NCBI GenBank assembly: GCA_963169355.1
Contig: CAUJCR010000001.1
Span: 124,001 to 188,000 of the forward strand
Origin: Bacteroidota bacterium
GTDB lineage: Bacteria > Bacteroidota > Bacteroidia > B-17B0 > Aurantibacillaceae
Direction: 5' to 3'
Length of the DNA: 64,000 bases
The notes beneath the pieces were generated by a model. That model saw nothing but the letters and a program-made list of their open reading frames with translations, did no database searches and was not told the DNA's origin. A program made the position numbers and the translations under genes. Positions 1-64,000 of the stretch are shown one piece after another (positions within the stretch are counted from its first letter, which is position 1; every line of letters begins with the position of its first letter).

Positions 1-141
1 GTCGGATATTCCAATAAATACAGAACCGCCTTTTGTATTAGCAAATGCCACCAATGAAATTATCACTTCATCATTGAAAGAAGTTTTAAACTCAATAGTT
101 TCGTTTTCAACTAATGCTGTATTTTGAATAATTTTTTTCAT
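1..141 (-). CDS. AlbA_2 (Schlafen-type) domain protein, N-terminus only
   Basis: The reverse strand reads an ATG at 141 followed by 47 uninterrupted codons to the window edge. The peptide contains the block ETIEFKTSFNDEV and then FANTKGGSVFIGISD. This is the usual start of the AlbA_2/Schlafen DNA-binding domain found in RecG-like and ATPase-linked bacterial regulators. Only the N-terminal domain is visible, so the full architecture and role are unknown. It lies downstream of decayed polysaccharide genes on the same strand and may be a later arrival. Family assignment is good; function is not inferred. Confidence 0.75.
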   Translation of the reverse strand, partial: MKKIIQNTALVENETIEFKTSFNDEVIISLVAFANTKGGSVFIGISD

Positions 142-160
142 TTCCTCACGCTACGAGGAT

Positions 161-322
161 TTATTTAAAATTTTCCTTTGTAACCGTCTGAGCTATTGAA
201 CCTGCGCCACCTATAACTAAAAATGAAGATGAGGAAACAATCTTTTCTAGTTCTACTTGATGGGCTTGTAAATCATCTGTAAAAAATGCTGAGTTTCTTC
301 CTATTAAAGGTAATATATTCAT
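161..322 (-). pseudogene. N-terminal stub of a CapD/WbpM-type nucleotide-sugar 4,6-dehydratase
   Basis: A 53-codon frame starts at ATG 322 and stops at 161-163. It reads MNILPLIGRNSAFF, then an acidic helix, then FLVIGGAGSI. That is the start of the polysaccharide-biosynthesis dehydratases (UDP-GlcNAc 4,6-dehydratase family), including the beginning of their NAD-binding glycine motif. The frame ends just after this motif, with GSIAQ where family members usually have GSIGQ. Everything catalytic is missing, so this is a remnant. It continues the exopolysaccharide gene order on the minus strand. Confidence 0.72.
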
Positions 323-350
323 TTCTAATTTTGATGAAAATAAATTAAAT

Positions 351-452
351 CTAATTTATCTTTTTTTCTCGCAATTTCTCATATACCTTTTTCTCATGCC
401 TCACATTCACATACAACACATACCATTGTTTATTTGCACTATGTTCATTCAT
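351..452 (-). pseudogene. N-terminal stub of a NusG/UpxY-like antiterminator
   Basis: A 33-codon frame begins at ATG 452 and stops at 351-353. It contains WYVLYVNVRHEKKVYEKL, the signature opening of the NGN domain of specialised NusG paralogues (RfaH/UpxY/LoaP group) that antiterminate long polysaccharide operons. The rest of the NGN domain and the KOW domain are absent. It sits between the winged-helix regulator and the dehydratase stub, where such regulators are often found. Read as a decayed locus-head regulator. Confidence 0.7.
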
Positions 453-585
453 GCTTCTCACGGCTTCGCCACCTCAGTTACAGTTACTAAGTTGATACAC
501 TTTGTTAAATTTAGATTAAAGCTCGAGGCTAATACACTCTTTAAAATCTATTCTTTAACAGTATTTTATTAATAAGTTCAGCCCT

Positions 586-1122
586 TTATGTTTTACTCCA
601 TAATAAAAGTGGGTACATATCTGGCTCTTGTATTTGTTCTAATGTAAATTCATCTGCTGTAAAATGTACAAATCGAATCTTTTTCTCAATTTTCTTTTCT
701 GCTTTTTCAATTTGCACCATTAAAAATGCTTTATTCAACTGATCGCCCACTAATACCAAATCTATAATGCCCGTATCTTGTCCTTTTGCTAATTTACCTA
801 CCAAATAAACTTGTTGCAAATCACCTATTTGTTTTACTACATAGTCAACGGCATACTCAATACCCGTCATTTTTAAAATAATTTGATGGATGTTTTTAAA
901 CAAGGGATGTTTTGAATTTACGGTAAACAACTTTTTATTCCCTTGATTAAATGATTGCAAGAAGCCAGCTTTTTCAAAGCGGTTTAATTCTAATCTTATA
1001 CCATTGGTGGACTCCCCAAACTCCTCTTCGAGACTACGTAAATAGGCGGTATTTTGGCTATTAATAAAAAATTTCATTAATAACTTAATACGCGTTTTAG
1101 ATGATATGAGGGTTTCAATCAT
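586..1122 (-). CDS. Winged-helix regulator of a polysaccharide locus
   Basis: A 178-residue protein. The N-terminal 60 residues (IETLISSKTRIKLLMKFF to NRFEKAGFL) look like an ArsR-type winged helix. The C-terminal half resembles a nucleotidyltransferase-like fold (YLVGKLAKG, then IIDLVLVG). I recognise the type as a Bacteroidota protein common beside capsule genes, probably a transcription regulator. ATG at 1122 is chosen over an upstream TTG because the -7 box and a long palindrome cover the upstream stretch. It follows the epimerase gene but has its own promoter. Autoregulation through the palindrome is an inference. Confidence 0.75.
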   Translation of the reverse strand: MIETLISSKTRIKLLMKFFINSQNTAYLRSLEEEFGESTNGIRLELNRFEKAGFLQSFNQGNKKLFTVNSKHPLFKNIHQIILKMTGIEYAVDYVVKQIGDLQQVYLVGKLAKGQDTGIIDLVLVGDQLNKAFLMVQIEKAEKKIEKKIRFVHFTADEFTLEQIQEPDMYPLLLWSKT

Positions 1123-1154
1123 AATATTGAGTAACAAATTTACTCAATATTATG
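1120..1154. promoter_or_regulatory. Perfect inverted repeat with 15-bp arms over a TAnnTTTG promoter
   Basis: Arms at 1120-1134 and 1140-1154 are exact reverse complements around a 5-bp centre. On the minus strand the centre lies within a -7 box TAAATTTG (1135-1142), 12 bases upstream of the ATG at 1122. No T-tract follows the minus-strand arm, so a terminator is unlikely. An operator for the adjacent winged-helix protein is the simplest reading. Confidence 0.7.
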
Positions 1155-1159
1155 TAAAA

Positions 1160-2125
1160 TCAAAATTTTTGGGCTAAAAACCAATCAACGGTTTTTTTTA
1201 AACCTTCATTTAAGGGGACTATAGGCTTAAAATTAATTTTTGCTTTAGCTAAAGAAATATCGGCATAGCTATCTTTAATTTCTCCTGAGCGTTCGGGCAT
1301 ATACACAGGCCTTATATGTGGTGTATTGGTAAATTGTTGAATTTGATGGTATATCTCATTCACCGAGATGGTTCCTCCAAAGGCAATATTCATCACTAAA
1401 CTTTTATCCTTAGCCTCAGATAAAATAGCCAAACGATTGGCCTCTACTACATTGGCTACATAGGTAAAATCTCGAGTATTTTGACCCGTTCCATAAATTT
1501 GGGGTGATTCCCCTTTCATTAAAGCATGAATAAATTTGGGGATAACGGCCGCATAGGCACCATGCGGGTTTTGCCGCTCGCCAAATACATTAAAATACCG
1601 AAAACCGATGGTTTGTAGATTATATAAGTCCGAAAACACTGCGGCGTATTTTTCATTCGTATATTTTGAAACCGCATAAGGCGATAATAAAGCGCCTGTT
1701 TTAGTTTCCACTTTTGGAAAAGTTGTATCACTCCCATACACCGATGAAGAAGATGCGTAAATAAACTTTTTCACTCCTTGTTCTTTGGCGGCAAATAACA
1801 TATTTACAAAACCTGATACGTTCACCTCATTGGTGGCTATTGGATTTTCAATACTACGAGGCACCGAGCCTAAGGCGGCATGATGCAATACGATATCAAT
1901 TCCCTCGCAAGCCTGCAAACAAGCCTCTTTATCCACTATACTGGCTTGTATAAATTTAAAATGAGGGTAAGTAAAAAAGGGTTCAATATTTTTTTTAAAA
2001 CCAGTAGATAAATCATCCAAAATCACCAACTGTTTTACTCCAGCTTGTAGAAAATACGAGCAAAGATGGGAGCCTATAAAACCAGCTCCCCCAGTAACTA
2101 AAATTTTTAAATCTGAAATATTCAT
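1160..2125 (-). CDS. wbpP: UDP-N-acetylglucosamine 4-epimerase (WbpP/TviC type)
   Basis: A 321-residue extended short-chain dehydrogenase. It has the NAD-binding GGAGFIGS motif near residue 12, the active-site Ser region (YASSSSVYG), and the catalytic YAVSK pair near residue 151. The segments GSVPRSI and GERQNPHGAYAAVIPKF match the WbpP/TviC/Gne group, which interconverts UDP-GlcNAc and UDP-GalNAc or their uronic acids. The protein is cytoplasmic and supplies nucleotide sugars for surface polysaccharide. It lies 15 bp downstream of the Wzc gene on the same strand, probably in one operon. Exact substrate is not determined. Confidence 0.78.
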   Translation of the reverse strand: MNISDLKILVTGGAGFIGSHLCSYFLQAGVKQLVILDDLSTGFKKNIEPFFTYPHFKFIQASIVDKEACLQACEGIDIVLHHAALGSVPRSIENPIATNEVNVSGFVNMLFAAKEQGVKKFIYASSSSVYGSDTTFPKVETKTGALLSPYAVSKYTNEKYAAVFSDLYNLQTIGFRYFNVFGERQNPHGAYAAVIPKFIHALMKGESPQIYGTGQNTRDFTYVANVVEANRLAILSEAKDKSLVMNIAFGGTISVNEIYHQIQQFTNTPHIRPVYMPERSGEIKDSYADISLAKAKINFKPIVPLNEGLKKTVDWFLAQKF

Positions 2126-2140
2126 TGCCCTTTCTCGCGC

Positions 2141-4513
2141 TTAAGTCTTTCCTTTGCCATAGCCATAGCCATAGCCATAGCCGTATCCATAGCCGTATCC
2201 ATAGCCGTATTTAGAATAATAATAACGCGAGCGCTTACGCTTAACACCATTTAACACTAAATACACATTTTTAATTGCATTATCATTTACTAATTTATGA
2301 AATAAGTTTAAAACCGATGCACGAGCAAACTTCGTATTCATGACTAATAAATTAATATCGGAATATTGCATTAAATAAGCAGCATCGGCTAACAAACCAG
2401 CAGGTGGAGTATCTATTAACACAAAATCAAAATTATCCTTGGCATATTGAAGCAATTCCTTCATTTTTTCAGATAACACTAAATCGGATGGATTAGGTGG
2501 AATAGGTCCAGATAAGATGGTGTAAACATTTTTTAGAATCGTGGGCTTCACAATTTCATCTAAAGTATTATTACCTAACATAAAAGTACTAATTCCAATG
2601 TCTGCATTCATCTCTAAGGCTTTTTGGATACGAGGCTTATGTAAATCCAACTCAAGCATGACAACTTTTTTATCACTCTTGGCCAACATGGCTGCTAAGT
2701 TAATACTGGTAAATGTTTTACCTTCTCCAGGTGCATTAGAAGTAACAAGAATTGTTTTTTTATCAGAATTTAAAATAACGTATTGTAAATTTGTTCGTAA
2801 AGTTCTAAAAGCCTCCGAGATAAACGAAGAAGGCAAATCTTCCACAACAAAACCTTTACTAGTTACTTCTTTTTGGAAAGGTAAATCCGCAATAATAGGT
2901 AAAGTTGTTTTCTCTTTTAATTCCTCTACTGTTTCGATAGTAGTATAAAATGCTACACGGATAAAAATAAATAGGAAAGAAAAAACTAATCCAACAATCA
3001 CAAAAATCATTTGTATTTTATTTTTATCAGGTTTAATAACTCCTAAATTACGGGGACTATCAATCACTTTCACTTCGGGTACTATGGCTGCCTTTCCTAT
3101 CTTCGTATTCGCTTTACTTTGCAATAAGAAATTATAGAGCGTTTCGTTAACGGACACTTTACGTTGAATATTTAATAAGTCTTGTTGGTGTGTTGGAATG
3201 TTTTTAATATTTACAATATATTTAGATAATTCATGGTTAATATTTTCAATACTTTTTCTAGTAGCATTTCTGGCATTACTTAAATACACTAAGATATTTT
3301 GCTTTAGTTTTTTTACTTTCTCTCTTTTTTCAATAATCTTTGGATTTACTTCCTTAACTATACTTAATTGCTCGTTAATTTCGATTTGTAATGTATAAAG
3401 TTCCTCAACAGATTTTAAGAGAAAAACATCATCATTGATAATAAAAGCATTGGGTGGTAAAAAATTCGGGTCTTTATCCTCAATAATATATTTTTCTAAA
3501 TCATTAATTGCCCCTATCTTTAAATTTAATGTAGTTCTTTGTTCATCATAAGAAGCTAATTTATTAAATAAATCTTTTCTTTCCCATTCTATATCTATAA
3601 CATTATTACGTTCTTTAAATAACTTCATAGTATCTTCAATCTCATTTAAGGACATACTTACTTCTTGTAACTGCTTATCAATATACTCAACCGTTCGTTC
3701 ATTAAGCGTGAAACGTGATTCCAAGGATTTATCAATATATACCCTTGACAAGGTATCTAATAATACCACCGCTCTTTGAGGAATGATATCTTCAAATTTT
3801 AGTACTAAGACATTGGTATAATCTGGATTCTCTACTTTAAAACGACTCTGAAACTGACGAGTTAACGCATCTAAATTATGAATTACAATTTCATAATCTA
3901 GGTTTGCGAGATTTTTAGCTGAATTTCTACTAAAATTCGATTCACGAGAAACTAAAATATTGAAATCAACATCTACTAATTCTTTTTCAAAATAGCCATT
4001 TTTCACCACTTCATTATCATCTATCACATACGTCAGACTAAATTGGTTATAATCTATTACCTTAAACTTAATATTTTTTTCATGTAAAGCTGAATTGACA
4101 CTATTAACCTTCACTAAAAAAGGCATCCCATTAAATTGCTCTGTCGTTCTTACACGTCCGACAATATAGTAGGATACCTCTAAGCGATCCTTCAATTTCA
4201 TAATAGTAGCATTCATTAAATCATACGATTTTAGAATACGCATCTCATTCGAATTGTCAATATAAGTTTTAGCCGTTCCATAAAAACCGCCACTTTGGTC
4301 TGAAATTAAATTACCTTTGTAATATGAATCATTGGTTTTTAACAATTCAACCGATGCCTGATAAACATTGGTGAGTTTATAGATATAAAAATAACCAATT
4401 AGGTAAAAAATAGGCGCAAAAACAAGAGGGATGTACCAATTTTTAGAAACAACTCGCCAAATAGCCTTTAAATCTCCGTCCGAAATTAATGCTGTATCCT
4501 TTTTTTGCGCCAC
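2141..4513 (-). CDS. wzc: Polysaccharide co-polymerase with tyrosine autokinase (Wzc/Ptk type)
   Basis: A 790-residue inner-membrane protein controlling exopolysaccharide chain length and export. It has an N-terminal Wzz domain with membrane segments near 27-45 and 502-520, and a coiled-coil periplasmic region (about 270-440). A cytoplasmic BY-kinase follows: Walker A APGEGKT (594-600), Walker A' VVMLELDLHKP (617-627) and Walker B FVLIDTP (697-703). The tail is a tyrosine cluster, YYY at 764-766 followed by alternating Gly-Tyr with nine tyrosines, the usual autophosphorylation site. The start is GTG. Its promoter diverges from the PID-CTERM gene. No Wzx, Wzy or Wza partner lies in this operon within the window. 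Confidence 0.88.
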   Translation of the reverse strand: MAQKKDTALISDGDLKAIWRVVSKNWYIPLVFAPIFYLIGYFYIYKLTNVYQASVELLKTNDSYYKGNLISDQSGGFYGTAKTYIDNSNEMRILKSYDLMNATIMKLKDRLEVSYYIVGRVRTTEQFNGMPFLVKVNSVNSALHEKNIKFKVIDYNQFSLTYVIDDNEVVKNGYFEKELVDVDFNILVSRESNFSRNSAKNLANLDYEIVIHNLDALTRQFQSRFKVENPDYTNVLVLKFEDIIPQRAVVLLDTLSRVYIDKSLESRFTLNERTVEYIDKQLQEVSMSLNEIEDTMKLFKERNNVIDIEWERKDLFNKLASYDEQRTTLNLKIGAINDLEKYIIEDKDPNFLPPNAFIINDDVFLLKSVEELYTLQIEINEQLSIVKEVNPKIIEKREKVKKLKQNILVYLSNARNATRKSIENINHELSKYIVNIKNIPTHQQDLLNIQRKVSVNETLYNFLLQSKANTKIGKAAIVPEVKVIDSPRNLGVIKPDKNKIQMIFVIVGLVFSFLFIFIRVAFYTTIETVEELKEKTTLPIIADLPFQKEVTSKGFVVEDLPSSFISEAFRTLRTNLQYVILNSDKKTILVTSNAPGEGKTFTSINLAAMLAKSDKKVVMLELDLHKPRIQKALEMNADIGISTFMLGNNTLDEIVKPTILKNVYTILSGPIPPNPSDLVLSEKMKELLQYAKDNFDFVLIDTPPAGLLADAAYLMQYSDINLLVMNTKFARASVLNLFHKLVNDNAIKNVYLVLNGVKRKRSRYYYSKYGYGYGYGYGYGYGYGYGKGKT
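2157..2210 (-). repeat. Hexanucleotide tandem repeat encoding the Gly-Tyr tail of Wzc
   Basis: Nine consecutive hexamers of the form CCATAG, CCGTAT or CCATAT are in frame and encode (Tyr-Gly)n at the kinase C-terminus. Slippage by one unit would add or remove one tyrosine without changing the frame. Confidence 0.85.
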
Positions 4514-4540
4514 TAGCTATTGTAATAAATATTTAAACAG

Positions 4541-4548
4541 CAAATATA
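4541..4548 (-). promoter_or_regulatory. -7 promoter element of wzc
   Basis: The minus strand reads TATATTTG, an exact TAnnTTTG Bacteroidota -7 box, 27 bases upstream of the wzc GTG. No clear -33 box was seen. Confidence 0.6.
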
Positions 4549-4579
4549 AAAGAAAATAACAAAGTTATCGTTAAAATTC

Positions 4580-4608
4580 TTGCTTATCATTTATTTTTAT
4601 TATATTTG
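4580..4608 (+). promoter_or_regulatory. Promoter of the PID-CTERM gene
   Basis: TATATTTG at 4601-4608 matches the TAnnTTTG -7 box, with TTG at 4580-4582 at a suitable -33 spacing. The ATG at 4630 lies 21 bases downstream. This also excludes an upstream TTG start at 4606, which lies inside the promoter. Confidence 0.7.
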
Positions 4609-4629
4609 AACTTGATTTTTGGAAAAAAC

Positions 4630-4860
4630 ATGAAAACAAAACTTATTTTAATATTACTATTTAGTGTTTATTTTATAGCAGACATTATAGCTGCCCCAAC
4701 GTTTCCAGGAGGAACTGGTGGAGGACCTGGAGGTCATCCCGATTGCTGGCCACCACCATGCGTTCCAATTGATGGTGGCATTTCGTTATTAATTGCGGCG
4801 GGAGCTATATATGGTGGCAAAAAATTATATGATGCCCGTAAAGAAAAAAACACTCTTTAA
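4630..4860 (+). CDS. Small PID-CTERM protein, predicted exosortase substrate
   Basis: A 76-residue protein with a signal peptide (about 1-22). A very short Gly/Pro-rich mature part with two Cys (39 and 44) follows. The C-terminal tripartite signal is PIDGG at 46-50, a hydrophobic helix (51-61) and a basic end (KKLYDARKEK). This matches the PID-CTERM sorting signal of Bacteroidota, the expected target of XrtF, whose gene follows directly. Almost all of the exported mature region is the linker itself, so it may be a small abundant surface peptide. It has its own promoter and is followed by a strong terminator. Role beyond sorting is unknown. Confidence 0.8.
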   Translation: MKTKLILILLFSVYFIADIIAAPTFPGGTGGGPGGHPDCWPPPCVPIDGGISLLIAAGAIYGGKKLYDARKEKNTL

Positions 4861-4868
4861 CTTTATTA

Positions 4869-4892
4869 CCCCGCATCTTGGCGGGGTTTTTT
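4869..4892 (+). terminator. Rho-independent terminator after the PID-CTERM gene
   Basis: Stem CCCCGC/GCGGGG with a 6-nt loop is followed by six T. It sits between the substrate gene and xrtF, so xrtF expression would depend on read-through or another promoter. Confidence 0.85.
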
Positions 4893-4896
4893 ATAT

Positions 4897-5433
4897 ATGT
4901 TCGCTGGTTTAAAACTCAATCGTTTTCATTATTTTGTAATAAAAGCCTCTTTGCTATACGGCTTGTGCTATGTGAGCTATGAGTTTATTTTAAAGAAAGT
5001 AACGCGCGGTGATCAACTTTTTATTAGGGAAATTATTAATTTATGCAGTTGGATATTACAACAAATGGGGTATAAAACCTTTGCTAGTAAAGAAGTAAAC
5101 GATTTTCAGGTATTTGGGATTGATGGTTCTAGTGGCGTATGGATTGGTGGACCTTGCAACGGTATTACGCTCATGTTTTTATTTGCTATTTTTGTAATTG
5201 CTTATCCTGGTAATCTTAAAAACAAACTATGGTACATTCCCTTAGGCATATTCATTGTTCATTTTATTAATATAGTTCGAATTATTGCATTAGCCATCAT
5301 TGCCTATTATGATTATACCTATCTAGATTTTAACCACACCTACACATTTACCTTTATTGCTTATAGTGTTGTTTTTGGGTTATGGATGTTATGGGTCAAT
5401 AAATTTTCTAAAACTAAAGGCATTGAAAACTAA
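4897..5433 (+). CDS. xrtF: Exosortase family protein XrtF
   Basis: A 178-residue polytopic membrane protein with the exosortase/archaeosortase catalytic triad in order: Cys87 in GGPCNG, Arg128 in FINIVRI and His147 in DFNHTYTF. It is predicted to cleave the PID-CTERM signal of the upstream protein on the periplasmic side of the inner membrane and transfer the protein to an unknown acceptor. Length and spacing fit XrtF of Flavobacteriia. It lies 36 bp after the substrate gene and overlaps the next gene. The triad and the context make this assignment firm. Confidence 0.88.
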   Translation: MFAGLKLNRFHYFVIKASLLYGLCYVSYEFILKKVTRGDQLFIREIINLCSWILQQMGYKTFASKEVNDFQVFGIDGSSGVWIGGPCNGITLMFLFAIFVIAYPGNLKNKLWYIPLGIFIVHFINIVRIIALAIIAYYDYTYLDFNHTYTFTFIAYSVVFGLWMLWVNKFSKTKGIEN

Positions 5434-5905
5434 ATTAACCTATCTCATCTTTTTTATACTATTTGCACTACTGGGCTTTAGTCGCGAGTTCTTTTTTGTA
5501 AATGTGAATAATCAACTTTACAAATTATATTACCACCATGATGATGTAGTTATCCCTCCTAGCCTTAGCTTTATTACCCATTTTGATTACCAAACTTTAT
5601 ATTACCTCAAATTTCCGTTTACTATTATTTATTTTTTAGCTTATTTTTTGGTTTCATATTTTGCCGTAAAACTTTTATGCCATGAAAAAAAATATGCCAA
5701 ATGGATTATCTATATTTACAGTCTATTATTGGGATTAGCAATTGTAACTATGCTTTATAATTATACAGTAAATAATCAATTAGATGGAGAAGAATATACC
5801 TTTAGTCGTTGGTTAATGGGTATTGCACAATCGCCTTTAGTGGCCTTCTTTATTATTGCCTCCAGTAAATTATACCAAAAATTTCAAACCGAACATATTA
5901 AATAA
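5423..5905 (+). CDS. Exosortase F system-associated membrane protein
   Basis: A 160-residue protein with about four hydrophobic segments. The N-terminal GFSREFFFVNVNNQLYKLYYH pattern and the following YQTLYYLKFPF segment fit the protein family that accompanies XrtF. The TTG start at 5423 overlaps the xrtF stop by 11 bases, which indicates translational coupling. An upstream TTG at 5357 is possible but would extend deep into xrtF. Molecular function is unknown; it is presumably part of the sorting machinery. Confidence 0.75.
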   Translation: MKTKLTYLIFFILFALLGFSREFFFVNVNNQLYKLYYHHDDVVIPPSLSFITHFDYQTLYYLKFPFTIIYFLAYFLVSYFAVKLLCHEKKYAKWIIYIYSLLLGLAIVTMLYNYTVNNQLDGEEYTFSRWLMGIAQSPLVAFFIIASSKLYQKFQTEHIK

Positions 5906-5911
5906 CCGATT

Positions 5912-7186
5912 ATGAAAAAGGATTCGAGCATCTTTAAACTAATTAAGGAAGAAAAAGAAAGACAAACACGTGGTATTGAACTAATAGCTAGCGAGAACTA
6001 CGTGAGTGATCAAGTTATGAAAGCGATGGGCAGTGTGTTAACCAATAAATACGCCGAAGGCTTGCCCAACAAACGTTATTATGGTGGCTGCGAAGTGGTA
6101 GATAAAGTAGAACAAATTGCCATTGATAGAGCTAAAGAATTATTTGGTGCTACTTGGGTTAATGTTCAACCGCACTCGGGGGCACAAGCCAATGCCGCTG
6201 TGATGCTAGCTTGCTTAAAACCTGGCGATACCATTCTTGGTTTTAATTTATCGCATGGCGGACACCTTACACATGGCTCTCCAGTGAACTTCTCTGGAAA
6301 ATTATACCGTGCTACTTTTTATGGTGTAGAAGAAAAAACAGGTCGTGTTAATTATGATACCGTTGAAGCTACTGCCAAACAAGAAAAACCAAAATTAATT
6401 ATTTGCGGTGCTTCAGCCTATTCACGTGATTGGGATTATGCTAGATTGCGTAAAATAGCAGATAGCGTAGGCGCTTTATTACTAGCCGATATTTCGCATC
6501 CATCGGGTTTAATTGCCAAAGGTATTTTAAATGATCCGCTTCCGCACTGTCATATTGTAACTACTACAACTCACAAAACCTTACGCGGACCTCGTGGTGG
6601 TATGATTATGATGGGTAAAGATTTTGAAAACCCAATGGGAGAAAGAACACCAAAAGGCGAACTAAAAATGATGAGTGCTTGTTTGGATATGGCTGTGTTT
6701 CCTGGCACACAAGGCGGGCCGCTAGAGCATGTGATTGCGGCTAAAGCGGTGGCTTATGGCGAGGCATTAAGCGATGAGTATTTACACTATTGCGTTCAAG
6801 TGATTAAAAATGCACAAACCATGGCAAGTGCATTAATTAGCAAAGGTTATAAAATTATTTCGGGAGGTACGGATAACCATTGTATGTTAATTGATTTACG
6901 TAACAAAAACATAACAGGAAAAGATGCTGAAAAGGCTTTAGGCGAGGCAGACATTACCGTGAATAAAAACATGGTTCCTTTTGATGATAAATCTCCATTT
7001 GTTACATCGGGCATTCGTATTGGTACTCCAGCAATTACAAGCAGAGGACTAAAAGAAAAAGATTGTTTAAAAGTAGTAGAACTACTTGACGCTGCATTAA
7101 AACATAAAGATAATCCAAAGGAATTAGCTAAAGTAAGAAGCAAAGTAAATACCATGATGGGAAAATATCCTTTGTTTAAGGATTAA
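5912..7186 (+). CDS. glyA: Serine hydroxymethyltransferase
   Basis: A 424-residue PLP enzyme that interconverts serine and glycine with tetrahydrofolate, supplying one-carbon units. The pyridoxal lysine is Lys222 in [14 protein letters not shown]. The N-terminal IASENYVS and [13 protein letters not shown] segments are hallmark GlyA blocks. Full length for the family. It begins 6 bp after the XrtF-associated gene; co-transcription is possible but functionally unrelated. Confidence 0.97.
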
Positions 7187-7222
7187 ATTTTAGTGCTTAT
7201 TTCTCGGGGAATTCTTGCTAAC

Positions 7223-8494
7223 TTATCTATCCAAATAGATACGTCCTTGACGCCACATATCTACTGCTTGATACCATCTTTCTTTATATTCTTCGGTGCG
7301 TTCTAAATAATAATCATTATCCGTAAACAGATTAATAATTTTTACAAATGCAAATTGTAAGGCCATTGGATTGCCCTCAAAACCATAAGTCCATAACTCA
7401 CCATTTTCTCGTTTTTGGATATTTGTTGGTTTACCAAATACGATATAAATCATCCCTCTATCTGTTTTCCAACCTTCTTGGTAACTTGTAAATTTTTGGT
7501 TAGCATCTTGAACTCTTAAATAATATTTACGAATTAATTCTTTTGCTCTTTCGTTATTACCTGCTATATCTAACCAAAAATAATCTATGGCCGCTTTTTT
7601 ATTTGGATTATCATTACACTTATCAAATTCTTTTTTAGCCATAATATAACGTGTGGCCTGTATCATTTGTTCGTTATTCTTAATTTTCGGAAATCCTTGC
7701 TCATATACAAAGCAGGTAAGCCCTTCGCGTGTTTTAGAATTTGTTTTTAAATGTAAAAAACCACTTGTAGGTATCTGTAAACTAAATCGGTTATTGTGTT
7801 TGTGTATTAAAAAAGTAGAATCGGGCTTGTAATTAAACTTTGGTATAACATTATTTGAAAATGGCGGTGGTGCAAGTTTAAAATCTGAGTTAAAAGCATC
7901 TGCCTCTAAATGCTGTATGTTATTTCTCTGACTAAAAATATAAATAGATTGTTGGGGTGCGAAATAGCTTGTAAACAACACCTGATAATTGGTATCTGTG
8001 ATTAAAAAGTTTTGTCTTGTTTCGGTACTTAATTTCTCAATATTTAAAGTTTGACTATAAATTGTATTTTTATTATAATCAATAACGCTGATGGTAGCTT
8101 TATAATTAAATCCAGCTTTTAGTTTAAAATTAAAACTTCCTTTAATATGCTTAACAATCGCTTGTTGTTGTGCATCCTGCAATGTAGTGTCGCTATATTC
8201 GGTTACATTACTATTTTCGGGAATAACTTTTAATTCAATTTTAGTATGGCTATAGTAGGTGCCACTGCTATCTGGTTTTCGATACATTAACAGCTCATTT
8301 GAGATGTCATAATATAAACGGCTAGTTTCATCGTCGAGATGATAAACTAAATATTGCGCTTCTAATTCCTCTAAATCGCTTTGAGTAACCTTTGGTTTAT
8401 TAGCATAAGTACCTTGAGATGAATGGCAATTTACCAAGCAACCAGTAATTAATAACAAACAAGATAAACGATATAATAACTTCCAGTGACGCAT
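7223..8494 (-). CDS. GWxTD domain lipoprotein
   Basis: A 423-residue protein with a lipoprotein signal (LLLITGCLVNC near residues 14-24). The C-terminal domain contains EGWKTDRGMIYIVFGKP (around 340-357), which is the GWxTD motif, and ends in a WYQAVDMWRQGRIY segment. The central region is beta-rich. GWxTD proteins are widespread in Bacteroidota and of unknown function. It converges on glyA, with 36 bp between the stops. Confidence 0.85.
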   Translation of the reverse strand: MRHWKLLYRLSCLLLITGCLVNCHSSQGTYANKPKVTQSDLEELEAQYLVYHLDDETSRLYYDISNELLMYRKPDSSGTYYSHTKIELKVIPENSNVTEYSDTTLQDAQQQAIVKHIKGSFNFKLKAGFNYKATISVIDYNKNTIYSQTLNIEKLSTETRQNFLITDTNYQVLFTSYFAPQQSIYIFSQRNNIQHLEADAFNSDFKLAPPPFSNNVIPKFNYKPDSTFLIHKHNNRFSLQIPTSGFLHLKTNSKTREGLTCFVYEQGFPKIKNNEQMIQATRYIMAKKEFDKCNDNPNKKAAIDYFWLDIAGNNERAKELIRKYYLRVQDANQKFTSYQEGWKTDRGMIYIVFGKPTNIQKRENGELWTYGFEGNPMALQFAFVKIINLFTDNDYYLERTEEYKERWYQAVDMWRQGRIYLDR

Positions 8495-8545
8495 TAAATT
8501 AAAATCATCACATTAAGGTAAAAGAAAAAATACAGAAAAGAAAAT

Positions 8546-8896
8546 TTATTTTAATTCAAACGGTTTGCGCTCGTATTGGCAACATTCTTTTAATTTGCCA
8601 TAAGCATAATCATCGCCATAAAAACCATCATTATCGTATCCAGCCTTGGCAATCGTTTGTTGAATTTGTTCTAAAGTTACTTTTGTAGAATCATATTTTA
8701 CCGTCATAAGCGTAGATTCCACATCCCAATTTTTTTCAGATATACCTGCCATATTAGCAATAGAACCTTCAATGGTAGCTTTACATTTATCACAATTTCC
8801 CCAAACCTTAAAGGTGCTAGTTTTATCAGCTGTTTGTGTTTTACAAGCCAAAAAAACAAGACCCGAAAACATCAAAACATATAAAAAAGTTCTCAT
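8546..8896 (-). CDS. Heavy-metal-associated (HMA) domain lipoprotein
   Basis: A 116-residue protein with a lipoprotein-like leader (FSGLVFLACK). One HMA domain follows, with the metal-binding pair in GNCDKCKATIEG. Such proteins bind Cu(I) or similar ions in the periplasm. A C-terminal Cys pair (KECCQYE) may also bind metal. It has a TAAATTTG promoter 33 bases upstream and may be transcribed separately from its neighbours. Confidence 0.82.
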   Translation of the reverse strand: MRTFLYVLMFSGLVFLACKTQTADKTSTFKVWGNCDKCKATIEGSIANMAGISEKNWDVESTLMTVKYDSTKVTLEQIQQTIAKAGYDNDGFYGDDYAYGKLKECCQYERKPFELK

Positions 8897-8917
8897 AGTA
8901 GTAAATAGAATAATAAG

Positions 8918-9529
8918 TTAGAGCGTTGCAAATTTATAATTTAATTTTAAAAAATGCTCAATATATTGCGGGAGTACAAATTTTAAGTTTTTTTGTGCTT
9001 TTAAATTATCATGAAACACCACAATACTTCCGTTTCGGGTATATTTTATACTATTATTTAAACATTTTTCAGATGAGGTAAACGCATCGTAATCATGGGT
9101 TAAAATATCCCAAAACACAATCTTGTAGTGGCTTAAGAGTTGATTGTACTGGCTACGCTTAATCCGCCCATAAGGAGGTCTAAACAAATTAGTTTTTGTG
9201 AAAAACTGACATTTCTCAACATTTTGGAGATACTCAGCTGTTTTAACTTTCCAGCCTTTAAGGTGATGATAGGTATGATTTCCCACTTGATGCCCTTCTG
9301 CTAAAATGCGATTAAAAATTGCAGGATGTTTCTCAATATTATGTCCAACGCAAAAAAATGTAGCTTGAATATGATAGTGTTTTAAAACATCTAATACCCA
9401 AGGGGTTAATTCAGGAATGGGACCATCATCAAATGTGAGATAAATCACAGGTTCGTTTTTATCCATACGCCACAACGCCTCTTTATAAGCTAATCTTAAT
9501 AATTGAGGTGGGCGTGTTATGAATTTCAT
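8918..9529 (-). CDS. Polysaccharide deacetylase (NodB homology)
   Basis: A 203-residue carbohydrate esterase family 4 domain protein. The metal and catalytic motifs are visible: TFDDGP (residues 32-37) and NHTYHH (the HxxxH-type zinc motif, about 89-94), followed by LFRPPYGR. It probably removes N-acetyl groups from a cell-wall or surface polysaccharide. No clear signal peptide is present, so location is uncertain. It starts 8 bp after the OstA-like gene on the same strand. Confidence 0.88.
   Translation of the reverse strand: MKFITRPPQLLRLAYKEALWRMDKNEPVIYLTFDDGPIPELTPWVLDVLKHYHIQATFFCVGHNIEKHPAIFNRILAEGHQVGNHTYHHLKGWKVKTAEYLQNVEKCQFFTKTNLFRPPYGRIKRSQYNQLLSHYKIVFWDILTHDYDAFTSSEKCLNNSIKYTRNGSIVVFHDNLKAQKNLKFVLPQYIEHFLKLNYKFATL
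8929..8936 (-). promoter_or_regulatory. -7 promoter element of the HMA gene
   Basis: The minus strand reads TAAATTTG, an exact TAnnTTTG box, inside the 3' end of the upstream deacetylase gene and 33 bases from the ATG at 8896. Confidence 0.5.
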
Positions 9530-9536
9530 AATTAGG

Positions 9537-11072
9537 TTATCTAAAAATGTCTTGTTTTGTTTTTGGTTTTTTAGCCTCTTGCCAATTAAAATGTTTTACT
9601 CTCAATGCCTCATCATCAATATCAGCTATTGGGTAAATAACCGACTCGGGCTTATTTCTAAAAGTAGCCCTATCCACACCTTCGCTATTAAACCATACAC
9701 TTAAATCGGAACAAAGGGTTTTGTTTACTCCCTTGTAATGTTTTTTCTGTTTTACATAATATATAATCTGCGCATTGCCTATCACATTTAGTTTCCGAAT
9801 CGAATCGTTACTAAAAAAACCTTCTATTTTCCGCCCTTCTACTTGGTTAAATTTCTTCGCATCAAGGCTATCTACTTTTTGAATAACGGTGGCTTTATCT
9901 AATAATTCAAAATACTTAACACTCTTTTGCCCTGTAACTACCTTAATTAGCTTGGCTGTTGTTTGTCCGTTATTAGTCCATAAAATAGGTGAATTATACA
10001 TGGTCATCAACGAATCGTGCAGCCAGTAGGTTAACGAGTCGCACAAACCTTGTAAATCTTTTTTATAAATTTTCACTTGTCTAAAGGCACGTACATAGGT
10101 TTTAGTAGAATCGGGTTGTGAATACATTAAGGTATCTGCTCCCATAAATAAGGTGTCTTGTTCAATAATTCTTCCATACACCGCTTTACCAGTAACAATA
10201 GCTCTATTAATTTTTTCAAAGTGTTCGGCATAATTTCCCCAAATGATTGATTTTTGAGCGGTATCAATAATTTTTACATTTTTAGTAGCCTGTCCATAAC
10301 CAATTTTACGATCATAAAACACACTATCGCCCGTTAATTTTTGATTTTTAGTTACAATGATGGCATTTTTGCTAAATCTCGACACTTCATTATCCGTATC
10401 GTACCAGCCATTCTCGCAATAAATATAATTTTCTTTACTTGTGATGATAGAAGGGCCAATAAAATACGCCGTTTTATTAATTGTATTATAACGCAAGGTA
10501 TCGCTCCGCATTTTATAATCTGGATTTACCAATTCAACATCATAATGAAAAGTGAGTTCTTTATTTCCAGAAAAATAATGACCATTCTTACTTGTCAACG
10601 TATTTTCTTTATTTACTATTTTGCCACCATTGTAATAACTGGCCATGCCCTTTCCAATCTCATAAGTTAAAATAGAGGTCGTAAGTGTCATGTCTTTTTC
10701 TATACAACGTACATTTCCTTTTAAGTTGGCTAATTTAGTATTAGCATCATAACGTAACGAATCGCCATAAACAAAAATACTATCGCCTTTAATAATACTA
10801 ATATGCCCAAAGGCTTCTAATTTTTTATCACTATAAAGATAAGCACTATCACAACGCATCACGGCACCATCATGTTCACACTCCACATCGCCAATTAATC
10901 GCCTTGCATCTACGCCCAATGCCTGGTCATAAGCTAAGCGTTTAGCATGTCGTATGGTAATCAACTTACCTTCTTTTTTCTCACCTGTGTTTACTTTATT
11001 TTGCGACAGGCTTTCTCCCACTATAAAGCACAAAAAGAAAACGATGAAAACTATTTTAGAAATTAAACTCAT
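9537..11072 (-). CDS. OstA/LptA-like organic solvent tolerance protein
   Basis: About 511 residues. It has a signal peptide (MSLISKIVFIVFFLCF to SLSQ) and repeated beta-jellyroll-like units typical of OstA_N/LptA. Examples are recurrent GDS.Y, LKGNVR and ITGKAVYG-style strands. In Bacteroidota such OstA-like proteins are thought to carry LPS across the periplasm. ATG at 11072 is chosen for its compact signal peptide; an in-frame ATG at 11111 is possible. The divergent rlmD promoter lies upstream. Confidence 0.8.
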   Translation of the reverse strand: MSLISKIVFIVFFLCFIVGESLSQNKVNTGEKKEGKLITIRHAKRLAYDQALGVDARRLIGDVECEHDGAVMRCDSAYLYSDKKLEAFGHISIIKGDSIFVYGDSLRYDANTKLANLKGNVRCIEKDMTLTTSILTYEIGKGMASYYNGGKIVNKENTLTSKNGHYFSGNKELTFHYDVELVNPDYKMRSDTLRYNTINKTAYFIGPSIITSKENYIYCENGWYDTDNEVSRFSKNAIIVTKNQKLTGDSVFYDRKIGYGQATKNVKIIDTAQKSIIWGNYAEHFEKINRAIVTGKAVYGRIIEQDTLFMGADTLMYSQPDSTKTYVRAFRQVKIYKKDLQGLCDSLTYWLHDSLMTMYNSPILWTNNGQTTAKLIKVVTGQKSVKYFELLDKATVIQKVDSLDAKKFNQVEGRKIEGFFSNDSIRKLNVIGNAQIIYYVKQKKHYKGVNKTLCSDLSVWFNSEGVDRATFRNKPESVIYPIADIDDEALRVKHFNWQEAKKPKTKQDIFR

Positions 11073-11161
11073 TATTTGGGTTATAAATTTAAGGATATAT
11101 CCGTTATTCATCTACACTTTATCGTTTTTTTAGAAATAGCGAGGTATTATAAAAACTTAGG

Positions 11162-11169
11162 TATCTTTG
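11162..11169 (+). promoter_or_regulatory. -7 promoter element of rlmD
   Basis: TATCTTTG is an exact TAnnTTTG box 7 bases before the ATG at 11177, implying a very short or absent 5' leader. Confidence 0.65.
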
Positions 11170-11176
11170 CAGGCTT

Positions 11177-12583
11177 ATGAGTAAGATAAAAAAGAATATT
11201 TTTATAGAAAATGCACCAATCGTAGATATTTCATCAGAAGGAAAAGCTGTGGCAAAAGTTGATGGGATGGTTATTTTTGTAGATGGTGGCGTACCAGGTG
11301 ATGTAGCTGACATATTAATTACGCGAAAAAAGAATAATTATGCTGAAGGACATGTAACTAATATTAAAAATCCTTCAAAAGATAGAGAACAACCTATATG
11401 CGAACATTTTGGACATTGTGGAGGTTGTAAATGGCAACACATGAATTATGCAACCCAACTTCGTTTTAAGCAAAAAACAGTAGAAGATGCCTTAACTCGT
11501 ATTGGTCATTTAGATATTTCAACCATGCAACCAATTGTAGGAAATAAGGAAAGTTATTTTTACAGAAACAAACTTGAGTTTTCATTCTCCGACAAAAAAT
11601 GGCTAACCAACGAGGAAATAAAAACAGGCAACGCCATTGATAATCGAAATGCTCTTGGGTTTCATATTCCTCGTATGTTTGATAAAATCTTAGATATTCA
11701 AAATTGTTATTTACAAGCTGAACCATCTAATTCGATAAGAAATGAGATAAGAAAATTTGCTAACCAACACAATCTTAGTTTTTTTAATATTAGAGAAAAA
11801 TCAGGATTACTAAGAACGTTGATGATACGAACCTCAAGTACTGGAGAAATAATGGTTTTAATGCAATTTTACGAAAACCAACCCGAAAACATTCAGTTAT
11901 TGTTATCACATCTACAAGCTATTTTTCCTCAAATTACATCTTTACAATATGTTATAAATGCCAAAGGTAACGACACCTTACAAGATTTAGATATAATAAC
12001 TTTTCATGGTCGGGATCATATCTTTGAAGAAATGGAAGGCTTAAAATTTAAAATTAGTGCTCGTTCGTTTTATCAAACCAATTCTCAACAAGCTTACGAA
12101 TTATATAAAATTACACGAGAATTATGCGCCTTAACAGGAAATGAAATTGTGTATGATTTATATACTGGAACTGGTACTATTGCCAATTTTGTGGCTAAAC
12201 AGGCTAAAAAGGTAATTGGGGTTGAGTATGTTGCAGATGCAGTTGTTGATGCCAAAAACAATTCTGATTTTAATCATATTTTAAACACCAGTTTCTACGC
12301 TGGCGACATGAAGGATATCTTAAACGAGCAATTTGTTCAAAAACATGGGAAACCAGATGTAATAATTACCGATCCGCCACGTGCTGGAATGCACGAAGAT
12401 GTAGTTCGGGTTATTTTAAATGCCTCTCCTAAACGCATTGTATATGTAAGTTGCAATCCAGCCACACAAGCCAGAGACCTTGCTATGATGGTGAAAGATT
12501 ATGAGATTAAAGCCATTATTCCAGTTGATATGTTCCCGCAAACAGCTCATGTTGAAAACGTAGTGCTTCTTCTAAAAAAATAG
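11177..12583 (+). CDS. rlmD: 23S rRNA (uracil-C5)-methyltransferase RlmD
   Basis: A 468-residue SAM-dependent RNA methyltransferase of the RumA group, forming m5U in 23S rRNA. An N-terminal TRAM domain is followed by the iron-sulfur cysteines Cys75, Cys81 and Cys84 (CEHFGHCGGC) and a fourth in DIQNCYLQ. The SAM site is YDLYTGTGTIANF, and the catalytic cysteine is in VSCNPATQARDL. Family assignment is firm; the exact target uridine could differ, since single RumA-like enzymes in some lineages modify other positions. Confidence 0.9.
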   Translation: MSKIKKNIFIENAPIVDISSEGKAVAKVDGMVIFVDGGVPGDVADILITRKKNNYAEGHVTNIKNPSKDREQPICEHFGHCGGCKWQHMNYATQLRFKQKTVEDALTRIGHLDISTMQPIVGNKESYFYRNKLEFSFSDKKWLTNEEIKTGNAIDNRNALGFHIPRMFDKILDIQNCYLQAEPSNSIRNEIRKFANQHNLSFFNIREKSGLLRTLMIRTSSTGEIMVLMQFYENQPENIQLLLSHLQAIFPQITSLQYVINAKGNDTLQDLDIITFHGRDHIFEEMEGLKFKISARSFYQTNSQQAYELYKITRELCALTGNEIVYDLYTGTGTIANFVAKQAKKVIGVEYVADAVVDAKNNSDFNHILNTSFYAGDMKDILNEQFVQKHGKPDVIITDPPRAGMHEDVVRVILNASPKRIVYVSCNPATQARDLAMMVKDYEIKAIIPVDMFPQTAHVENVVLLLKK

Positions 12584-12652
12584 TTTCAAAAAACTGTAAC
12601 TATTTTATTTTTTTATGGTTTAAACAAGACATAACCCCATAAACAAAACTTT

Positions 12653-12937
12653 ATGACCACTACGTTTGAACCCATTGACAAAGAGAAAATTCAAAGTCTA
12701 AAATTTCCAAACGGCGAAGTTTTAACAGATAAAGCCTTAATAAAAGAACGTGAAGCGGAACTGAACAGAGCCTTAGCATTAGGGAACTTAGAACGCGCCA
12801 AAATTAAAATATATTTTGAAGATGATCTATCTCAAAAATTAGTAGAAACAACCGTGTGGGGTGTAACTGATAAAAGAGTTATCTTAAAACAAGGCGTAGT
12901 AATACCTATACATAGAATCCATAAAATTTCTTTGTAG
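12653..12937 (+). CDS. Conserved hypothetical protein
   Basis: A 94-residue, Lys/Glu-rich, probably cytoplasmic protein with no signal or membrane segment. The N-terminal half looks helical (KEREAELNRALALGN) and the C-terminal half beta-rich. I do not recognise a named domain. It lies 5 bp before the pseudouridine synthase gene, which suggests co-expression. Confidence 0.6.
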   Translation: MTTTFEPIDKEKIQSLKFPNGEVLTDKALIKEREAELNRALALGNLERAKIKIYFEDDLSQKLVETTVWGVTDKRVILKQGVVIPIHRIHKISL

Positions 12938-12942
12938 GTACT

Positions 12943-13611
12943 TTGTTTGATTTTGAGAAACATATTGTTTTTGAAGATGATGTATTATTAGTATGCCATA
13001 AACCGGCTGGTTTAATGGTAGAACCAGATAGGAATAATTTTCCTAACTTATTACATAGTGCTAAGAATTACGTAAAAGATAAACAATCTAACTCATTGCC
13101 TTACATCCAACATTTGCATAGGTTAGATAGACCAACCGAGGGATTAACTTTATTTACTAAAGACAAAGCCTACTTAAAACATTTAAGCGAACAGTTTGCA
13201 AATAGAGAAGTAGAAAAATATTACTATGCCTTAACGCTAAACTCTCCTACTCTACTCTCTGGAAAATTAGAAAACTGGCATCGAAAAGAAAAAAAGAAAG
13301 CCTGTATTGTTGATGAAAGCACCGCATTTGCCGAATTAGCTAAATTAGAATACCAATGTCAAGAAAAAAACAAACTGACACTTTGGAACATTAAACTACT
13401 TACAGGAAAATACCATCAAATAAGGGTGCAACTCTCTCACATTAATTGTCCAATTATTGGCGATACATTGTATGGTTCAACAGAAACTTATAAAACAAAT
13501 GCCATTGCTTTATTTGCTTATCAATTAAAAATTAAACATCCAAAAAATCTTAATCTTTTAGATTTTAATATTAGCGATAAAATTATTCGGGAACTTGAAT
13601 ACTTGTTTTAA
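12943..13611 (+). CDS. RluA-family pseudouridine synthase
   Basis: A 222-residue enzyme with the catalytic motif [10 protein letters not shown] (the Asp in HRLDR) and the family's HQIRVQLSH block near residue 165. It converts uridine to pseudouridine in rRNA or tRNA; the target is not predictable here. No S4 domain is present, so it resembles the short RluA/TruC-like members. The start is TTG at 12943. Its 3' end overlaps the convergent dapF by 29 bp. Confidence 0.86.
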
Positions 13612-14368
13612 AAACAAATTGAGCAGGCCCTTCGAGCCAAATATTATAAAATGTATTTTCTAAAACCTTATCAAATTTTACTTTTAAGTTACCACCTAAT
13701 GTTTTAATAGCACAGGCATTTTTTTCAGAACTAATACCCATAATTGCCGCCACTAAAGCCGCAGCCGTTACACCTGTTCCACAAGATAAAGTCTCAGCCT
13801 CAACTCCACGCTCATAAGTACGAACAAACAGTTCATCATCTATTTTTTCAATAAAATTGACGTTAGTGCCTTCAAAAATAAATCGTTCATTATTTCTAAT
13901 TTTTCGTCCTTCATTAAACACATCAAACTTTTCTAATCCTGATACAAATTTAATGTAATGAGGTGAGCCTGTATTTAAAAAGTAATACTGTTCACCAACC
14001 TCAATATGACGTACATCATTCATCTTGAGTTGAACAAGCTCATTATTAATTTTAGCTTCATGAATCCCATCAATAGCTAAAAACTTAGCATGTGTTGTAA
14101 TAATACCTAATTGCTGAGCAAATGCCACAATGCACCTTCCACCATTTCCACACATGCTACTTTCTTTGCCATCACTATTAAAATAAAGCATCTTAAAATC
14201 GATACCTGGCTCTAATTCTAACAACATTAAGCCATCAGCACCTATGCCAAATCGTCTATCACACAACCATTTTATTTGCTCAGTAGTTAAAGATACTGTC
14301 TTTAAGCGATTATCAATTAAAATGAAATCATTGCCTGTACCCTGATATTTATAACATTCAATTTGCAT
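13583..14368 (-). CDS. dapF: Diaminopimelate epimerase
   Basis: A 261-residue cofactor-independent epimerase converting LL-DAP to meso-DAP for lysine and peptidoglycan synthesis. Both catalytic cysteines are present: Cys73 in MCGNGGRC and Cys196 in [10 protein letters not shown]. The N-terminal [10 protein letters not shown] is typical. It follows an unknown membrane protein gene by 4 bp on the same strand. Confidence 0.96.
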
Positions 14369-14372
14369 GTTG

Positions 14373-15011
14373 TTAATTTATCTTCGCTAATAATTGAGTA
14401 TCGTTTACAAGTTCCATTGGTTTAAACTCGGTTCCAGAAGATATTTTGTAAACCACATCTTCATCTTTTAAATAAAAGTTGTCATCAACTTTATAAATGG
14501 TAATATTACTAAAATCTGATAAGCCATATAATATCACTCGGTTATGAGTCATCCGATAACCTTTAGAATTTAAAGGCGTTTTCCAAAACTCCACAAAAAA
14601 CATATCAGGATATTCATTACTAATTACTCCTGCTAATTGCCCAGTAAGCGTGTCTTTTTTTTCTTTAGTATCTAAATTAATTACCTTGATGTTTTTAACA
14701 GAGAGCAACTCTTCAGCAGCTACACTCACATCTTCTTCCTTTATTAATTTATCAACCTCAGCGTAATTTATATTTGGTGATTTTTTAGAATTTATCCCCT
14801 GATGTTTTTGCTTACTACTTTCTGAATCTTTAGCATCTTTAGATGGTTTTCCTTCTACTCGCTCTACAATTTTTATATTGCTAATGTTTGGTTTATTAAA
14901 CTTCTTTAAATAATCGTCTATTTTAAAAATAAAAAAAGCTACGCCAGCCAGTAAGCCAACCGTTACCCCAAATACAAAAGGAGGTATTTTATATTTAAAT
15001 CGTATTGCCAT
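14373..15011 (-). CDS. Hypothetical protein with one N-terminal membrane helix
   Basis: About 212 residues, with a single membrane segment near the N-terminus ([17 protein letters not shown]) and a charged, lysine-rich linker. A soluble C-terminal domain includes [16 protein letters not shown] and [13 protein letters not shown] do not recognise the family. ATG at 15011 is preferred because an upstream TTG at 15023 lies within the -7 box. It is probably co-transcribed with dapF. Confidence 0.65.
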
Positions 15012-15020
15012 TTTAATTTG

Positions 15021-15028
15021 CAAATATA
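15021..15028 (-). promoter_or_regulatory. -7 promoter element upstream of the membrane protein/dapF pair
   Basis: The minus strand reads TATATTTG (TAnnTTTG). Only 9 bases separate it from the ATG at 15011, so the mRNA would be nearly leaderless. Confidence 0.6.
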
Positions 15029-15083
15029 AAAGTACATATATTTTTCAATATGCCTTTCAACAATTTATGAGCATTTGAGTTCT

Positions 15084-15151
15084 CTGCCACTACCTGTCAA
15101 AATGGAATTTATATATGACAGTTATTTGTTAAAAAAATTTACATTTGGCAG
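15084..15151. promoter_or_regulatory. Nested inverted repeats upstream of the HtrA-type protease gene
   Basis: CTGCCA (15084-15089) pairs with TGGCAG (15146-15151). Inside these, CTGTCA (15094-15099) pairs with TGACAG (15116-15121). They lie 70-140 bp upstream of the promoter of a stress protease, so a stress-responsive operator is plausible but unproven. Confidence 0.4.
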
Positions 15152-15222
15152 GCTAAAACACCCAAAAACAAAGGTGCTGGTTAAGTATTGTTAAATCAAA
15201 AAGTATTACATAACTTAAGCAC

Positions 15223-15230
15223 TAACTTTG
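15223..15230 (+). promoter_or_regulatory. -7 promoter element of the HtrA-type protease gene
   Basis: TAACTTTG matches TAnnTTTG, 48 bases upstream of the ATG at 15279. Confidence 0.6.
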
Positions 15231-15278
15231 CGTTATAGAGTTTAAAATTTAGTATTCATTTTTTTAAATTATAATCTT

Positions 15279-16757
15279 ATGAAAAAAGTAATCTCATCAT
15301 TAATGATAGGCTGCGTTGGAGGAATTTTTGCTTTGGTTGGGAACTACTACTTTAACCAACAAAACCAACATCAACATTTAAGCTATCAACCCAATACTCC
15401 AGCAACACCAACTCAACTCACTAATTACACAAATACATTTAGTTCAGCAGCCAATGCTCCTAACTTTGTAGAATCTGCTGAAAAAACAGTAAACTCGGTA
15501 GTACATATTAAAACGATTGTTGAGCAACGTAATAACTTAGCTTACGATCCATTTCAAGATTGGTTTTTTGGTGGAAGACAACGTCAGCCTTACGTTATGC
15601 AAGGAAGCGGAAGTGGCGTTATTATTAGTCAAGATGGCTATGTAGCTACAAATAATCATGTTATAAATGGTGCTACAAAAATAGAGGTAGTATTAAACGA
15701 TAAACGAACTTATATTGCCGAAGTTATAGGAACCGATCCTAATACCGATTTAGCACTCTTAAAAATTAAAGAACAAAATTTACCTTATGTAAGTTATGGA
15801 AACTCCGACGATGTAAAAGTTGGTGAATGGGTTTTAGCCGTTGGAAATCCATTTAACTTAAACTCTACAGTTACGGCAGGTATTGTAAGTGCAAAAGGTC
15901 GTAACATTAATATTTTAGAACACAATGGGCAAGGCGGTAATTTAGCACCTATTGAATCCTTTATTCAAACAGATGCTGCTGTAAACCCTGGTAATAGCGG
16001 AGGTGCACTAGTTAATCCAAGCGGTGAATTAGTAGGTATTAATACCGCAATTGCTTCTAATAATGGAGCATATCAAGGTTATTCGTTTGCTATTCCAGTT
16101 AATATCGTAAAAAAAGTAGTATCCGATTTAATTGAATTTGGCACTGTACAAAGAGCCTTTATTGGTTTAAGCATTAGAGATATTGATGCAAAATTTGCCG
16201 AAGAAAATAGAATTAAACAATTAAAAGGTGCTTATGTAAACGGCTTAACCGAAAATGGTGCAGGCGAAGCTGCTGGTATAAAAATAGGCGACATTGTTAC
16301 TAAAGTTGAAAATGTAACTGTAAATAGTACGTCTGAATTATTAGAACAAATTGGAAAATTTAGACCAAGTGATAAAGTAAATGTAACCGTGGTTAGAAAT
16401 GAAAAAGAAGTAGTGATTCCTGTTGTTTTAAAAAATCGAGAAAATAGCTTGGGAATTATTAAAAAACCCGAAGTGTTTAAAACCTCAGTTAATTCATTAG
16501 GAGCTGAATTTGAAGAAATAAACACAAAAGAACTTGCCAGACTAAATATTCAAAATGGTGTTAGAATATCAAAATTAGATCCTGGCAAACTAGCTAATGC
16601 AGGCATCAAAGAAGGGTTTGTTATTACATCTATTGACAAAAAGAAAGTAAGTAATGTAAAAGACATTCAAAACATGCTTGAAAATAAAACAGGAGGTGTT
16701 TTAATTGAAGGTGTTTATCCTAATGGAATGCGTGCATATTACGGTTTTGGATTATAA
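15279..16757 (+). CDS. degQ: Periplasmic serine protease Do (DegQ/HtrA type)
   Basis: A 492-residue trypsin-like protease with an N-terminal membrane anchor or signal (about 4-22). The catalytic triad is His127 (NNHVI), Asp157 (TDLALL) and Ser240 (NPGNSGGAL). Two PDZ domains follow (about 285-380 and 410-490). It degrades or refolds damaged envelope proteins. Its length and two PDZ domains match Do-family members. Nested inverted repeats and a -7 box precede it. Confidence 0.93.
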   Translation: MKKVISSLMIGCVGGIFALVGNYYFNQQNQHQHLSYQPNTPATPTQLTNYTNTFSSAANAPNFVESAEKTVNSVVHIKTIVEQRNNLAYDPFQDWFFGGRQRQPYVMQGSGSGVIISQDGYVATNNHVINGATKIEVVLNDKRTYIAEVIGTDPNTDLALLKIKEQNLPYVSYGNSDDVKVGEWVLAVGNPFNLNSTVTAGIVSAKGRNINILEHNGQGGNLAPIESFIQTDAAVNPGNSGGALVNPSGELVGINTAIASNNGAYQGYSFAIPVNIVKKVVSDLIEFGTVQRAFIGLSIRDIDAKFAEENRIKQLKGAYVNGLTENGAGEAAGIKIGDIVTKVENVTVNSTSELLEQIGKFRPSDKVNVTVVRNEKEVVIPVVLKNRENSLGIIKKPEVFKTSVNSLGAEFEEINTKELARLNIQNGVRISKLDPGKLANAGIKEGFVITSIDKKKVSNVKDIQNMLENKTGGVLIEGVYPNGMRAYYGFGL

Positions 16758-16830
16758 AACTTCTAATCATTTTACACAATAGTCTAAAAATCAGCACGTT
16801 AAGCAATTTTAATAAACAGCAAATTTTTAT

Positions 16831-16838
16831 TATCTTTG
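16831..16838 (+). promoter_or_regulatory. -7 promoter element of rpoD
   Basis: TATCTTTG matches TAnnTTTG, 29 bases upstream of the ATG at 16868. Confidence 0.65.
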
Positions 16839-16867
16839 TGGGCTTATAATTTAATATATCATTCATC

Positions 16868-17731
16868 ATGAGACAGCTTAAAATAACTAAATCCATTACT
16901 AACCGCGAAAGTGCGTCGTTAGATAAGTACTTACAAGAAATTGGTAGAGAGGAATTAATTACAGCCGAAGAGGAAGTTGTTTTAGCCAAAAAAATCAGAG
17001 ATGGAGACCAAGAAGCTTTAGAAAAATTAACCCGTGCTAACTTACGTTTCGTTGTATCGGTAGCCAAGCAATATCAAAACCAAGGTTTAAGTTTACCCGA
17101 TTTAATTAACGAAGGTAACTTAGGTTTAATTAAAGCCGCACGTCGTTTTGATGAAACACGTGGTTTTAAATTTATTTCTTATGCCGTTTGGTGGATTCGT
17201 CAATCTATTTTACAAGCTTTAGCTGAGCAAAGTCGTATTGTACGTTTACCTTTAAACCAAGTAGGTTCGCTTAATAAAATTAATAAAGCTTATTCTAAAT
17301 TAGAACAAGAATTTGAACGTGAACCTACTGCTGATGAAATTGCAGAAATATTAGATTTACCAATTGACAAAGTATCTGATACTATGAAAGTTTCTGGACG
17401 CCATGTAAGCATGGATGCTCCATTTGCTAATGGCGAAGAAAGTTCATTATTAGATGTATTAGTAAATCACGACTCGTTAAAAGCTGATACATCATTAATT
17501 ATGGAGTCTTTATCAAAAGAAATTGATAGAGCTTTATCTACTTTAACTGAAAGAGAACGCGATGTGGTAAAATTATTTTTTGGAATTGGTTTAAACCACG
17601 GTTTAACTCTTGAAGAAATAGGCGATAAATTTGATTTAACACGCGAGCGTGTTCGTCAAATTAAAGAAAAAGCGGTACGCCGTTTACGCCATAGTTCAAG
17701 AAGTAAATTACTACAACAATACTTAGGATAA
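16868..17731 (+). CDS. rpoD: Primary RNA polymerase sigma factor (short RpoD/SigA type)
   Basis: A 287-residue sigma-70. Region 1.2 is [15 protein letters not shown]. Region 2 contains [20 protein letters not shown] and the promoter-melting [13 protein letters not shown]. Region 3 follows, and region 4 has the helix-turn-helix [20 protein letters not shown]. The short N-terminus without region 1.1 is typical of the Bacteroidota housekeeping sigma, which recognises TTTG and TAnnTTTG. Those boxes recur in this window. A strong terminator follows. Confidence 0.95.
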
Positions 17732-17757
17732 GATTTATTTCTTACTCATAAAAAACA

Positions 17758-17790
17758 AAAAAAGGTTGTCGGAATTGACAACCTTTTTTG
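17758..17790. terminator. Bidirectional terminator between rpoD and hemL
   Basis: Stem AAAGGTTGTC/GACAACCTTT around loop GGAATT, with A-rich and T-rich flanks, serves the convergent genes on both strands. Confidence 0.85.
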
Positions 17791-17814
17791 TTTAGGAATA
17801 ATTATGAGAACAGC

Positions 17815-19092
17815 TTATAAAGCTTTAAAAGCAATCTCAAAGGCTTTAATAGTTTTATCAATATCGTCTTTGGTATGTGCTTCGCTCATAAAGCCCACTT
17901 CGTAGCCAGAAGGCCCTGTATAAACTCCATTTTCGAGCAAGTTATGATAAAGTGTTTTAAAATGATTCATACTATCAGGATGAATATCTTCTGCCGATTG
18001 TATTTTTTCTTTTTCGGTAAAGGCTAACCAAAACATAGAACCAACACTAAATATTTTAAAATGGTGTTTAGTATTCTGACTTAAACCTTGTATGAGTAAC
18101 TGCGTTTTTTGTTCTAAATCTTGATAAAAATTTGGTTTCAAACACTCGGTAAGTTGCGCAATACCTGCGCTCATCGCCACAGGATTACCACTTAATGTGC
18201 CAGCCTGATACACATTACCATCAGGAGATATGCAACTCATAATCTCTTTACTAGAAGCGTAAGCTCCAACTGGGAAACCACCACCAATAATTTTACCATA
18301 GGTAATGATATCAGGTTTAATGTTATAATAACCAGCAGCGCCAGTAAATCCAACTCTAAATCCATTAATTACTTCGTCAAATAACAATAAGGTTTTATGC
18401 GCTGTACAAATGTCTCGTAAGAATTGTAAGTATGTTTTATCTTGAATTAATAAACCATTATTTGCTGGAATTGGCTCAATAATAACACATGCAATTTGAT
18501 TTTTAAATTGTTCAAAGGCTTGTTCAACAGCCGATTTATTATTAAGCGGCACCACAATCGTTTCGTTTACAAAACTTAATGGTACGCCTGCCGATGACGT
18601 TTCTCCAAAGGTTACAAGACCCGAACCTGCCTTTACTAAGAGAGAATCGGAATGACCGTGGTAACAACCTTCAAATTTTAAAATTTTAGTTCTGCCTGTA
18701 TAACCTCTTGCTAGGCGAATGGCACTCATCACGGCTTCTGTTCCGCTACTTACAAAACGAATTTTTTCGATGTAAGGATTGTTGGAAATAATTAATTCGG
18801 CTAATTCATTTTCTAAACGTGTGGGTGCGCCAAATGAAGTTCCGTTTCGCATGGTTTTTTCAACAGCATTTAACACTTTGTCATTGGCATGTCCTAAAAT
18901 TAATGGTCCCCAACTGCCGCAATAATCAATGTATTCATTTCCATCTGCATCCCAAATATGAGAGCCTTTCCCTTTTTCAATAAATATAGGTGTTCCGCCT
19001 ACGCTTCTAAAAGCACGTACTGGTGAATTAACTCCGCCTGGAAAATATGTTTTAGCACGCTCAAATAATTGTGCTGATTGTTGATTGTTCAT
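17815..19092 (-). CDS. hemL: Glutamate-1-semialdehyde 2,1-aminomutase
   Basis: A 425-residue class III aminotransferase that forms 5-aminolevulinate for heme by the C5 pathway. The PLP lysine is Lys267 in ITYGKIIGGGFPVGAY. FVSSGTEAVMSAIRLAR and LFDEVINGFR are family landmarks. It has its own promoter (TATCTTTG) on the minus strand and converges on rpoD. Confidence 0.95.
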   Translation of the reverse strand: MNNQQSAQLFERAKTYFPGGVNSPVRAFRSVGGTPIFIEKGKGSHIWDADGNEYIDYCGSWGPLILGHANDKVLNAVEKTMRNGTSFGAPTRLENELAELIISNNPYIEKIRFVSSGTEAVMSAIRLARGYTGRTKILKFEGCYHGHSDSLLVKAGSGLVTFGETSSAGVPLSFVNETIVVPLNNKSAVEQAFEQFKNQIACVIIEPIPANNGLLIQDKTYLQFLRDICTAHKTLLLFDEVINGFRVGFTGAAGYYNIKPDIITYGKIIGGGFPVGAYASSKEIMSCISPDGNVYQAGTLSGNPVAMSAGIAQLTECLKPNFYQDLEQKTQLLIQGLSQNTKHHFKIFSVGSMFWLAFTEKEKIQSAEDIHPDSMNHFKTLYHNLLENGVYTGPSGYEVGFMSEAHTKDDIDKTIKAFEIAFKAL

Positions 19093-19109
19093 ACCTTTTA
19101 AAGTTTTTG

Positions 19110-19117
19110 CAAAGATA
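19110..19117 (-). promoter_or_regulatory. -7 promoter element of hemL
   Basis: The minus strand reads TATCTTTG (TAnnTTTG), 17 bases upstream of the ATG at 19092. Confidence 0.65.
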
Positions 19118-19141
19118 TAGAATAGATTGCTTTTATTAGGA

Positions 19142-19873
19142 TTAAAAAATTAATTCGGTTGAATTATTTTCTATTAACTCACATTCAAATAAAGTACAGA
19201 AATTCTTTTTTAATTTTTGTTTTACTTCATTCAAATCTAAATCTTGTCCTACTTCTTTATTTAAGCTCGTTACCGCCTTGTTTTGAATACCACATGGGAT
19301 GATATTTTGAAAATAATTCAAATCAGCATTTACATTAAAACCCCAGCCGTGCATAGTTACCCAGCGACTACATCTTACACCAAAGGCACAAATTTTACGA
19401 GCTTTAAAAATATTATCTGTATCTAACCACACACCTGTTTCGCCCTTACTTCTTTCGCCTTTTATGCCGTACTCGGCAATTGTCATAATAATGGTTTCTT
19501 CGAGCAAGCGTAAGTATTTATGAATATCTGTAAAGAAATGATCTAAATCTAAAATGGGATATCCAACTAATTGCCCTGGTCCATGATACGTAATATCACC
19601 GCCTCTATTTATTTTATAGTAATTTGCTTCTTTTTCTTTTAGTTGTTCTTGATTAATTAATAAATGAGCTGCATCGCCACTTTTACCAAGCGTGTATACA
19701 TGCGGGTGCTCTACAAATAATAAATAATTACGAGTAGGTATTTGATGATGAATTTCTAAATCTCGATTAGCAATTTTTTGCTGGATGGTATTATTAAAAA
19801 TTTTTTCTTGATAATCCCAACACTGCTTATAATCTATAAGACCTAAATCTTGAAAAAGTACCTGCTTATTCAA
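19142..19873 (-). CDS. lipB: Octanoyl-[acyl-carrier-protein]-protein octanoyltransferase
   Basis: A 243-residue LipB that moves octanoate from ACP to the lipoyl domains of 2-oxoacid dehydrogenases and GcvH. Diagnostic blocks are RGGDITYHGPGQLVGYPI and the segment KICAFGVRCSRWVTMHGWGFNV, where the catalytic Lys and acyl-carrying region lie. It follows the phosphosugar isomerase gene by 22 bp on the same strand. Confidence 0.94.
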   Translation of the reverse strand: MNKQVLFQDLGLIDYKQCWDYQEKIFNNTIQQKIANRDLEIHHQIPTRNYLLFVEHPHVYTLGKSGDAAHLLINQEQLKEKEANYYKINRGGDITYHGPGQLVGYPILDLDHFFTDIHKYLRLLEETIIMTIAEYGIKGERSKGETGVWLDTDNIFKARKICAFGVRCSRWVTMHGWGFNVNADLNYFQNIIPCGIQNKAVTSLNKEVGQDLDLNEVKQKLKKNFCTLFECELIENNSTELIF

Positions 19874-19895
19874 AGTATCTAAAAAATTAAAACAA

Positions 19896-20876
19896 CTAGC
19901 TCTTAGCTAATTCGTTTTTTAAATTTGTAATGACGTTAACCTCTATTGGATCAATATTTTTCAAATCGGCTAAGTAACAAGAAATCCAATCGCCTATATT
20001 TATTAAATAAAAGAATTGTTCGGTTTTAGTATTTCCTTTAGCCATTACATCTATAACAGCACTACTATATTTATTAAACAATGGTTTACACAACTCGTAA
20101 CGTTTTACGGTTCTTTCGTAATCAAAAGAAGTTCTAAAAGTAACTACTGCCAAATTATTATTTTTTTCTACCCAACCCACTAGCTCGTTATGATTCATTT
20201 CGGGTAATGTGTGATGCCAGCAAAGCATTTTACTATTTTCGTTTATTTGTTGGCGGAAACGTACAGCGGTGCCCTCGCAGGTACCAAGTGAATATATAAC
20301 CGTTAATTTCTGGAATAATTGTTTGGCAATTATATCCGCTTCTGCTTTAATAGAATGATGTTCGGTGTTTAAAAGCGTGATAGCATCTTTTACTTGCTTT
20401 AAAAAATCTGTTTTTACAAAACCATTAAACTGAATAATTTTAATAAGTTGCACTAAAGAATAACCAATACAAGAACGAGGCGGATGACCTCCAGGAATAA
20501 TAATTGCATCGAATTGATGTTGTTTGGCTATTTCTAATATTTGCCCGCCACTTGTAACACACACAATTTGAGCTTTTTTAGCAATAGCTTGTTGCATAGC
20601 CGAGATAGTTTCTTCGGTATTGCCGCTATAAGAAGATATAATTACTAAAGAATGGTTATTAACAAACTCAGGTAAAAAATAATCTTTATTAATGATAACA
20701 GGTACAGGGCACTCGCTTTGAATAAGTTCGGCTAAGATAGTGCCGCCAATGCCAGAGCCGCCTAAGCCCGTAACAATAATATTTTGAACTTGATGTTTGG
20801 GAGTTAAAACAGCTTTATTGGCAATATCTAATGCTTCTTGTAATTGGCTTGTAAATCTTTCTACTAAAGTCTTCAT
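19896..20876 (-). CDS. Bifunctional phosphoglucose/phosphomannose isomerase
   Basis: A 326-residue SIS-domain protein with GLGGSGIGGTILAEL near residue 36, SYSGNTEET (about 96-104) and the C-terminal HNELVGW segment around 224-230. It matches the Pgi/Pmi family, which interconverts fructose 6-phosphate with glucose 6-phosphate and mannose 6-phosphate. This links central metabolism to nucleotide-sugar synthesis. No clear promoter box was seen. Confidence 0.85.
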   Translation of the reverse strand: MKTLVERFTSQLQEALDIANKAVLTPKHQVQNIIVTGLGGSGIGGTILAELIQSECPVPVIINKDYFLPEFVNNHSLVIISSYSGNTEETISAMQQAIAKKAQIVCVTSGGQILEIAKQHQFDAIIIPGGHPPRSCIGYSLVQLIKIIQFNGFVKTDFLKQVKDAITLLNTEHHSIKAEADIIAKQLFQKLTVIYSLGTCEGTAVRFRQQINENSKMLCWHHTLPEMNHNELVGWVEKNNNLAVVTFRTSFDYERTVKRYELCKPLFNKYSSAVIDVMAKGNTKTEQFFYLINIGDWISCYLADLKNIDPIEVNVITNLKNELAKS

Positions 20877-21098
20877 ATAAAATTATAATACCGTAAAATT
20901 AACGAAAAAATTGAAGATTTATTGTAATATTTTTCTTTTAAAACTTTCATATTGCTTTAAGCAACAATTCATCTTTTATTTGTATATTTATTTTATAAAT
21001 AGCAAATGGCTTGTGTTAATTACATTGAGTTTTTTCATGGGCTATTTTACAGGTAAGTAAAACAAAACACAAGTAATAAATAATAACAAACAGAATAT

Positions 21099-21899
21099 AT
21101 GGCTGAACTCAAATGGAAAGAGGCAATTGAAAAAGTATTAAATGAAGAAAAGAAACAACTTCATTATACTGAAATTGCGGAATTAATTGCAGAAAGAGGA
21201 TATAGAAAATCATTAGGTGCAACACCACAAGACACTGTAAGTGCTAACTTAACAACTGATATTAACACTAAAAAAGAGCAATCCATTTTTGCAAAGACAG
21301 ACAAGGGATTTTACATTTTACGAAAGTATTTGAATCAAGTTGACGAAGTTTCATCTGATGAAAGCGAACCTGTAATTGTAAATGATAAACTTGTACCCAA
21401 AGACAGTCATAAAATTATTAACGCGTTTGGTATCTACTGGAACAGAAGCCTAGTTCATTGGAAATCAACACCAGACTTGTTGGGAATACAACAAATAGGA
21501 GCGACAGAAGTAAATTTTAAAAACCAAATTGGTATTTATTTACTGCACGACAGCCGTGAAACAATTTATGTTGGTCAAGCAATAGAACAACCACTTGGAA
21601 AGCGATTAAAAGACCACACCATAGATAGACTTGCAGGACGTTGGGATAGATTTAGTTGGTTTGGTTTTTATCCTGTAATGGAGGACGCAAAACTGAACTT
21701 GAATGTAAAATTTAAAGATTTTACAATTCAAAATTTAGGTGACATTATGGAAGCAATTCTTATAGAAAGTATTGAACCACGACAAAACAGGAAACAGGGA
21801 AATTCGTTCGTTGGACTCGAATATTTACAACAAGAAGCACCTGAAATAAAAAAGAAACTAAAACAACAAATAATACAAGAATTGACAGATAAATTATAA
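21099..21899 (+). CDS. HARE-HTH domain fused to a GIY-YIG nuclease
   Basis: A 266-residue protein. Residues 1-75 form a winged-helix HARE-HTH domain (LHYTEIAELIAERGYRKS), found in restriction enzymes and chromatin proteins. Residues 143-235 form a GIY-YIG nuclease: GIY 145-147, YVG 157-159, Arg169 in GKRLKDH, Glu219 and PRQNRKQG. All expected catalytic groups are present. No DNA methyltransferase is adjacent. It could be an orphan restriction or defence nuclease or a repair enzyme; the role is inferred only from domains. An accessory island (HAD remnant, ParDE) follows. Confidence 0.75.
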   Translation: MAELKWKEAIEKVLNEEKKQLHYTEIAELIAERGYRKSLGATPQDTVSANLTTDINTKKEQSIFAKTDKGFYILRKYLNQVDEVSSDESEPVIVNDKLVPKDSHKIINAFGIYWNRSLVHWKSTPDLLGIQQIGATEVNFKNQIGIYLLHDSRETIYVGQAIEQPLGKRLKDHTIDRLAGRWDRFSWFGFYPVMEDAKLNLNVKFKDFTIQNLGDIMEAILIESIEPRQNRKQGNSFVGLEYLQQEAPEIKKKLKQQIIQELTDKL

Positions 21900-22236
21900 A
21901 ATCAAACTACTAACATATAGCCATCAAACAAACCTTTTGCTTCAATTTAATCCTGTGCCTGTCTGCATTTAGTAGGTTGAATGAAGCTATTGTGTGTTCT
22001 TAAAAAAATAGGTTTAAGGTCTTATAGTTTGCTAATATGTAAATAAGCATATTATTGGCTAGCGGCTTGTTCAGCTAAATGAATGCTTTTCCACTGGACG
22101 TTTATAGTGCGAAAAATCTACCTCTAAGTTATTACCAATCATCACACATTCGTCGGCGGTTAATTGGGTAAGTGTTTGCACTACTTTAAAAAAGAAACTC
22201 CTCTTCCACCTTAAAATTAATTTGAAAAGTTTGCAT
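21900..22236. other. Non-coding stretch holding a HAD remnant
   Basis: Apart from the HAD-like fragment at 22071-22181, I see no gene, RNA or repeat here. The text looks like eroded coding sequence on the minus strand. Confidence 0.4.
22071..22181 (-). pseudogene. Fragment of a HAD-superfamily hydrolase
   Basis: A 36-codon minus-strand frame ends at 22071. It includes LTADECVMIGNNLEVDFS, which resembles HAD motif IV (normally IGDNxxxD), with Asn replacing the first motif Asp. The sequence upstream loses frame, and no start or other HAD motifs remain. Read as a decayed C-terminal piece. Confidence 0.5.
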
Positions 22237-22261
22237 AAGATACCAAGATTTGGTATCTTTG
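22237..22261 (+). promoter_or_regulatory. Operator-promoter of the ParDE module
   Basis: A perfect inverted repeat with 10-bp arms (22237-22246 and 22250-22259, 3-bp centre) overlaps the -7 box TATCTTTG (22254-22261). The ATG of the antitoxin gene is 16 bases downstream. Ribbon-helix-helix antitoxins typically bind such sites to autoregulate. Confidence 0.75.
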
Positions 22262-22277
22262 ATAAAACATTAAAGTT

Positions 22278-22526
22278 ATGGCAAAAAACACTTCCATATT
22301 ATTAGGAGATTATTTTGATACTTTCATAAATCAACAAGTTCAATCCGGAAGATTTTCTTCTGCAAGTGAAGTTATAAGAGCTGCATTGAGAATGTTTGAA
22401 CAAGAAGAAACTAAGAAAACTGAACTTATTAAAGAACTCAAAAAAGGAGAAAAATCTGGTTTTGTAAAAGACTTTAATAGAAATAACTTGCTGAAAACGC
22501 TTCATAAAAAACACATCAAAAAATGA
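22278..22526 (+). CDS. parD: ParD-like ribbon-helix-helix antitoxin
   Basis: An 82-residue antitoxin of the ParD/CC2985 family. The N-terminal RHH domain (SILLGDYFDTFINQQVQSG, then SASEVIRAALRMFE) binds DNA as a dimer. The C-terminal tail (KGEKSGFVKDFNRNNLL) would wrap the toxin. It overlaps the toxin gene by four bases (ATGA), giving tight coupling. Confidence 0.88.
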   Translation: MAKNTSILLGDYFDTFINQQVQSGRFSSASEVIRAALRMFEQEETKKTELIKELKKGEKSGFVKDFNRNNLLKTLHKKHIKK

Positions 22527-22825
22527 TGATGTTCAAAATAAGTAATGAAGCTCAAAATGACCTCGAACATATTTGGCTTTACACCTTTGAAACTTGGTCT
22601 ATTGAACAAGCTGACAGATATTACAATCTTATACTTGACGAAATCGAATACTTAGCTGAAAATCCAAGCATTGGAAAAGATTATTCTTACATAAGAAAAG
22701 GTTATTTACGTTCAAAAGTGAAATCGCATTTTATTTTCTACAAAATCAATAAGAAAGAAACCCTAATTGAGATTATCAGAATTTTACATCAACAAATGGA
22801 TATTGAAAACAGGTGGAACGATTAA
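22523..22825 (+). CDS. parE: ParE-like toxin
   Basis: A 100-residue RelE/ParE-superfamily toxin. Features include the N-terminal FKISNEAQNDLEHIWLYTFETW helix pair, PSIGKDYSYIRKGYLR and the C-terminal IIRILHQQMD strand. ParE members poison DNA gyrase, whereas RelE members cut mRNA. The HQQMD ending favours the ParE side. Full length, so the module looks intact. Confidence 0.87.
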   Translation: MMMFKISNEAQNDLEHIWLYTFETWSIEQADRYYNLILDEIEYLAENPSIGKDYSYIRKGYLRSKVKSHFIFYKINKKETLIEIIRILHQQMDIENRWND

Positions 22826-22936
22826 TACTGGCTATACATAACGTATAGAAATCAACCCTTTGCTTCTATCAAGTCCCTTGTTGAATAAAGTATTTGGCAA
22901 ACTACAAAGTACAACAACGCATATTACAGATTAGGA

Positions 22937-23374
22937 CTATATACATTCGTATTGTTTTACAGAGGCTATCCATTCTTTGGGTACTTCTACGGTTTGCCTT
23001 GTATCATAATTCATACACACTAAAGTGCTTTTGCCAAAGGCAGCTACAATTGTTGATTTATCAGGATTTTCAATAGTAATGATGTTTTCAATTTCAAAGC
23101 TTTTGTTACCAAACTGGTTAATTCTTGTATAGCAATAGGTGCTATCTTCCAACAAAATAGGTACTTTATAGGTTATTTCTGTTTTTGCCAAAATCATTCC
23201 TGTTTTTATCCAATCAGTTTGATTTCTAAACACATCTTTAAAATATTCAACTCGCGCTGTTTCAAAATAGGTAATATGATTGGCATTATTTACGTGCCCT
23301 TGCTTATCAATATCTTTAAACCGAACCTGTATTTTAATTTTATGTTTAAACGAATTAATATCTAAAAGTTCCAT
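22937..23374 (-). CDS. Acyl-CoA thioesterase (YbgC/4HBT hotdog family)
   Basis: A 145-residue hotdog-fold protein with VRFKDIDKQGHVNNANHITYFETARVEYF. In this block the Asp of the HxxxD-like active site and the long central helix are typical of the 4HBT/YbgC class. It hydrolyses acyl-CoA or acyl-ACP thioesters; the substrate is unknown. ATG at 23374 is preferred because the preceding polyprenyl synthase gene ends at 23376. Confidence 0.82.
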   Translation of the reverse strand: MELLDINSFKHKIKIQVRFKDIDKQGHVNNANHITYFETARVEYFKDVFRNQTDWIKTGMILAKTEITYKVPILLEDSTYCYTRINQFGNKSFEIENIITIENPDKSTIVAAFGKSTLVCMNYDTRQTVEVPKEWIASVKQYECI

Positions 23375-23375
23375 A

Positions 23376-24368
23376 CTATTTATTTCTATTGAGTAACTGC
23401 AAAGCAAATGCTTTTAAATGATCTTTTTTAACTTCATCGGCTTCTATTTCTTGTAAATGTTGAAGTGCTATACTTGTATGTTTATTAGCTTCGTTGAGTG
23501 CTAATTCTTTTACATTTAGCGCAAGGTATAAGGCTGTAACTTGTTTTACTTTTTCGTCTTTTAAACTATTGGGCATTTGGCAAAGCGCCTGTAATTGTTG
23601 TAGTTGAGCGGGGTTAGCTAACTCTAATGCTTTTAATAATAAATACGTTTTTTTATTGGCAATGATATCGCCACCTATTTGTTTGCCAAAGTTTTCATTT
23701 TCAGCAAAAACATCTAACACATCGTCTAATAATTGAAAAGCAATACCTATGTGTTTTCCAAATTCATAAACATGTTGCTGTGTTTGATAAGATGTATTTG
23801 CACAAATAGCACCCATTTGTAAGCTACAACCTAATAATACCGCTGTTTTATAAGTAATCATTTGGATATAAGCTTCAACACTTACTTTTTCTTGCGTTTC
23901 AAAATCCATATCCATTTGTTGCCCTTCGCACACCTCCATACCCGTTTTAGAAAACAATGGAAGTAAATAACCGATGTGTTGTTGTTGCGATTGTGCTAAA
24001 ACATCGTAGGCTTTTACCAACATACCATCGCCACTTAAAATAGCAATATCGGTATTCCATTTTTCATGTACCGTAGGGTTTGCTCTTCGCAATGGAGCTT
24101 TATCTAATATGTCGTCATGTATTAACGAAAAATTATGAAACAACTCTACCGCCATTGCCGAAGGCAAAGCATGCTGAATAGTTCCGTTAAATAAATCGCA
24201 AGCAATAAGTGTAAGCAAGGGGCGTACACGTTTACCACCTAAATCTAAAATATAACCCATGGGTTGATACATATTGGCAGGCGACATAGATTTAAAATGG
24301 GTACTATGTTCCTCAATATGCTTGTTTAGAAGTTGAATAAGAGATGCGTACGATTCCACAGTGTGCAA
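23376..24368 (-). CDS. Polyprenyl diphosphate synthase
   Basis: A 330-residue trans-isoprenyl diphosphate synthase. The first aspartate-rich motif is DDILD (85-89) followed by RR, and the second is LLDDVLDVF near 217. It condenses IPP with allylic diphosphates to make quinone side chains or carotenoid precursors. Chain length cannot be fixed by eye. It is followed almost directly by the thioesterase gene and preceded by rfbA on the same strand. Confidence 0.92.
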   Translation of the reverse strand: MHTVESYASLIQLLNKHIEEHSTHFKSMSPANMYQPMGYILDLGGKRVRPLLTLIACDLFNGTIQHALPSAMAVELFHNFSLIHDDILDKAPLRRANPTVHEKWNTDIAILSGDGMLVKAYDVLAQSQQQHIGYLLPLFSKTGMEVCEGQQMDMDFETQEKVSVEAYIQMITYKTAVLLGCSLQMGAICANTSYQTQQHVYEFGKHIGIAFQLLDDVLDVFAENENFGKQIGGDIIANKKTYLLLKALELANPAQLQQLQALCQMPNSLKDEKVKQVTALYLALNVKELALNEANKHTSIALQHLQEIEADEVKKDHLKAFALQLLNRNK

Positions 24369-24370
24369 TA

Positions 24371-25240
24371 CTATAATTTTCCTTCGGCTACTTTTAATAA
24401 ATAAGTGCCATAACCACTTTTGGTTAATGGTGTGGCCACTTTTATGAGTTGTTCTTTATTAATAAAACCCATATTAAATGCAATTTCTTCAATGCAACCA
24501 ATTTTTAGGCCTTGTCGTTCTTCTATTACTTGTACAAACTGACCAGCTTGCATTAACGAAGCAAAAGTACCCGTATCGAGCCAAGCAGTACCTCTGTCTA
24601 AAATAGATACTTTTAATTTTTTTCTTTTTAAATACTCTTTATTAACATCGGTTATTTCGTACTCGCCACGTGGCGAAGGTTTTAAATTTTTAGCAATTTC
24701 AACTACTGAGTTATCATAAAAATATAAACCCGGAACAGCATAATTAGATTTTGGTTGTGCAGGTTTTTCTTCAATTGACAATACATTATTATCCTTATCA
24801 AAATCTACTACGCCATATCGCTCAGGATCGCTCACATGGTAGGCAAATACCACACCGCCATCGGGATTATTAATTTTTTGAAGCATACGTCCTAAACCAA
24901 CTCCATAAAAGATGTTATCGCCAAGCACTAAGGCTACTTTATCATTTCCAATAAATTTTTCTCCAATCACAAAGGCCTGAGCCAGCCCATTAGGCACTTC
25001 TTGCACAGCGTAGGTAAATTTACAGCCTATTTGTTCGCCTGTACCTAATAAGCGTTCAAAATTTGGTAGGTCGTGTGGCGTAGAAATAATCAATACTTCT
25101 TTTATGCCTGCCATCATCAATACTGATAATGGATAATATATCATGGGCTTATCGTAAATAGGCATCATTTGTTTACTCATTGCCAAGGTTAATGGATGTA
25201 AACGAGTGCCAGAGCCACCTGCTAAAATAATTCCTTTCAT
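24371..25240 (-). CDS. rfbA: Glucose-1-phosphate thymidylyltransferase
   Basis: A 289-residue nucleotidyltransferase beginning [18 protein letters not shown] and containing the conserved EEKP and YGVGLG segments. It makes dTDP-glucose for dTDP-rhamnose and related deoxysugars. The rfbB, rfbC and rfbD genes are not in the window. It lies 2 bp upstream of the polyprenyl synthase gene in the same direction. Confidence 0.95.
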
Positions 25241-25336
25241 AATGATTATTTAATAATTAGCCTTAAAAATAAGGTATTTATTTATAAGAAGGATGAGTTT
25301 TTGCTTTTTTTAAATGATATATTCCAAAATGCTTAT

Positions 25337-25344
25337 TAAGTTTG
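25337..25344 (+). promoter_or_regulatory. -7 promoter element of the heme A synthase gene
   Basis: TAAGTTTG matches TAnnTTTG, 17 bases upstream of the ATG at 25362. Confidence 0.6.
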
Positions 25345-25361
25345 CATCAAAATAGTACCTC

Positions 25362-26432
25362 ATGTTATCTCAAAATCCTCATAAATCGGTTATTTATTGG
25401 TTGCTTACAGGTTGTGGTTTAATTTATTTAATGGTCGTTATTGGATGTATCACACGTTTAACCCATTCGGGGCTTTCAATTACTGATTGGAGTTTTATGG
25501 GTTCAATACCGCCAATAACGGAGAATGATTGGATAGAGCGATTTGCTAAATACCAACAAAGCCCAGAGTTTACGAAAGTAAATTTTATGATGACATTAGA
25601 AGAATTTAAACATATTTTCTTTTGGGAATATTTGCATAGAATGGTTGGGAGAGGGATGATGTATGTTTTTTTAATAGGTTTAATTTACCTAATTATTAAA
25701 AAACAAATTAGAAAAGAGATGATTCCTTCATTAATTTTATTGTTTTTTATGGGAGCCATGCAAGCGGTTATAGGTTGGTGGATGGTGTATAGCGGCTTAC
25801 AACAAAAACCAGCTGTTAGTCATTTTAGATTAGCAACTCATTTAATAAGTGCGTTTACTTTATTTGCTTTTACATTTTGGTTTGCATTAAAATTAATGAA
25901 TGAAAATACTCAAACCGAAAAGGGCGAAGGACATCAACTAAAATGGTGGTCGGTGAGTTTTTTAGCTTTATTGGTCTTACAAATTATTTATGGTGCTTTT
26001 ACAGCAGGTTATGTAGTGGGCGATGCCGCAAAAGTAAGACCAGGTCATATATTTAATTCATGGCCTAAAATGGGAGAAGAATGGATGCCTGAGCAAGTAA
26101 CCATGAAAGATTCATTTTACCTTAACTTTTTTGAAAACGCTAGTGGTATTCAGTTTGCGCATCGCACTATTGCCATTGCTGTGGTACTCTTATTGTGTAT
26201 TATTTGGTATAAATCCAATAAACTTAAACTAAACGCCTCTCAATATAAAGCTGTAACATTTTTAATTTACGGTGTTGCTATTCAATTTATTTTGGGCGTA
26301 TTGACGTTACTTTATCAAGTGCCTGTTGTGTTGGGTGTATTGCATCAAACGGGTGCGTTCTTTTTATTTGCTGTAAGCATTTATTTTATTTTTCATAGCT
26401 TTAAAACAAACTCTACTTTATCCCCGGAATAG
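25362..26432 (+). CDS. ctaA: Heme A synthase (COX15/CtaA)
   Basis: A 356-residue polytopic membrane protein with about eight helices and conserved heme-ligand histidines (for example EYLHRMVGR, SHFRLATHL, FAHRTIA, LHQTGA). It oxidises heme O to heme A for aa3-type cytochrome oxidase, which implies aerobic respiration. The N-terminal LTHSGLSITDW motif is diagnostic. It overlaps the convergent downstream gene by 20 bp. Confidence 0.93.
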   Translation: MLSQNPHKSVIYWLLTGCGLIYLMVVIGCITRLTHSGLSITDWSFMGSIPPITENDWIERFAKYQQSPEFTKVNFMMTLEEFKHIFFWEYLHRMVGRGMMYVFLIGLIYLIIKKQIRKEMIPSLILLFFMGAMQAVIGWWMVYSGLQQKPAVSHFRLATHLISAFTLFAFTFWFALKLMNENTQTEKGEGHQLKWWSVSFLALLVLQIIYGAFTAGYVVGDAAKVRPGHIFNSWPKMGEEWMPEQVTMKDSFYLNFFENASGIQFAHRTIAIAVVLLLCIIWYKSNKLKLNASQYKAVTFLIYGVAIQFILGVLTLLYQVPVVLGVLHQTGAFFLFAVSIYFIFHSFKTNSTLSPE

Positions 26433-27831
26433 TATTTCGCTTTTTAGGTTTAAATAAGGCATTAAATTTATACTCTATCCCTTCACTTGGCGAAGGTGCA
26501 GGCGAATGAACTAACTGAAATTGCGGACTAATAAAAAAATATCCCGAAAGACTTTTAATATAATAGGCTTGCTTGGCTTTGCTATGCTTTGTTTGATACA
26601 AGATGTGCCAATCTTGTTTAGGATTGTTTTTTAAATAGGTTCGATATGTTTTGATACTATCATCTAAGCAAATACTTATAAATGTAACTTTATTATTAAA
26701 CTTTTTCTTTAAATCTACTATCTTCTGCATCTCTTTGAGGCTGCTCTCACTTTGGGTTGAAAAAAAATTCAAATAGATATATTGTTTGTTATTAAACTCA
26801 TATAAACTAACCACTTTTCCATCTTTTGTTTCCACTCTAAAATCTGGTGCTTTAGCACCAGGTTGAAGTCTATATATGGTTTGTAAGAAATGATTTGCTA
26901 TGTTTTTATTTTCATAAAAAGTAGATTCATGATATAATTGTTCAATGACACTTTGAACTTGTTTTTTATCAAAATCGGGTAAGAAGTAAAAATCAATTAA
27001 TCCTTTCAGTAAAACCAATTCTCGTAACGTATCGTTTTTAATAAGCGCATCAGATGCAAATTGATTTCTTAAATCTTTGTAATCGGCAAAGGCATTGATA
27101 CTATTATAAATATTTCCTCCATTTTTAGTTGAAGCAAACGATTTTAAATATCCCATAAAATATGAATTAAAAAACTGCATGTATTCGTAGTTGTCATACA
27201 GGATGGGTTTTTGTTCAAAAAACTGCTTATAAAGCAAGAGTTTACTTCTAGATGTGTTTGAAAAAAAATCGGCAATAGAATATTCTACATATCTTTTAAA
27301 GTAGGTATTATTCAAATTTTTATAACGATGACGACAAACAACTATAAACGTATCTAGTAGGTTATTAATTTTTGTTGGACTTAAATATTCGTCTTTCGAC
27401 CTTAAAAATAACTGATGGTATTGTGCATTAAAATCAATAATTAAACTATTAAGTTCAGTACTATCATGGCTATAAATAGTAATATCCACTGTACTTTCTG
27501 TTCCTTTTTGATTATTCGTTAATGAGTCTCTACCTGGAAAATAAATCCCATACACATAATTAGGTTGCACATAAATTTTGCCTACCAAATTTTCTACATT
27601 TAATAAAATTGGCTTGGTAATTTTTGATTCTAGTTTTAACTCAAAAAAACCTTGTGCGTCAATCGTATCTGAACTTTCAACAACTCTATTGTAATTAATA
27701 TAATCTGAGTAATCATTTAATGTAATTTCTTTCCCTATTAAGGAAGCATGAGCTTTTCCTTTAATAGTAATATTTTGAGCGCCTAAAGCTAGTGAAAAAC
27801 AAAGTATGAATGTAGAAATTACTATTCTCAT
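26413..27831 (-). CDS. Periplasmic thioredoxin-fold protein lacking the CxxC pair
   Basis: A 472-residue protein with a signal peptide (MRIVISTFILCFSLALGAQ) and a DUF4369-like N-terminal domain. A C-terminal TlpA/AhpC-like domain begins at GAKAPDFRVETKDG. At the usual redox position the text is NFFSTQSESSLKEM, so the CxxC pair is absent and thiol chemistry is unlikely. ATG at 27831 is chosen because a -7 box lies just upstream. Probably a structural or binding relative of TlpA. Confidence 0.75.
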   Translation of the reverse strand: MRIVISTFILCFSLALGAQNITIKGKAHASLIGKEITLNDYSDYINYNRVVESSDTIDAQGFFELKLESKITKPILLNVENLVGKIYVQPNYVYGIYFPGRDSLTNNQKGTESTVDITIYSHDSTELNSLIIDFNAQYHQLFLRSKDEYLSPTKINNLLDTFIVVCRHRYKNLNNTYFKRYVEYSIADFFSNTSRSKLLLYKQFFEQKPILYDNYEYMQFFNSYFMGYLKSFASTKNGGNIYNSINAFADYKDLRNQFASDALIKNDTLRELVLLKGLIDFYFLPDFDKKQVQSVIEQLYHESTFYENKNIANHFLQTIYRLQPGAKAPDFRVETKDGKVVSLYEFNNKQYIYLNFFSTQSESSLKEMQKIVDLKKKFNNKVTFISICLDDSIKTYRTYLKNNPKQDWHILYQTKHSKAKQAYYIKSLSGYFFISPQFQLVHSPAPSPSEGIEYKFNALFKPKKRNTIPGIK

Positions 27832-27844
27832 AAAGGTATAACTC

Positions 27845-27852
27845 CAAAGATA
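27845..27852 (-). promoter_or_regulatory. -7 promoter element of the thioredoxin-fold gene
   Basis: The minus strand reads TATCTTTG (TAnnTTTG), 13 bases upstream of the ATG at 27831. Confidence 0.6.
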
Positions 27853-27885
27853 CGAAATGTTACACGGTATTTGTAAAAACAAAAC

Positions 27886-28422
27886 TTAAGATTTACTAAA
27901 AAAACTGAAATTCACATTGCCATACTTTCTTGTTTCTACATAATTAGCTTTTGAAGAAAGATTAGTTTTTGGCCCATGTTCTATTATCAAAACACCATCT
28001 ATATTAAGTAAATCTCTTGTTATTACTAAATCATGAATCATCTCAATGTTTGGCCAATCATAAGGTGGGTCAGCAAATATAATATCAAATTTTCCATCTG
28101 CTTTTTCCAGATATTTCAATACATCTGCCCTATCGGTAAAGATTGAATTAAATTGAAGAGTTTTAGCTTTGTCTTTTAAAAAATGAAGACAAGGCGTATG
28201 TTTATCAACTGAGATAATTTTTTTAGCACCACGAGATGCAAATTCTAAACTAATATTGCCAGTACCACAAAATAAATCAAGTATGCAAGAAGCCTCAAAA
28301 TCAATTTTATTATTCAAAATATTAAACAGCCCTTCCTTTGCAAAATCTGTAGTAGGTCGAACTGGCAGATTTTTTGGGGCAATAATTTGCTTTCCTTTAT
28401 GCGTGCCTCCTATTATTCGCAA
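27886..28422 (-). CDS. rsmD: 16S rRNA (guanine(966)-N2)-methyltransferase RsmD
   Basis: A 178-residue SAM methyltransferase beginning MRIIGGTHKGKQI. The SAM motif is LDLFCGTGNISLEFASRGA and the catalytic motif is FADPPYDW (DPPY). It methylates G966 of 16S rRNA. The start is TTG and overlaps the preceding DUF3822 gene by 10 bp. Confidence 0.92.
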   Translation of the reverse strand: MRIIGGTHKGKQIIAPKNLPVRPTTDFAKEGLFNILNNKIDFEASCILDLFCGTGNISLEFASRGAKKIISVDKHTPCLHFLKDKAKTLQFNSIFTDRADVLKYLEKADGKFDIIFADPPYDWPNIEMIHDLVITRDLLNIDGVLIIEHGPKTNLSSKANYVETRKYGNVNFSFFSKS

Positions 28423-29270
28423 AACACTCGATTAATTAATAAATAATTATAATGCTGTGGCATTCCCGACAAATTCGACCAATCCGTTTTTTTATTTCCT
28501 GTGGCAAGACGAATACACTTTATATATTTCTTTAAAAGCGTTACTATCTCGGCATTAGAAGCTATGTTACCTATTACACTAATGTTTACTGTTAATGGGT
28601 TTAATTGATATTGTTCAATAATATTTAAAACATAATATAAAACATCGTTTGCCGTACTATATTCGTATTGATTAGCTAAAATTAATTGATGATTTTGCTT
28701 CAAAACAACTTCAATATTATTCTTTTGTATTGAAATTAAAAGCTGTTCTTTTTGAAAATCATCAGCAGTAAGCATGAGTTTTACAAGCCCCGTTACACTA
28801 TGTTGTAAATGATGACTAGGAAAAAGTTGATTAAGCGTTGATTTTAGTTGTTCGTCAATAGCATATATGAGTTTAATATCTGTGCTTACATCATCTACTA
28901 GTACTATTTGTTGTTGTATATCTCCAACATTAAATTCCAATAAATCACGTTTATTATCTTGGCTAAACATGCTACTTGGGCACAATGTAAAGAGAGGTGT
29001 AAAATAATTGATGAAGATTTGGCTATATTTTTTCTTAGTTGCCTGAAAATGTTTAACCGATGAAATTAAATGGTCGGCAAATAAATGCGAATCTATAACA
29101 TCTGTTTGGTAATGACAAAGATGAACGACTTGATGAGTGCTTAATTGCTGCTCACAAAAAGAAATGACATTAGGATATATAGAAATAGTAAGGCAATCCG
29201 CTTTATCTGATTGAATGCCATAAGATGAGTAATCTATCATTAATCCATTTTGCATATCTATTTGCTGCAC
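28413..29270 (-). CDS. DUF3822 family protein
   Basis: A 285-residue protein recognised as the Bacteroidota DUF3822 family by layout and by its place directly upstream of rsmD, a recurrent neighbour pair. It appears actin-like/ASKHA in outline (strand-rich N-terminal half, VSVIGNIAS-type segment near 240), but no catalytic motif is clear. Function unknown. GTG at 29270 or ATG at 29255 could start it. Confidence 0.72.
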   Translation of the reverse strand: MQQIDMQNGLMIDYSSYGIQSDKADCLTISIYPNVISFCEQQLSTHQVVHLCHYQTDVIDSHLFADHLISSVKHFQATKKKYSQIFINYFTPLFTLCPSSMFSQDNKRDLLEFNVGDIQQQIVLVDDVSTDIKLIYAIDEQLKSTLNQLFPSHHLQHSVTGLVKLMLTADDFQKEQLLISIQKNNIEVVLKQNHQLILANQYEYSTANDVLYYVLNIIEQYQLNPLTVNISVIGNIASNAEIVTLLKKYIKCIRLATGNKKTDWSNLSGMPQHYNYLLINRVFCE

Positions 29271-29315
29271 TAAACTACTAAATAATTTTAATATTAATGA
29301 ATGGAATTTGAATGA

Positions 29316-30077
29316 TTAATAAGTAAGTTGACGATGAAACTCTGAACAAATAATAGCACAAGCATTGGCTGCATTAAGCGATTCGCTACCGTTACTCTGC
29401 GCTGACGGAATGGTAATTGGATGGGTAATTTCTGATATAACCTCTTGAGAAATACCATTTGCCTCATTTCCAATTATAATAATTCCTGAGGAAAGTTTGC
29501 TTGTATAAATATTTTGCCCCGTTAACACAGCTCCATATTTTGGAACCGATTGCAAAAAGGGCTTCAAGTCCTCAAAATCCATATACACAACAGGCATTCT
29601 AATAATTGCCCCCATGCTTGCTTGTAACACTTTAGGATTGTATAATTCTGTACAATTGGGCGAACAAATGATTTGCCCAATGCCAAACCAATCGGCAATT
29701 CTAATAATAGTTCCCAAATTGCCTGGGTCTCTAATATCATCTAAAAACAAATTAACAGAGGACTGCAGTATGTTTTCGTTTAAATTATCCTGTTTTTGCC
29801 TTACAATGGCTAGTGCTTTATTGGGAGTAGATTGAAGGCTTATCTTTTTCAACTCATCATCATTAACTTCAAAAAAACGAATTGACTTATTGGAAAAGGT
29901 ACTTTTATGTTTTTTTATAAATTCTTCGCTAGCAAACACATCACTCACCTCAAACTTTGTCTGGCTAAGGAATTCCTCAATTAATTTAACGCCTTCTATT
30001 ATAAATAAGCCTGTTTCTTCCCTATTTTTTTTAGAGTGAAGTGCCTGAATATGTTTTATTTGATTTTTACTAATCAT
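29316..30077 (-). CDS. TrmH-family (SpoU) RNA 2'-O-methyltransferase
   Basis: A 253-residue SPOUT methyltransferase. An N-terminal substrate-binding domain is followed by the SpoU motifs NLFLDDIRDPGNLGTIIRIADWFG, IIIGNEANGIS and IPSAQSNGSESLNAANACAI, which form the SAM-binding knot. It acts on rRNA or tRNA; the target is not predictable. It is divergent from tamL. Confidence 0.9.
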   Translation of the reverse strand: MISKNQIKHIQALHSKKNREETGLFIIEGVKLIEEFLSQTKFEVSDVFASEEFIKKHKSTFSNKSIRFFEVNDDELKKISLQSTPNKALAIVRQKQDNLNENILQSSVNLFLDDIRDPGNLGTIIRIADWFGIGQIICSPNCTELYNPKVLQASMGAIIRMPVVYMDFEDLKPFLQSVPKYGAVLTGQNIYTSKLSSGIIIIGNEANGISQEVISEITHPITIPSAQSNGSESLNAANACAIICSEFHRQLTY

Positions 30078-30118
30078 TATTTAAACTTAAATTAGTAGGC
30101 TATAAATGTAAGTAAAGC

Positions 30119-32671
30119 TTGCTCTTTATCCAATATATAAAACAATATTTAAGTTTATATTCTAACATCAGATATTTTCTGATATTAGGAGCAATTATTT
30201 TCCTACAATCGTGTAGTACAAATAAATACCTTAAAGAAGACCAATTATTACTTCAAAAAACAGGAATTGCATACAATGGAACAAAATTAAGCAACTCCGA
30301 ACTTAGCGCATTTATAAGGCAAAAGCCTAATCGTAAAATATTAAAGCTTTTTCGATTCAATCTTTGGTTATATAACCAAGTTGACCAACAAAAGATGAAA
30401 AGCAAGAAGGCTAAGAGAGATGCACGATTTGACAGAATTAATGAACGTAGAATTGAAAGAAATGAACGAAAAAATGCAAAACGTATAAAAAAGGGCAAAG
30501 CTACCAAGCAGCCTAAATTAAAAAACAAAGAAAAACCAACTTTCAGAGAGAGTTTATTAGAAGCAGGCGAACCTCCCGTTGTGTTAGACACCCTATTAAG
30601 TAAAATTACCACTAATCAGTTACAAAAATATGTATTTGCCAAAGGTTATTTTCATTCGGTAGTTCGGGATAGTGTCATAATGGATGTGAAAAATAAAAGA
30701 GCAAAAGTCTTTTATAATATCTCTAAAACAGAACCTTATACTATTAGAAACATCCAATATGTGATTGATGACCCATTAATAGAATATTTTATTTTAAATG
30801 ATACCACTGCTTCACTTATAAAACGCAACATGATTTATGATGAGGAGATTTTTCAAGAAGAAAGAGAACGTATTACAGAAATGCAACTAAATAATGGGTA
30901 CTTTTATTTTGCTCCCGAATATGTTACTTACTTAATAGATTCAAACTTGGTAGGTAAAAAGGTAGATATTACGATTAATATAAAAAAATATGCTATTACA
31001 CATTATGAGAACAATGACTCCATCTCTTTTGTCAATCATCCTCGTTTATATATTGAGAATATTTACGTAATTCCAGAAACAGTATCTGATTTTAAGGGTA
31101 AAGCTGAAAAAATATACATGAAGGATACGATAGAATATAACGGACTTAAAATATTGTATGATCAAAAATTAAAATTACGAAGTAAAGATTTAGCACGTTG
31201 CATATCCATTTCACCTGGTCAGTTATATCAACAAGATTTGGTAGAAGACACCTACAAAGAACTCACCTCGCTTAGAGTTTTTAGAAGTGTACTTATTCAA
31301 TGTGTTAAAAATCCATATCATGCCGACAAATTAGATTGTTACATTGTTTGCCAACCTGTAGTAAAACAATCTATCACATTAGAATCGGAAGGTAACTATA
31401 CATCAGGCAACTATGGCGTAGCAGGAAGTTTAGTATTCCAAAATAAAAATGCGTTTAGAGGTGCCGAATTAATTGAATTAAAACTTAAAGGTTCATTAAT
31501 TGCACAAACACAATTTAAAACAACACAGACTACTAATATTAATGAGATTAACAGCGTTAATGACGTTAAAAACACATTCAACACGCTACAATTTGGTCCA
31601 GAATTAAATTTATATTTTCCAAAACCTTTATTCCCGTTTACATTATTTTATTATAAAAAAGATAATAACGAAAAAAGATATTTTACTCAACCTAAAACCA
31701 TCGTCAATTTATCTTTAAACTATCAATCTCGTCCTGAGTTTAATCGTATTATTTCTTCGGCTTCTTATGGGTTTAAATTCACCAATAAAAAATTACTATA
31801 TACGTATGATGTAGTTCCTTTTGAGGTATATAGCGTGAAAGCTAAATTATTTGGAAACTTTGAAAAAGATTTAATAGATTATGGCGATTACTTTTTATTA
31901 AACTCATTTATTGATCACATTACCACATTATCTAGGGTATCCATGACTTTTAATAATCAGCATTTAAAACAAAAGAGAAACTTAATGTATTTTAAGGTGT
32001 CGCTTAGTTCATCCGGAAATGTGCTTAGAGGAATTTACTCCGTCACAAATCAACCCAAAGATTCACAAGGAAGATACTTAATCGGGAATACTCCTTTTTC
32101 TCAATTCCTGAAATTAGACGCCGATTATCGAGTGTATATAAAAGTTCGTAAATCGAACCGAATTGCTTATCGTATTGCAGGTGGCTTTGGCAAACCATTA
32201 CAAAATTTAACCACCCTTCCTTACGAACAAAGTTTTTTTGGTGGTGGACCTAATAGTAACAGAGCCTGGAGGGCAAGAACATTAGGACCTGGTAGCTACG
32301 CACAGCCACAAGATGTAACTGCACGTTATGACAAAATAGGAAACATACAGTTAGAAACCAATTTAGAATATAGGTTTCATATTTTCCGTTCATTTCATGG
32401 CGCATGGTTTGTTGATGCTGGCAACATTTGGCTGTCGTACGACGATCCAAATAAACCAAATGGTAAATTCCAACTCAATAATTTTTACAAAGAAATTGCA
32501 GTAGGATCAGGTTTTGGATTACGATATGATTTTAGTTTCTTTATTTTAAGATTAGATGCTGGTATGAAAATTTATGATCCACAATACACCGAATCTAAAC
32601 GCTTAGTGTTTGGAACACAAACCATACGTCAATCTACCATTTTAAATTTTGGTATTGGATATCCTTTCTAA
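30119..32671 (+). CDS. tamL: TamL-type outer-membrane assembly lipoprotein (BamA/TamA superfamily)
   Basis: An 850-residue Omp85 protein with a lipoprotein-like leader (IFLQSCSTNKYLKEDQ). A Lys/Arg-rich stretch at about 95-140 is followed by POTRA-like domains and a C-terminal 16-strand barrel. Barrel landmarks are FFGGGPNSNRAWR, LETNLEYRF and the terminal LNFGIGYPF. It matches TamL of Bacteroidota, the lipidated TamA counterpart, which would work with TamB to insert envelope proteins. TTG start at 30119. Confidence 0.85.
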   Translation: MLFIQYIKQYLSLYSNIRYFLILGAIIFLQSCSTNKYLKEDQLLLQKTGIAYNGTKLSNSELSAFIRQKPNRKILKLFRFNLWLYNQVDQQKMKSKKAKRDARFDRINERRIERNERKNAKRIKKGKATKQPKLKNKEKPTFRESLLEAGEPPVVLDTLLSKITTNQLQKYVFAKGYFHSVVRDSVIMDVKNKRAKVFYNISKTEPYTIRNIQYVIDDPLIEYFILNDTTASLIKRNMIYDEEIFQEERERITEMQLNNGYFYFAPEYVTYLIDSNLVGKKVDITINIKKYAITHYENNDSISFVNHPRLYIENIYVIPETVSDFKGKAEKIYMKDTIEYNGLKILYDQKLKLRSKDLARCISISPGQLYQQDLVEDTYKELTSLRVFRSVLIQCVKNPYHADKLDCYIVCQPVVKQSITLESEGNYTSGNYGVAGSLVFQNKNAFRGAELIELKLKGSLIAQTQFKTTQTTNINEINSVNDVKNTFNTLQFGPELNLYFPKPLFPFTLFYYKKDNNEKRYFTQPKTIVNLSLNYQSRPEFNRIISSASYGFKFTNKKLLYTYDVVPFEVYSVKAKLFGNFEKDLIDYGDYFLLNSFIDHITTLSRVSMTFNNQHLKQKRNLMYFKVSLSSSGNVLRGIYSVTNQPKDSQGRYLIGNTPFSQFLKLDADYRVYIKVRKSNRIAYRIAGGFGKPLQNLTTLPYEQSFFGGGPNSNRAWRARTLGPGSYAQPQDVTARYDKIGNIQLETNLEYRFHIFRSFHGAWFVDAGNIWLSYDDPNKPNGKFQLNNFYKEIAVGSGFGLRYDFSFFILRLDAGMKIYDPQYTESKRLVFGTQTIRQSTILNFGIGYPF

Positions 32672-33561
32672 AATTTATAATCCTTATAATTTTTATGAAA
32701 CTCAGCATCATCTATAGGTTTATTAACCTCTAAGTTAAAATAATCATAGCTTTCAAATAATCCAACTTCATCATATATACTAACACTAATTGGCAACATC
32801 GTTTTCTCATCAATATAAAAAATAGCCTTTTTACAATAAAAAGACGGTACTTTTATCACGCTTCCTTCTTTTAAATAATTATAATTGTCATAAAGTTTAT
32901 TTTTAGTTCGAATCATATAATCATTTACAGTAAATTTTGCAGAAATACTCGATACTGTTTCTTTAGCTTGAACTGTATAATCATAATAGTTAAAGTCGGT
33001 ATTTTCATAAACAAATAAATGACAATTCATTTTATTTTTCTCGTGCTTACCTAAATAAGTAAGATGATTTAAAATTTGTTCTTTCTCTTTACTAAGTGCA
33101 ATAGCAATGGTTTTAGCTGTAAAATCAAATCCTAAATCCATAATGGTAAAATGTTGATTTTTACGCATGATATTCCCTCTTGGCTCAAGAGTAACGGTAA
33201 CATAAGGAAACACGTGTGGCTTTACAGTTGCTTTTGTGCTTTCTTCTGCATTATACAACACCTCAAGGTTATTTCCAGTATTTTTAAGGTAAGACTTACG
33301 AGGTTGCACTTGAAGTTTTACCTTAGACATTGAAGTAGAATAACCTGTTTCAATTCGTTCTATTGATCTTAATTCATATCTTAAAAACTTTACATTCTTA
33401 GATGAATCTAACATTCCTAGTATTAGTTTATAATCCCTGAAATGTTCATGAGACACTTCCTTGATATTCTCTCCAGCATGTAATCTTACAGATTTTTTAG
33501 CTCGTTGCGAAAACATTAAGAAAGGGAGGCAAAGCCCATAAACAATTAATTGTATTCTCAT
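32668..33561 (-). CDS. DUF1571-like secreted protein with a LysM-like segment
   Basis: A 297-residue protein with a signal peptide (LPFLMFSQ) and a beta-rich body similar to DUF1571 and LolA-fold proteins. The segment KETVSSISAKFTVNDYMI with EGSVIKVPSFY resembles LysM. Function unknown; lipid or wall binding is only a guess. Its 3' end overlaps tamL by 4 bp, convergently. Confidence 0.65.
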   Translation of the reverse strand: MRIQLIVYGLCLPFLMFSQRAKKSVRLHAGENIKEVSHEHFRDYKLILGMLDSSKNVKFLRYELRSIERIETGYSTSMSKVKLQVQPRKSYLKNTGNNLEVLYNAEESTKATVKPHVFPYVTVTLEPRGNIMRKNQHFTIMDLGFDFTAKTIAIALSKEKEQILNHLTYLGKHEKNKMNCHLFVYENTDFNYYDYTVQAKETVSSISAKFTVNDYMIRTKNKLYDNYNYLKEGSVIKVPSFYCKKAIFYIDEKTMLPISVSIYDEVGLFESYDYFNLEVNKPIDDAEFHKNYKDYKF

Positions 33562-33638
33562 AAGGCACTAAGATACTAAAGCAAATTATAATATCAATGT
33601 AATTATACTTTTTTGTAATTTTATAAAAATTTTTATTT

Positions 33639-34385
33639 ATGTCATCTATTCTAGGAATTATTCCTGCTCGTTATGCTTCCAGTCGTTTTCCAGGTAAACC
33701 CCTAACTGATATATTAGGAAAATCAATGATACAAAGGGTTTATGAACAAGCTAGAAAATCAACTAAATTAAAAGATGTGCTAGTAGCTACTGATGATGAG
33801 CGTATATATAACCATGTTTTATCCTTTGGAGGAAAGGCAGTTAATACCAAAGCAGAACATCCCAGCGGAACAGATAGATGCTATGAAGCATTATTAAACA
33901 GCAAACAATCTTTTGATTATGTAATTAATATTCAAGGCGACGAGCCGTTTATTGATCCTACACAAATTGATTTACTTTGTGGTGTATGTGATAAGCAAAC
34001 TGAATTAGCTACACTTATGATTCCAGTTGATTCGCATGAAGTTTTATTTGATGTGGGAGAGGTAAAAATCACACTCAACTCTAATATGGAAGCACTCTAT
34101 TTTAGTAGAATGGTTATTCCTTATATTAAAGGAAAGCCACAAGAAGAATGGCACAAATACCATACATACTATCGTCATGTTGGGATGTACGCATATAGAA
34201 GTGATGTATTAGAAAATATCACCAAACTACAACCATCAGCGCTTGAAAATGCAGAATCTCTTGAACAATTACGCTGGTTAGAAAACGGTTATAAAGTAAA
34301 ATGTGTAATTACTCATTTTGATAGTCATTGCGTGGATACACCCGAAGACATTGAAAAAGTAATCCGTTTAATGAAGATACAGTAA
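33639..34385 (+). CDS. kdsB: 3-deoxy-manno-octulosonate cytidylyltransferase
   Basis: A 248-residue CMP-Kdo synthetase. Its motifs are IIPARYASSRFPGKPL, VATDDERI, and INIQGDEPFIDP. It activates Kdo for the LPS inner core. It overlaps aroK by one base, so the pair is coupled. Confidence 0.95.
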   Translation: MSSILGIIPARYASSRFPGKPLTDILGKSMIQRVYEQARKSTKLKDVLVATDDERIYNHVLSFGGKAVNTKAEHPSGTDRCYEALLNSKQSFDYVINIQGDEPFIDPTQIDLLCGVCDKQTELATLMIPVDSHEVLFDVGEVKITLNSNMEALYFSRMVIPYIKGKPQEEWHKYHTYYRHVGMYAYRSDVLENITKLQPSALENAESLEQLRWLENGYKVKCVITHFDSHCVDTPEDIEKVIRLMKIQ

Positions 34386-34906
34386 TGGATAAAAAACTCA
34401 TATTTATATGTGGTTTTATGGGTTGTGGTAAAACAACTCATGGAAAAAAACTAGCCAAAGAATTGGGTTACTTTTTTATTGATTTAGATGATTACATCTC
34501 TAATAAATTTGACAAAACCATTACCGATTTATTTAAAGAGATTGGCGAAGAAAAGTTCCGAGAAATTGAAGCTGAATCTTTGCAAGCATGTATTAACGAC
34601 AATGTAAAAGCAATAATTGCTACTGGAGGCGGAACACCTTGTTTTCTAAATAATCTCCAGTTAATGAAACAAAGTGGTAAAATAATATATTTAAAAATGG
34701 ATGCCAAAGCTTTATTTAATCGCTTGTTTCATGCCAAAGGTGATAGACCACTTGTTAAAGATAAAGAAGGCGAGGAAATGTTGTTATATGTCGAAAATTT
34801 ATTAAAACATCGCGAAGCTTTTTATAATCAAGCAGATTTAATTTTCGATGGCATTTCTGTAGATATAAAACAACTAGCAGATAAGGCTAAAACATTAATG
34901 GCTTAA
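34385..34906 (+). CDS. aroK: Shikimate kinase
   Basis: A 173-residue P-loop kinase with Walker A FMGCGKTTHGKKLA, the shikimate-binding ATGGGTPC segment and KGDRPL near the lid. It phosphorylates shikimate in the chorismate pathway. The stop and the next start overlap (TAATG), so three genes (kdsB, aroK, next) form one unit. Confidence 0.94.
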   Translation: MDKKLIFICGFMGCGKTTHGKKLAKELGYFFIDLDDYISNKFDKTITDLFKEIGEEKFREIEAESLQACINDNVKAIIATGGGTPCFLNNLQLMKQSGKIIYLKMDAKALFNRLFHAKGDRPLVKDKEGEEMLLYVENLLKHREAFYNQADLIFDGISVDIKQLADKAKTLMA

Positions 34907-35829
34907 TGAAATTTCTGCAAAGAATTAAATATATAGTCGGTTTATTTTTAATTATTCAAAGCACTTTTGCCCAGTTAGATATTGGTAAACAATATGGTTT
35001 TAATATCGGATTTATAAGTGCCATCGGAAGCCATTTTCAACGATTTGGTTTTGTGGCACAAGGCTATGTGATACATGAATTTGCTCAAATTAACGCATCT
35101 GTTAGAGTTTACAATAATTTTAAAAATTTAGGCCCTAAAGGTGAGTATGTAGAATACAACGCTGCGATCGGTTTTTGTTTAGGTTATGGCAAAAAAATAA
35201 ATGATGTTAATTATTTTGTTTCATCAATTGGCAACCAAACAGGCTATGAAAATTCAGTAGCATATAGTTATAACGTTTGGGTTAATAAAATGCACACCTC
35301 GCAAGTAACTGGTATTGTTGCTTTACAGTTTCAAAACATTTCTTTAATTACTGAAAACGATTTATTAGCAAAACCTGTTTTGGATAGATTTAGAACAGGT
35401 GCTTTTTTAATTCAATATCAAAATCAATATTTTCAATATGCAGTTAATTGCACCATGTGGACAGGGCAAATGGGCACTTCGGTTAGAAATGATAGTCTAT
35501 ATCCAAGCATTGGATATTTAAGCGCTGAAAATGGCATGTACAGTTTATTATCGCATGGGCTATTGAGTGCTCAAGTAAAATATGCCGATAAATACGGGCA
35601 ATATTTACAAGCCAATGCAGGCGTAGATGCTGAACAGGTAAGAAATACAGTGCAAAATAAATGGATACATGATATGCCTTTTATCCCTAAAAAATGGATT
35701 AAAAACAAAAACCTACACATACCTATGATAGATAATGAGGGAAAACAATATTTATATCGCCCTAATCAAAAAATACGTAAGGCAAAATTGTTTTTAAATG
35801 AACACACCAGCGCTAATGTGTTTTATTGA
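34906..35829 (+). CDS. Secreted protein of unknown function, possibly Ntox23-like
   Basis: A 307-residue protein with a signal peptide ending in STFAQ. The body is rich in strands, with SSIGNQTGYENSVAYSYN and RFRTGAFLIQYQNQYFQYA. These remind me of Bacteroidota proteins annotated as polymorphic toxin type 23, but I cannot confirm this by eye. An outer-membrane beta-barrel is the alternative. It is coupled to aroK. Confidence 0.5.
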   Translation: MKFLQRIKYIVGLFLIIQSTFAQLDIGKQYGFNIGFISAIGSHFQRFGFVAQGYVIHEFAQINASVRVYNNFKNLGPKGEYVEYNAAIGFCLGYGKKINDVNYFVSSIGNQTGYENSVAYSYNVWVNKMHTSQVTGIVALQFQNISLITENDLLAKPVLDRFRTGAFLIQYQNQYFQYAVNCTMWTGQMGTSVRNDSLYPSIGYLSAENGMYSLLSHGLLSAQVKYADKYGQYLQANAGVDAEQVRNTVQNKWIHDMPFIPKKWIKNKNLHIPMIDNEGKQYLYRPNQKIRKAKLFLNEHTSANVFY

Positions 35830-35835
35830 ATTAAA

Positions 35836-36681
35836 CTAACCCAACAACACACACCAGGCTTCTTTCACTTTGTTAAGGTCAAGAAGTGTTTTAGCGTATT
35901 GATGTTTCTCATCTTCGTTTTTAAACGACAATTTATGGTCGTTTATATAGTTGCTTATCTCATCTTTACTTGGTAATTGCTCTATGTTTCCTAGTTGCCC
36001 CAAGTTGTTTCCTGTAAGAAAATGACTATTTCTGATTCCGCTAGGAATTTCATCTACGCCAATGCCTTTAGTTGTAATTGGTTTTTCTATTTCAAATAAA
36101 GCATCGCCATGCGCCCTGCAATACCAATTTCCACCCATTCTTGCTACTAAATCAATCTTTTGTTGGTCTATTAATCCATTTGCGCCAAGCACATTTTCAT
36201 TAATATGAATCTTTACTACTTCGCACATTACTAAATTGCAATTTTCAATTTCTTTCAATTCAAATACCTTGCACTCTAATTGCACTGGACTTTCTTTTAC
36301 ACGCATTGGTTTTACAATATCAGAAGCAATTGGTGTAAAACCAGCTTTCACAAATTCACTCACGCCTTTGTCGTAAGGGCTACTGGCTAAACTCATTTGA
36401 TGAACCATGCTATAATTCACAATATTTATCACACACTCTGGCACTTCCTTAATATTCAAATGCGTGTCTTTAGCCGCACCTGTTCGTCCGCTTAAATTAG
36501 GTGAGAAAATTGCAATGGGCGGTTTTGCCGAAAACACATTAAAAAAACTAAATGGTGCTAAATTGTGATTTCCATTTGCATCAACTGTACTAGCAAAACA
36601 AATAGGACGTGGTCCCACAGCACCAAGTAAATGTTGATGTAATTGTGGAACTGGTATTTCGGAAGGAATAATGCTTAACAT
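35836..36681 (-). CDS. Flavin reductase family protein
   Basis: A 281-residue FMN-binding split-barrel protein of the DIM6/NTAB type. Characteristic segments are GPRPICFASTVDANGNHNLAPFSFFNVFS and VNIVNYSMVHQMSLAS. It probably reduces flavin or is a flavoprotein oxygenase partner. No partner oxygenase is adjacent. A -7 box lies 28 bases upstream. Confidence 0.82.
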   Translation of the reverse strand: MLSIIPSEIPVPQLHQHLLGAVGPRPICFASTVDANGNHNLAPFSFFNVFSAKPPIAIFSPNLSGRTGAAKDTHLNIKEVPECVINIVNYSMVHQMSLASSPYDKGVSEFVKAGFTPIASDIVKPMRVKESPVQLECKVFELKEIENCNLVMCEVVKIHINENVLGANGLIDQQKIDLVARMGGNWYCRAHGDALFEIEKPITTKGIGVDEIPSGIRNSHFLTGNNLGQLGNIEQLPSKDEISNYINDHKLSFKNEDEKHQYAKTLLDLNKVKEAWCVLLG

Positions 36682-36709
36682 TTTATTTTTAAACTAAAGG
36701 ATTAAATAA

Positions 36710-36717
36710 CAAAGGTA
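36710..36717 (-). promoter_or_regulatory. -7 promoter element of the flavin reductase gene
   Basis: The minus strand reads TACCTTTG (TAnnTTTG), 28 bases before the ATG at 36681. Confidence 0.6.
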
Positions 36718-36730
36718 TAAATTTATGAGC

Positions 36731-38248
36731 CTATTGACTATCTTTTATTGTTTCTATTAAATTGGGATTACCCAATATCTCGGAGCATGTAACTACTGAA
36801 CTCACTGTAACACCAAGTACACCATGCAAATTCAAATTTTGCCCAGTTAAAAACAAATTCTCAACCTTAGTACGCGGTGTAATAAATGTTTTTAAAGGTT
36901 CTTTATAATCTTTTAGAGCTCCATAAAGCGTACCATCTCTACTTCCAATATAATCTCTATAAGTTAGTGGTGTAGCACATGTGTATGATTGAACTTTTGC
37001 TCTAGTACCAGGTAATCGTTTCTCAATTAAATCTAATAATTTTTCTGCTTTCTCTATTTTAAATGCTTCGTAATCATCGCCTCTATAATTCACATCATTA
37101 GGGATAATGCTTTTTGTATTCCACCACTTTTCACATTCTTCGTAGCGCATATAGCCCATAGCGGTAAAGTTTTCAGTATATTCTGGCTGCTTAGCATTGG
37201 TGTTACCAAAAATAGCAACCGACTCTGGCCATGTTTTTTCATTATAAAATGGACCAGCCCACACATCATGATTTACTAAGTGGTAAATATTATGATTAAG
37301 ATGTGGCATACTTTGAGGCTTAAGAACGACATTAAGTAAAAAAGTTGAAACTGTATTTTCTAAACTCTTTATACGATGCTTGTAGGCGTTTCTTAATTGA
37401 TTTCCTTCCACCATATCAATCGTTTTACTTAAATCAATAGCGGATACAAACAGATTCCCTTCAATTTTTTCGCCATTCGTTAATTCTACCGATTCTATTT
37501 TACTACCATTAAAATTAAACCGTTTAGCTTCATGGTAATTAAACAACTCGCCACCCATTGCTCTAATATTTTCACTCATATATTTTGCAATTTGCGAACT
37601 ACCTCCTATACAACGATATGAACTTTCAATATACGAATTCACAACAAGTGCATGAACATAAAACGGCGATTTTCCAGCAACACCCGCATAAAGCATATTA
37701 TTGCCGCCAATTACTTTTTGAAGTTTTGGATTTTTAAATAATGAATTAATAAAGGTAGCTGCATCTATCTGTAAATGCCAAGCGTTTGTAAAATCTTTCT
37801 TTTTGTTCGATAAATTATACATTGGAAAATCAGCACAAGTCTCCTTTATTTTATCAATATATAATTTTAGTGCCTCTCGTTCATCAGGGAAAATTTTAGC
37901 TAATTGTTCAACAAAATTATCGTAGCCTTGAGCATGTGGATAATAGGTATCGTCTCCCTCAAAACTAATAATATCAAATCCATTCTCATCTAGCTTTTGT
38001 AACTTTAACTTATCGATGATATTAAAATATTTAAAATATTGATGGAGATTTTGACCTTCAGATAAACCACCTATGTAATGCACCCCCGTTTCAAAAATGG
38101 TTTTATCGCGGCTGTATATTTGCATCGAGCCCCCAATTTGTCTGTTCTTTTCTAACACACACACCTTCATGCCATGCTTGGCTAAGATATAAGCGGTGCA
38201 TAAACCTCCTAATCCACTTCCTATTATTACTGCGTCGTACTTGCTCAT
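36731..38248 (-). CDS. FAD-dependent phytoene desaturase/retinol saturase-like oxidoreductase
   Basis: A 505-residue flavoprotein with the N-terminal dinucleotide motif DAVIIGSGLGGLCTAYILAKHG. The C-terminal FAD-binding block is NLFLTGQNLNLHGVLGVTVSS. It belongs to the CrtI/RetSat/CrtO-like superfamily acting on polyenes or related lipids. No carotenoid cluster is adjacent, so the substrate is open. Confidence 0.8.
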   Translation of the reverse strand: MSKYDAVIIGSGLGGLCTAYILAKHGMKVCVLEKNRQIGGSMQIYSRDKTIFETGVHYIGGLSEGQNLHQYFKYFNIIDKLKLQKLDENGFDIISFEGDDTYYPHAQGYDNFVEQLAKIFPDEREALKLYIDKIKETCADFPMYNLSNKKKDFTNAWHLQIDAATFINSLFKNPKLQKVIGGNNMLYAGVAGKSPFYVHALVVNSYIESSYRCIGGSSQIAKYMSENIRAMGGELFNYHEAKRFNFNGSKIESVELTNGEKIEGNLFVSAIDLSKTIDMVEGNQLRNAYKHRIKSLENTVSTFLLNVVLKPQSMPHLNHNIYHLVNHDVWAGPFYNEKTWPESVAIFGNTNAKQPEYTENFTAMGYMRYEECEKWWNTKSIIPNDVNYRGDDYEAFKIEKAEKLLDLIEKRLPGTRAKVQSYTCATPLTYRDYIGSRDGTLYGALKDYKEPLKTFITPRTKVENLFLTGQNLNLHGVLGVTVSSVVTCSEILGNPNLIETIKDSQ

Positions 38249-38334
38249 AAATTTTTAATAACAAATTAATATTGTGTATTTTATTTATTTGAAAATATCT
38301 TGTTTATGTTTATCTTTAAAAAGTACTAAATTTA

Positions 38335-40803
38335 ATGATAAAGCGGTTAAGATTTTATAATTTATTCATACTTTTTTTATTCGGTTTTATGGCGTATGCA
38401 CAAGAATACACCATAAGTGGAAAAGTGTATGATGCAGATAGCAAAGAACCGCTACCTTTTGTACCTGTTATCATTAAAGGTACTACCGTTGGTACTTCTA
38501 CCGATTTTGATGGGAATTTTACTATTAAAACAACAAAACTGGGAGACTCATTAGTGTCCACTTATGTTGGTTATAAGCGTTTATCTCGTCCTATTAAACG
38601 AGGAGAGAATCAAAATGTAAATATGCCCATGGTATTAGAAGGTATAAATTTATTAGAAGTAGTTGTAAAAGCCGGCGAAAATCCTGCGCATCGCATCATA
38701 AGAAATGTTATTGCACATAAGCCTTTTAATAACAAACGAAAATTAGATGCTTACCAGTACGAAACCTATAATAAGGTGGAATTTGACCTAAATCGGATTC
38801 CAAAAGAGATGAGAGAAAAAAAGATTTTTAAACCAATTCAATTTGTGTTTGATAATGTGGATAGCGTATATTCCGATGAAAAACCATCTTTACCTATTTT
38901 TATAACCGAAGCCATCTCAGACATTTATTATCGTTCCAACCCTACCTTAAAAAAAGAAGTTATAAGAGCTAATAAAATTACAGGGATTGAAAACACAAGT
39001 ATTACCTCGGTAATGGGTGATATGTATCAAAACATTAACATATACGATAATCATATTCTGGTATTTGGGAAAGATTTTGTAAGTCCAATTTCTGATAATG
39101 GATTTTTTTATTATAAATATTATTTAGAAGACAGTTTATTTATTGGTAATACTAGATGTTACCACATTCGTTTTAAACCTAAGCGACCTCAAGAATTATG
39201 TTTTTCTGGTAACATGTGGATTTCTGATACAACCTGGGCTATTAAAAGATTAGAAATGAGTATTCCTAAAGATGCAAACATCAATTTTATTAATGCGGCA
39301 AATGTGGTTCAGGAATTTACACAAGTAGATAGCACTTGGATGCTGAGTAAAGACAGATTAGTGATTGATTTTGCAATGAATAAAAAACAGGTTGGAATTT
39401 ATGGACGAAAAACCACCTCTTATAAAAACTTTGTTATCAATCAACCTAAAGAACCAAAGTTTTATGAATTTGGCGACAAAATAGTAGTAGAAGATTCCGC
39501 ACTTCACAAGTCGGATGAGTTTTGGAATCAAAATCGCCATGATAGTTTATCTATTCGTGAAAAGAAAATCTATCACATGATAGATACCATTAAAACACTT
39601 CCTGTTTATCGTACTTGGGTTGATGTGTTTACCCTATTTGTATCGGGCTATAAAGTTGTAAATAACTTTGAAATAGGGCCTTATTTTAATTTACTGAGTT
39701 ATAATAGGGTTGAAGGTCCAAGGGTTAGATTTGGCGGAAGAACAAGTAGTAAATTTAGTAGATGGTACGAATTACAAGGTTATGTCGCCTACGGATTTAA
39801 AGATGAAAAGTTTAAATACAGTGTAGGCTTTAAAACATTTATAAGCAAAAAACCACACCGCCAATTAGTGGGTATGACCTACAAAAGCGACTATGAAATT
39901 CTAGGTCAAAGTCAAAATGGATTTTCACAAGATAATTTATTTGCTTCATTATTTCGTACAAGTCCTTTAACTAATTTAACTCGTGTAGATCAAACCTATG
40001 CTTGGTATGAACGCGAATGGATTGATGGATTATCATCTAAAATAACTTTAATTGGAAGAACCATTACACCTTTAGCCGCTAATGTATATAAGTATTACAA
40101 ACATGATGGAAGCATTGCTGACAAAGAAAATATAAGAAACACCGAGGTACGTTTAAATGTACGTTTTGCATACAAAGAAAAATTTATTAGCGGTGATTTC
40201 ACTAGAATTAGTTTAGGCACCAAGTGGCCAGTGTTACAATTTAATTACTCAAAATCGTTGCAAAACGCATTTCGTGGCGAATATGATTATCAAAAAGTTG
40301 TGCTTAATGTGAGTGATAGAGTACGTTTAATTTCATTATTAGGCTATACCGATTATATTGCCGAAGCGGGAAAAATTTTTGGCACTGTTCCTTTCCCTCT
40401 CATGGAATTACATGGTGGTAACGAAACTTATGTTTATGATTACATGTCGTATAATATGATGAAATATTATGAATTTGCCAGCGACCAATACGCTTCCTTG
40501 GGCGTGTTTCATCACTTTGAAGGATTATTATTTAATAAGATTCCATTAATAAAAAAATTAAAGTGGCGTGAGGTAGTTACCTGCAAAGCCTTGTGGGGAA
40601 GTGTAAGCGATAAAAATAGACGCGCCCTAATTTTCCCTAAAACATTAAATGCTATTGGTAACGAACCTTATGTAGAGGTAAGTGCAGGTATCGAAAACAT
40701 CTTTAAAGTATTTAGGATTGATGCCTTATGGAGATGCACTCATCATCGAGCAAAAGCCATTGATAATTTTGGGGTTAAATTAGGATTTCAACTTGCTTTT
40801 TAA
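38335..40803 (+). CDS. Outer-membrane DUF5686 protein with carboxypeptidase-like regulatory domain
   Basis: An 822-residue protein with a signal peptide (LFGFMAYAQ) and a CarboxypepD_reg-like domain (EYTISGKVYDADSKEPLPFVPV to SYVGYKRL, about 24-95). A long DUF5686 region ends in a likely beta-barrel. The layout is common in Bacteroidota surface proteins and recalls TonB-dependent receptors without a plug. Function unknown. Confidence 0.82.
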   Translation: MIKRLRFYNLFILFLFGFMAYAQEYTISGKVYDADSKEPLPFVPVIIKGTTVGTSTDFDGNFTIKTTKLGDSLVSTYVGYKRLSRPIKRGENQNVNMPMVLEGINLLEVVVKAGENPAHRIIRNVIAHKPFNNKRKLDAYQYETYNKVEFDLNRIPKEMREKKIFKPIQFVFDNVDSVYSDEKPSLPIFITEAISDIYYRSNPTLKKEVIRANKITGIENTSITSVMGDMYQNINIYDNHILVFGKDFVSPISDNGFFYYKYYLEDSLFIGNTRCYHIRFKPKRPQELCFSGNMWISDTTWAIKRLEMSIPKDANINFINAANVVQEFTQVDSTWMLSKDRLVIDFAMNKKQVGIYGRKTTSYKNFVINQPKEPKFYEFGDKIVVEDSALHKSDEFWNQNRHDSLSIREKKIYHMIDTIKTLPVYRTWVDVFTLFVSGYKVVNNFEIGPYFNLLSYNRVEGPRVRFGGRTSSKFSRWYELQGYVAYGFKDEKFKYSVGFKTFISKKPHRQLVGMTYKSDYEILGQSQNGFSQDNLFASLFRTSPLTNLTRVDQTYAWYEREWIDGLSSKITLIGRTITPLAANVYKYYKHDGSIADKENIRNTEVRLNVRFAYKEKFISGDFTRISLGTKWPVLQFNYSKSLQNAFRGEYDYQKVVLNVSDRVRLISLLGYTDYIAEAGKIFGTVPFPLMELHGGNETYVYDYMSYNMMKYYEFASDQYASLGVFHHFEGLLFNKIPLIKKLKWREVVTCKALWGSVSDKNRRALIFPKTLNAIGNEPYVEVSAGIENIFKVFRIDALWRCTHHRAKAIDNFGVKLGFQLAF

Positions 40804-40884
40804 CCTAAATTTTCTTTTTGGCACACCTAAAAACAAACTTTACAACTTCACATATTTTATAATTTTGCATCATGAATCTTTAGT

Positions 40885-40892
40885 TATATTTG
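40885..40892 (+). promoter_or_regulatory. -7 promoter element of lptB
   Basis: TATATTTG matches TAnnTTTG, 21 bases upstream of the ATG at 40914. A TTG at 40890 overlaps this box and is therefore an unlikely start. Confidence 0.65.
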
Positions 40893-40913
40893 AGATATAA
40901 AAAAAGTATTATC

Positions 40914-41639
40914 ATGATTCTACGATCTGACAACTTAGTAAAAAAATATAAAAGCCGAACAGTAGCTAAAAATGTAAGCGTACAAGTACAACAAGGCGAA
41001 ATAGTAGGTTTACTTGGGCCAAATGGTGCTGGAAAAACAACATCTTTTTACATGATTGTAGGCATGGTAAAACCTAATTCGGGAAGAATATTTCTTGATG
41101 ATAGAGATATTACATCTGAACCCATGTACAAACGAGCACAATTAGGCGTGGGTTACTTACCACAAGAAGCCTCGGTGTTTCGTAAATTAAGCATAGAGGA
41201 TAATTTAAGGGCAGTACTTGAAATGACGAAGCTAACAAAAGGCGAACAAGAACGAAAAGTAGAAAGCTTGTTAGATGAATTCGCCTTGCATCATGTACGA
41301 AAAAATTTAGGCGATCAGCTTTCGGGGGGTGAGCGTAGAAGAACTGAAATAGCAAGAGCCTTAGCAACCGACCCAAAATTTATTTTGTTAGATGAACCAT
41401 TTGCTGGCGTAGATCCTATTGCTGTGGAAGATATACAAAGTGTGGTAAGAAAATTAAAAGATAAAAATATTGGCATTTTAATTACCGATCACAATGTGCA
41501 TGAAACCTTAAGCATTACCGATAGAACCTATCTTTTATATGCTGGCGAAGTAATTAAATCAGGCTCTGCCGAAGATTTAGCTAACGATGAGATGGTAAGA
41601 CGAGTGTATCTCGGAAGCAATTTTGAACTTAGAAAATAA
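40914..41639 (+). CDS. lptB: LPS export ABC transporter ATP-binding protein LptB
   Basis: A 241-residue ABC ATPase with Walker [17 protein letters not shown], the Q-loop [10 protein letters not shown], signature [15 protein letters not shown], Walker [14 protein letters not shown] and the switch His in [10 protein letters not shown]. The pattern is diagnostic of LptB, which powers LPS extraction from the inner membrane with LptFG. The next gene starts at its stop codon. Confidence 0.93.
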
Positions 41640-43505
41640 TTGAATAAACACGCCCATAAATCCTTAGATGAAGTTCACGCATCAGTAAACACTTCTCAAA
41701 AAAGTGGCATCAAACGCTTATTAGCTTTTCTAGGACCTGCCTATATGATAAGTGTAGGTTATATGGATCCTGGAAACTGGGCAACAGATATTGAAGGAGG
41801 CAGCCGATACGGATACAGTTTAATTTGGGTTTTGGTAATGAGTAACATTATTGCCTTATTATTACAAAGCCATTGTATTAAATTAGGAATTGTAGCAGGC
41901 AAAGATTTAGCACAAGCTTCCAAGAGTTATTACTCAAGATTTGTCAATTTCTTCTTATACATTTTAGCCGAAATAGCCATTGCTGCCTGCGATTTGGCCG
42001 AGGTAATAGGCATGGCTATTGGTATTCATCTTTTATTTCCTTCTATATCGTTGCTTACAGGTGTTTGCATCACTGTGTTAGATAGTTTTATTTTATTATT
42101 TCTATTAAACTCTGGCATACGAAAATTAGAAGCCTTCATCATCTCGTTAGTTGGCGTTATAGGGATTTCGTTTCTTATACAGTTATTTATTGCTAAACCA
42201 GATGTTGTTGAAATTTCAAAAGGATTAATCCCTGGATTTAAAGATGAAGGGGCTTTATATATTGCCATAGGAATTATTGGCGCAACTGTTATGCCACATA
42301 ACTTGTATTTACACTCTTCGCTAGTACAAACGCGCAAATTTGAACCCACTAGTCATGAAATAAAAAAAGCCATTAAGTTTAATATCATTGATAGTGCAGT
42401 TGCTCTCAATTTGGCATTGTTTGTGAATGCAGCTATCCTAATTATTGCCGCCACCACTTTCTATAAAGCTGGTGTAGAGGTTACAGATATTCAAGAGGCG
42501 CATAAAATGATGACTCCGCTTTTAGGTAGCACATTAGCTCCATTACTATTTGCAATAGCTTTAATTGCAGCCGGGCAAAGCTCTACCATTACTGGAACAT
42601 TAGCTGGGCAGATTATTATGGAGGGATATTTAAACTTAAGATTACAACCGTGGATTAGAAGATTACTGACCCGTTTAATTGCTATTGTACCTGCATTCTT
42701 GGTCATTTATTTTTTTGGAGAAGATAAGACAGGCGATTTATTAGTATTGAGTCAAGTTATATTGAGTTTACAATTAGGATTTGCCGTTATTCCTCTCATT
42801 CATTTTGTAAGTAATAAAAGTTTAATGGGCGAATTTGTAATCCCGATGTGGCAAAAGATAGCTTCATGGATTGCTGTTACTACTATTGTAGGACTAAACA
42901 TACAAATGCTAACAAATGAAGTGATTGATTGGTATAATCAAGCTGTAAATAAATGGTTAATCGTATTTATAGTAGTGCCTATCATTCTATTTTGTTTATG
43001 TGTTTTATTGTATATTATGTTTGAACCTTTATTTAGAAAAGGAAAACGACTTAAATCGTCGTATATACACGGCGTTGTTCCTGAAATTAATTTTCAAACT
43101 CCAAAAACAACAAATAAAATTGCTATTACAGTAGATTTTAGTACAAGCGACCATAAAGCGATAAATAAAGCCATAGAACTAGGAGGAAAAAATGCTACTT
43201 ACTTATTAATTCATGTGTTAGAAAGTACAAATGCTGTGATGTATGGAGAACACACGACGGATTCGGAAAGAGAAGAAGACACGAAAAACCTAGAAGCTTA
43301 TCAACAACAAATTATTCAACAAGGTTATCAATGCGAATACGCTTTAGGTTTTGGTCGACCAAAAATAATTATTCCTAATTTGGTAAAAGATAGTGATGTG
43401 CTTGTTATGGGAACACACGGTCATAAAACCTTTAAGGATATTTTATTTGGTACAACAGTAGAGAGTGTACGACACCGTATCAATATTCCACTTGTTTTGG
43501 TATAA
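41640..43505 (+). CDS. Nramp-family divalent metal transporter fused to a universal stress domain
   Basis: A 621-residue protein. Residues about 25-460 form an Nramp/MntH transporter with YMDPGNWATDIEGG in helix 1 and MPHNLYLHS in helix 6, the metal-binding pair. The cytoplasmic tail (about 500-621) is a USP domain ending VMGTHGHKTFKDILFGTTVESVRHR with the ATP-binding GxxG-like pattern. It probably imports Mn or Fe with H+, with nucleotide-linked control by the tail. TTG start directly after lptB. Confidence 0.88.
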   Translation: MNKHAHKSLDEVHASVNTSQKSGIKRLLAFLGPAYMISVGYMDPGNWATDIEGGSRYGYSLIWVLVMSNIIALLLQSHCIKLGIVAGKDLAQASKSYYSRFVNFFLYILAEIAIAACDLAEVIGMAIGIHLLFPSISLLTGVCITVLDSFILLFLLNSGIRKLEAFIISLVGVIGISFLIQLFIAKPDVVEISKGLIPGFKDEGALYIAIGIIGATVMPHNLYLHSSLVQTRKFEPTSHEIKKAIKFNIIDSAVALNLALFVNAAILIIAATTFYKAGVEVTDIQEAHKMMTPLLGSTLAPLLFAIALIAAGQSSTITGTLAGQIIMEGYLNLRLQPWIRRLLTRLIAIVPAFLVIYFFGEDKTGDLLVLSQVILSLQLGFAVIPLIHFVSNKSLMGEFVIPMWQKIASWIAVTTIVGLNIQMLTNEVIDWYNQAVNKWLIVFIVVPIILFCLCVLLYIMFEPLFRKGKRLKSSYIHGVVPEINFQTPKTTNKIAITVDFSTSDHKAINKAIELGGKNATYLLIHVLESTNAVMYGEHTTDSEREEDTKNLEAYQQQIIQQGYQCEYALGFGRPKIIIPNLVKDSDVLVMGTHGHKTFKDILFGTTVESVRHRINIPLVLV

Positions 43506-43680
43506 ACCCAGATTATTCATTAGCAATTCTATTACGAGCTAAAATACCTGCAAAATATGTAGCTGCGCAACTTTGTCTCAATCATCGTAGCAGTGGCTAC
43601 GCTTCATTCGTAAAATTTCATATTTTATTGGGCTTTTAACTCTCACTACTAATTTCTAAAGCACAATCATTCAGTAGGCT

Positions 43681-45483
43681 TTAGACCTGATAGGTTAATT
43701 TCCTATCAATGCTAGCTTTAATATCACTTATTTGACCTTTAGGAATTGAATTTATAAGTTTTTGGGTGTATTCTGTTTGTGGGTTTAAATAAATTTCGTC
43801 GGCATCTCCCATCTCCTCTATTCTACCTTTATTCATCACCACCATTCTATCACTCATAAATTTAACTACCGATAAATCATGTGAGATAAAAATATACGTA
43901 AACTTAAATTCTCTTTTTAATTCATTTAATAAATTTAAGACTTGTGCTTGTACAGAAACATCTAATGCACTCACACTTTCATCACAAATAATAAATCGTG
44001 GATTGAGCGCGAGAGCTCTCGCAATACACACTCGCTGTCTTTGACCACCGCTAAACTCATGCGGATAGCGGTTAAATTGCTTTTCTTCTAAGCCTACTCG
44101 TTTCAGTAGTTCATATACTCGTTCTTTACGTTGCTTAGAGTTACTACCAATTTGGTGAACTTGCATAGGTTCCATTAATGCCTCACCAATAGTAATACGA
44201 GGATTAAGTGAAGAATAAGGATCTTGAAAAATAATTTGCATCTCTTTTCTCAATTGCCTTAAGTCTTCCGATTTTAATCGAGATAAATCACTTCTCCTAT
44301 AAAATATCTTACCTTCTGTTGGTTCATTAAGTCTTAATATCGTTCGTCCGAGAGTTGTTTTGCCACAGCCACTTTCTCCTACTAAGCCCAATGTTTCTCC
44401 TTCATATACATCAAACGTTACATCATCTACAGCTTTTACATACTCGGTTGTTTTACCAAACAAACTTTTATTTTTTGGGAAATACATTTTAATGTTTTGT
44501 AATTCCAAAATTTTATCGCGACTATAAAGTATTTGATGTTCTTGTGCTCTTTGTTCATTTGTGATAGTTACTCTATTAATAGCATCGCTTACGGTAGTTG
44601 ACAATTCTTGCATATTGCCTTCTTCATCAATTTTCATAAAATCAGACGATACTGGCAAGCGAACTAATCTCTTATCCAATGGTGGACGACATGCTAATAA
44701 ACTCTTGGTATATGGATGTTGAGGGTTACTAAATATTTCTAACACAGGGCCTTGTTCAACAATTTTTCCTTTATACATTACAATAACAGAATCGGCTAAC
44801 TCTGCTATTACTCCCAAATCGTGCGTAATGAACATAATACCCATTTCATGTTCACGTTGCAACTGTAACATTAAATCTAAAATAGTTTTTTGCACAGTAA
44901 CGTCTAACGCCGTTGTAGGTTCATCGGCAATTAATATTTGTGGGTTACAACTCATGGCCATAGCAATCATTACCCTTTGCTTTTGACCTCCAGATATTTG
45001 ATGTGGATAAGAATCAAATACCCTTGCTGGATCAGGTAGTTGAACCTGTTCAAATAGTTTTATCGTTTTATTTTTGGCCTCTATTTTAGTAATTTTTTGA
45101 TGCAACAGGATAGCTTCCATAACTTGTTCACCACAGGTGTAAACAGGATTTAAACTCGTCATCGGCTCCTGAAAAATCATAGCTATTTCATTTCCTCTGT
45201 ACGAACGCATCTCTTCAGAAGGTGTATTACGTAAATTAACCACACCATTATTTCTCGAATGATATAAAATATCACCTCCCGAAACACGCCCCGGAGGATT
45301 AGGAATAAGCTGCATAATGGATAACGAAGTAACTGATTTACCAGAACCACTTTCTCCTACTATACCTATTGTTTCTCCTTTGTGTAAAGTAAATGAAACT
45401 CCATCCACCGCACGATGAATTTCGCCATCCGACTTAAATTCGGTTACTAAATCTTTTACTTCAAGTAATACGTTGTTTTGCAT
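43681..45483 (-). CDS. Fused dipeptide/oligopeptide ABC transporter ATPase (DppD-DppF type)
   Basis: A 600-residue protein with two complete ABC ATPase domains. The first has GESGSGKSVTSLSI, signature ISGGQKQRVMIAMA and LIADEPTTALDV. The second has GESGCGKTTLGRTI, FSGGQRQRVCIARALA and IICDESVSALDV. It energises peptide or nickel-type import with permeases encoded elsewhere. Its upstream region has only a weak promoter-like TATATTCG. Confidence 0.9.
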   Translation of the reverse strand: MQNNVLLEVKDLVTEFKSDGEIHRAVDGVSFTLHKGETIGIVGESGSGKSVTSLSIMQLIPNPPGRVSGGDILYHSRNNGVVNLRNTPSEEMRSYRGNEIAMIFQEPMTSLNPVYTCGEQVMEAILLHQKITKIEAKNKTIKLFEQVQLPDPARVFDSYPHQISGGQKQRVMIAMAMSCNPQILIADEPTTALDVTVQKTILDLMLQLQREHEMGIMFITHDLGVIAELADSVIVMYKGKIVEQGPVLEIFSNPQHPYTKSLLACRPPLDKRLVRLPVSSDFMKIDEEGNMQELSTTVSDAINRVTITNEQRAQEHQILYSRDKILELQNIKMYFPKNKSLFGKTTEYVKAVDDVTFDVYEGETLGLVGESGCGKTTLGRTILRLNEPTEGKIFYRRSDLSRLKSEDLRQLRKEMQIIFQDPYSSLNPRITIGEALMEPMQVHQIGSNSKQRKERVYELLKRVGLEEKQFNRYPHEFSGGQRQRVCIARALALNPRFIICDESVSALDVSVQAQVLNLLNELKREFKFTYIFISHDLSVVKFMSDRMVVMNKGRIEEMGDADEIYLNPQTEYTQKLINSIPKGQISDIKASIDRKLTYQV

Positions 45484-45585
45484 AAAATAGCATCACGAAT
45501 ATAGGAAAACCATACGATTATAAAAGTTTTTAGTTAGCTAAATTGCATATTTTATCGAAAAATCGGGTTTAATAACAGATTTTAG

Positions 45586-45593
45586 TACTTTTG
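45586..45593 (+). promoter_or_regulatory. -7 promoter element of the flippase gene
   Basis: TACTTTTG matches TAnnTTTG, 18 bases upstream of the TTG start at 45612. Confidence 0.5.
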
Positions 45594-45611
45594 GTTCTAT
45601 AAATTTTTGGT

Positions 45612-47060
45612 TTGATTTCAGGTAAATTCATAAAATCATCTTTCTTAATTACCCTTGGTAATGCTCTACCGCTTTTGTCGGGTATTGTTTTGTTGCCTTT
45701 TTATATCAATATTTTAAGCACCGAACACTTTGCCGAATTAGCTATTTACATTAGTATTACTTTTTTGTTACAACTATTCTTTGGTTTTGGACTAGAAACC
45801 TACATGAGTATTATTCCTATTAAATTTAAAGGCGAACCATCCGTATTACAAAAAGGCATTGGCTCATTATTTACAATTACCATTGTAATAGGTCTTATAC
45901 TTTCACTCACAGCCTTAGTAACAGGAAACAGTGTATTTAACCTTATTTTCAATAACAATTTTCATTTCTTTCCATTTGGTTTTCTATCTGTTTTAACAGC
46001 TTTTTTTAATCAATTTTTTAAACTTCACAATAATTTATTATTGGCTCAACAGGAGGTAAGAAAGTTTTTTATGGCAAACGTCATTAATTTTTTTGCTACA
46101 CTATTAATTTCGCTTATTGGATTATTTATCTATCAAGATTCTTTGTGGGGACCAATATTGGGGCGTTTTTTATCTGGACTCATCATTTTTGTATTAAGTT
46201 TTATAGGATTCAAAAAACATTATCCATTTTCATGGCAGGTTCCTTTTTTAAAAGATGCCTTATCTTTTTCAGTGCCTATGTTTATCTTTTTTATTTTTAA
46301 TTGGGCTATGAACTACTACGATAGGATTATTATTGAGAATAATATGCCCTTAGCTGACTTGGCCGTATATGACTTTGCAACTAAATGTACTTTGCCTTTA
46401 GAGTTCTTGCAAAATGGTTTGTTTGCAGCCATCACCCCTTTAATTTATAAAATCTGGAGTGAACAAAATTTAAAGAAAAGCACACCCGAAGTAAATCGTT
46501 ATTTTAATGGCTACACAGCTGTTTTTCTTATTTTAATTCCTTTATCTTGCTTAGTTATTCCCTTATTAGTTCCCTTGGTTATTTATAAAGAAGCCTATTT
46601 TGAATCTTTTAAATACATCGGTTTAATTGCGGTAGGCTATAGTTTTAAGGCTTATTATTTTATTTACTACGTGGTAGTACTGTATTATCATAAAACAAAA
46701 GTTTTACCTTATGTATATCTTATTTTAGCAAGTTTGCAAATTGGATTAATGCTTATCAGTACTCAATATTTTGGCTTAATGGGCATTATTATAAGCACCT
46801 TATTAATAAAGATGGTACAGCCTATTGTGATGTATTTCTTTACTAGAACCGATTTTGAATTTAGTTTTAATAAACTAAAAATTATTTATTTACCACTTAT
46901 ATTTACAGGTGTTGTATTGTTCACCTATCATTACACAAACACGGTTTCGTTATATTGGATTTACGGCTTTCAGTTGTTATTTGTAGTTACAGCCATTTAC
47001 CTCATCTATAAAAACGAATTACTATTTGTAGCCAATAAATTTTTGAAGAAGAAATCTTAA
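45612..47060 (+). CDS. Oligosaccharide flippase (Wzx/MATE-like) family protein
   Basis: A 482-residue membrane protein with 12-14 predicted helices. It fits the polysaccharide biosynthesis/MurJ-Wzx flippase layout (N-terminal FIKSSFLITLGNALPLLSGIVLLPFY). It would flip lipid-linked glycan units across the inner membrane. A glycosyltransferase gene converges on it, overlapping by 4 bp. Start is TTG at 45612. Substrate unknown. Confidence 0.82.
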   Translation: MISGKFIKSSFLITLGNALPLLSGIVLLPFYINILSTEHFAELAIYISITFLLQLFFGFGLETYMSIIPIKFKGEPSVLQKGIGSLFTITIVIGLILSLTALVTGNSVFNLIFNNNFHFFPFGFLSVLTAFFNQFFKLHNNLLLAQQEVRKFFMANVINFFATLLISLIGLFIYQDSLWGPILGRFLSGLIIFVLSFIGFKKHYPFSWQVPFLKDALSFSVPMFIFFIFNWAMNYYDRIIIENNMPLADLAVYDFATKCTLPLEFLQNGLFAAITPLIYKIWSEQNLKKSTPEVNRYFNGYTAVFLILIPLSCLVIPLLVPLVIYKEAYFESFKYIGLIAVGYSFKAYYFIYYVVVLYYHKTKVLPYVYLILASLQIGLMLISTQYFGLMGIIISTLLIKMVQPIVMYFFTRTDFEFSFNKLKIIYLPLIFTGVVLFTYHYTNTVSLYWIYGFQLLFVVTAIYLIYKNELLFVANKFLKKKS

Positions 47061-48127
47061 TTCCTTTTCTGAATAAGCGCATCAATTAAGCCTGTAAGTT
47101 TTTGTTCTCTGATGGTGTAATGGTATTCTTTCTCGACCTTAGCTCTTGCCGCTAATGATAAGGCAACTTTATCGCACTGTGTAGCCGTTTTAAAAAGCTG
47201 AATGAGTTGCTCTATGTTTTTATGTTTTAATACAAAACCTGTGTTGCCAATAATATCGGGTATTGCTGATACATGACTCCCAATAGGAATACAACCACAC
47301 AACATGGCTTCGCATAAAGCATTTGGAAAACCCTCGAACATGGATAATTGCGCATAAAATTCATGTTGCTGAAATTGCTCTATTAACGCTGTTTGATTTA
47401 CTTTTTCCATCAAGGTAATATTATTGGGCGTATTTGTGTGTAATACTTTTGTATTACAACCAATAATCGTAAACGAAAATTCTGGTAAGTGCTTAGCTAC
47501 TTCAAATATTAGATCAAGTCCTTTTCTTAAAAACACCACTTTATCTTCAAAGCCAGCGGCAATAATAGCCACTGAATTTTCTTTACGCTTTTTATTACCA
47601 AGTGCCCATTGCTCTGGATTAAATCCATAATAAATTTCGGTGTAAGGTGTTTTTAGGTTTTTACAAAAATAATACACACCTTGCTGTGGGTGTATTTCTG
47701 GATGATAGCTATAATCTTGTAGCATTAACGATTTATGAACAGGGGCAATATGTGTAGCCCATCGAAAAGAAAATGCAGTAAATTTTGCTAATAATTTTTT
47801 ATCAAAATTTCCATAATGTATTGATGGTATGCCTGCACTTTCGGTGCCAGCTGTAATAAGTAAACAAGGCTTATTGGTTAGTTTAGCTACTACACAAGGT
47901 ATAAACGATAAATAACCCGGAAACTTGCAGATGTAAATATCTGTTTTAAACACTCGAACTAGAATAGAAAAAAAATGTTTTATAAACTGAAATGGCACTT
48001 GCCATTTTTTAGAAGGTGTAAAAATAAAAATGTGTAAATGATATGTTTTCTCTAAAAAATCAATATCCTTTTTTACAAAGGTAGTAATACTAGATACCGT
48101 AAAGTATATGTGTTTTTTTGTACTCAT
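47057..48127 (-). CDS. Glycosyltransferase, GT4 family
   Basis: A 356-residue GT-B enzyme. The C-terminal half carries VFLRKGLDLIFEVAKHLPEF and the donor-binding SMFEGFPNALCEAMLCGCIPIGS (the E-x7-E motif). It transfers a sugar to a surface glycan or lipid. Its neighbour on the opposite strand is a flippase, so the pair is a small glycan locus. Confidence 0.85.
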   Translation of the reverse strand: MSTKKHIYFTVSSITTFVKKDIDFLEKTYHLHIFIFTPSKKWQVPFQFIKHFFSILVRVFKTDIYICKFPGYLSFIPCVVAKLTNKPCLLITAGTESAGIPSIHYGNFDKKLLAKFTAFSFRWATHIAPVHKSLMLQDYSYHPEIHPQQGVYYFCKNLKTPYTEIYYGFNPEQWALGNKKRKENSVAIIAAGFEDKVVFLRKGLDLIFEVAKHLPEFSFTIIGCNTKVLHTNTPNNITLMEKVNQTALIEQFQQHEFYAQLSMFEGFPNALCEAMLCGCIPIGSHVSAIPDIIGNTGFVLKHKNIEQLIQLFKTATQCDKVALSLAARAKVEKEYHYTIREQKLTGLIDALIQKRN

Positions 48128-48186
48128 GTATTAATTCTACTCAATATTAGCAATAATAATTTATATGTAAAGCTCCTCGTTGTTTA

Positions 48187-49041
48187 TTATTTGTAATTCC
48201 ATATACCATAACCTTTACGGTATTTGCCAAATACTTTTAATAAATAATCTAGATTATCAGTTTGTATAAAATCAGGGCATTTTTCAATCGCTTCGTAGTT
48301 TTCTTGTTCCGATTTTACACCGTAAATAGTAACATGCAAGCCAGCATCATGTGCTTGAATTACCTGAGCAGCATTTATGTTTTTAGTATTAATAGAAATC
48401 CCGAACAAGTGGCTGTTTTTTGCCTTCGTAAATCCTTGGTTAAATTCTTCGGGTAACAAAAATAAACGGAGTGTGCTATCTTGTTGTTGAATGCGCTCAA
48501 GAAAATCTGAAAAAGGATTTTCGATAAACACCTGATTGGATAATTGATATTGATGCACCATGCGGACAATAGCACGAGAAAAAATACCATAATACGGCTG
48601 ATTAAATTCGGCTAATTTAGTATCCCAAGTAAACGTGTAACAATAAGGATTATCGAGTTTAGTAATAAAATCTTCTAAAGACATTAAGGTTACATTTTTT
48701 AAAATGCTCGATTGAATGGTGCAGTTTTTTATTTCATCCCAATTTGACTGGCTAATATAACCACTACAAGCGGTGGAAGCCGATAAATCATTGGTGTGGC
48801 AAATAACTAACACGCTATCTTTCGTCATAGATACATCCATCTCCGAACCATCGGCGCCTTTATTTAAGCAGGTTTCTATGCCTGGCCACGAATTAGGAGG
48901 AAACAACGAATAAAATCCCATGCCAGCATGACCAAAACAACTAATTTGATTGTTGTTTAAATTAGTGAGTTGAAACGCAGGCGGATCTTTAGTGCAAGCA
49001 ACCCCAATCAATAATAAAAATATGACAGCGGTTTTTTGCAA
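48187..49041 (-). CDS. Glycerophosphodiester phosphodiesterase family lipoprotein
   Basis: A 284-residue protein with a lipoprotein leader (LLLIGVACTKD). A GDPD TIM-barrel follows. The usual N-terminal HRG motif is replaced by CFGHAGMGF, while GADGSEMDVSMTKDSVLVICHTND supplies the Glu, Asp and His residues. It hydrolyses glycerophosphodiesters at the cell surface. TTG start; 17 bp downstream of ettA. Confidence 0.8.
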   Translation of the reverse strand: MQKTAVIFLLLIGVACTKDPPAFQLTNLNNNQISCFGHAGMGFYSLFPPNSWPGIETCLNKGADGSEMDVSMTKDSVLVICHTNDLSASTACSGYISQSNWDEIKNCTIQSSILKNVTLMSLEDFITKLDNPYCYTFTWDTKLAEFNQPYYGIFSRAIVRMVHQYQLSNQVFIENPFSDFLERIQQQDSTLRLFLLPEEFNQGFTKAKNSHLFGISINTKNINAAQVIQAHDAGLHVTIYGVKSEQENYEAIEKCPDFIQTDNLDYLLKVFGKYRKGYGIWNYK

Positions 49042-49058
49042 CTCAATGTTAAATTAAA

Positions 49059-50747
49059 TTACACCGTTAGTTTTTTGTAGCGAGGGCGTTTTGGTTCCAC
49101 ATTTCCAAGGCGTTTTTTACGATTTTCTTCGTACTCGCTATAGCCACCTTCAAACCAATACACCGTGCTATCACCCTCAAATGCTAAAATGTGCGTACAC
49201 ACACGGTCTAAAAACCAACGGTCGTGGCTAATAATAACTGCGCAACCTGCAAAATTTTCTAAACCTTCTTCTAAGGCACGAAGCGTATTCACATCTAAAT
49301 CATTGGTAGGCTCATCTAATAACAACACGTTTCCTTCTTCCTTTAAAGCCATTGCTAAATGCAAACGGTTACGTTCTCCACCCGAAAGCACGCCTACTTT
49401 TTTTCCTTGGTCGCTTCCGCTAAAATTAAACCTCGAAATGTAAGCTCTAGCATTCATTGCTTTGCCACCTAATGTAATGTTATCTAAACCTCCGCTTAAT
49501 ACATCATACACTGTTTTGTTTGGATCTAACTCTTTGTGATTTTGATCTACATAAGCAATTTTTACAGTTGGCCCTACTTTAAACTCACCGCTATTAGGTT
49601 TCTCCTCGCCCATAATCATACGGAACAAGGTGGTTTTACCAGCACCATTTGGACCAATAATACCCACAATACCAGCAGGTGGCAATTTAAAATTCAAATG
49701 TTCGTATAATAATCTGTCGCCAAAACCTTTTGATACCTCAATGGCTTCAATAACTTCGTTACCCAAGCGAGGACCATTAGGAATAAAAATTTCTAAACGT
49801 TCTTCTTTTTCCTTAATATCTTCGTTTAGCATTTTATCGTAGTTATTTAAACGGGCTTTTTGCTTCACGCCACGTCCTTTCACACCTTGGCGCACCCACT
49901 CCAACTCACGTGCTAAGGTTTTTTGTCGTTTACTTTCTGTTTTTTCTTCTTGCTTTAAACGCTGACCTTTTTGCTCTAACCAACTCGAGTAATTTCCTTT
50001 CCACGGAATACCTTCACCGCGGTCTAACTCCAATATCCAACCAGCTACATTATCTAAGAAATAACGATCGTGTGTTACCGCAATTACGGTTCCTTTGTAG
50101 TGTTGTAAATGTTGCTCTAACCAATCAACTGATTCGGCATCTAAATGGTTGGTAGGCTCATCTAATAATAAAATATCTGGTTCTTGTAATAATAAACGAC
50201 ACAAAGCCACTCTGCGACGCTCACCACCCGATAATACTTTGATAGGTGTATTACTTTCAGGACAACGTAAGGCATCCATTGCTAACTCTAATCGCGTATC
50301 TAAGTTCCATAAATCAAACTGATCAATTTGCTCTTGTAATTGTGCTTGACGATTAATGAGTTTATCCATTTTATCAGGATCGTTGATAATCTCTTCGTCC
50401 ATAAACTTATTGTTTACTTCCTCAAACTCATTTAAAATATCTACATGTTTTTGAGCCCCTTCGCGCACCACTTCAATTACTGTTTTATTTTCATCTAGTT
50501 TTGGCTCTTGCTCTAATAAGCCTATGCTATAACCAGGCGATTGATGAATTTCTCCTAAATAGTCTTTATCAATACCTGCCATAATACGCAGCAAAGACGA
50601 TTTACCCGAACCATTTAAACCCAATACACCTATTTTAGCTCCATAATAAAAGGAGATGTAAATATCTTTTAATACTTGTTTTTGTGGTGGATGTATCTTA
50701 GATACATTTACCATACTATAAATAATTTGTCTTCCAGTTTCTGACAT
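49059..50747 (-). CDS. ettA: Energy-dependent translational throttle protein EttA
   Basis: A 562-residue ABC-F protein with two ATPase domains: GLNGSGKSSLLRI with [13 protein letters not shown], and [13 protein letters not shown] with LSGGERNRLHLAM. The linking P-site interaction region is rich in Lys and Arg (about 250-300). It binds the ribosomal E site and gates elongation by ATP level. Full length. The accessory repeat region lies immediately upstream. Confidence 0.93.
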   Translation of the reverse strand: MSETGRQIIYSMVNVSKIHPPQKQVLKDIYISFYYGAKIGVLGLNGSGKSSLLRIMAGIDKDYLGEIHQSPGYSIGLLEQEPKLDENKTVIEVVREGAQKHVDILNEFEEVNNKFMDEEIINDPDKMDKLINRQAQLQEQIDQFDLWNLDTRLELAMDALRCPESNTPIKVLSGGERRRVALCRLLLQEPDILLLDEPTNHLDAESVDWLEQHLQHYKGTVIAVTHDRYFLDNVAGWILELDRGEGIPWKGNYSSWLEQKGQRLKQEEKTESKRQKTLARELEWVRQGVKGRGVKQKARLNNYDKMLNEDIKEKEERLEIFIPNGPRLGNEVIEAIEVSKGFGDRLLYEHLNFKLPPAGIVGIIGPNGAGKTTLFRMIMGEEKPNSGEFKVGPTVKIAYVDQNHKELDPNKTVYDVLSGGLDNITLGGKAMNARAYISRFNFSGSDQGKKVGVLSGGERNRLHLAMALKEEGNVLLLDEPTNDLDVNTLRALEEGLENFAGCAVIISHDRWFLDRVCTHILAFEGDSTVYWFEGGYSEYEENRKKRLGNVEPKRPRYKKLTV

Positions 50748-50851
50748 GATAAAAAAATTAGGCTATAAAGTTAATAGAATTTAGCGAATTTTCACGGCTT
50801 ATTTATGCTAAAATAAGTGCTATCAAATTATATAAAGCTATTTTTTGTTTC

Positions 50852-51061
50852 TTTTGTTTCTTTTGCTTCTAGGCAAAAGAAAGTAAGAACTTTTTTACTC
50901 TCATAACTTTTCTTTGCGTCTCCAAAGAAAAGTTACAAAAGAAAAGAGCCCACAAAAGCCAACAGAAAGTTTCATTTGTCGCACCTGCCTGCGCTTGCAA
51001 GCCATGAAACTTTCAGTTCGCACCTTTCGTGGACGTCCACGCACTCAAAAGCCTGTTTGTA
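50852..51061 (+). repeat. Long interspersed repeat A, copy 1
   Basis: 210 bp, matching 53121-53330 over the same length with few substitutions. It is a chain of perfect hairpins. Arms of 12 bp lie at 50905-50916 and 50923-50934, and arms of 11 bp at 50965-50975 and 51004-51014. A 12-bp palindrome GTGGACGTCCAC is at 51029-51040. Confidence 0.85.
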
Positions 51062-51108
51062 TGTTTGTTGTATGTTTTTTTCATCAAACTATTCAGATTA
51101 GCGCCATG

Positions 51109-51337
51109 GCATTTTAAAATGTTGCGTAAAAATCGAGTGGTATCAAAAGCGAGGGCAGGTGTGTAGATTCTTTGGGCTGTTCGCGAAGCGCTTTCAAAGA
51201 ATCAGCTTGATACTACGATGATTTTAGCAAGATTTTAAGGAGCCTTGATTTTTTTTGTAACTTTTTGTATCAAGACAAAAAGTTTTATAAAAAGCCTTGA
51301 ACTTTTGTTTCTTTTGTTTCAAGGCAAAAGAAAGTAA
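51109..51337 (+). repeat. Long interspersed repeat B, copy 1
   Basis: 229 bp, closely matching 54361-54587. Internal stems are GATTCTTTG/CAAAGAATC (51166-51174 with 51195-51203) and AACTTTTTGT/ACAAAAAGTT (51259-51268 with 51275-51284). higA ends 25 bp further on. Confidence 0.85.
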
Positions 51338-51361
51338 GAACTTTTTTACTCTTCCTAACTT

Positions 51362-51718
51362 TTAGTAAGATTGAATTAACGACTCCAATGGAATATTTAA
51401 TTTTTCATGTAATTTGCGCACCATTTCTAAGGTAAGTTTGCGCTTGCGGCTAAGTATCTCGCTTACACGACCTTTATAACCAATAATATTAGCAAGGTCT
51501 TTTTGCTTATAGCCCATTTGTTCCATTCGGAATTTAATAGCTTCAATAGGGTCAGGAGCCTCGATATGATAATGCTCGTCTTCATATTTTTCAATAAGAA
51601 AACCTAAAATTTCAAGTTCATCACCTTCTTTGGTTTTCGGACGGGCATCAAAAATAACTTCCATACGTTTTAGAGCTTTTTGATACTCTTTTTCTGTTTT
51701 AATTAATTTTATATCCAT
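51362..51718 (-). CDS. higA: HigA-type XRE antitoxin
   Basis: A 118-residue protein. The C-terminal helix-turn-helix (MGYKQKDLANIIGYKGRVSEILSRKRKLTLEM) is of the XRE/HigA type. The N-terminal region contains the KEGDELEILGFLIEKYEDEH segment often seen in HigA of Bacteroidota. It follows the toxin gene by 11 bp and should repress the pair from the upstream palindrome. Confidence 0.87.
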   Translation of the reverse strand: MDIKLIKTEKEYQKALKRMEVIFDARPKTKEGDELEILGFLIEKYEDEHYHIEAPDPIEAIKFRMEQMGYKQKDLANIIGYKGRVSEILSRKRKLTLEMVRKLHEKLNIPLESLIQSY

Positions 51719-51729
51719 GACTTCAATTT

Positions 51730-52023
51730 TTAAATCTTATTTGCGTTTATCTTATCGTACTCTGCATGTGTTCCTATAAATCTAATCCACACCATTTTAT
51801 ATTTATAATTTATCCTTACTATTAACCGATAAGAGTTGCCTTTTATATTAAAAACAACCCTATTATCCGCCAAAAAACTTGCACTTGGGTAATTAACCTT
51901 TATATCCTTTGGGGTTTGCCAATCAGCCTCTATTGCCTCATCAAACCATGTTTTTAATTGCTGCTCACAATCTTCATGTTTGGTCCAAAATACCTTTAAT
52001 GTTTTTCTGGAAATTACCCTCAT
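51730..52023 (-). CDS. higB: HigB-type toxin
   Basis: A 97-residue HigB-family mRNA interferase with VFNIKGNSYRLIVRINYKYKMVWIRFIGTHAEYDKI, the beta-sheet core and C-terminal HAEYDKI end of the family. The toxin gene comes first in the operon, as is usual for higBA. It looks full length. Confidence 0.9.
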   Translation of the reverse strand: MRVISRKTLKVFWTKHEDCEQQLKTWFDEAIEADWQTPKDIKVNYPSASFLADNRVVFNIKGNSYRLIVRINYKYKMVWIRFIGTHAEYDKINANKI

Positions 52024-52038
52024 TCCATTTTCTTTCTA

Positions 52039-52085
52039 CAAATATACGAATAGTTTTTTAAATAGTTCCCAAATGGGAACTATTT
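52039..52085 (-). promoter_or_regulatory. higBA promoter and palindromic operator
   Basis: The minus strand has a -7 box TATATTTG (52039-52046), 15 bases before the higB ATG. Upstream lies a perfect palindrome with 12-bp arms (52060-52071 and 52074-52085), positioned over the -33 region. This suits binding by HigA. Confidence 0.72.
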
Positions 52086-52315
52086 TTACTCCCGCTCTCA
52101 TCTGCCTTGCAACTACTACCTTTGCGCAAGAAAACAAAAATGATATAGTACAACTTTACGATTATGGTGCAAGGATTTATGATGCTCGTATTTTACGTTA
52201 CATGAGCACCGACCCAAAACAACCAATAGAAAACAGCCCGTATCAATTTGCGGATACAACTAAAACTAAACAGGTTGCCAATAAACCAAAGAAAAAAGGC
52301 ATTGCTACAAAATAA
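52073..52315 (+). pseudogene. Short RHS-repeat core fragment with signal-like leader
   Basis: An 80-codon frame starting inside the higBA operator. After a leader-like stretch (LICLATTTFAQ) it reads YDYGARIYDARILRYMSTDPKQP. This is the RHS-repeat-associated core motif that normally sits at the end of large YD-repeat proteins. Only the core and a Lys-rich tail remain. It may be non-functional debris of a polymorphic toxin gene. Confidence 0.6.
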
Positions 52316-52360
52316 CAAAACACCAAGCTGATAAGCCTGGCGTTGGATGTTTTTTACACG

Positions 52361-52408
52361 CACGGATACCTCACTCACAATACTACGCTTCATATCCGCG
52401 CGAGCGGG
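52361..52408 (+). repeat. Repeat C, copy 1 (plus orientation)
   Basis: Begins CACGGATACC and ends TATCCGCGCGAGCGGG, with a variable middle. Its inverted counterpart lies at 53031-53079, so the two flank the lipoprotein gene. Confidence 0.8.
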
Positions 52409-52440
52409 TGATTTTAAAACAAGGAAAGAGTATTCACATA

Positions 52441-52488
52441 AATAATAAATGCCAGTTATAAACTGGCACTCACTATACATTTATTATT
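52441..52488. repeat. Nested inverted repeats
   Basis: An inner perfect stem TGCCAGTT/AACTGGCA (52450-52457 with 52461-52468) lies within 11-bp outer arms (52441-52451 and 52478-52488). No T-tract follows the inner stem. Confidence 0.6.
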
Positions 52489-52586
52489 AGTTGAAGTTAC
52501 GGCTGAAAAAGCCTAAACTCCAACTAGCGGGGGGCCCGGCGTTTTAGTTTAATTAGTGTAGTGCTATAATTGTATCCGATTAGATA

Positions 52587-53006
52587 CTAATCAAGATTTA
52601 TAAAATTTAAGCTATCAGGTACGTTCAATTTTTTTCTTAATTCTAAAAACTTCTTTTCGTTTTTTGCTGAATAATAACGTATCAAAGAGTCGTTTTTAAT
52701 TTTTACAATCATATACTTCGGTTGTTCTTTTCTCTGCTCATTTTTTACGATAATGAAATTTCTATTTAATCCAATATCTGTTGGGTTTTTAAATGCTAAT
52801 GAATAGTATCGAGTTTCCTCCGTTTTTAACGTGTCATCAGCAGAAATAATGTATTTTAAATGCCATAAACCGTAATGTTTTTCGTATTGTTCAGTACCTA
52901 AAACAAATTGACTATTTATATTCTTTTTTATAACTACATTATAAGACTTTACGGAAGTACACCTTGAAAATATAACCACTATAGAAAAATAAAAAATATA
53001 CTTCAT
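52587..53006 (-). CDS. Small lipoprotein of unknown function
   Basis: A 139-residue protein with a short leader and lipobox-like FSRCTS. A soluble domain follows with YGLWHLKYIISADDTLKTEETRYYS. No family recognised. It sits alone between inverted C repeats, beside RHS debris, and could be an orphan immunity protein, but nothing in the sequence proves it. Confidence 0.6.
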   Translation of the reverse strand: MKYIFYFSIVVIFSRCTSVKSYNVVIKKNINSQFVLGTEQYEKHYGLWHLKYIISADDTLKTEETRYYSLAFKNPTDIGLNRNFIIVKNEQRKEQPKYMIVKIKNDSLIRYYSAKNEKKFLELRKKLNVPDSLNFINLD

Positions 53007-53030
53007 GACAATTTAATTTTTTAAATCAAT

Positions 53031-53079
53031 CCCGCTCGCGCGGATATGAAGCGTGAGAAAGTGGGCTGGTATCCGTGCG
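53031..53079 (-). repeat. Repeat C, copy 2 (minus orientation)
   Basis: Reverse complement begins CGCACGGATACC and ends TATCCGCGCGAGCGGG, matching C1 at both ends but with a different centre. A conserved spacer leads from it into repeat A2. Confidence 0.8.
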
Positions 53080-53380
53080 TTTTTTTGCATTCATTTTCAG
53101 AATCTAAGTTAATGAAAAACTTTTGTTTCTTTTGCTTCAAGGTAAAAGAAAGTAAGAACTTTTTTACTCTCATAACTTTTCTTTGCTTCTCCAAAGAAAA
53201 GTTACAAAAGAAAAGAGTCCACAAAAGCCAACAGAAAGTTTCATTTGTCGCACCAGCCTGCGCTTGCAAGCCATGAAACTTTCAGTTCGCACCTTTCGTG
53301 GACGTCCACGCACTCAAAAGCCTGTTCGTAAGTTTGCACGTTTACAAAGCTTCATTCCCGAGAGAGCGAGGTATTTGAAA
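53080..53380. other. Gene-free interval: C-A spacer and repeat A2
   Basis: No credible gene. It contains the about 40-bp spacer shared with 54046-54081, then repeat A copy 2, then about 50 bp of unassigned sequence before the ParE-like gene. Confidence 0.6.
53121..53330 (+). repeat. Long interspersed repeat A, copy 2
   Basis: Nearly identical to 50852-51061, including the hairpin chain and the GTGGACGTCCAC palindrome. No B repeat follows directly; a toxin-antitoxin module occupies the next 600 bp. Confidence 0.85.
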
Positions 53381-53668
53381 TTATTTGTATTTCTTTTTTG
53401 GACTGGTTTTACATGGAAATACACGCAAGATAAAAATTATTTTTTCTTCCACACTGTAAATAATTACATACGGATATTTTTTGATGTACATTTCTCGTAC
53501 ATACTTATATTTATTAGGATAGAACAAAGGATTTGTTTGTATATCATCTACACACTTAAATACATAATCTACAAATTTATTTCCTAACTGTTCCTGTTGT
53601 TTTTCATACCATTTTTTAGCCTTCTCTATATCTAAAATGGCTCTGTTCGTAATAACAAGCTGTTTCAT
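53381..53668 (-). CDS. RelE/ParE-superfamily toxin
   Basis: A 95-residue protein with RAILDIEKAKKWYEKQQEQLGNKFVDYVFKCVDDIQTNPLFYPNKYKYVREMYIKKYPYVIIYSV, continuous with the plasmid-stabilisation/ParE fold. It overlaps the antitoxin stop by one base. Its target (gyrase or mRNA) is not determined. It appears intact. Confidence 0.85.
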   Translation of the reverse strand: MKQLVITNRAILDIEKAKKWYEKQQEQLGNKFVDYVFKCVDDIQTNPLFYPNKYKYVREMYIKKYPYVIIYSVEEKIIFILRVFPCKTSPKKKYK

Positions 53669-53913
53669 TACTTTTTCATTTTTTTATAAATAATGTTTTT
53701 GGCTTGTTCTACAGTATAATATTTTAATTTACCCGATTTATGTTCTGCTAATGTCTTATTTAGTTTGTGTTTTTGTTCTGATGTTAACATACTGCTCTCA
53801 TCTTCACTTTGTAAAACTTCTTTCAACATGGCATAAATTGAACGTAAAATAGTTTCATTTTCTACATTATTTAATTGCTTCTTTATAGTTGTTTTTAATG
53901 CTGTTGCTGTCAT
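53668..53913 (-). CDS. Antitoxin partner of the RelE/ParE toxin
   Basis: An 81-residue helical protein with an N-terminal helix-rich domain (ETILRSIYAMLKEVL) and a Lys-rich tail (HKSGKLKYYTVEQAKNIIYKKMKK). This pattern is common to Bacteroidota antitoxins paired with ParE-like toxins. The C-terminal AE(H)KSGK and YTxEQ segments resemble known members. A promoter box lies 24 bases upstream. Confidence 0.78.
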   Translation of the reverse strand: MTATALKTTIKKQLNNVENETILRSIYAMLKEVLQSEDESSMLTSEQKHKLNKTLAEHKSGKLKYYTVEQAKNIIYKKMKK

Positions 53914-53937
53914 TTAATAGAATGTTTATGTGATAGT

Positions 53938-53945
53938 CAAAGTTA
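53938..53945 (-). promoter_or_regulatory. -7 promoter element of the antitoxin-toxin pair
   Basis: The minus strand reads TAACTTTG (TAnnTTTG), 24 bases upstream of the ATG at 53913. Confidence 0.6.
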
Positions 53946-54000
53946 CTCATTTTATTGTTTAACTAAAAACATGAAGGTTTAAACCCTAGTTTTTTCTTCA

Positions 54001-54045
54001 CTCGCGCAGATATGAAGCGTGAGCTAATTGGCTGGTATCCGTGCG
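54001..54045 (-). repeat. Repeat C, copy 3 (minus orientation)
   Basis: Reverse complement begins CGCACGGATACC and ends CTGCGCGAG. With C4 it bounds a 654-bp unit containing A3 and B2. Confidence 0.75.
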
Positions 54046-54081
54046 TTTTTATACTCATTTTCAAATTCTAAATTAATGAAA

Positions 54082-54320
54082 TTTTTTGTTTCTTTTGTTT
54101 CAAGGCAAAAGAAAGTAAGAGAATTTCTTTTACGATACTTTTTTCGGAAAAAGTATCCAAAACCGTTTTATTTTTCGGAAGGATATTTTTGTTTTCTACG
54201 CACATATCTCCGCCAAACAAAACCGCTGATTCAAAAATCCCACGAAGCGCTCGTGCCCGCCCTTCGATTTTCTCACAGCTATATCTGCGAAAAATAAAAG
54301 TCCACGCACTCAAAAGCCTG
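54082..54320 (+). repeat. Divergent repeat A, copy 3
   Basis: Its ends match repeat A (TTTCAAGGCAAAAGAAAGTA at the start, CCACGCACTCAAAAGCCTG at the end). The interior is different sequence yet again has a perfect stem, GATACTTTTT/AAAAAGTATC (54134-54143 with 54148-54157). Confidence 0.65.
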
Positions 54321-54360
54321 TGCGTGGGTTACACGCTATGCTATTCCGGTTAGCACAAGG

Positions 54361-54587
54361 GCATTTTAAAATGTTGCGTAAAAATCGAGTGGAATCAAAG
54401 GCGAGGGCAGGTGTGAAGATTCTTTGGGCTGTTCGCGAAGCGCTTTCAAAGAATCAGCTTGATACCACGATGATTTTAGCAAGATTTTAAGGAGCCTTGA
54501 TTTTTTTGTAACTTTTTGTATCAAGACAAAAAGTTTTATAAAAAACTTGAACTTTTGTTTTTGTTGCTTCTAGGCAAAAGAAAGTAA
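54361..54587 (+). repeat. Long interspersed repeat B, copy 2
   Basis: Nearly identical to 51109-51337, including both internal stems. Confidence 0.85.
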
Positions 54588-54604
54588 AATAATTTATATA
54601 CAAG

Positions 54605-54654
54605 GCACGGATACCTCACTCACAACACTACGCTTCATATCCGCGCGAGCGGGG
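54605..54654 (+). repeat. Repeat C, copy 4 (plus orientation)
   Basis: Begins GCACGGATACCTCACTCACA and ends CCGCGCGAGCGGGG, very close to C1. It is followed within 15 bp by the first REP-like hairpin. Confidence 0.8.
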
Positions 54655-54668
54655 TTTTGTTTTTTATG

Positions 54669-54691
54669 CCGCAGGATTGCAAATCCAGCGG
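54669..54691. repeat. REP-like hairpin 1
   Basis: Outer stem CCGC/GCGG, an A-A mismatch, inner stem GGATT/AATCC and loop GCA, followed by AGCGGGG. Confidence 0.85.
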
Positions 54692-54862
54692 AGCGGGGGT
54701 TATTTATTGGGCGAAGCAAAGCAAGCCGATACCTTTAAAGACCCTGCTATGCTAAAACGGTTGAATGAGATTACCAACTTGCCTGATACGGATAAAGAGC
54801 ATATCCTTTACACCATCGACCATTTACTGGCTTCCGTTAAAACTAAATTAGCTTATAAATAA
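54692..54862 (+). pseudogene. C-terminal fragment of an XRE-type regulator
   Basis: The frame runs directly out of the REP tail and reads DPAMLKRLNEITNLPDTDKEHILYTIDHLLASV before stopping at 54860. This is the C-terminal helical end of XRE-family regulators of Bacteroidota. The helix-turn-helix itself is missing, replaced by the repeat. A terminator overlaps the stop codon. Confidence 0.6.
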
Positions 54863-54896
54863 AAAACCGTAGCTAACAAACTACGGTTTTTTTTTG
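54861..54896 (+). terminator. Terminator 1 of the REP array
   Basis: Stem CCGTAG/CTACGG with flanking A and T runs. The same stem recurs after the next two units with only the loop changed. Confidence 0.85.
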
Positions 54897-54905
54897 TTTT
54901 TTATG

Positions 54906-54928
54906 CCGCAGGATTGCAAATCCAGCGG
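54906..54928. repeat. REP-like hairpin 2
   Basis: Same 23 bases as hairpin 1 (inner stem GGATT/AATCC), followed by AGCGGGG. Confidence 0.85.
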
Positions 54929-54943
54929 AGCGGGGCGGATATT

Positions 54944-54966
54944 CCGCAGCATGACACATGCAGCGG
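54944..54966. repeat. REP-like hairpin 3
   Basis: Outer stem CCGC/GCGG retained; the inner stem is changed on both sides to GCATG/CATGC with loop ACA. Confidence 0.85.
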
Positions 54967-54970
54967 AGCG

Positions 54971-55228
54971 GGGAATGCTCAAAAAGCTATTAACTATTAT
55001 GATGAGCAACTTACTGGCTTAGGAGAAAAATTTAATACAGCCCTAGATAAGCATATTACGATTATCGCTAAAAACCCTTTTTATCAAATACGTTATAAGG
55101 ATTACAGAGCTTTACCTATAAAAAAATTCCCTTACACTATTGTATTTTACGTTAATGAGAATACTAAAACGGTATTTATTTCTGCTGTTTTTAACATCAA
55201 ACAAAATCCTAAAAAACTACCTAAATAA
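54971..55228 (+). pseudogene. ParE/RelE-type toxin without its N-terminus
   Basis: The frame emerges from hairpin 3 and reads AQKAINYYDEQLTGLGEKFN, then FYQIRYKDYRALPIKKFPYTIVFYV and the C-terminal ISAVFNIKQNPKK. This is the body of a ParE-family toxin, lacking the first 12-15 residues including the first strand. Upstream codons are repeat DNA. It has no obvious antitoxin. Likely inactive. Confidence 0.7.
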
Positions 55229-55259
55229 AAAAACCGCAGCTCTTAAACTACGGTTTTTG
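55229..55259 (+). terminator. Terminator 2 of the REP array
   Basis: CCGCAG/CTACGG stem (one mismatch relative to terminator 1) between A and T runs, directly after the toxin fragment stop. Confidence 0.7.
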
Positions 55260-55268
55260 CTTCGTATG

Positions 55269-55291
55269 CCGCAGCATTGCAAATGCAGCGG
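55269..55291. repeat. REP-like hairpin 4
   Basis: Outer stem CCGC/GCGG; the inner stem is GCATT/AATGC, again changed on both sides; loop GCA; AGCGGGG tail. Confidence 0.85.
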
Positions 55292-55300
55292 AGCGGGGGG

Positions 55301-55327
55301 AAACCGTAGCTATTAAACTACGGTTTT
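55301..55327 (+). terminator. Terminator 3 of the REP array
   Basis: CCGTAG/CTACGG stem as in terminator 1, placed immediately after the hairpin 4 tail with no gene fragment before it. Confidence 0.8.
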
Positions 55328-55337
55328 AATTTTTATG

Positions 55338-55360
55338 CCGCAGGATTGCAAATCAAGCGG
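55338..55360. repeat. REP-like hairpin 5
   Basis: Inner stem GGATT/AATCA has one broken pair; otherwise as hairpin 1. Confidence 0.8.
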
Positions 55361-55373
55361 AGCGGGCAGCCTG

Positions 55374-55568
55374 CTACCATTTAAACCAATGAAAGAAAAT
55401 ATTTAATATTACTAACACCGCTATAATAATCAGAAATACTGTGGAACCATAATTTGATGCGTGCGTATACTCATATCCTGGCCTACCCCAATTTTTTATA
55501 GTATCTATTAAATCGTATATTCCCCATATAATAGCCAATAAACAAATAATTATCACAAGTGCCTCCAT
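55374..55568 (-). CDS. Small two-helix membrane protein beside an RHS toxin
   Basis: A 64-residue protein with two hydrophobic helices (ALVIIICLLAIIWGIYDLI and VFLIIIAVLVILNIFF). It starts 1 bp after the stop of the RHS gene on the same strand, the position where immunity genes of polymorphic toxins are found. That role is an inference from position only. Confidence 0.6.
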   Translation of the reverse strand: MEALVIIICLLAIIWGIYDLIDTIKNWGRPGYEYTHASNYGSTVFLIIIAVLVILNIFFHWFKW

Positions 55569-55569
55569 A

Positions 55570-56418
55570 TTAGTTACCTTTAACGGTTTCAGTTACAACA
55601 TCTTTCTTCACCACGTTATAGGCCTTTACGGCATTTTTTGCATTCTTTGATAAATCGGAAGCATCAATAGTTTTATTGATTTTCTTGGTTCCAAAATCAG
55701 CTACTTTGTCGACTACTACACTTTTAACAACTGACTTTAGACCTTTTTCTTGATATTCTATACTATAATCGATGGCATCAGATATACCTTCAAACGCTTC
55801 TCCAGATTCAATTAATAATGGAGACAACTCAGCCGCAGGTGTAACAGCTGCAACGTATCCTGCATATTTTAAAGTTTTACCTACTACATTTGAACCAACG
55901 GATGCTACCTTTAAATCAGTTTTTGTAATTCTACCAATATTTGCTCCATCATTTCCACCTTCTAAACTAGCATCCCATCTCTTAAATGTCTCCCATTTTT
56001 TTAATGAGCTAAATTGCTTTGCTCTATCTGTGGCTCTTGAAACGAATTGGTCATCACTATTCTTTGGTGGATTATTTGCTGCATTTATCCAAAATGTTAC
56101 TGTTTTGATATCTTTAGCATCAACACTCCTTACTTGAGTACTTCCTCCAATCAATCCAATATACTTGCCATCGTTTGTGACGAATTTCTCAGTACCATCT
56201 AAATCAATACTCCTCATAACATCATTTTCCGCAAACGCATATGTACTATTCCATGCAAAGTGTTTAAATAACGGGTCTACAGATAAGAACCGTCCTAATG
56301 CAGGATTATAAATACGCATACCATAGTCCTGAGTACCTTGTCCTGTTCCTACGGTCTCTGGATCATTTTCTTTTCCGTTAAATCCATAACGGTAAGGATA
56401 TAAATACGGTGCTACCAA
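55570..56418 (-). CDS. Truncated RHS core protein with C-terminal tip domain
   Basis: A 282-residue protein. Residues 9-75 form the RHS-repeat-associated core (YGFNGKENDPETVG, DYGMRIYNPALGRFLSVDPL, YAFAENDVMRSIDLDG). The remaining 200 residues are a variable tip of unrecognised type, presumably the toxin part. The thousands of residues of YD repeats expected upstream are absent; the frame opens with a TTG. It may be an orphan tip or a fragment. A -7 box lies 60 bp upstream. Confidence 0.75.
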   Translation of the reverse strand: MVAPYLYPYRYGFNGKENDPETVGTGQGTQDYGMRIYNPALGRFLSVDPLFKHFAWNSTYAFAENDVMRSIDLDGTEKFVTNDGKYIGLIGGSTQVRSVDAKDIKTVTFWINAANNPPKNSDDQFVSRATDRAKQFSSLKKWETFKRWDASLEGGNDGANIGRITKTDLKVASVGSNVVGKTLKYAGYVAAVTPAAELSPLLIESGEAFEGISDAIDYSIEYQEKGLKSVVKSVVVDKVADFGTKKINKTIDASDLSKNAKNAVKAYNVVKKDVVTETVKGN

Positions 56419-56477
56419 ACATTCCCCTACCTTCTCAAACTATTACAAATACTGGGGTTTTCAAAGAACATGTAAAT

Positions 56478-56485
56478 CAAATTTA
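56478..56485 (-). promoter_or_regulatory. -7 promoter element upstream of the RHS tip gene
   Basis: The minus strand reads TAAATTTG, set in an imperfect inverted repeat (ACATGTAAAT with ATTTACAATGT). Confidence 0.45.
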
Positions 56486-56523
56486 CAATGTAAACATACA
56501 ATTTTTAATTGAGGTAAGCAAAT

Positions 56524-56549
56524 AAAAAAGCTCCAAAAATTTGGAGCTT
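56524..56549 (-). terminator. Terminator in the minus direction
   Basis: Stem AAGCTCCAAA/TTTGGAGCTT, 2-nt centre, followed on the minus strand by a run of T. It probably ends the recombinase transcripts and marks the edge of the mobile element. Confidence 0.7.
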
Positions 56550-56596
56550 AGGAGTTTTTTTATTATATTGTATGTAAACTTTTAAAACAAATTATT

Positions 56597-56821
56597 ATGA
56601 CAGTAGCACAATTAGACGCAGTTCAAAACGACCTTGAAAACAGTAGTACCGTTGCCCAAAACTTATCTGCTGAAATAGGAAAAATTCGGAACATGATGTA
56701 CGGAGTTAATTCTCAGGGGATGTTTACACCTGCACAAGTAGCACAGGAAAAAACAAAAGTAAAAACTGATATTGCTAATTTGATAATAGCATTGCAAAAC
56801 ATAAACAATCGGATTGTTTAG
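56597..56821 (+). CDS. Small helical protein of unknown function
   Basis: A 74-residue protein (TVAQLDAVQNDLENSST, later KTDIANLIIALQNINNRIV), probably a coiled-coil dimer. No family recognised. It is encoded opposite the recombinases at the element's edge. Confidence 0.5.
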   Translation: MTVAQLDAVQNDLENSSTVAQNLSAEIGKIRNMMYGVNSQGMFTPAQVAQEKTKVKTDIANLIIALQNINNRIV

Positions 56822-56831
56822 TTATTTCAAT

Positions 56832-57692
56832 TTATTTCAACGGATGCCACATATTGATTTTCTCTAACTGCTCGTTGATGTCGGTACGTTTGTATTGCTC
56901 GGTACTGCTCGGCCACTTATGACCAGCAAAGAGTTGTACGTCCTCAATACTTTCTTTTGATACATTGAGTTTATTAGCTATAACACTTTGCCGTATAGTG
57001 GTTGGGTTGAGGTTACGCTCTGGGTAGAGGTGCTTTAGCGGCTCAATCATGCTATGTATGCCGTCCACCGTTTCAGCAACACCACGTTGAGTTATGAGGA
57101 AACAATTTGTTGCTGACCTCAACAAGTTTTTTCGTGAGGTGTTGATATAGTCCAGCATTAGTTTTATTTGACTTGGTTTTAAATCAAGTGTTCTGGCTGC
57201 AAATTTCGGACTGCCTTTGATGTAGATTGTACCAGCATCCAAATCAATATCGTTTAACGTTAACCTACAAAGCTCGGAGCAAGCTAAGGCTTGGTAGATG
57301 AGCAATGATATAATAACCTTGTTCCGCAGTTCCAGATTAAAAAAGCGGTTTTCTCTGGTCATTAGCTGTTCTAATTCATTTGGACTAAAGAGGTCTTGCA
57401 ACTGTATTGGTTTCTTTTTTCTCCTGAGCTTAAAGTTTCTGCAAGGGTGGTCTTGGCGTTGGCCTGTTTCCAGTAGATAATCGTAGTAACGTTTGATGGC
57501 AGATAGTATCGGGCTTATCTGTGTGGCTTCGGTCTTGCTTTTTCTCAGGCTGTTTATGTACTCCGTAATATCTGCATAGTTTAAGGCTCTCGCATTCGGA
57601 CACTTCATTTTAAATACGTCCAGATAATATAGATAGGTTTTAGCTGTCTGACCTGTGTGGTGGCGGTAAATATATTGTTCAAGTGTTTCCAT
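56832..57692 (-). CDS. Tyrosine recombinase-like protein with degenerate active site
   Basis: A 286-residue XerC/D-type protein with a SAM-like N-terminal domain and a catalytic fold. The region-I Arg is Ala137 (ALACSEL in place of GLRxSEL). The HxLRH box reads TTIRQ (231-235), keeping Arg234 but losing both His. His258 and nucleophile Tyr267 remain (GHKW to EQYK). Strand cleavage on its own is doubtful. It starts 1 bp after the intact recombinase gene, so the two are likely partners. Confidence 0.82.
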   Translation of the reverse strand: METLEQYIYRHHTGQTAKTYLYYLDVFKMKCPNARALNYADITEYINSLRKSKTEATQISPILSAIKRYYDYLLETGQRQDHPCRNFKLRRKKKPIQLQDLFSPNELEQLMTRENRFFNLELRNKVIISLLIYQALACSELCRLTLNDIDLDAGTIYIKGSPKFAARTLDLKPSQIKLMLDYINTSRKNLLRSATNCFLITQRGVAETVDGIHSMIEPLKHLYPERNLNPTTIRQSVIANKLNVSKESIEDVQLFAGHKWPSSTEQYKRTDINEQLEKINMWHPLK

Positions 57693-57693
57693 A

Positions 57694-58620
57694 TTATCGG
57701 CTATGTGTTAAGAGTTGTTTCATTTTTCTTCGTCTGGCATAAACATGTACGGTGTCAATCTCACTATGCCCCATAAATTCCCGTACAAACTCTATGGTAG
57801 CTTTGTTATCCAATAGATGTACTGCGATACTATGACGTAAACAATGGAGGGTAATATCTTTATTAATGAGTTCTGTGTTTTGTGTTTTCTCAATCAGTTC
57901 TTTAAGTCGGGCATTGATGTGGTCGCCTTTCATCCGTTGGCCTTTATTGTTCACAAAAAATGCTTCGGTTCGTTGGTGCTGTGTCTGTTTAAAGTAAACG
58001 TGTCGCTCATTAACCAAATAGTCTTTTAAATCATTTACAAGTTTATTAGATAGAGGTATCTCTCTGCGTTTACCAAACTTTCCTTTTCTAACTATCAATA
58101 TCCCTCTGGTCAATTGTACATCAACAACATTGAGATTTTGTATTTCACTTCGCCTTGCACCGCATCCGTATGCAATAGCCAGCATCGCCTTATCCCGTTT
58201 GTTTTCACAAACGGTGTACAAGAGTTTTACCTCATCAATGCTTATGATTTGTCTTTGTTTACCTTCACTTCGGTTATGCTTAGGCAAGAGGATTTTTTTG
58301 TCAATCAAATTATTATCGAGCAGGTAATCAAAAAACAAATCTACCGCAAACATATTGCCTCCAATAGTTGAGCTGCTTAACAAACCTTCTTTTCTCATGT
58401 TGGGTCTTGTACTCAGATACTCATAATACTCAACCATATCCAACGGCTTTAACTTGTTAAGTTTTAGTTTACCTAAGTTTTCCAGATAGGCTAAAAACTC
58501 TTTCACGTTGTTCTGGTAGGTGCTTCCTGTTTGTCGGTAGCCCATTGCTTTGATTGCTTCATCAAATCCTTTTAACAGGAGTTGGTAGGTATGGGTATAT
58601 AGTTCGCCTCGTTTGGTCAT
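57694..58620 (-). CDS. Tyrosine recombinase/integrase
   Basis: A 308-residue XerD-type recombinase with an intact set: Arg156 in GARRSEI, a region Lys in RKGKFGKRREIPL, His259 and Arg262 in HCLRH, His285 in GHSEID and Tyr294 in VHVYARR. It is the probable integrase/excisionase of the element. Paired with the downstream degenerate homologue. Confidence 0.92.
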   Translation of the reverse strand: MTKRGELYTHTYQLLLKGFDEAIKAMGYRQTGSTYQNNVKEFLAYLENLGKLKLNKLKPLDMVEYYEYLSTRPNMRKEGLLSSSTIGGNMFAVDLFFDYLLDNNLIDKKILLPKHNRSEGKQRQIISIDEVKLLYTVCENKRDKAMLAIAYGCGARRSEIQNLNVVDVQLTRGILIVRKGKFGKRREIPLSNKLVNDLKDYLVNERHVYFKQTQHQRTEAFFVNNKGQRMKGDHINARLKELIEKTQNTELINKDITLHCLRHSIAVHLLDNKATIEFVREFMGHSEIDTVHVYARRRKMKQLLTHSR

Positions 58621-58729
58621 AGTGTTTTTTCTTTTGCTTTATATATGTACTTCTGGGAAACTGGGACGCTACGGGTCAAACCTATACTGGTAGTGAGTTC
58701 CAGCGTCCCAAAGTGCTTTTATTTACTCC

Positions 58730-61024
58730 TTAATCCTGTATTTGGTTTATCTGGCTAAGTAGTCCATCCTTTACCTTCTGTCTAACCTTTTCCATGTCAT
58801 CCCAGTAGCTTATCTGGTATTTATATCCTTTGTTTGCAGAGCCTTCGGCTATCTGGATATATTCCAAGTGTTTTAAGTCCTGTATGTATCTATCCACTTG
58901 GGAGCGGCTAAGGTTAAAAGCTTGCCTTACTTCTCTGGTGCTAAAATGATATTTACCAGAGCCGCTTTGTTTCTTGATGTAGCTTTTTAATTGCTCAAAA
59001 AACTGACGTAGGCTGCTATCGAGTTCATCAATCTTCCACATGATAGCATCAAACAATATTTCACAGGCCAGCTTTAAATCTTCTTTGGTTGATATTAAAC
59101 GGCCTTGCTCATCTTTGTTGCGTTGGTACTGATGCAACAAGGTGATTTGCTTTACAAAGTCTTGGTAATGGTTGTTTAACCGCCTCAACATCTTTGCCTC
59201 AACGGGTAGTTGTAATTTATCTGCATAACGGTTAACTACCTCATAAGGCTTCAATGTACGGATGCAGTTTTGTAATAGCTCTTTAGCTTGTTTGCTTGCT
59301 AAGGTATCCAATAGACCAGCGGTTTGTTTATTCTGGTACAGGATAATTCTTTTTGTCTGGTCTTCGCTTTCATTTACACCGAGTATAATGGAGCGGCTCA
59401 GATTATCAAAATAAATTTCTGCATGAGTTGTCGCTACAAGGCTTGCAAACTTTGCATTAACCCGTTTAACGGTTGATACCAATTGCCCCGATTTGTTTTT
59501 ATAAGTGGTGGAGCTACTCACAAAGCCAGCCGATTGCATTTCCCTAAAAGCAAACATTGCTTCTTCATCCAGCCCATCAATGTCCTGTATCAATACCAGT
59601 TTATTAATCAGGTCTTCATTTTTGTAGTGATATAATGACTTGCTGGTGATTCTGGTCATGTTGAGCAAATCCTCTGGCGGCATAAGATTAGCAATACCAT
59701 TCACCAAATGTGTTTTACCGCTTCCGCTTGTTCCTTGTATCAATCCATGCAAAGGATTAAGCATTTTGTAAGTGGATGCAATAACAAAGACCATTTTACG
59801 GTTGTTTTCTTCGCCAACGATACCGCTGGTTTCAATTAGCTTATCTATGCGTTGGATTAGATTTGCTTCGCTTAAAAACTCAATCGATTCTTTTTCTTTC
59901 TCTGGGGGTAAAAGATTTTGAGGCTTTTGTTTTGTCCCGTGTTCGGCTTCCAGTTGTTCATCTCGATATGCTTCCAAGAGGTCGGTGAGCTTTAATAGCT
60001 CTGCTTCAATTTCGCTCTGGTCAATCCCTTCACCTTCACTAATGGACTTAGCAAAGTTCACCAACTGTTGTCTGTCATATAAGTCGGGCTTTGCACGGTG
60101 TTTTCTTTTGGTGTTGAGTTCTTCAAAGTGTATGGTTGCTTTTAGGTTCCCTAAGTCGGTTGATAGATTACCCAACACATAGTATGTTCCTGTGCTTGCT
60201 TCATAGCTTAATTTACCTTCTGTAATTCGATTTAAACACGCTTCTGTCTGTTCAGTCGTAATTATCTCAGCCTGTCCTTTGGATTCATTTAAAAGCTGTT
60301 GTAAGCCCTCTAATCCGTAATTCACCCACATGTCATTTAGACTATGGTCTTCGGGTAAATTAATCCTTTTGATATTTACAGAGTGTAAAAAGTGCTTCAA
60401 TACTTCTGCTGAGGTTTCCGCTGGTCTATTTACCTCTGGTATTGCGATAATTTCATTAAGGTGTTTTAATGACATTACAGCCTCTAATGTTTCATCCGAC
60501 ATTCTACCTTCATTTAAAGCGATAACAGCATCCCTGTTGCCAAGTATTCGACTTTCAAGTATGGTTGCCGCATCCAATAAACTATCAGTTATATATAACT
60601 TCTCAGTTAACGGGTGTGGGTAGTTAGGATATATTCCTTCCTCATTGAGATACTGAGGCGTATGGTCTTTGGTAAAGATGCGGATTGCTCCAAAATTTAC
60701 CACCTCATTCAATTCGTTTCGGAGTGCAAAGATAATCGCCTCCTTACCAAAGCTGGTGTATGCCTTTAACTCTGGGCTTCTCACGGCTGCATTGCTTGGT
60801 ATTAAAAAACCAACACTTAGCAGCTCATCAATAAAATCCTGTTCCCTACGGTGGTGGGTTTGGCCAGAGCTAAAACATGCTCCTGTTCGTTCAATGGATA
60901 AACATTTGCTTTCGAGCCATTCTCTCGGTTCTTTAGTTTTAGCAGCCCTGATACCATTACTAAAGCTGACGTGTAGTGTTTTAAAAATCTCCTTTCTGTC
61001 TTTCATATCCATTTTTTTAGGCAT
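58730..61024 (-). CDS. Toprim-like and P-loop ATPase replication protein
   Basis: A 764-residue protein. The N-terminal part (about 20-240) resembles primase-Toprim proteins of mobile elements (FSSGQTHHRR, FALRNELNEVVNFGAI, LYITDSLLDAATIL). The usual Toprim acidic residues are not obvious (ITDSLLDA, then IAIPEVN). The central P-loop ATPase has Walker A GTSGSGKTH (431-439) and Walker B VLIQDIDG (477-484). A C-terminal winged helix (about 700-745, TREVRQAFNLSRSQVDRYI) likely binds DNA. Probable helicase/loader for the element. Its promoter is 228 bp upstream. Confidence 0.72.
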   Translation of the reverse strand: MPKKMDMKDRKEIFKTLHVSFSNGIRAAKTKEPREWLESKCLSIERTGACFSSGQTHHRREQDFIDELLSVGFLIPSNAAVRSPELKAYTSFGKEAIIFALRNELNEVVNFGAIRIFTKDHTPQYLNEEGIYPNYPHPLTEKLYITDSLLDAATILESRILGNRDAVIALNEGRMSDETLEAVMSLKHLNEIIAIPEVNRPAETSAEVLKHFLHSVNIKRINLPEDHSLNDMWVNYGLEGLQQLLNESKGQAEIITTEQTEACLNRITEGKLSYEASTGTYYVLGNLSTDLGNLKATIHFEELNTKRKHRAKPDLYDRQQLVNFAKSISEGEGIDQSEIEAELLKLTDLLEAYRDEQLEAEHGTKQKPQNLLPPEKEKESIEFLSEANLIQRIDKLIETSGIVGEENNRKMVFVIASTYKMLNPLHGLIQGTSGSGKTHLVNGIANLMPPEDLLNMTRITSKSLYHYKNEDLINKLVLIQDIDGLDEEAMFAFREMQSAGFVSSSTTYKNKSGQLVSTVKRVNAKFASLVATTHAEIYFDNLSRSIILGVNESEDQTKRIILYQNKQTAGLLDTLASKQAKELLQNCIRTLKPYEVVNRYADKLQLPVEAKMLRRLNNHYQDFVKQITLLHQYQRNKDEQGRLISTKEDLKLACEILFDAIMWKIDELDSSLRQFFEQLKSYIKKQSGSGKYHFSTREVRQAFNLSRSQVDRYIQDLKHLEYIQIAEGSANKGYKYQISYWDDMEKVRQKVKDGLLSQINQIQD

Positions 61025-61339
61025 AGTTATCTGAGCTTCGATTTTTACATCGAAAAAATTGACCGATTAGAAAAAATAAGGCAAGTTGATAACTGGACTT
61101 AGCCCAACATTTTCCTACGAGGGGTCTGGCCTCGCTGACATAACTATTTTATTTGAATTAGAGCCGAAAACTGGCATTTTCACACCGATTTTGGCTTAGA
61201 AAAGAGATTTTGGGTCATTTTTCGCCCATTTTCCCCGATTTTTTAGTGATGCAAAGGTACGTAATTATTTTGAATCTACCAAATTTTTCTTCAAAAATAT
61301 TTTGCCATGTCAAATATTATATGTATTCAAAGCACTTAA
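61025..61339. other. Leader region of the ATPase gene and tail of the resolvase gene
   Basis: No gene. Contains a minus-strand promoter at 61252-61283 and a small stem CGAGG/CCTCG near 61120 within the long leader. Confidence 0.5.
61252..61283 (-). promoter_or_regulatory. Promoter of the Toprim-like/ATPase gene
   Basis: On the minus strand a -33 TTTG (61280-61283) and -7 TACCTTTG (61252-61259) are separated by 20 bp, matching the Bacteroidota consensus. The resulting leader is about 220 nt. Confidence 0.65.
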
Positions 61340-61909
61340 TTAAGCTGCATAAGCTCCAACGGTAACATGGCTCAGGTTTAAAGTCTTTCCGATAACTCTA
61401 TTAGATAAGCCCTCCGACTTCATTAATTTAATACGGTCTATAATGGTTGTATCTATTTGCGGCCTGCCTCCTTTCTTTTTACTTCGAGCTAAACCAGCTT
61501 TTACACGTTCACTAATACGTACTTTCTCTTGCTTTGCCAATGTTGATAAGAGAGATATAACCACGTCTTTGAATATGCCGCAAGAATCTATGTACTGTTC
61601 CGTGTATGACTTGAAGCCTACACCGTAGCTTTCCAGTTGCTCCATATACTTTATAGCTGCTCTGGTTCCTTCACGTGTCCATCTATCAAGGCTCCAAAAC
61701 AAAACAAGGTCAAACTTACGCTTGGCGGCATCGGCAAACAGCTTCTTAAAAGCTGGACGGTCGGAAGTACCACCGCTCACCTCATCCATATACTCACCTG
61801 TTACCTTATAACCCATGCGTTCGCAAAACTCACGTAATACGATTAACTGATTATCGACATCCTGACCTTTATTGGTAGTTGATACTCGGACATAAATTGC
61901 TGTTCTCAT
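61340..61909 (-). CDS. Serine recombinase (resolvase family)
   Basis: A 189-residue small serine recombinase. The nucleophile is Ser10 in YVRVSTTNKGQ. Further blocks are DEVSGGTSDRPAFKKL and the Arg-containing WSLDRWTREG. A C-terminal helix-turn-helix (KKGGRPQIDTTIIDRI, then GLSNRVIGKTLNLSHVTVGAY) completes the protein. It could resolve co-integrates or dimers of the element. Confidence 0.92.
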   Translation of the reverse strand: MRTAIYVRVSTTNKGQDVDNQLIVLREFCERMGYKVTGEYMDEVSGGTSDRPAFKKLFADAAKRKFDLVLFWSLDRWTREGTRAAIKYMEQLESYGVGFKSYTEQYIDSCGIFKDVVISLLSTLAKQEKVRISERVKAGLARSKKKGGRPQIDTTIIDRIKLMKSEGLSNRVIGKTLNLSHVTVGAYAA

Positions 61910-62006
61910 ATTCTTACTTTTTTAATGGTGGTCAAAAAACCTATCTTTTTTTTGGTCTTAAAACCCCTGATTTTATTGGTGGTGATTTTTAAAATTTTAC
62001 TGGTAA

Positions 62007-62279
62007 CTAAACAAGTGTTTTCTTACCAGCCTCATCAAACTTCTTAACCAGTATTTCAGCAAGAAAACGCAGGTACTCAACTATGCTTTTATTGTAAAAA
62101 TCCAGCTTACGAAGTGTCTGGCTAATTACTTGTTGTTCGTTGAGCGGTGCGTTATGGATTGCTTCAATAACAAAATCGGTGTCAATGAAGTGAGTTAGTC
62201 CGTTGGTGTCGGTTATCTCAAACATGGTGTAATTGATTTGTTTTTCTTGAAAGAAGTTGCTTAGATATGTTTTGCTCAT
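62007..62279 (-). CDS. Hypothetical protein of the mobile element
   Basis: A 90-residue, mostly helical protein (TDTNGLTHFIDTDFVIEAI, later YNKSIVEYLRFLAEILVKKFDE). No family recognised. It lies between the resolvase gene and the repeat-rich divergent region. Confidence 0.55.
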   Translation of the reverse strand: MSKTYLSNFFQEKQINYTMFEITDTNGLTHFIDTDFVIEAIHNAPLNEQQVISQTLRKLDFYNKSIVEYLRFLAEILVKKFDEAGKKTLV

Positions 62280-62391
62280 GGCTCTGAATGGGTTGATTTT
62301 CCTGGTATAAAGGTAAAGCCCTGGATTTGAACTTCCTACAAAAACCCTGGTTTTCCTGGGGTTTCACGGTATTGAGCTGTTAAGCTTTACA

Positions 62392-62581
62392 AAAAGTTCA
62401 TTTATGATTTTCTCTGCGTGCCTTTCAGGTGTTGAGGTTCAGAGGTTTTTCGAGTTCATTTAGGACACTATAAGCCAGCGAAGCGACCCACCCCGTGCCT
62501 TATAGTGTCCTTTTTTATCCTTAAAAATCTCTGTCCCCTATGGTATTGTTGAGGTACGTGGATTTTCATAAATGAACTTTT
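62392..62581. repeat. Large inverted repeat with 16-bp perfect arms
   Basis: AAAAGTTCATTTATGA at 62392-62407 is the exact reverse complement of 62566-62581, enclosing 158 bp that itself contains a 13-bp-arm hairpin. Confidence 0.75.
62462..62516 (+). terminator. Long-stem hairpin with 13-bp arms and T-tract
   Basis: AGGACACTATAAG (62462-62474) pairs with 62499-62511, around a 24-nt GC-rich loop, followed by T residues on the plus strand. It could be a terminator or a structured origin element. Confidence 0.6.
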
Positions 62582-62612
62582 AGATTATTTTCAGAAATCT
62601 TGTGCTTACCTA

Positions 62613-62641
62613 TTGACATTTTCCACTTATTTCAGTATACT
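62613..62641 (+). promoter_or_regulatory. Sigma-70-consensus promoter of the polymerase gene
   Basis: TTGACA (62613-62618), exactly 17 bp, then TATACT (62636-62641). It points at the polymerase gene, 116 bases upstream of the GTG. It is unlike the TAnnTTTG boxes elsewhere in the window. Confidence 0.55.
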
Positions 62642-62676
62642 TAATAAAAGCTTATCCAAGATGGGCTTTGCTGGTT

Positions 62677-62700
62677 CCTATCGGGGTTGCTCCCGATAGG
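62677..62700. promoter_or_regulatory. Leader hairpin before the polymerase gene
   Basis: CCTATCGGG/CCCGATAGG, 9-bp perfect stem with a 6-nt loop, lies in the predicted leader, not followed by T residues. Confidence 0.6.
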
Positions 62701-62756
62701 TCTCTGTCCAGTTAGGATAGAGAAAAGCATAACATAAAACAGAGATTCAATGAAAA

Positions 62757-64000
62757 GTGAAAAAACAAAAACAGTTCAGGCGTTACATTCCCGTAAAACT
62801 TAAAGAAGCCTTAGACCAATTAAGCTATGAGCGTAAAGATGACCTTTACACTATTATAGACCTTATTTCCCGAAAGGAAATTTATTTTAAATCGGATTAC
62901 CAGAACCGACACGGGTACACCGAAATATCAAAAGCTCAGTTTAAAGAATACATTGCGAGTAGCGAACACCTGAGCAATGGGTTACAGTTCCTTATTGATA
63001 ATAAACTATTGCTGCAAAATCCATTTTACATAATTGGTGTGGAATCAAAAAAATATAAGATACCCAGAGAGTATTTAGGCAAGACCGTTCCAATTACCAT
63101 AAGAGATAAGAACATTAATAAACGCATCAGCGATAAGATTAAACGAAACAAAAAGATGAAAGCAAAAAACTTAGAATTTGCTAAGACCGAGTATTACAAA
63201 ACATTTAAGATTGATATTGAAGGAGCAAGGCAAGCGATATTAAACAAGACGGTAACTGAAATTAAAAGCCTTTGTTACCGATTAAATTTAATTTACAGCG
63301 ATAAGGATGTATTAGATATTATTGAGTGTAAGAATGATTATATAAAGACACGCTTTTGTATCATGCTACATAAAGAAGGTTATGAACTGGATAACATTAT
63401 GCACCGTTACATGATATATAATACACGTATTAACGCTATTAATGACGGTTTCCTGTTCTTTAAGCGTAACAGCACCAATGGAAGACTTGACACCAATCTG
63501 ACATCGTTACCAAGCTTTTTAAGACCGTTTTTAATTGCTTCGGAAAAGTTAATGAACATTGATATAAAGAACTCACAACCATATTTCTTATACACGCTTA
63601 TCATGCACAAGTCAGAGATTGACCAAACGGAGTTAAAAAGATATGCGGAGCTGGTAATCGGTGGAAGCTTTTACGAGTATCTGGCAGAGCAATACAAAAA
63701 ACAAACTGGTTACACCAGAGAACGACACCAGATGAAAAACATGTTGTTTAAAATCTTCTTTTCGAGAGTGAATAGCTATAAAGAACAAAAACAATTCTTT
63801 GGTGGTTTGTTCCCAACGATTATGAATCACATTAACCAGACCAATGAAGAAAAGCATAATACTTTATCTATCCAGCTTCAAACAAAAGAATCATTTACGG
63901 TGTTGGATATAATCTTGCCATTGTTAGAGAAGCAAGGCATAAGACCTTATACTATACATGATAGCTTTGTATGTAAGGAATCTGAGGCAATGACTATAAA
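62757..64000 (+). CDS. Family A-type polymerase of the transposon/virus (TV-Pol) group, 3' end cut by window
   Basis: An open frame of 414 codons runs from GTG 62757 to the edge; an in-frame TGA just upstream makes this the first possible start. Three polymerase motifs appear in order. Motif A is NIDIKNSQPYFL (Asp269). Motif B-like is RERHQMKNMLFKIFFSR (Arg321/Arg323, Lys327). Motif C is YTIHDSFV (His401-Asp402-Ser403), as in T7 RNA polymerase and Pol I relatives. There is no exonuclease domain. This fits the TV-Pol family described from mobile elements and Sputnik-like viruses, proposed to combine priming and DNA synthesis. Identification rests on motifs read by eye. Confidence 0.75.
   Translation, partial: MKKQKQFRRYIPVKLKEALDQLSYERKDDLYTIIDLISRKEIYFKSDYQNRHGYTEISKAQFKEYIASSEHLSNGLQFLIDNKLLLQNPFYIIGVESKKYKIPREYLGKTVPITIRDKNINKRISDKIKRNKKMKAKNLEFAKTEYYKTFKIDIEGARQAILNKTVTEIKSLCYRLNLIYSDKDVLDIIECKNDYIKTRFCIMLHKEGYELDNIMHRYMIYNTRINAINDGFLFFKRNSTNGRLDTNLTSLPSFLRPFLIASEKLMNIDIKNSQPYFLYTLIMHKSEIDQTELKRYAELVIGGSFYEYLAEQYKKQTGYTRERHQMKNMLFKIFFSRVNSYKEQKQFFGGLFPTIMNHINQTNEEKHNTLSIQLQTKESFTVLDIILPLLEKQGIRPYTIHDSFVCKESEAMTI

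What the first reader, a model, noticed from the sequence alone, without database searches (positions are those of the whole stretch)
56520..64000. Gene set suggests a plasmid-like replicon that integrates by tyrosine recombination and resolves by serine recombination
Two tandem tyrosine recombinases, a P-loop replication ATPase, a small serine recombinase and a polymerase lie together, with replication genes diverging from a repeat-rich gap. No conjugation, capsid or transposase gene is visible in this part. The combination of both recombinase classes with a dedicated polymerase is not a standard IS, ICE or prophage layout.
Basis: inference. Interest (0 to 1): 0.7.

Follow-up and report, generated by a model that had tools for sequence, protein, structure and literature searches.

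The report
Mobile element swapping Rhs toxin tips
The recombinase and replication genes belong to a mobile DNA element, found across the Bacteroidota, that inserts into the conserved part of Rhs toxin genes and brings a new toxin end and its probable antidote gene, which may be how these bacteria exchange weapons.

Summary
Two Rhs core domains on the same strand bracket it, at 56,194-56,394 and at window-equivalent 67,359-67,553. It is about 11.2 kb (about 56,395-67,570; G000:C1:180,395-191,570). It carries an Rhs metallopeptidase toxin tip (Tox-MPTase2), a probable immunity gene, an HTH regulator, a family-A polymerase, a small serine recombinase, a DnaG-MCM-like primase-helicase and two tyrosine recombinases. 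A paralogue in the same genome has the same Rhs head and an RHS1-like core with no element between them.

The helicase-TyrA-TyrB trio occurs in 72 named loci, nearly all Bacteroidota. Of 62 TyrB genes, 50 have a same-strand, usually headless Rhs core within 2 kb downstream and none has one on the other strand; 478 kb of control DNA holds no core. Tandem copies in four records join inside conserved Rhs codons. RefSeq annotation of two plasmids shows the same order.

Best reading: the element circularises, replicates and integrates into an rhs gene, fitting its own toxin tip and pushing the old tip downstream: the "C-terminal displacement" proposed in 2009 without a known recombinase. Circles, transfer, resolvase function and priming are not shown.

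The parts
56395..64000 (-). The element as far as it lies in the window; it continues to about window-equivalent 67,570 (G000:C1:191,570), total about 11.2 kb. Outside the window it holds: end of the polymerase gene (to 64,172, +), SHOCT-domain protein (64,742-65,458, -), possible lipoprotein (65,470-65,736, -), HTH regulator (65,812-66,054, +), probable immunity gene (66,184-66,678, -), Rhs core plus Tox-MPTase2 tip (66,675 to about 67,570, -)
   Evidence: Rhs cores at 56,194-56,394 and 67,359-67,553, 11,159 bp apart; an uninterrupted paralogue in the same genome places the junctions at about 56,394 and 67,571; Tox-MPTase2 E 3e-20
56832..57692 (-). TyrB, 286 aa, tyrosine recombinase lacking the first catalytic Arg and the HxxR His, a loss seen across its family
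   Evidence: PF00589 4e-13; catalytic columns in 74 members
57694..58620 (-). TyrA, 308 aa, tyrosine recombinase with a full catalytic set
   Evidence: PF00589 1e-32; R, K, H, R, H, Y invariant in 77/77
58730..61024 (-). Primase-helicase-like protein, 764 aa: DnaG-like toprim part with degenerate active-site acids, then an MCM-like AAA+ domain
   Evidence: Model pLDDT 87.5; Foldseek matches to MCM helicases and the DnaG catalytic core; family alignment
61340..61909 (-). Small serine recombinase (resolvase/invertase type), 189 aa; optional part of such elements
   Evidence: PF00239 1e-32; few related loci have it
62007..62279 (-). 90-aa protein of unknown function, phrog_6004
   Evidence: phrog_6004 4e-12
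62280..62756 (.). Non-coding gap with inverted repeats between divergent genes; possible replication origin (inference)
   Evidence: the repeat finder I1, I10
62757..64000 (+). Family-A (PolA-like) polymerase, 471 aa, ends at 64,172; N-terminal part perhaps winged-helix
   Evidence: Motifs, hhalign to PolA, model and structure matches
56597..56821 (+). 74-aa ORF convergent with TyrB, unknown
   Evidence: ORF list; no significant family match
55570..56418 (-). Displaced Rhs core and old tip (RHS1), with almost no reading frame before the core; next to the element, not part of it
   Evidence: Rhs_assc_core 2e-11; core HMM 1e-24

Best explanation
The gene set is the core of an integrative mobile element that targets, and carries, pieces of Rhs polymorphic-toxin genes. 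In its own reading direction (minus strand) the unit is: second half of an Rhs core plus toxin tip (Tox-MPTase2), probable immunity gene, HTH regulator (opposite strand), cargo genes, polymerase and serine recombinase, primase-helicase, TyrA, TyrB, then a junction into the displaced Rhs core and old tip. Proposed cycle: TyrA with TyrB excises the element as a circle (inferred); the DnaG-MCM-like protein, here perhaps helped by the polymerase, replicates it (inferred); the recombinases insert it at conserved codons of a resident rhs gene (indirectly shown: junctions lie in those codons). Insertion puts the resident rhs head in frame with the incoming tip, while the old core and tip are pushed downstream without a head (shown by arrangement). 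Repeated rounds give tandem arrays (shown). The serine recombinase may resolve multimers (inferred). In this window the resident head is itself short, so the new tip may not be delivered here.
For: Rhs cores bracket the element on the same strand. A same-genome paralogue has head and RHS1-type core uninterrupted. Trio conserved in 72 named loci. 50 of 62 TyrB genes have a same-strand Rhs core within 2 kb, 0 opposite; control 0 in 478 kb; 16 of 16 earlier-fetched trio loci positive. Headless downstream cores (median 6 codons) versus long upstream frames where visible. Tandem-copy junctions in Rhs motifs. Independent RefSeq annotation on two plasmids. Diverse toxin tips. 99.95% identical 9.5-kb stretch in two species with rpoB region 96.2% identical, ending in an Rhs core.
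Against: No circle, excision or transfer was observed. Exact crossover points are not known to the base. 12 of 62 TyrB genes have no core within 2 kb (several have one at 2-6 kb). The resident head in this window is short. The core HMM was seeded on the window and trained on the trio loci, although NCBI's Rhs model and RefSeq annotation agree on the examples checked. Serine recombinase and polymerase roles are untested.
Confidence: 0.85

Rival explanations
1. A resident Rhs diversification system: the recombinases and helicase are a fixed part of Rhs loci and shuffle local orphan tips, rather than forming a self-mobile element, comparable to the recombinase of rAID immunity arrays.
For: The trio is nearly always at Rhs loci; a tyrosine recombinase with immunity arrays is known in Bacteroidales.
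Against: Patchy presence (4 of 20 species of the genus), tandem duplications of the whole unit including the trio, near-identical copies in two species, presence on chromosomes and plasmids, and a dedicated primase-helicase, which local shuffling would not need.
Confidence: 0.1
2. Tip exchange is done by homologous recombination between Rhs cores (RecA), and the recombinase trio is an unrelated element that happens to be carried between cores.
For: Jackson et al. 2009 proposed homologous recombination with circular intermediates (PMC2935791); Rhs cores are repeated in this genome.
Against: Core sequences on the two sides are often only distantly similar, tandem junctions fall on a few short conserved motifs, and a trio with intact TyrA catalytic residues (77/77) is a fixed block at these sites.
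Confidence: 0.08
3. One reading: a generic plasmid-like replicon (TV-Pol element) that integrates by tyrosine recombination and is resolved by the serine recombinase, with Rhs only as a chance neighbour.
For: TV-Pol elements with resolvase or integrase neighbours are described (PMC2579912); polymerase relatives occur in other mobile contexts.
Against: Rhs association is far above control, and polymerase and serine recombinase are absent from most related elements.
Confidence: 0.05

Closest known systems
Rhs C-terminal tip displacement (Jackson et al. 2009, PMC2935791)
   Same: New tip attached to the rhs core, old core-plus-tip pushed downstream without a head, circular intermediate proposed
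   Different: [quoted passage not shown] here a dedicated recombinase pair and a replication protein travel with the tip
Integrase genes near Rhs and CDI orphan arrays (PMC5727410, PMC4927057)
   Same: Integrase-like genes noticed beside Rhs toxins in bee gut bacteria and in CDI orphan toxin-immunity arrays
   Different: No element, attachment site or replication module was defined in the passages read
SCC / SCCmec elements
   Same: Chromosomal cassette with MCM-like helicase; some types also carry a family-A polymerase primase (CcPol-MP)
   Different: SCC uses large serine recombinases and inserts at rlmH; this uses a tyrosine pair and Rhs cores
TV-Pol elements (Iyer et al. 2008, PMC2579912)
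   Same: Minimal family-A polymerase in mobile elements beside gamma-delta resolvase or lambda-type integrase, Bacteroidetes included
   Different: No Rhs target described; the polymerase is optional here
rAID recombinase-associated immunity arrays (PMC12247911)
   Same: Tyrosine recombinase associated with immunity genes against antibacterial toxins in Bacteroidota
   Different: rAID collects orphan immunity genes; here toxin tip plus probable immunity gene form one unit with recombinases and replication protein, inserted in the toxin gene

Membership tests
Rhs-targeting tip element (family described here) | Block primase-helicase, TyrA, TyrB in this order on one strand | tested here: met
   Window genes; 72 named loci
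Rhs-targeting tip element (family described here) | Rhs core on both sides, same strand, downstream one headless | tested here: met
   56,194-56,394 and 67,359-67,553
Rhs-targeting tip element (family described here) | Upstream Rhs core part of a full-length resident rhs gene | tested here: not met
   In the window the resident head is short; in other loci the frame is open for hundreds to 2,671 codons
Rhs-targeting tip element (family described here) | Excised circle | not testable with these tools
   No reads available
Rhs C-terminal displacement locus | Core-plus-tip fragments without head downstream in the same orientation | tested here: met
   RHS1 55,570-56,418; 68 headless and 17 attached tips in related loci
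TV-Pol family | Family-A palm with catalytic Asp residues and RxxxK-type fingers motif | tested here: met
   Motifs, profile comparison and structure matches; the fingers Lys is conserved, the Arg only in part of the family
TV-Pol family | Sequence kinship with listed TV-Pol members | tested here: inconclusive
   No significant match in 150 of 162 kb of Microcystis phage Ma-LMM01; other members were not on hand
PolA-SSB primase (CcPol-MP) | Small OB-fold SSB gene between polymerase and helicase in one operon | tested here: inconclusive
   A 90-aa ORF lies nearby but on the other strand; its fold was not predicted
PolA-SSB primase (CcPol-MP) | De novo primer synthesis | not testable with these tools
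   Needs biochemistry
SCC element | Large serine recombinase | tested here: not met
   Serine recombinase is 189 aa, resolvase type
SCC element | Insertion at the end of rlmH | tested here: not met
   Junctions lie in Rhs cores
IME / ICE | Relaxase and oriT | tested here: not met
   No relaxase family among the element proteins scanned; oriT not searched

The most novel reading that the evidence does not exclude
A previously undefined class of self-replicating elements, with a DnaG-MCM primase-helicase and tyrosine recombinase, lives by inserting into the conserved coding sequence of polymorphic-toxin genes and replacing the toxin end: Rhs genes in Bacteroidota and, with one XerC-like recombinase, CdiA-type genes in Proteobacteria. 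Toxin diversification would then be an activity of a mobile element rather than of host recombination.
Probability: 0.5. Interest if true: 0.92.

Novelty: new variant of a known kind. Interest (0 to 1): 0.82.

Why it matters
How Rhs (and CDI) toxin tips are exchanged has been open since displaced tips were described; a circular intermediate was proposed, but no enzyme was known to travel with Rhs (PMC2935791). This element supplies candidate enzymes, attachment sites and a replication module, so the question becomes directly testable in laboratory strains. It also suggests a mobile element that gains entry by arming its host with a new toxin and protecting it with the matching immunity gene, and it gives a rule for finding new toxin-immunity pairs: look between an Rhs core and a toprim-recombinase block.

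Tried and rejected
Genome-wide scan with the polymerase alignments: not conserved enough, so the single scan went to the helicase. Flanking direct repeats in the DNA near 56.5 kb: only an A-rich match shared with another terminator-like palindrome, rejected. Empty site in the closest species (G074): right flank colinear only from 67,744 with a different gene beside it, so no clean empty site; the own-genome paralogue served instead. T7-like RNA polymerase identity for POL: considered for its HDS motif, but profile comparison gave probability 0.2 against 80 for PolA, and the best solved-structure matches are DNA polymerases. PDB sequence searches gave no useful relative. GmtY (gamma-mobile-trio): weak generic recombinase match only. 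The single-sequence helicase query found no relative in viral contigs; the polymerase alignment did. Idea that the polymerase replaces a lost primase: the toprim acids look degenerate also in relatives without the polymerase (alignment), so it is not claimed.

Full report
WHAT IS THERE. The window is G000:C1:124,001-188,000 of a 3.2-Mb draft genome; contig C1 is 285 kb and carries ordinary chromosomal genes to the right. The tandem tyrosine recombinases, the P-loop protein, the small serine recombinase and the polymerase-like protein are present as described. The polymerase gene runs past the window to 64,172; beyond it lie a SHOCT-domain protein, a possible lipoprotein, an HTH regulator, a 164-aa ORF and an Rhs protein with a Tox-MPTase2 tip.

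THE POLYMERASE. No family library names it. An alignment with relatives shows family-A polymerase motifs. A profile comparison aligns it collinearly with PolA over the catalytic region (E 1.4e-5, probability 80), against 0.2 for T7 RNA polymerase. An AlphaFold model (414 of 471 residues, pLDDT 87) matches family-A DNA polymerases: Foldseek best E 7.7e-5; VIA-align Z 11.6 (5.4 A over 262 residues) to Pol theta and 11.3 (4.8 A over 256) to Klenow, over residues about 125-414. Weak matches to winged-helix repressors suggest, by inference, a DNA-binding N-terminus. Relatives occur in 26 of 345 class genomes, in many viral contigs and on a Hymenobacter plasmid. The nearest described family is TV-Pol (PMC2579912), which already includes Bacteroidetes members beside resolvases and integrases; SCCmec CcPol-MP, counted among the TV-Pols, was shown to prime DNA (PMC7581432). 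Direct sequence kinship with one listed TV-Pol carrier was not found.

THE CORE IS A TRIO. Searching with the P-loop protein showed that helicase, TyrA and TyrB are a fixed block: of 345 class genomes 28 have the helicase, nearly all fetched loci show TyrA and TyrB next to it, and so do most of 72 named loci, many in Flavobacterium. Polymerase and serine recombinase are rare additions. The P-loop protein's model (pLDDT 87.5) matches MCM helicases and the DnaG catalytic core. TyrA keeps all six catalytic residues in 77 of 77 members; TyrB keeps Arg, His and Tyr but has lost the first Arg and the HxxR His family-wide, suggesting a mixed complex with one canonical enzyme (inference).

THE TARGET IS RHS. 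Some loci hold near-identical tandem copies of the whole unit. In L308 (Flavobacterium covae) and L049 the unit ends lie inside Rhs core codons. A core HMM seeded on the window's two Rhs fragments then found cores around the trio in most loci. Of 62 TyrB genes with at least 2 kb downstream, 50 have a same-strand core within 2 kb and none an opposite-strand one; overall 99 hits are on the trio's strand and 6 opposite. In 30 control loci (478 kb, same class, including polymerase-bearing elements and the host chromosome) there were none, and 16 of 16 trio loci fetched before Rhs was suspected have one. NCBI's Rhs_assc_core model matches the three examples tested, one of them (the window's own tip protein) below its cut-off, and RefSeq annotation of Aureispira and Aureibacter plasmids gives the same gene order independently.

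THE ARRANGEMENT IS THAT OF TIP REPLACEMENT. Cores after TyrB have a median of six in-frame codons before them (headless). Cores upstream of the unit, where enough sequence is present, often sit in frames open for about 850-2,670 codons. Tips are diverse: 19 Pfam families among 89 tips, most of them toxin or hydrolase domains, and many tips match no family. The window's tip is related to a headless tip in L256 (59%) and to a tip attached to an 885-codon frame in L301 (37%). Junctions in tandem copies fall on a few conserved Rhs motifs: VDPLAE (L308), DYYPFG (L049), YELSNHLGNV (Aureispira), YGFNGKE (Aureibacter).

THE WINDOW'S OWN ENDS. Core sequence starts at 56,394 on the left and 67,553 on the right, 11,159 bp apart. 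In the same genome, contig C54 holds an uninterrupted cassette: the same head as in the window (94%, ending at window-equivalent 67,571) and, 14 nt further, an RHS1-type core (80.5%, from 56,394). Other copies of the head (C34, C30, C50) continue into other cores and tips. The window's resident head is short, so this copy may sit in an orphan cassette. The flanks were not joined by computation because they lie in a toxin gene.

MOBILITY. A 9,483-bp stretch with the trio is 99.95% identical in F. cupreum and F. circumlabens, whose rpoB regions are 96.2% identical; the identity stops within an Rhs core at the YNGKE motif. Within the host genus 4 of 20 genomes have the helicase.

WIDER RELATIVES. 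Plasmids of Enterobacter and Paraburkholderia carry an HTH gene on the opposite strand, a toprim/CHC2 protein and one XerC-like recombinase beside hemagglutinin (CdiA-type) or other toxin-like genes. This hints at the same strategy in another toxin class; it was not followed up statistically.

PRIOR KNOWLEDGE. [quoted passage not shown] Rhs-associated integrases in bee gut bacteria and integrase genes in CDI orphan arrays were noticed later, without an element being defined in the passages read. XerC/D genes beside polyimmunity loci and rAID recombinases are related observations. No paper describing this element was found in the open-access library; subscription literature was not searched. 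I therefore call it a new variant of a known kind, with a case for a new class.

SHOWN AND INFERRED. Shown: gene content, conserved trio, bracketing Rhs cores, junction positions, tandem copies, near-identical copies in two species. Inferred: circle, replication, catalysis at Rhs codons, immunity function, resolvase and priming roles, and delivery of the new tip.

Noticed in passing
window 62757-64000 and L086-L165: The family-A polymerase family has no Pfam, NCBIfam or PHROG name, yet relatives occur in at least 115 matched viral contigs, megaphage records and a Hymenobacter plasmid.
   Followed up: partly
L315 and L314: Enterobacter and Paraburkholderia plasmids carry an HTH gene, a toprim/CHC2 protein and one XerC-like recombinase beside hemagglutinin/CdiA-type or other toxin-like genes: possible proteobacterial counterpart.
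   Followed up: partly
window 54660-55370: Several copies of a short repeat (ATGCCGCAGGATTGCAAATCCAGCGGAGCGGG) separate small ORFs left of the element; related copies lie on many contigs of the genome.
   Followed up: no
window-equivalent 67571-67797 (L002 15571-15797): The short Rhs head with a perfect palindrome is repeated (85-96%) on contigs C30, C34, C50 and C54, each followed by a different core and tip.
   Followed up: partly
window 53381-53913 and 51362-52023: Two small gene pairs that look like RelE/ParE- and HigBA-type toxin-antitoxin pairs, judged by eye from the sequence.
   Followed up: no
L312 and L313: Exact or near-exact tandem copies of the unit on Aureispira and Aureibacter plasmids.
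   Followed up: partly

Follow-up and report, generated by a model that had tools for sequence, protein, structure and literature searches.

The TV-Pols are transposon- and virus-encoded family A DNA polymerases described by Iyer, Abhiman and Aravind (2008; PMC2579912) and marked by an Arg, absolutely conserved, in a β-hairpin, two Asp residues and an RxxxK motif in the fingers. Their thumb consists of two antiparallel helices, and the fingers also hold an HTH and a conserved Asp. They have a 400–600-aa family A core without a nuclease, may carry an N-terminal domain, have recombinases as neighbours and count Bacteroidetes among their hosts. The same study placed a TV-Pol in Microcystis phage Ma-LMM01 and described a linkage to D5 helicases that marks a subgroup. 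The CcPol-MP/PolA-SSB primases of SCCmec-like elements are likewise family A polymerases of mobile elements, for which de novo priming together with a small protein that binds ssDNA has been shown (PMC7581432, PMC10061031). Such primases are recognized by an OB-fold partner in the same operon and a COG3378/DUF927 helicase. Besides CcPol, no TV-Pol had been biochemically tested as of the first of these papers (PMC7581432). Here we describe a TV-Pol-like protein encoded at the end of a 64,000-nucleotide stretch of a Bacteroidota genome (source genome G000, contig C1, positions 124001–188000; the window).

A predicted family A polymerase with a winged helix

The gene has a GTG start at 62757, and its frame is still open at the window end after 414 codons (62757–63998, + strand). 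Extension beyond 64 kb, which the original prediction had called for, gave the complete 471-codon gene: its stop lies 172 bases beyond the window in the flanking contig, and the full product is 471 aa long. The same prediction had named NIDIKNSQ, RERHQMK and IHDSF as polymerase motifs, and all three are at the expected places: NIDIKNSQ with Asp269, RERHQMK with Arg323xxxLys327 and TIHDSF with Asp402.

62757–64000, continuing to window-equivalent 64172, + strand: gene for the TV-Pol-like family A polymerase, 471 aa (frame, conservation, predicted fold)
62757–63134, + strand: N-terminal domain (aa 1–126), predicted initiator-like winged helix (modelled separately, pLDDT 92.6)
63483–63485, + strand: codon of Arg243, conserved Arg beside a β-hairpin (invariant in 18 members, at least 90% in 65)
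63561–63563, + strand: codon of Asp269, motif A (invariant; ends strand 265–270)
63723–63737, + strand: Arg323xxxLys327, fingers motif B (Lys327 invariant in 65 members, both residues in the closest five)
63960–63962, + strand: codon of Asp402, motif C (HDS; invariant; within the 398–407 β-turn)

Searched alone, the polymerase had no hit among PDB sequences or NCBIfam models and none above cut-off in Pfam, and PDB sequence searches with profiles also returned nothing relevant. The single match to PF00476 (DNA polymerase I) in the source genome is a different gene, on contig C12, and none of 18 members of the polymerase family matched PF00476 at E 0.1. The clade is unnamed in Pfam and NCBIfam.

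We then turned to structure. An AlphaFold2 model from an alignment of 65 members reached pLDDT 89.4 and pTM 0.86, and its best 50 Foldseek PDB rows were family A polymerases without exception (E down to 7.9e-7). VIA-align of residues about 127–441 gave Z 14.6 for apPOL over 264 residues, 14.5 for T7 DNA polymerase and 13.5 for Klenow. In the model, Asp269 closes the motif A strand (265–270) and Asp402 sits in the 398–407 β-turn, as in family A palms; Arg243 falls between strands 235–237 and 244–246, which form a β-hairpin, and there are long helices at 154–175 and 210–229, candidates for the two thumb helices of a TV-Pol. The top BFVD rows were an unnamed protein, A0A516L5C2 (TM 0.78–0.90), and a marine-phage 'putative DNA polymerase I'; virophage replication proteins ranked lower, that of Zamilon virophage among them with E 2.7e-3 and an rmsd of 4.9 over 251 columns; the rows also included a protein from a Qinghai Lake virophage. 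The family A assignment of the original prediction hinged on such a palm match and survives. Judged by its predicted fold, the protein is a real but divergent DNA polymerase I relative, with a winged helix at the N-terminus followed by thumb, palm and fingers, and no exonuclease domain.

The separate model of residues 1–126 has winged-helix topology. Its best VIA rows were 4pql (Z 8.0) and ORC2 winged helices (7.4–7.7), along with the 'initiator'/'Rep-DNA complex' entries 4pt7 (Z 7.7) and 5kbj (Z 7.4); Foldseek gave nothing below E 0.04 for this domain. Initiators thus head the match list, at Z of 8 or less, near the noise level at which common arrangements score. The likeness to the plasmid Rep initiators (4pql, 4pt7, 5kbj) lies in the winged-helix arrangement; those proteins have no polymerase domain.

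Conservation and distribution of the polymerase family

Relatives were found in 12 other genomes among the 395 Bacteroidota searched (best 47% identical). Searches with tblastn added six phage records of 595–735 kb and a 35-kb Hymenobacter plasmid, and a profile-derived pattern picked out 130 relative-coding stretches in IMG/VR, of which 80 were retained. Degenerate scans from the single polymerase recovered no relatives, but the genome search and the A1 profile did, and HMM searches recover them cleanly. The family is thus spread over phages, megaphages, one plasmid and integrated elements. The records L034–L036, L038 and L039, phage genomes of 595–735 kb that each encode a relative, are unannotated. 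One homologue, of 686 aa (L026, 9023–11080), has a C-terminal extension; it is probably the one member of the set in which GIY-YIG/NUMOD homing-endonuclease domains were matched.

The 65 aligned members come from Bacteroidota chromosomes and phages and include relatives of 20–46% identity. D269, S273, Q274, P275, Y306, K327, F348, E378 and D402 are invariant in 65/65, and R243, N272, H401 and S403 are at least 90% conserved; at least one megaphage relative has Lys in place of the Arg of RxxxK. Since these residues are conserved across 65 sequences, the motifs are not a product of chance.

A resolvase or tyrosine recombinase lies within about 10 kb of the polymerase at 12/17 cellular loci. At several, the order is integrase, accessory gene, small HTH protein and polymerase, and some carry restriction-modification genes. 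Phage members are accompanied by head genes, also in small phage contigs. In the window, the following lie between the polymerase and the recombinase module described below.

62007–62279, − strand: 90-aa ORF matching phrog_6004, a family without assigned function (E 3.7e-12)
61340–61909, − strand: serine resolvase (Pfam Resolvase, 1.2e-32)

The resolvase has a relative, 54–65% identical, near the polymerase on the Hymenobacter plasmid. We considered the 90-aa ORF as a conserved partner and rejected it, as relatives carry no equivalent of it next to the polymerase.

Comparison with TV-Pols and other family A polymerases

Our TV-Pol yardstick consisted of five rows, Ma-LMM01 MAP_030 together with relatives on Polaromonas and Calothrix plasmids. 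The MAP_030 gene adjoins transposase genes, and we infer that it encodes the Ma-LMM01 TV-Pol of PMC2579912 and that the yardstick likewise represents that family. Against this yardstick hhalign gave E 3.7e-4 with a probability of 36%, pairing the hairpin Arg, motif A, the RxxxK region and motif C in order, whereas the polymerase profile reached E 0.11 against Bacteroidota Pol I. The profile comparison is suggestive of a polymerase nearer to the TV-Pol yardstick than to Pol I, through a weak sequence link.

In its features the protein resembles a TV-Pol: it has the catalytic Asp pair, the hairpin Arg and RxxxK, lacks a nuclease domain, carries an extra N-terminal domain as a subset of TV-Pols do, and occurs in a Bacteroidetes host in a mobile context with resolvase and integrase neighbours. 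It differs in the winged helix that forms its N-terminus, in a motif A of the form D-I-x-N-S-Q-P and in its surroundings, where no D5-like helicase fusion or linkage was seen in a scan of six window proteins or in the 25 Pfam families listed for neighbours. On these features and the suggestive yardstick match we call it 'TV-Pol-like'. Of the TV-Pol assignment originally proposed, the features and the mobile context stood, and membership by sequence is only suggestive.

Like the CcPol-MP/PolA-SSB primases, the protein is a family A polymerase of mobile elements encoded near recombinases. CcPol, however, has a sequence close to that of Pol I, whereas the protein here is unmatched by PF00476, and no same-strand ORF of 80 aa or more lies directly downstream of the gene as a PolA-SSB-type partner. 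With DNA polymerase I and T7 DNA polymerase it shares the predicted thumb-palm-fingers fold, the catalytic Asp pair and RxxxK, but it has no exonuclease domains, is about 11–14% identical to them and has a separate winged helix.

A nested palindrome upstream of the polymerase gene

62392–62581, no strand assigned: nested inverted repeat, candidate origin or operator (fold z −5.9; recurs upstream in G057 and L040)

The outer arms of this repeat are perfect and 16 nt long (62392–62407/62566–62581), and they enclose an inner hairpin (62465–62508). The strand 62380–62600 folds 5.9 sd below its shuffles. The same plan is found upstream of the polymerase in genome G057 (47% identical polymerase) and in the phage contig L040 (43% identical). 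There the outer arms are 164–172 nt apart with the inner hairpin between them, and the palindrome lies 172–279 nt 5′ of the start codon. Arm sequences vary among the three and pairing is kept. The nested architecture was seen in 0/60 shuffles of each sequence. In an automatic alignment of the three, 16 pairs changed on both sides, but the inner hairpin of G000 was placed wrongly, and we therefore relied on the architecture test. L040 encodes a head protease and head proteins, which makes it a phage, so that palindrome and polymerase are common to one phage and two chromosomal elements.

The palindrome is a trait of the closest clade only. It is lacking upstream of the polymerase in ten other relatives, and we discarded the idea that structured upstream DNA marks the whole family (median z −2.3 upstream versus −2.0 downstream). 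The core pattern occurred only in G000 when searched across the phylum, and DNA similarity revealed no copies on plasmids.

We favour, as somewhat the better bet, the reading that a stand-alone family A polymerase of the TV-Pol kind and the palindrome upstream of it form a portable initiator-polymerase cassette. The winged helix would bind the nested palindrome or an origin like it; there the polymerase domain would start and extend DNA, so that the conserved folded segment may be the start site of the polymerase. Palindrome and gene would then work as a portable replication cassette, which here would have become part of a larger element; the tyrosine recombinases of that element seem to target RHS genes for insertion. 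The polymerase is probably a replication enzyme that binds origins and is also carried by phages, and we infer that it binds an origin, initiates and replicates its carrier. We entertain only tentatively the fuller version, in which a Rep-like winged helix and a self-priming TV-Pol are combined in one protein that uses the nested palindrome in cis, the cassette moving among phages, plasmids and RHS-inserting elements.

A family A fold does not imply priming, and inverted repeats beside genes are often regulatory. The protein might accordingly be a primer-dependent polymerase that repairs DNA or fills gaps when DNA is excised and integrated, and the palindrome a promoter/operator or a terminator pair; no consistent helicase neighbour was found among the listed neighbour families, which fits such a role. 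We consider it rather unlikely in view of the initiator-like N-terminal domain, the presence of the polymerase both in integrated elements and next to the head genes of small phage contigs, and the constant 164–172-nt spacing of the nested repeat, which is unusual for an operator.

The clade is compact and widespread in Bacteroidota phages and 595–735-kb megaphages. In three cases it comes with a candidate origin, so that a single protein and a 200-bp DNA would suffice to test self-priming directly. If the polymerase primes, it would add a further route for starting replication of mobile DNA to DnaG, AEP primases, piPolB and CcPol-MP.

The neighbouring ATPase-recombinase module is RHS-associated

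The recombinases and the Toprim/ATPase protein on which the original prediction drew are present on the − strand at 56832–61909, the resolvase listed above among them.

58730–61024, − strand: DnaG_N/Toprim-remnant–AAA ATPase–wHTH protein (its zinc finger and the catalytic residues of its Toprim are lost)
57694–58620, − strand: tyrosine recombinase TyrA (Phage_integrase, 1.2e-32)
56832–57692, − strand: tyrosine recombinase TyrB (Phage_integrase, 4.1e-13)
55570–56418, − strand: orphan RHS C-terminal tip, core YRYGFNGKENDPE..., adjoining TyrB
window-equivalent 66675–67775: second RHS piece

G057 carries the same ATPase-TyrA-TyrB module and the polymerase (45–51% identical over the main matches); RHS-core direct repeats (198 bp, 70%) flank them and delimit about 29 kb. 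A search within the genus for an empty site did not reveal the ends of the window element; the flanks are hypervariable and neighbours differ.

Traced through Bacteroidota, the module lies, at most of the loci inspected, within RHS polymorphic-toxin loci, in the order full RHS gene, small gene, HTH, ATPase, TyrA, TyrB and orphan RHS tip. A strict RHS-core motif follows the module on the same strand at 21/47 loci and on the opposite strand at 0/47. At some loci the ATPase protein comes with an intact CHC2-Toprim primase, at others with no primase, and at about 22 loci in addition to the window with a dead Toprim (zinc finger, Glu and DxD lost). The 'Toprim-like ATPase' of the original prediction has thus lost its Toprim catalytic residues. 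Nor are the ATPase and the recombinases, which that prediction grouped with the polymerase in one self-replicating element, its fixed partners: the RHS-associated module normally lacks the polymerase, and only two such elements were found to hold it. The dead-Toprim lineage is mostly from Flavobacterium (L208–L226, L228, L252, L266), and in G057 and G202 the gene of the ATPase protein is split into two frames at the former DxD site.

The polymerase might be the dedicated replicase of the ATPase-TyrA-TyrB element, replacing its dead DnaG-type primase: in G000 and G057 it lies within the element, beside an ATPase protein without zinc finger, Toprim Glu and DxD. We tested this on 75 ATPase loci and 49 genomes. 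About 20 other dead-Toprim elements have no polymerase within 10 kb, and the polymerase is present in 2/20 dead-Toprim genomes versus 4/29 with an intact primase. Compensation for a dead primase as a general rule was rejected on this lack of enrichment, and because only two such elements were found to hold the polymerase, we regard the dedicated replicase as very unlikely. The rarity of the polymerase in this class of element and the truncation of the nearby RHS pieces would also suit a phage or plasmid leftover, idle in the window element. We give this very little credence, as the 471-codon frame is intact and all catalytic residues and the palindrome are kept.

Displacement of RHS C-terminal tips is known as such. 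The literature searched contained no account of an ATPase-TyrA-TyrB module within genes for RHS toxins. G343 has two copies of module and core, 99.3% identical over 6098 bp, that end in different tips; G088 repeats a 6749-bp unit whose terminal repeats, about 100 bp long, lie in the RHS core. The observations fit an element that enters the RHS core, bringing its own tip and orphaning the old one, and they suggest that 55570–61024 of the window, L197–L206 and L208–L282 represent a mobile element swapping RHS C-terminal tips. Near-identical tandem copies (99.3–99.9%) occur in L198 (5348–18730), L199 (3373–20000) and L201 (1540–15137), suggesting recent repeated integration of the RHS-associated element. 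Positions 50851–55366 of the window hold many short interspersed repeats of about 60–250 bp, up to 97% identical, which recur at many places in this genome and in others of the genus.
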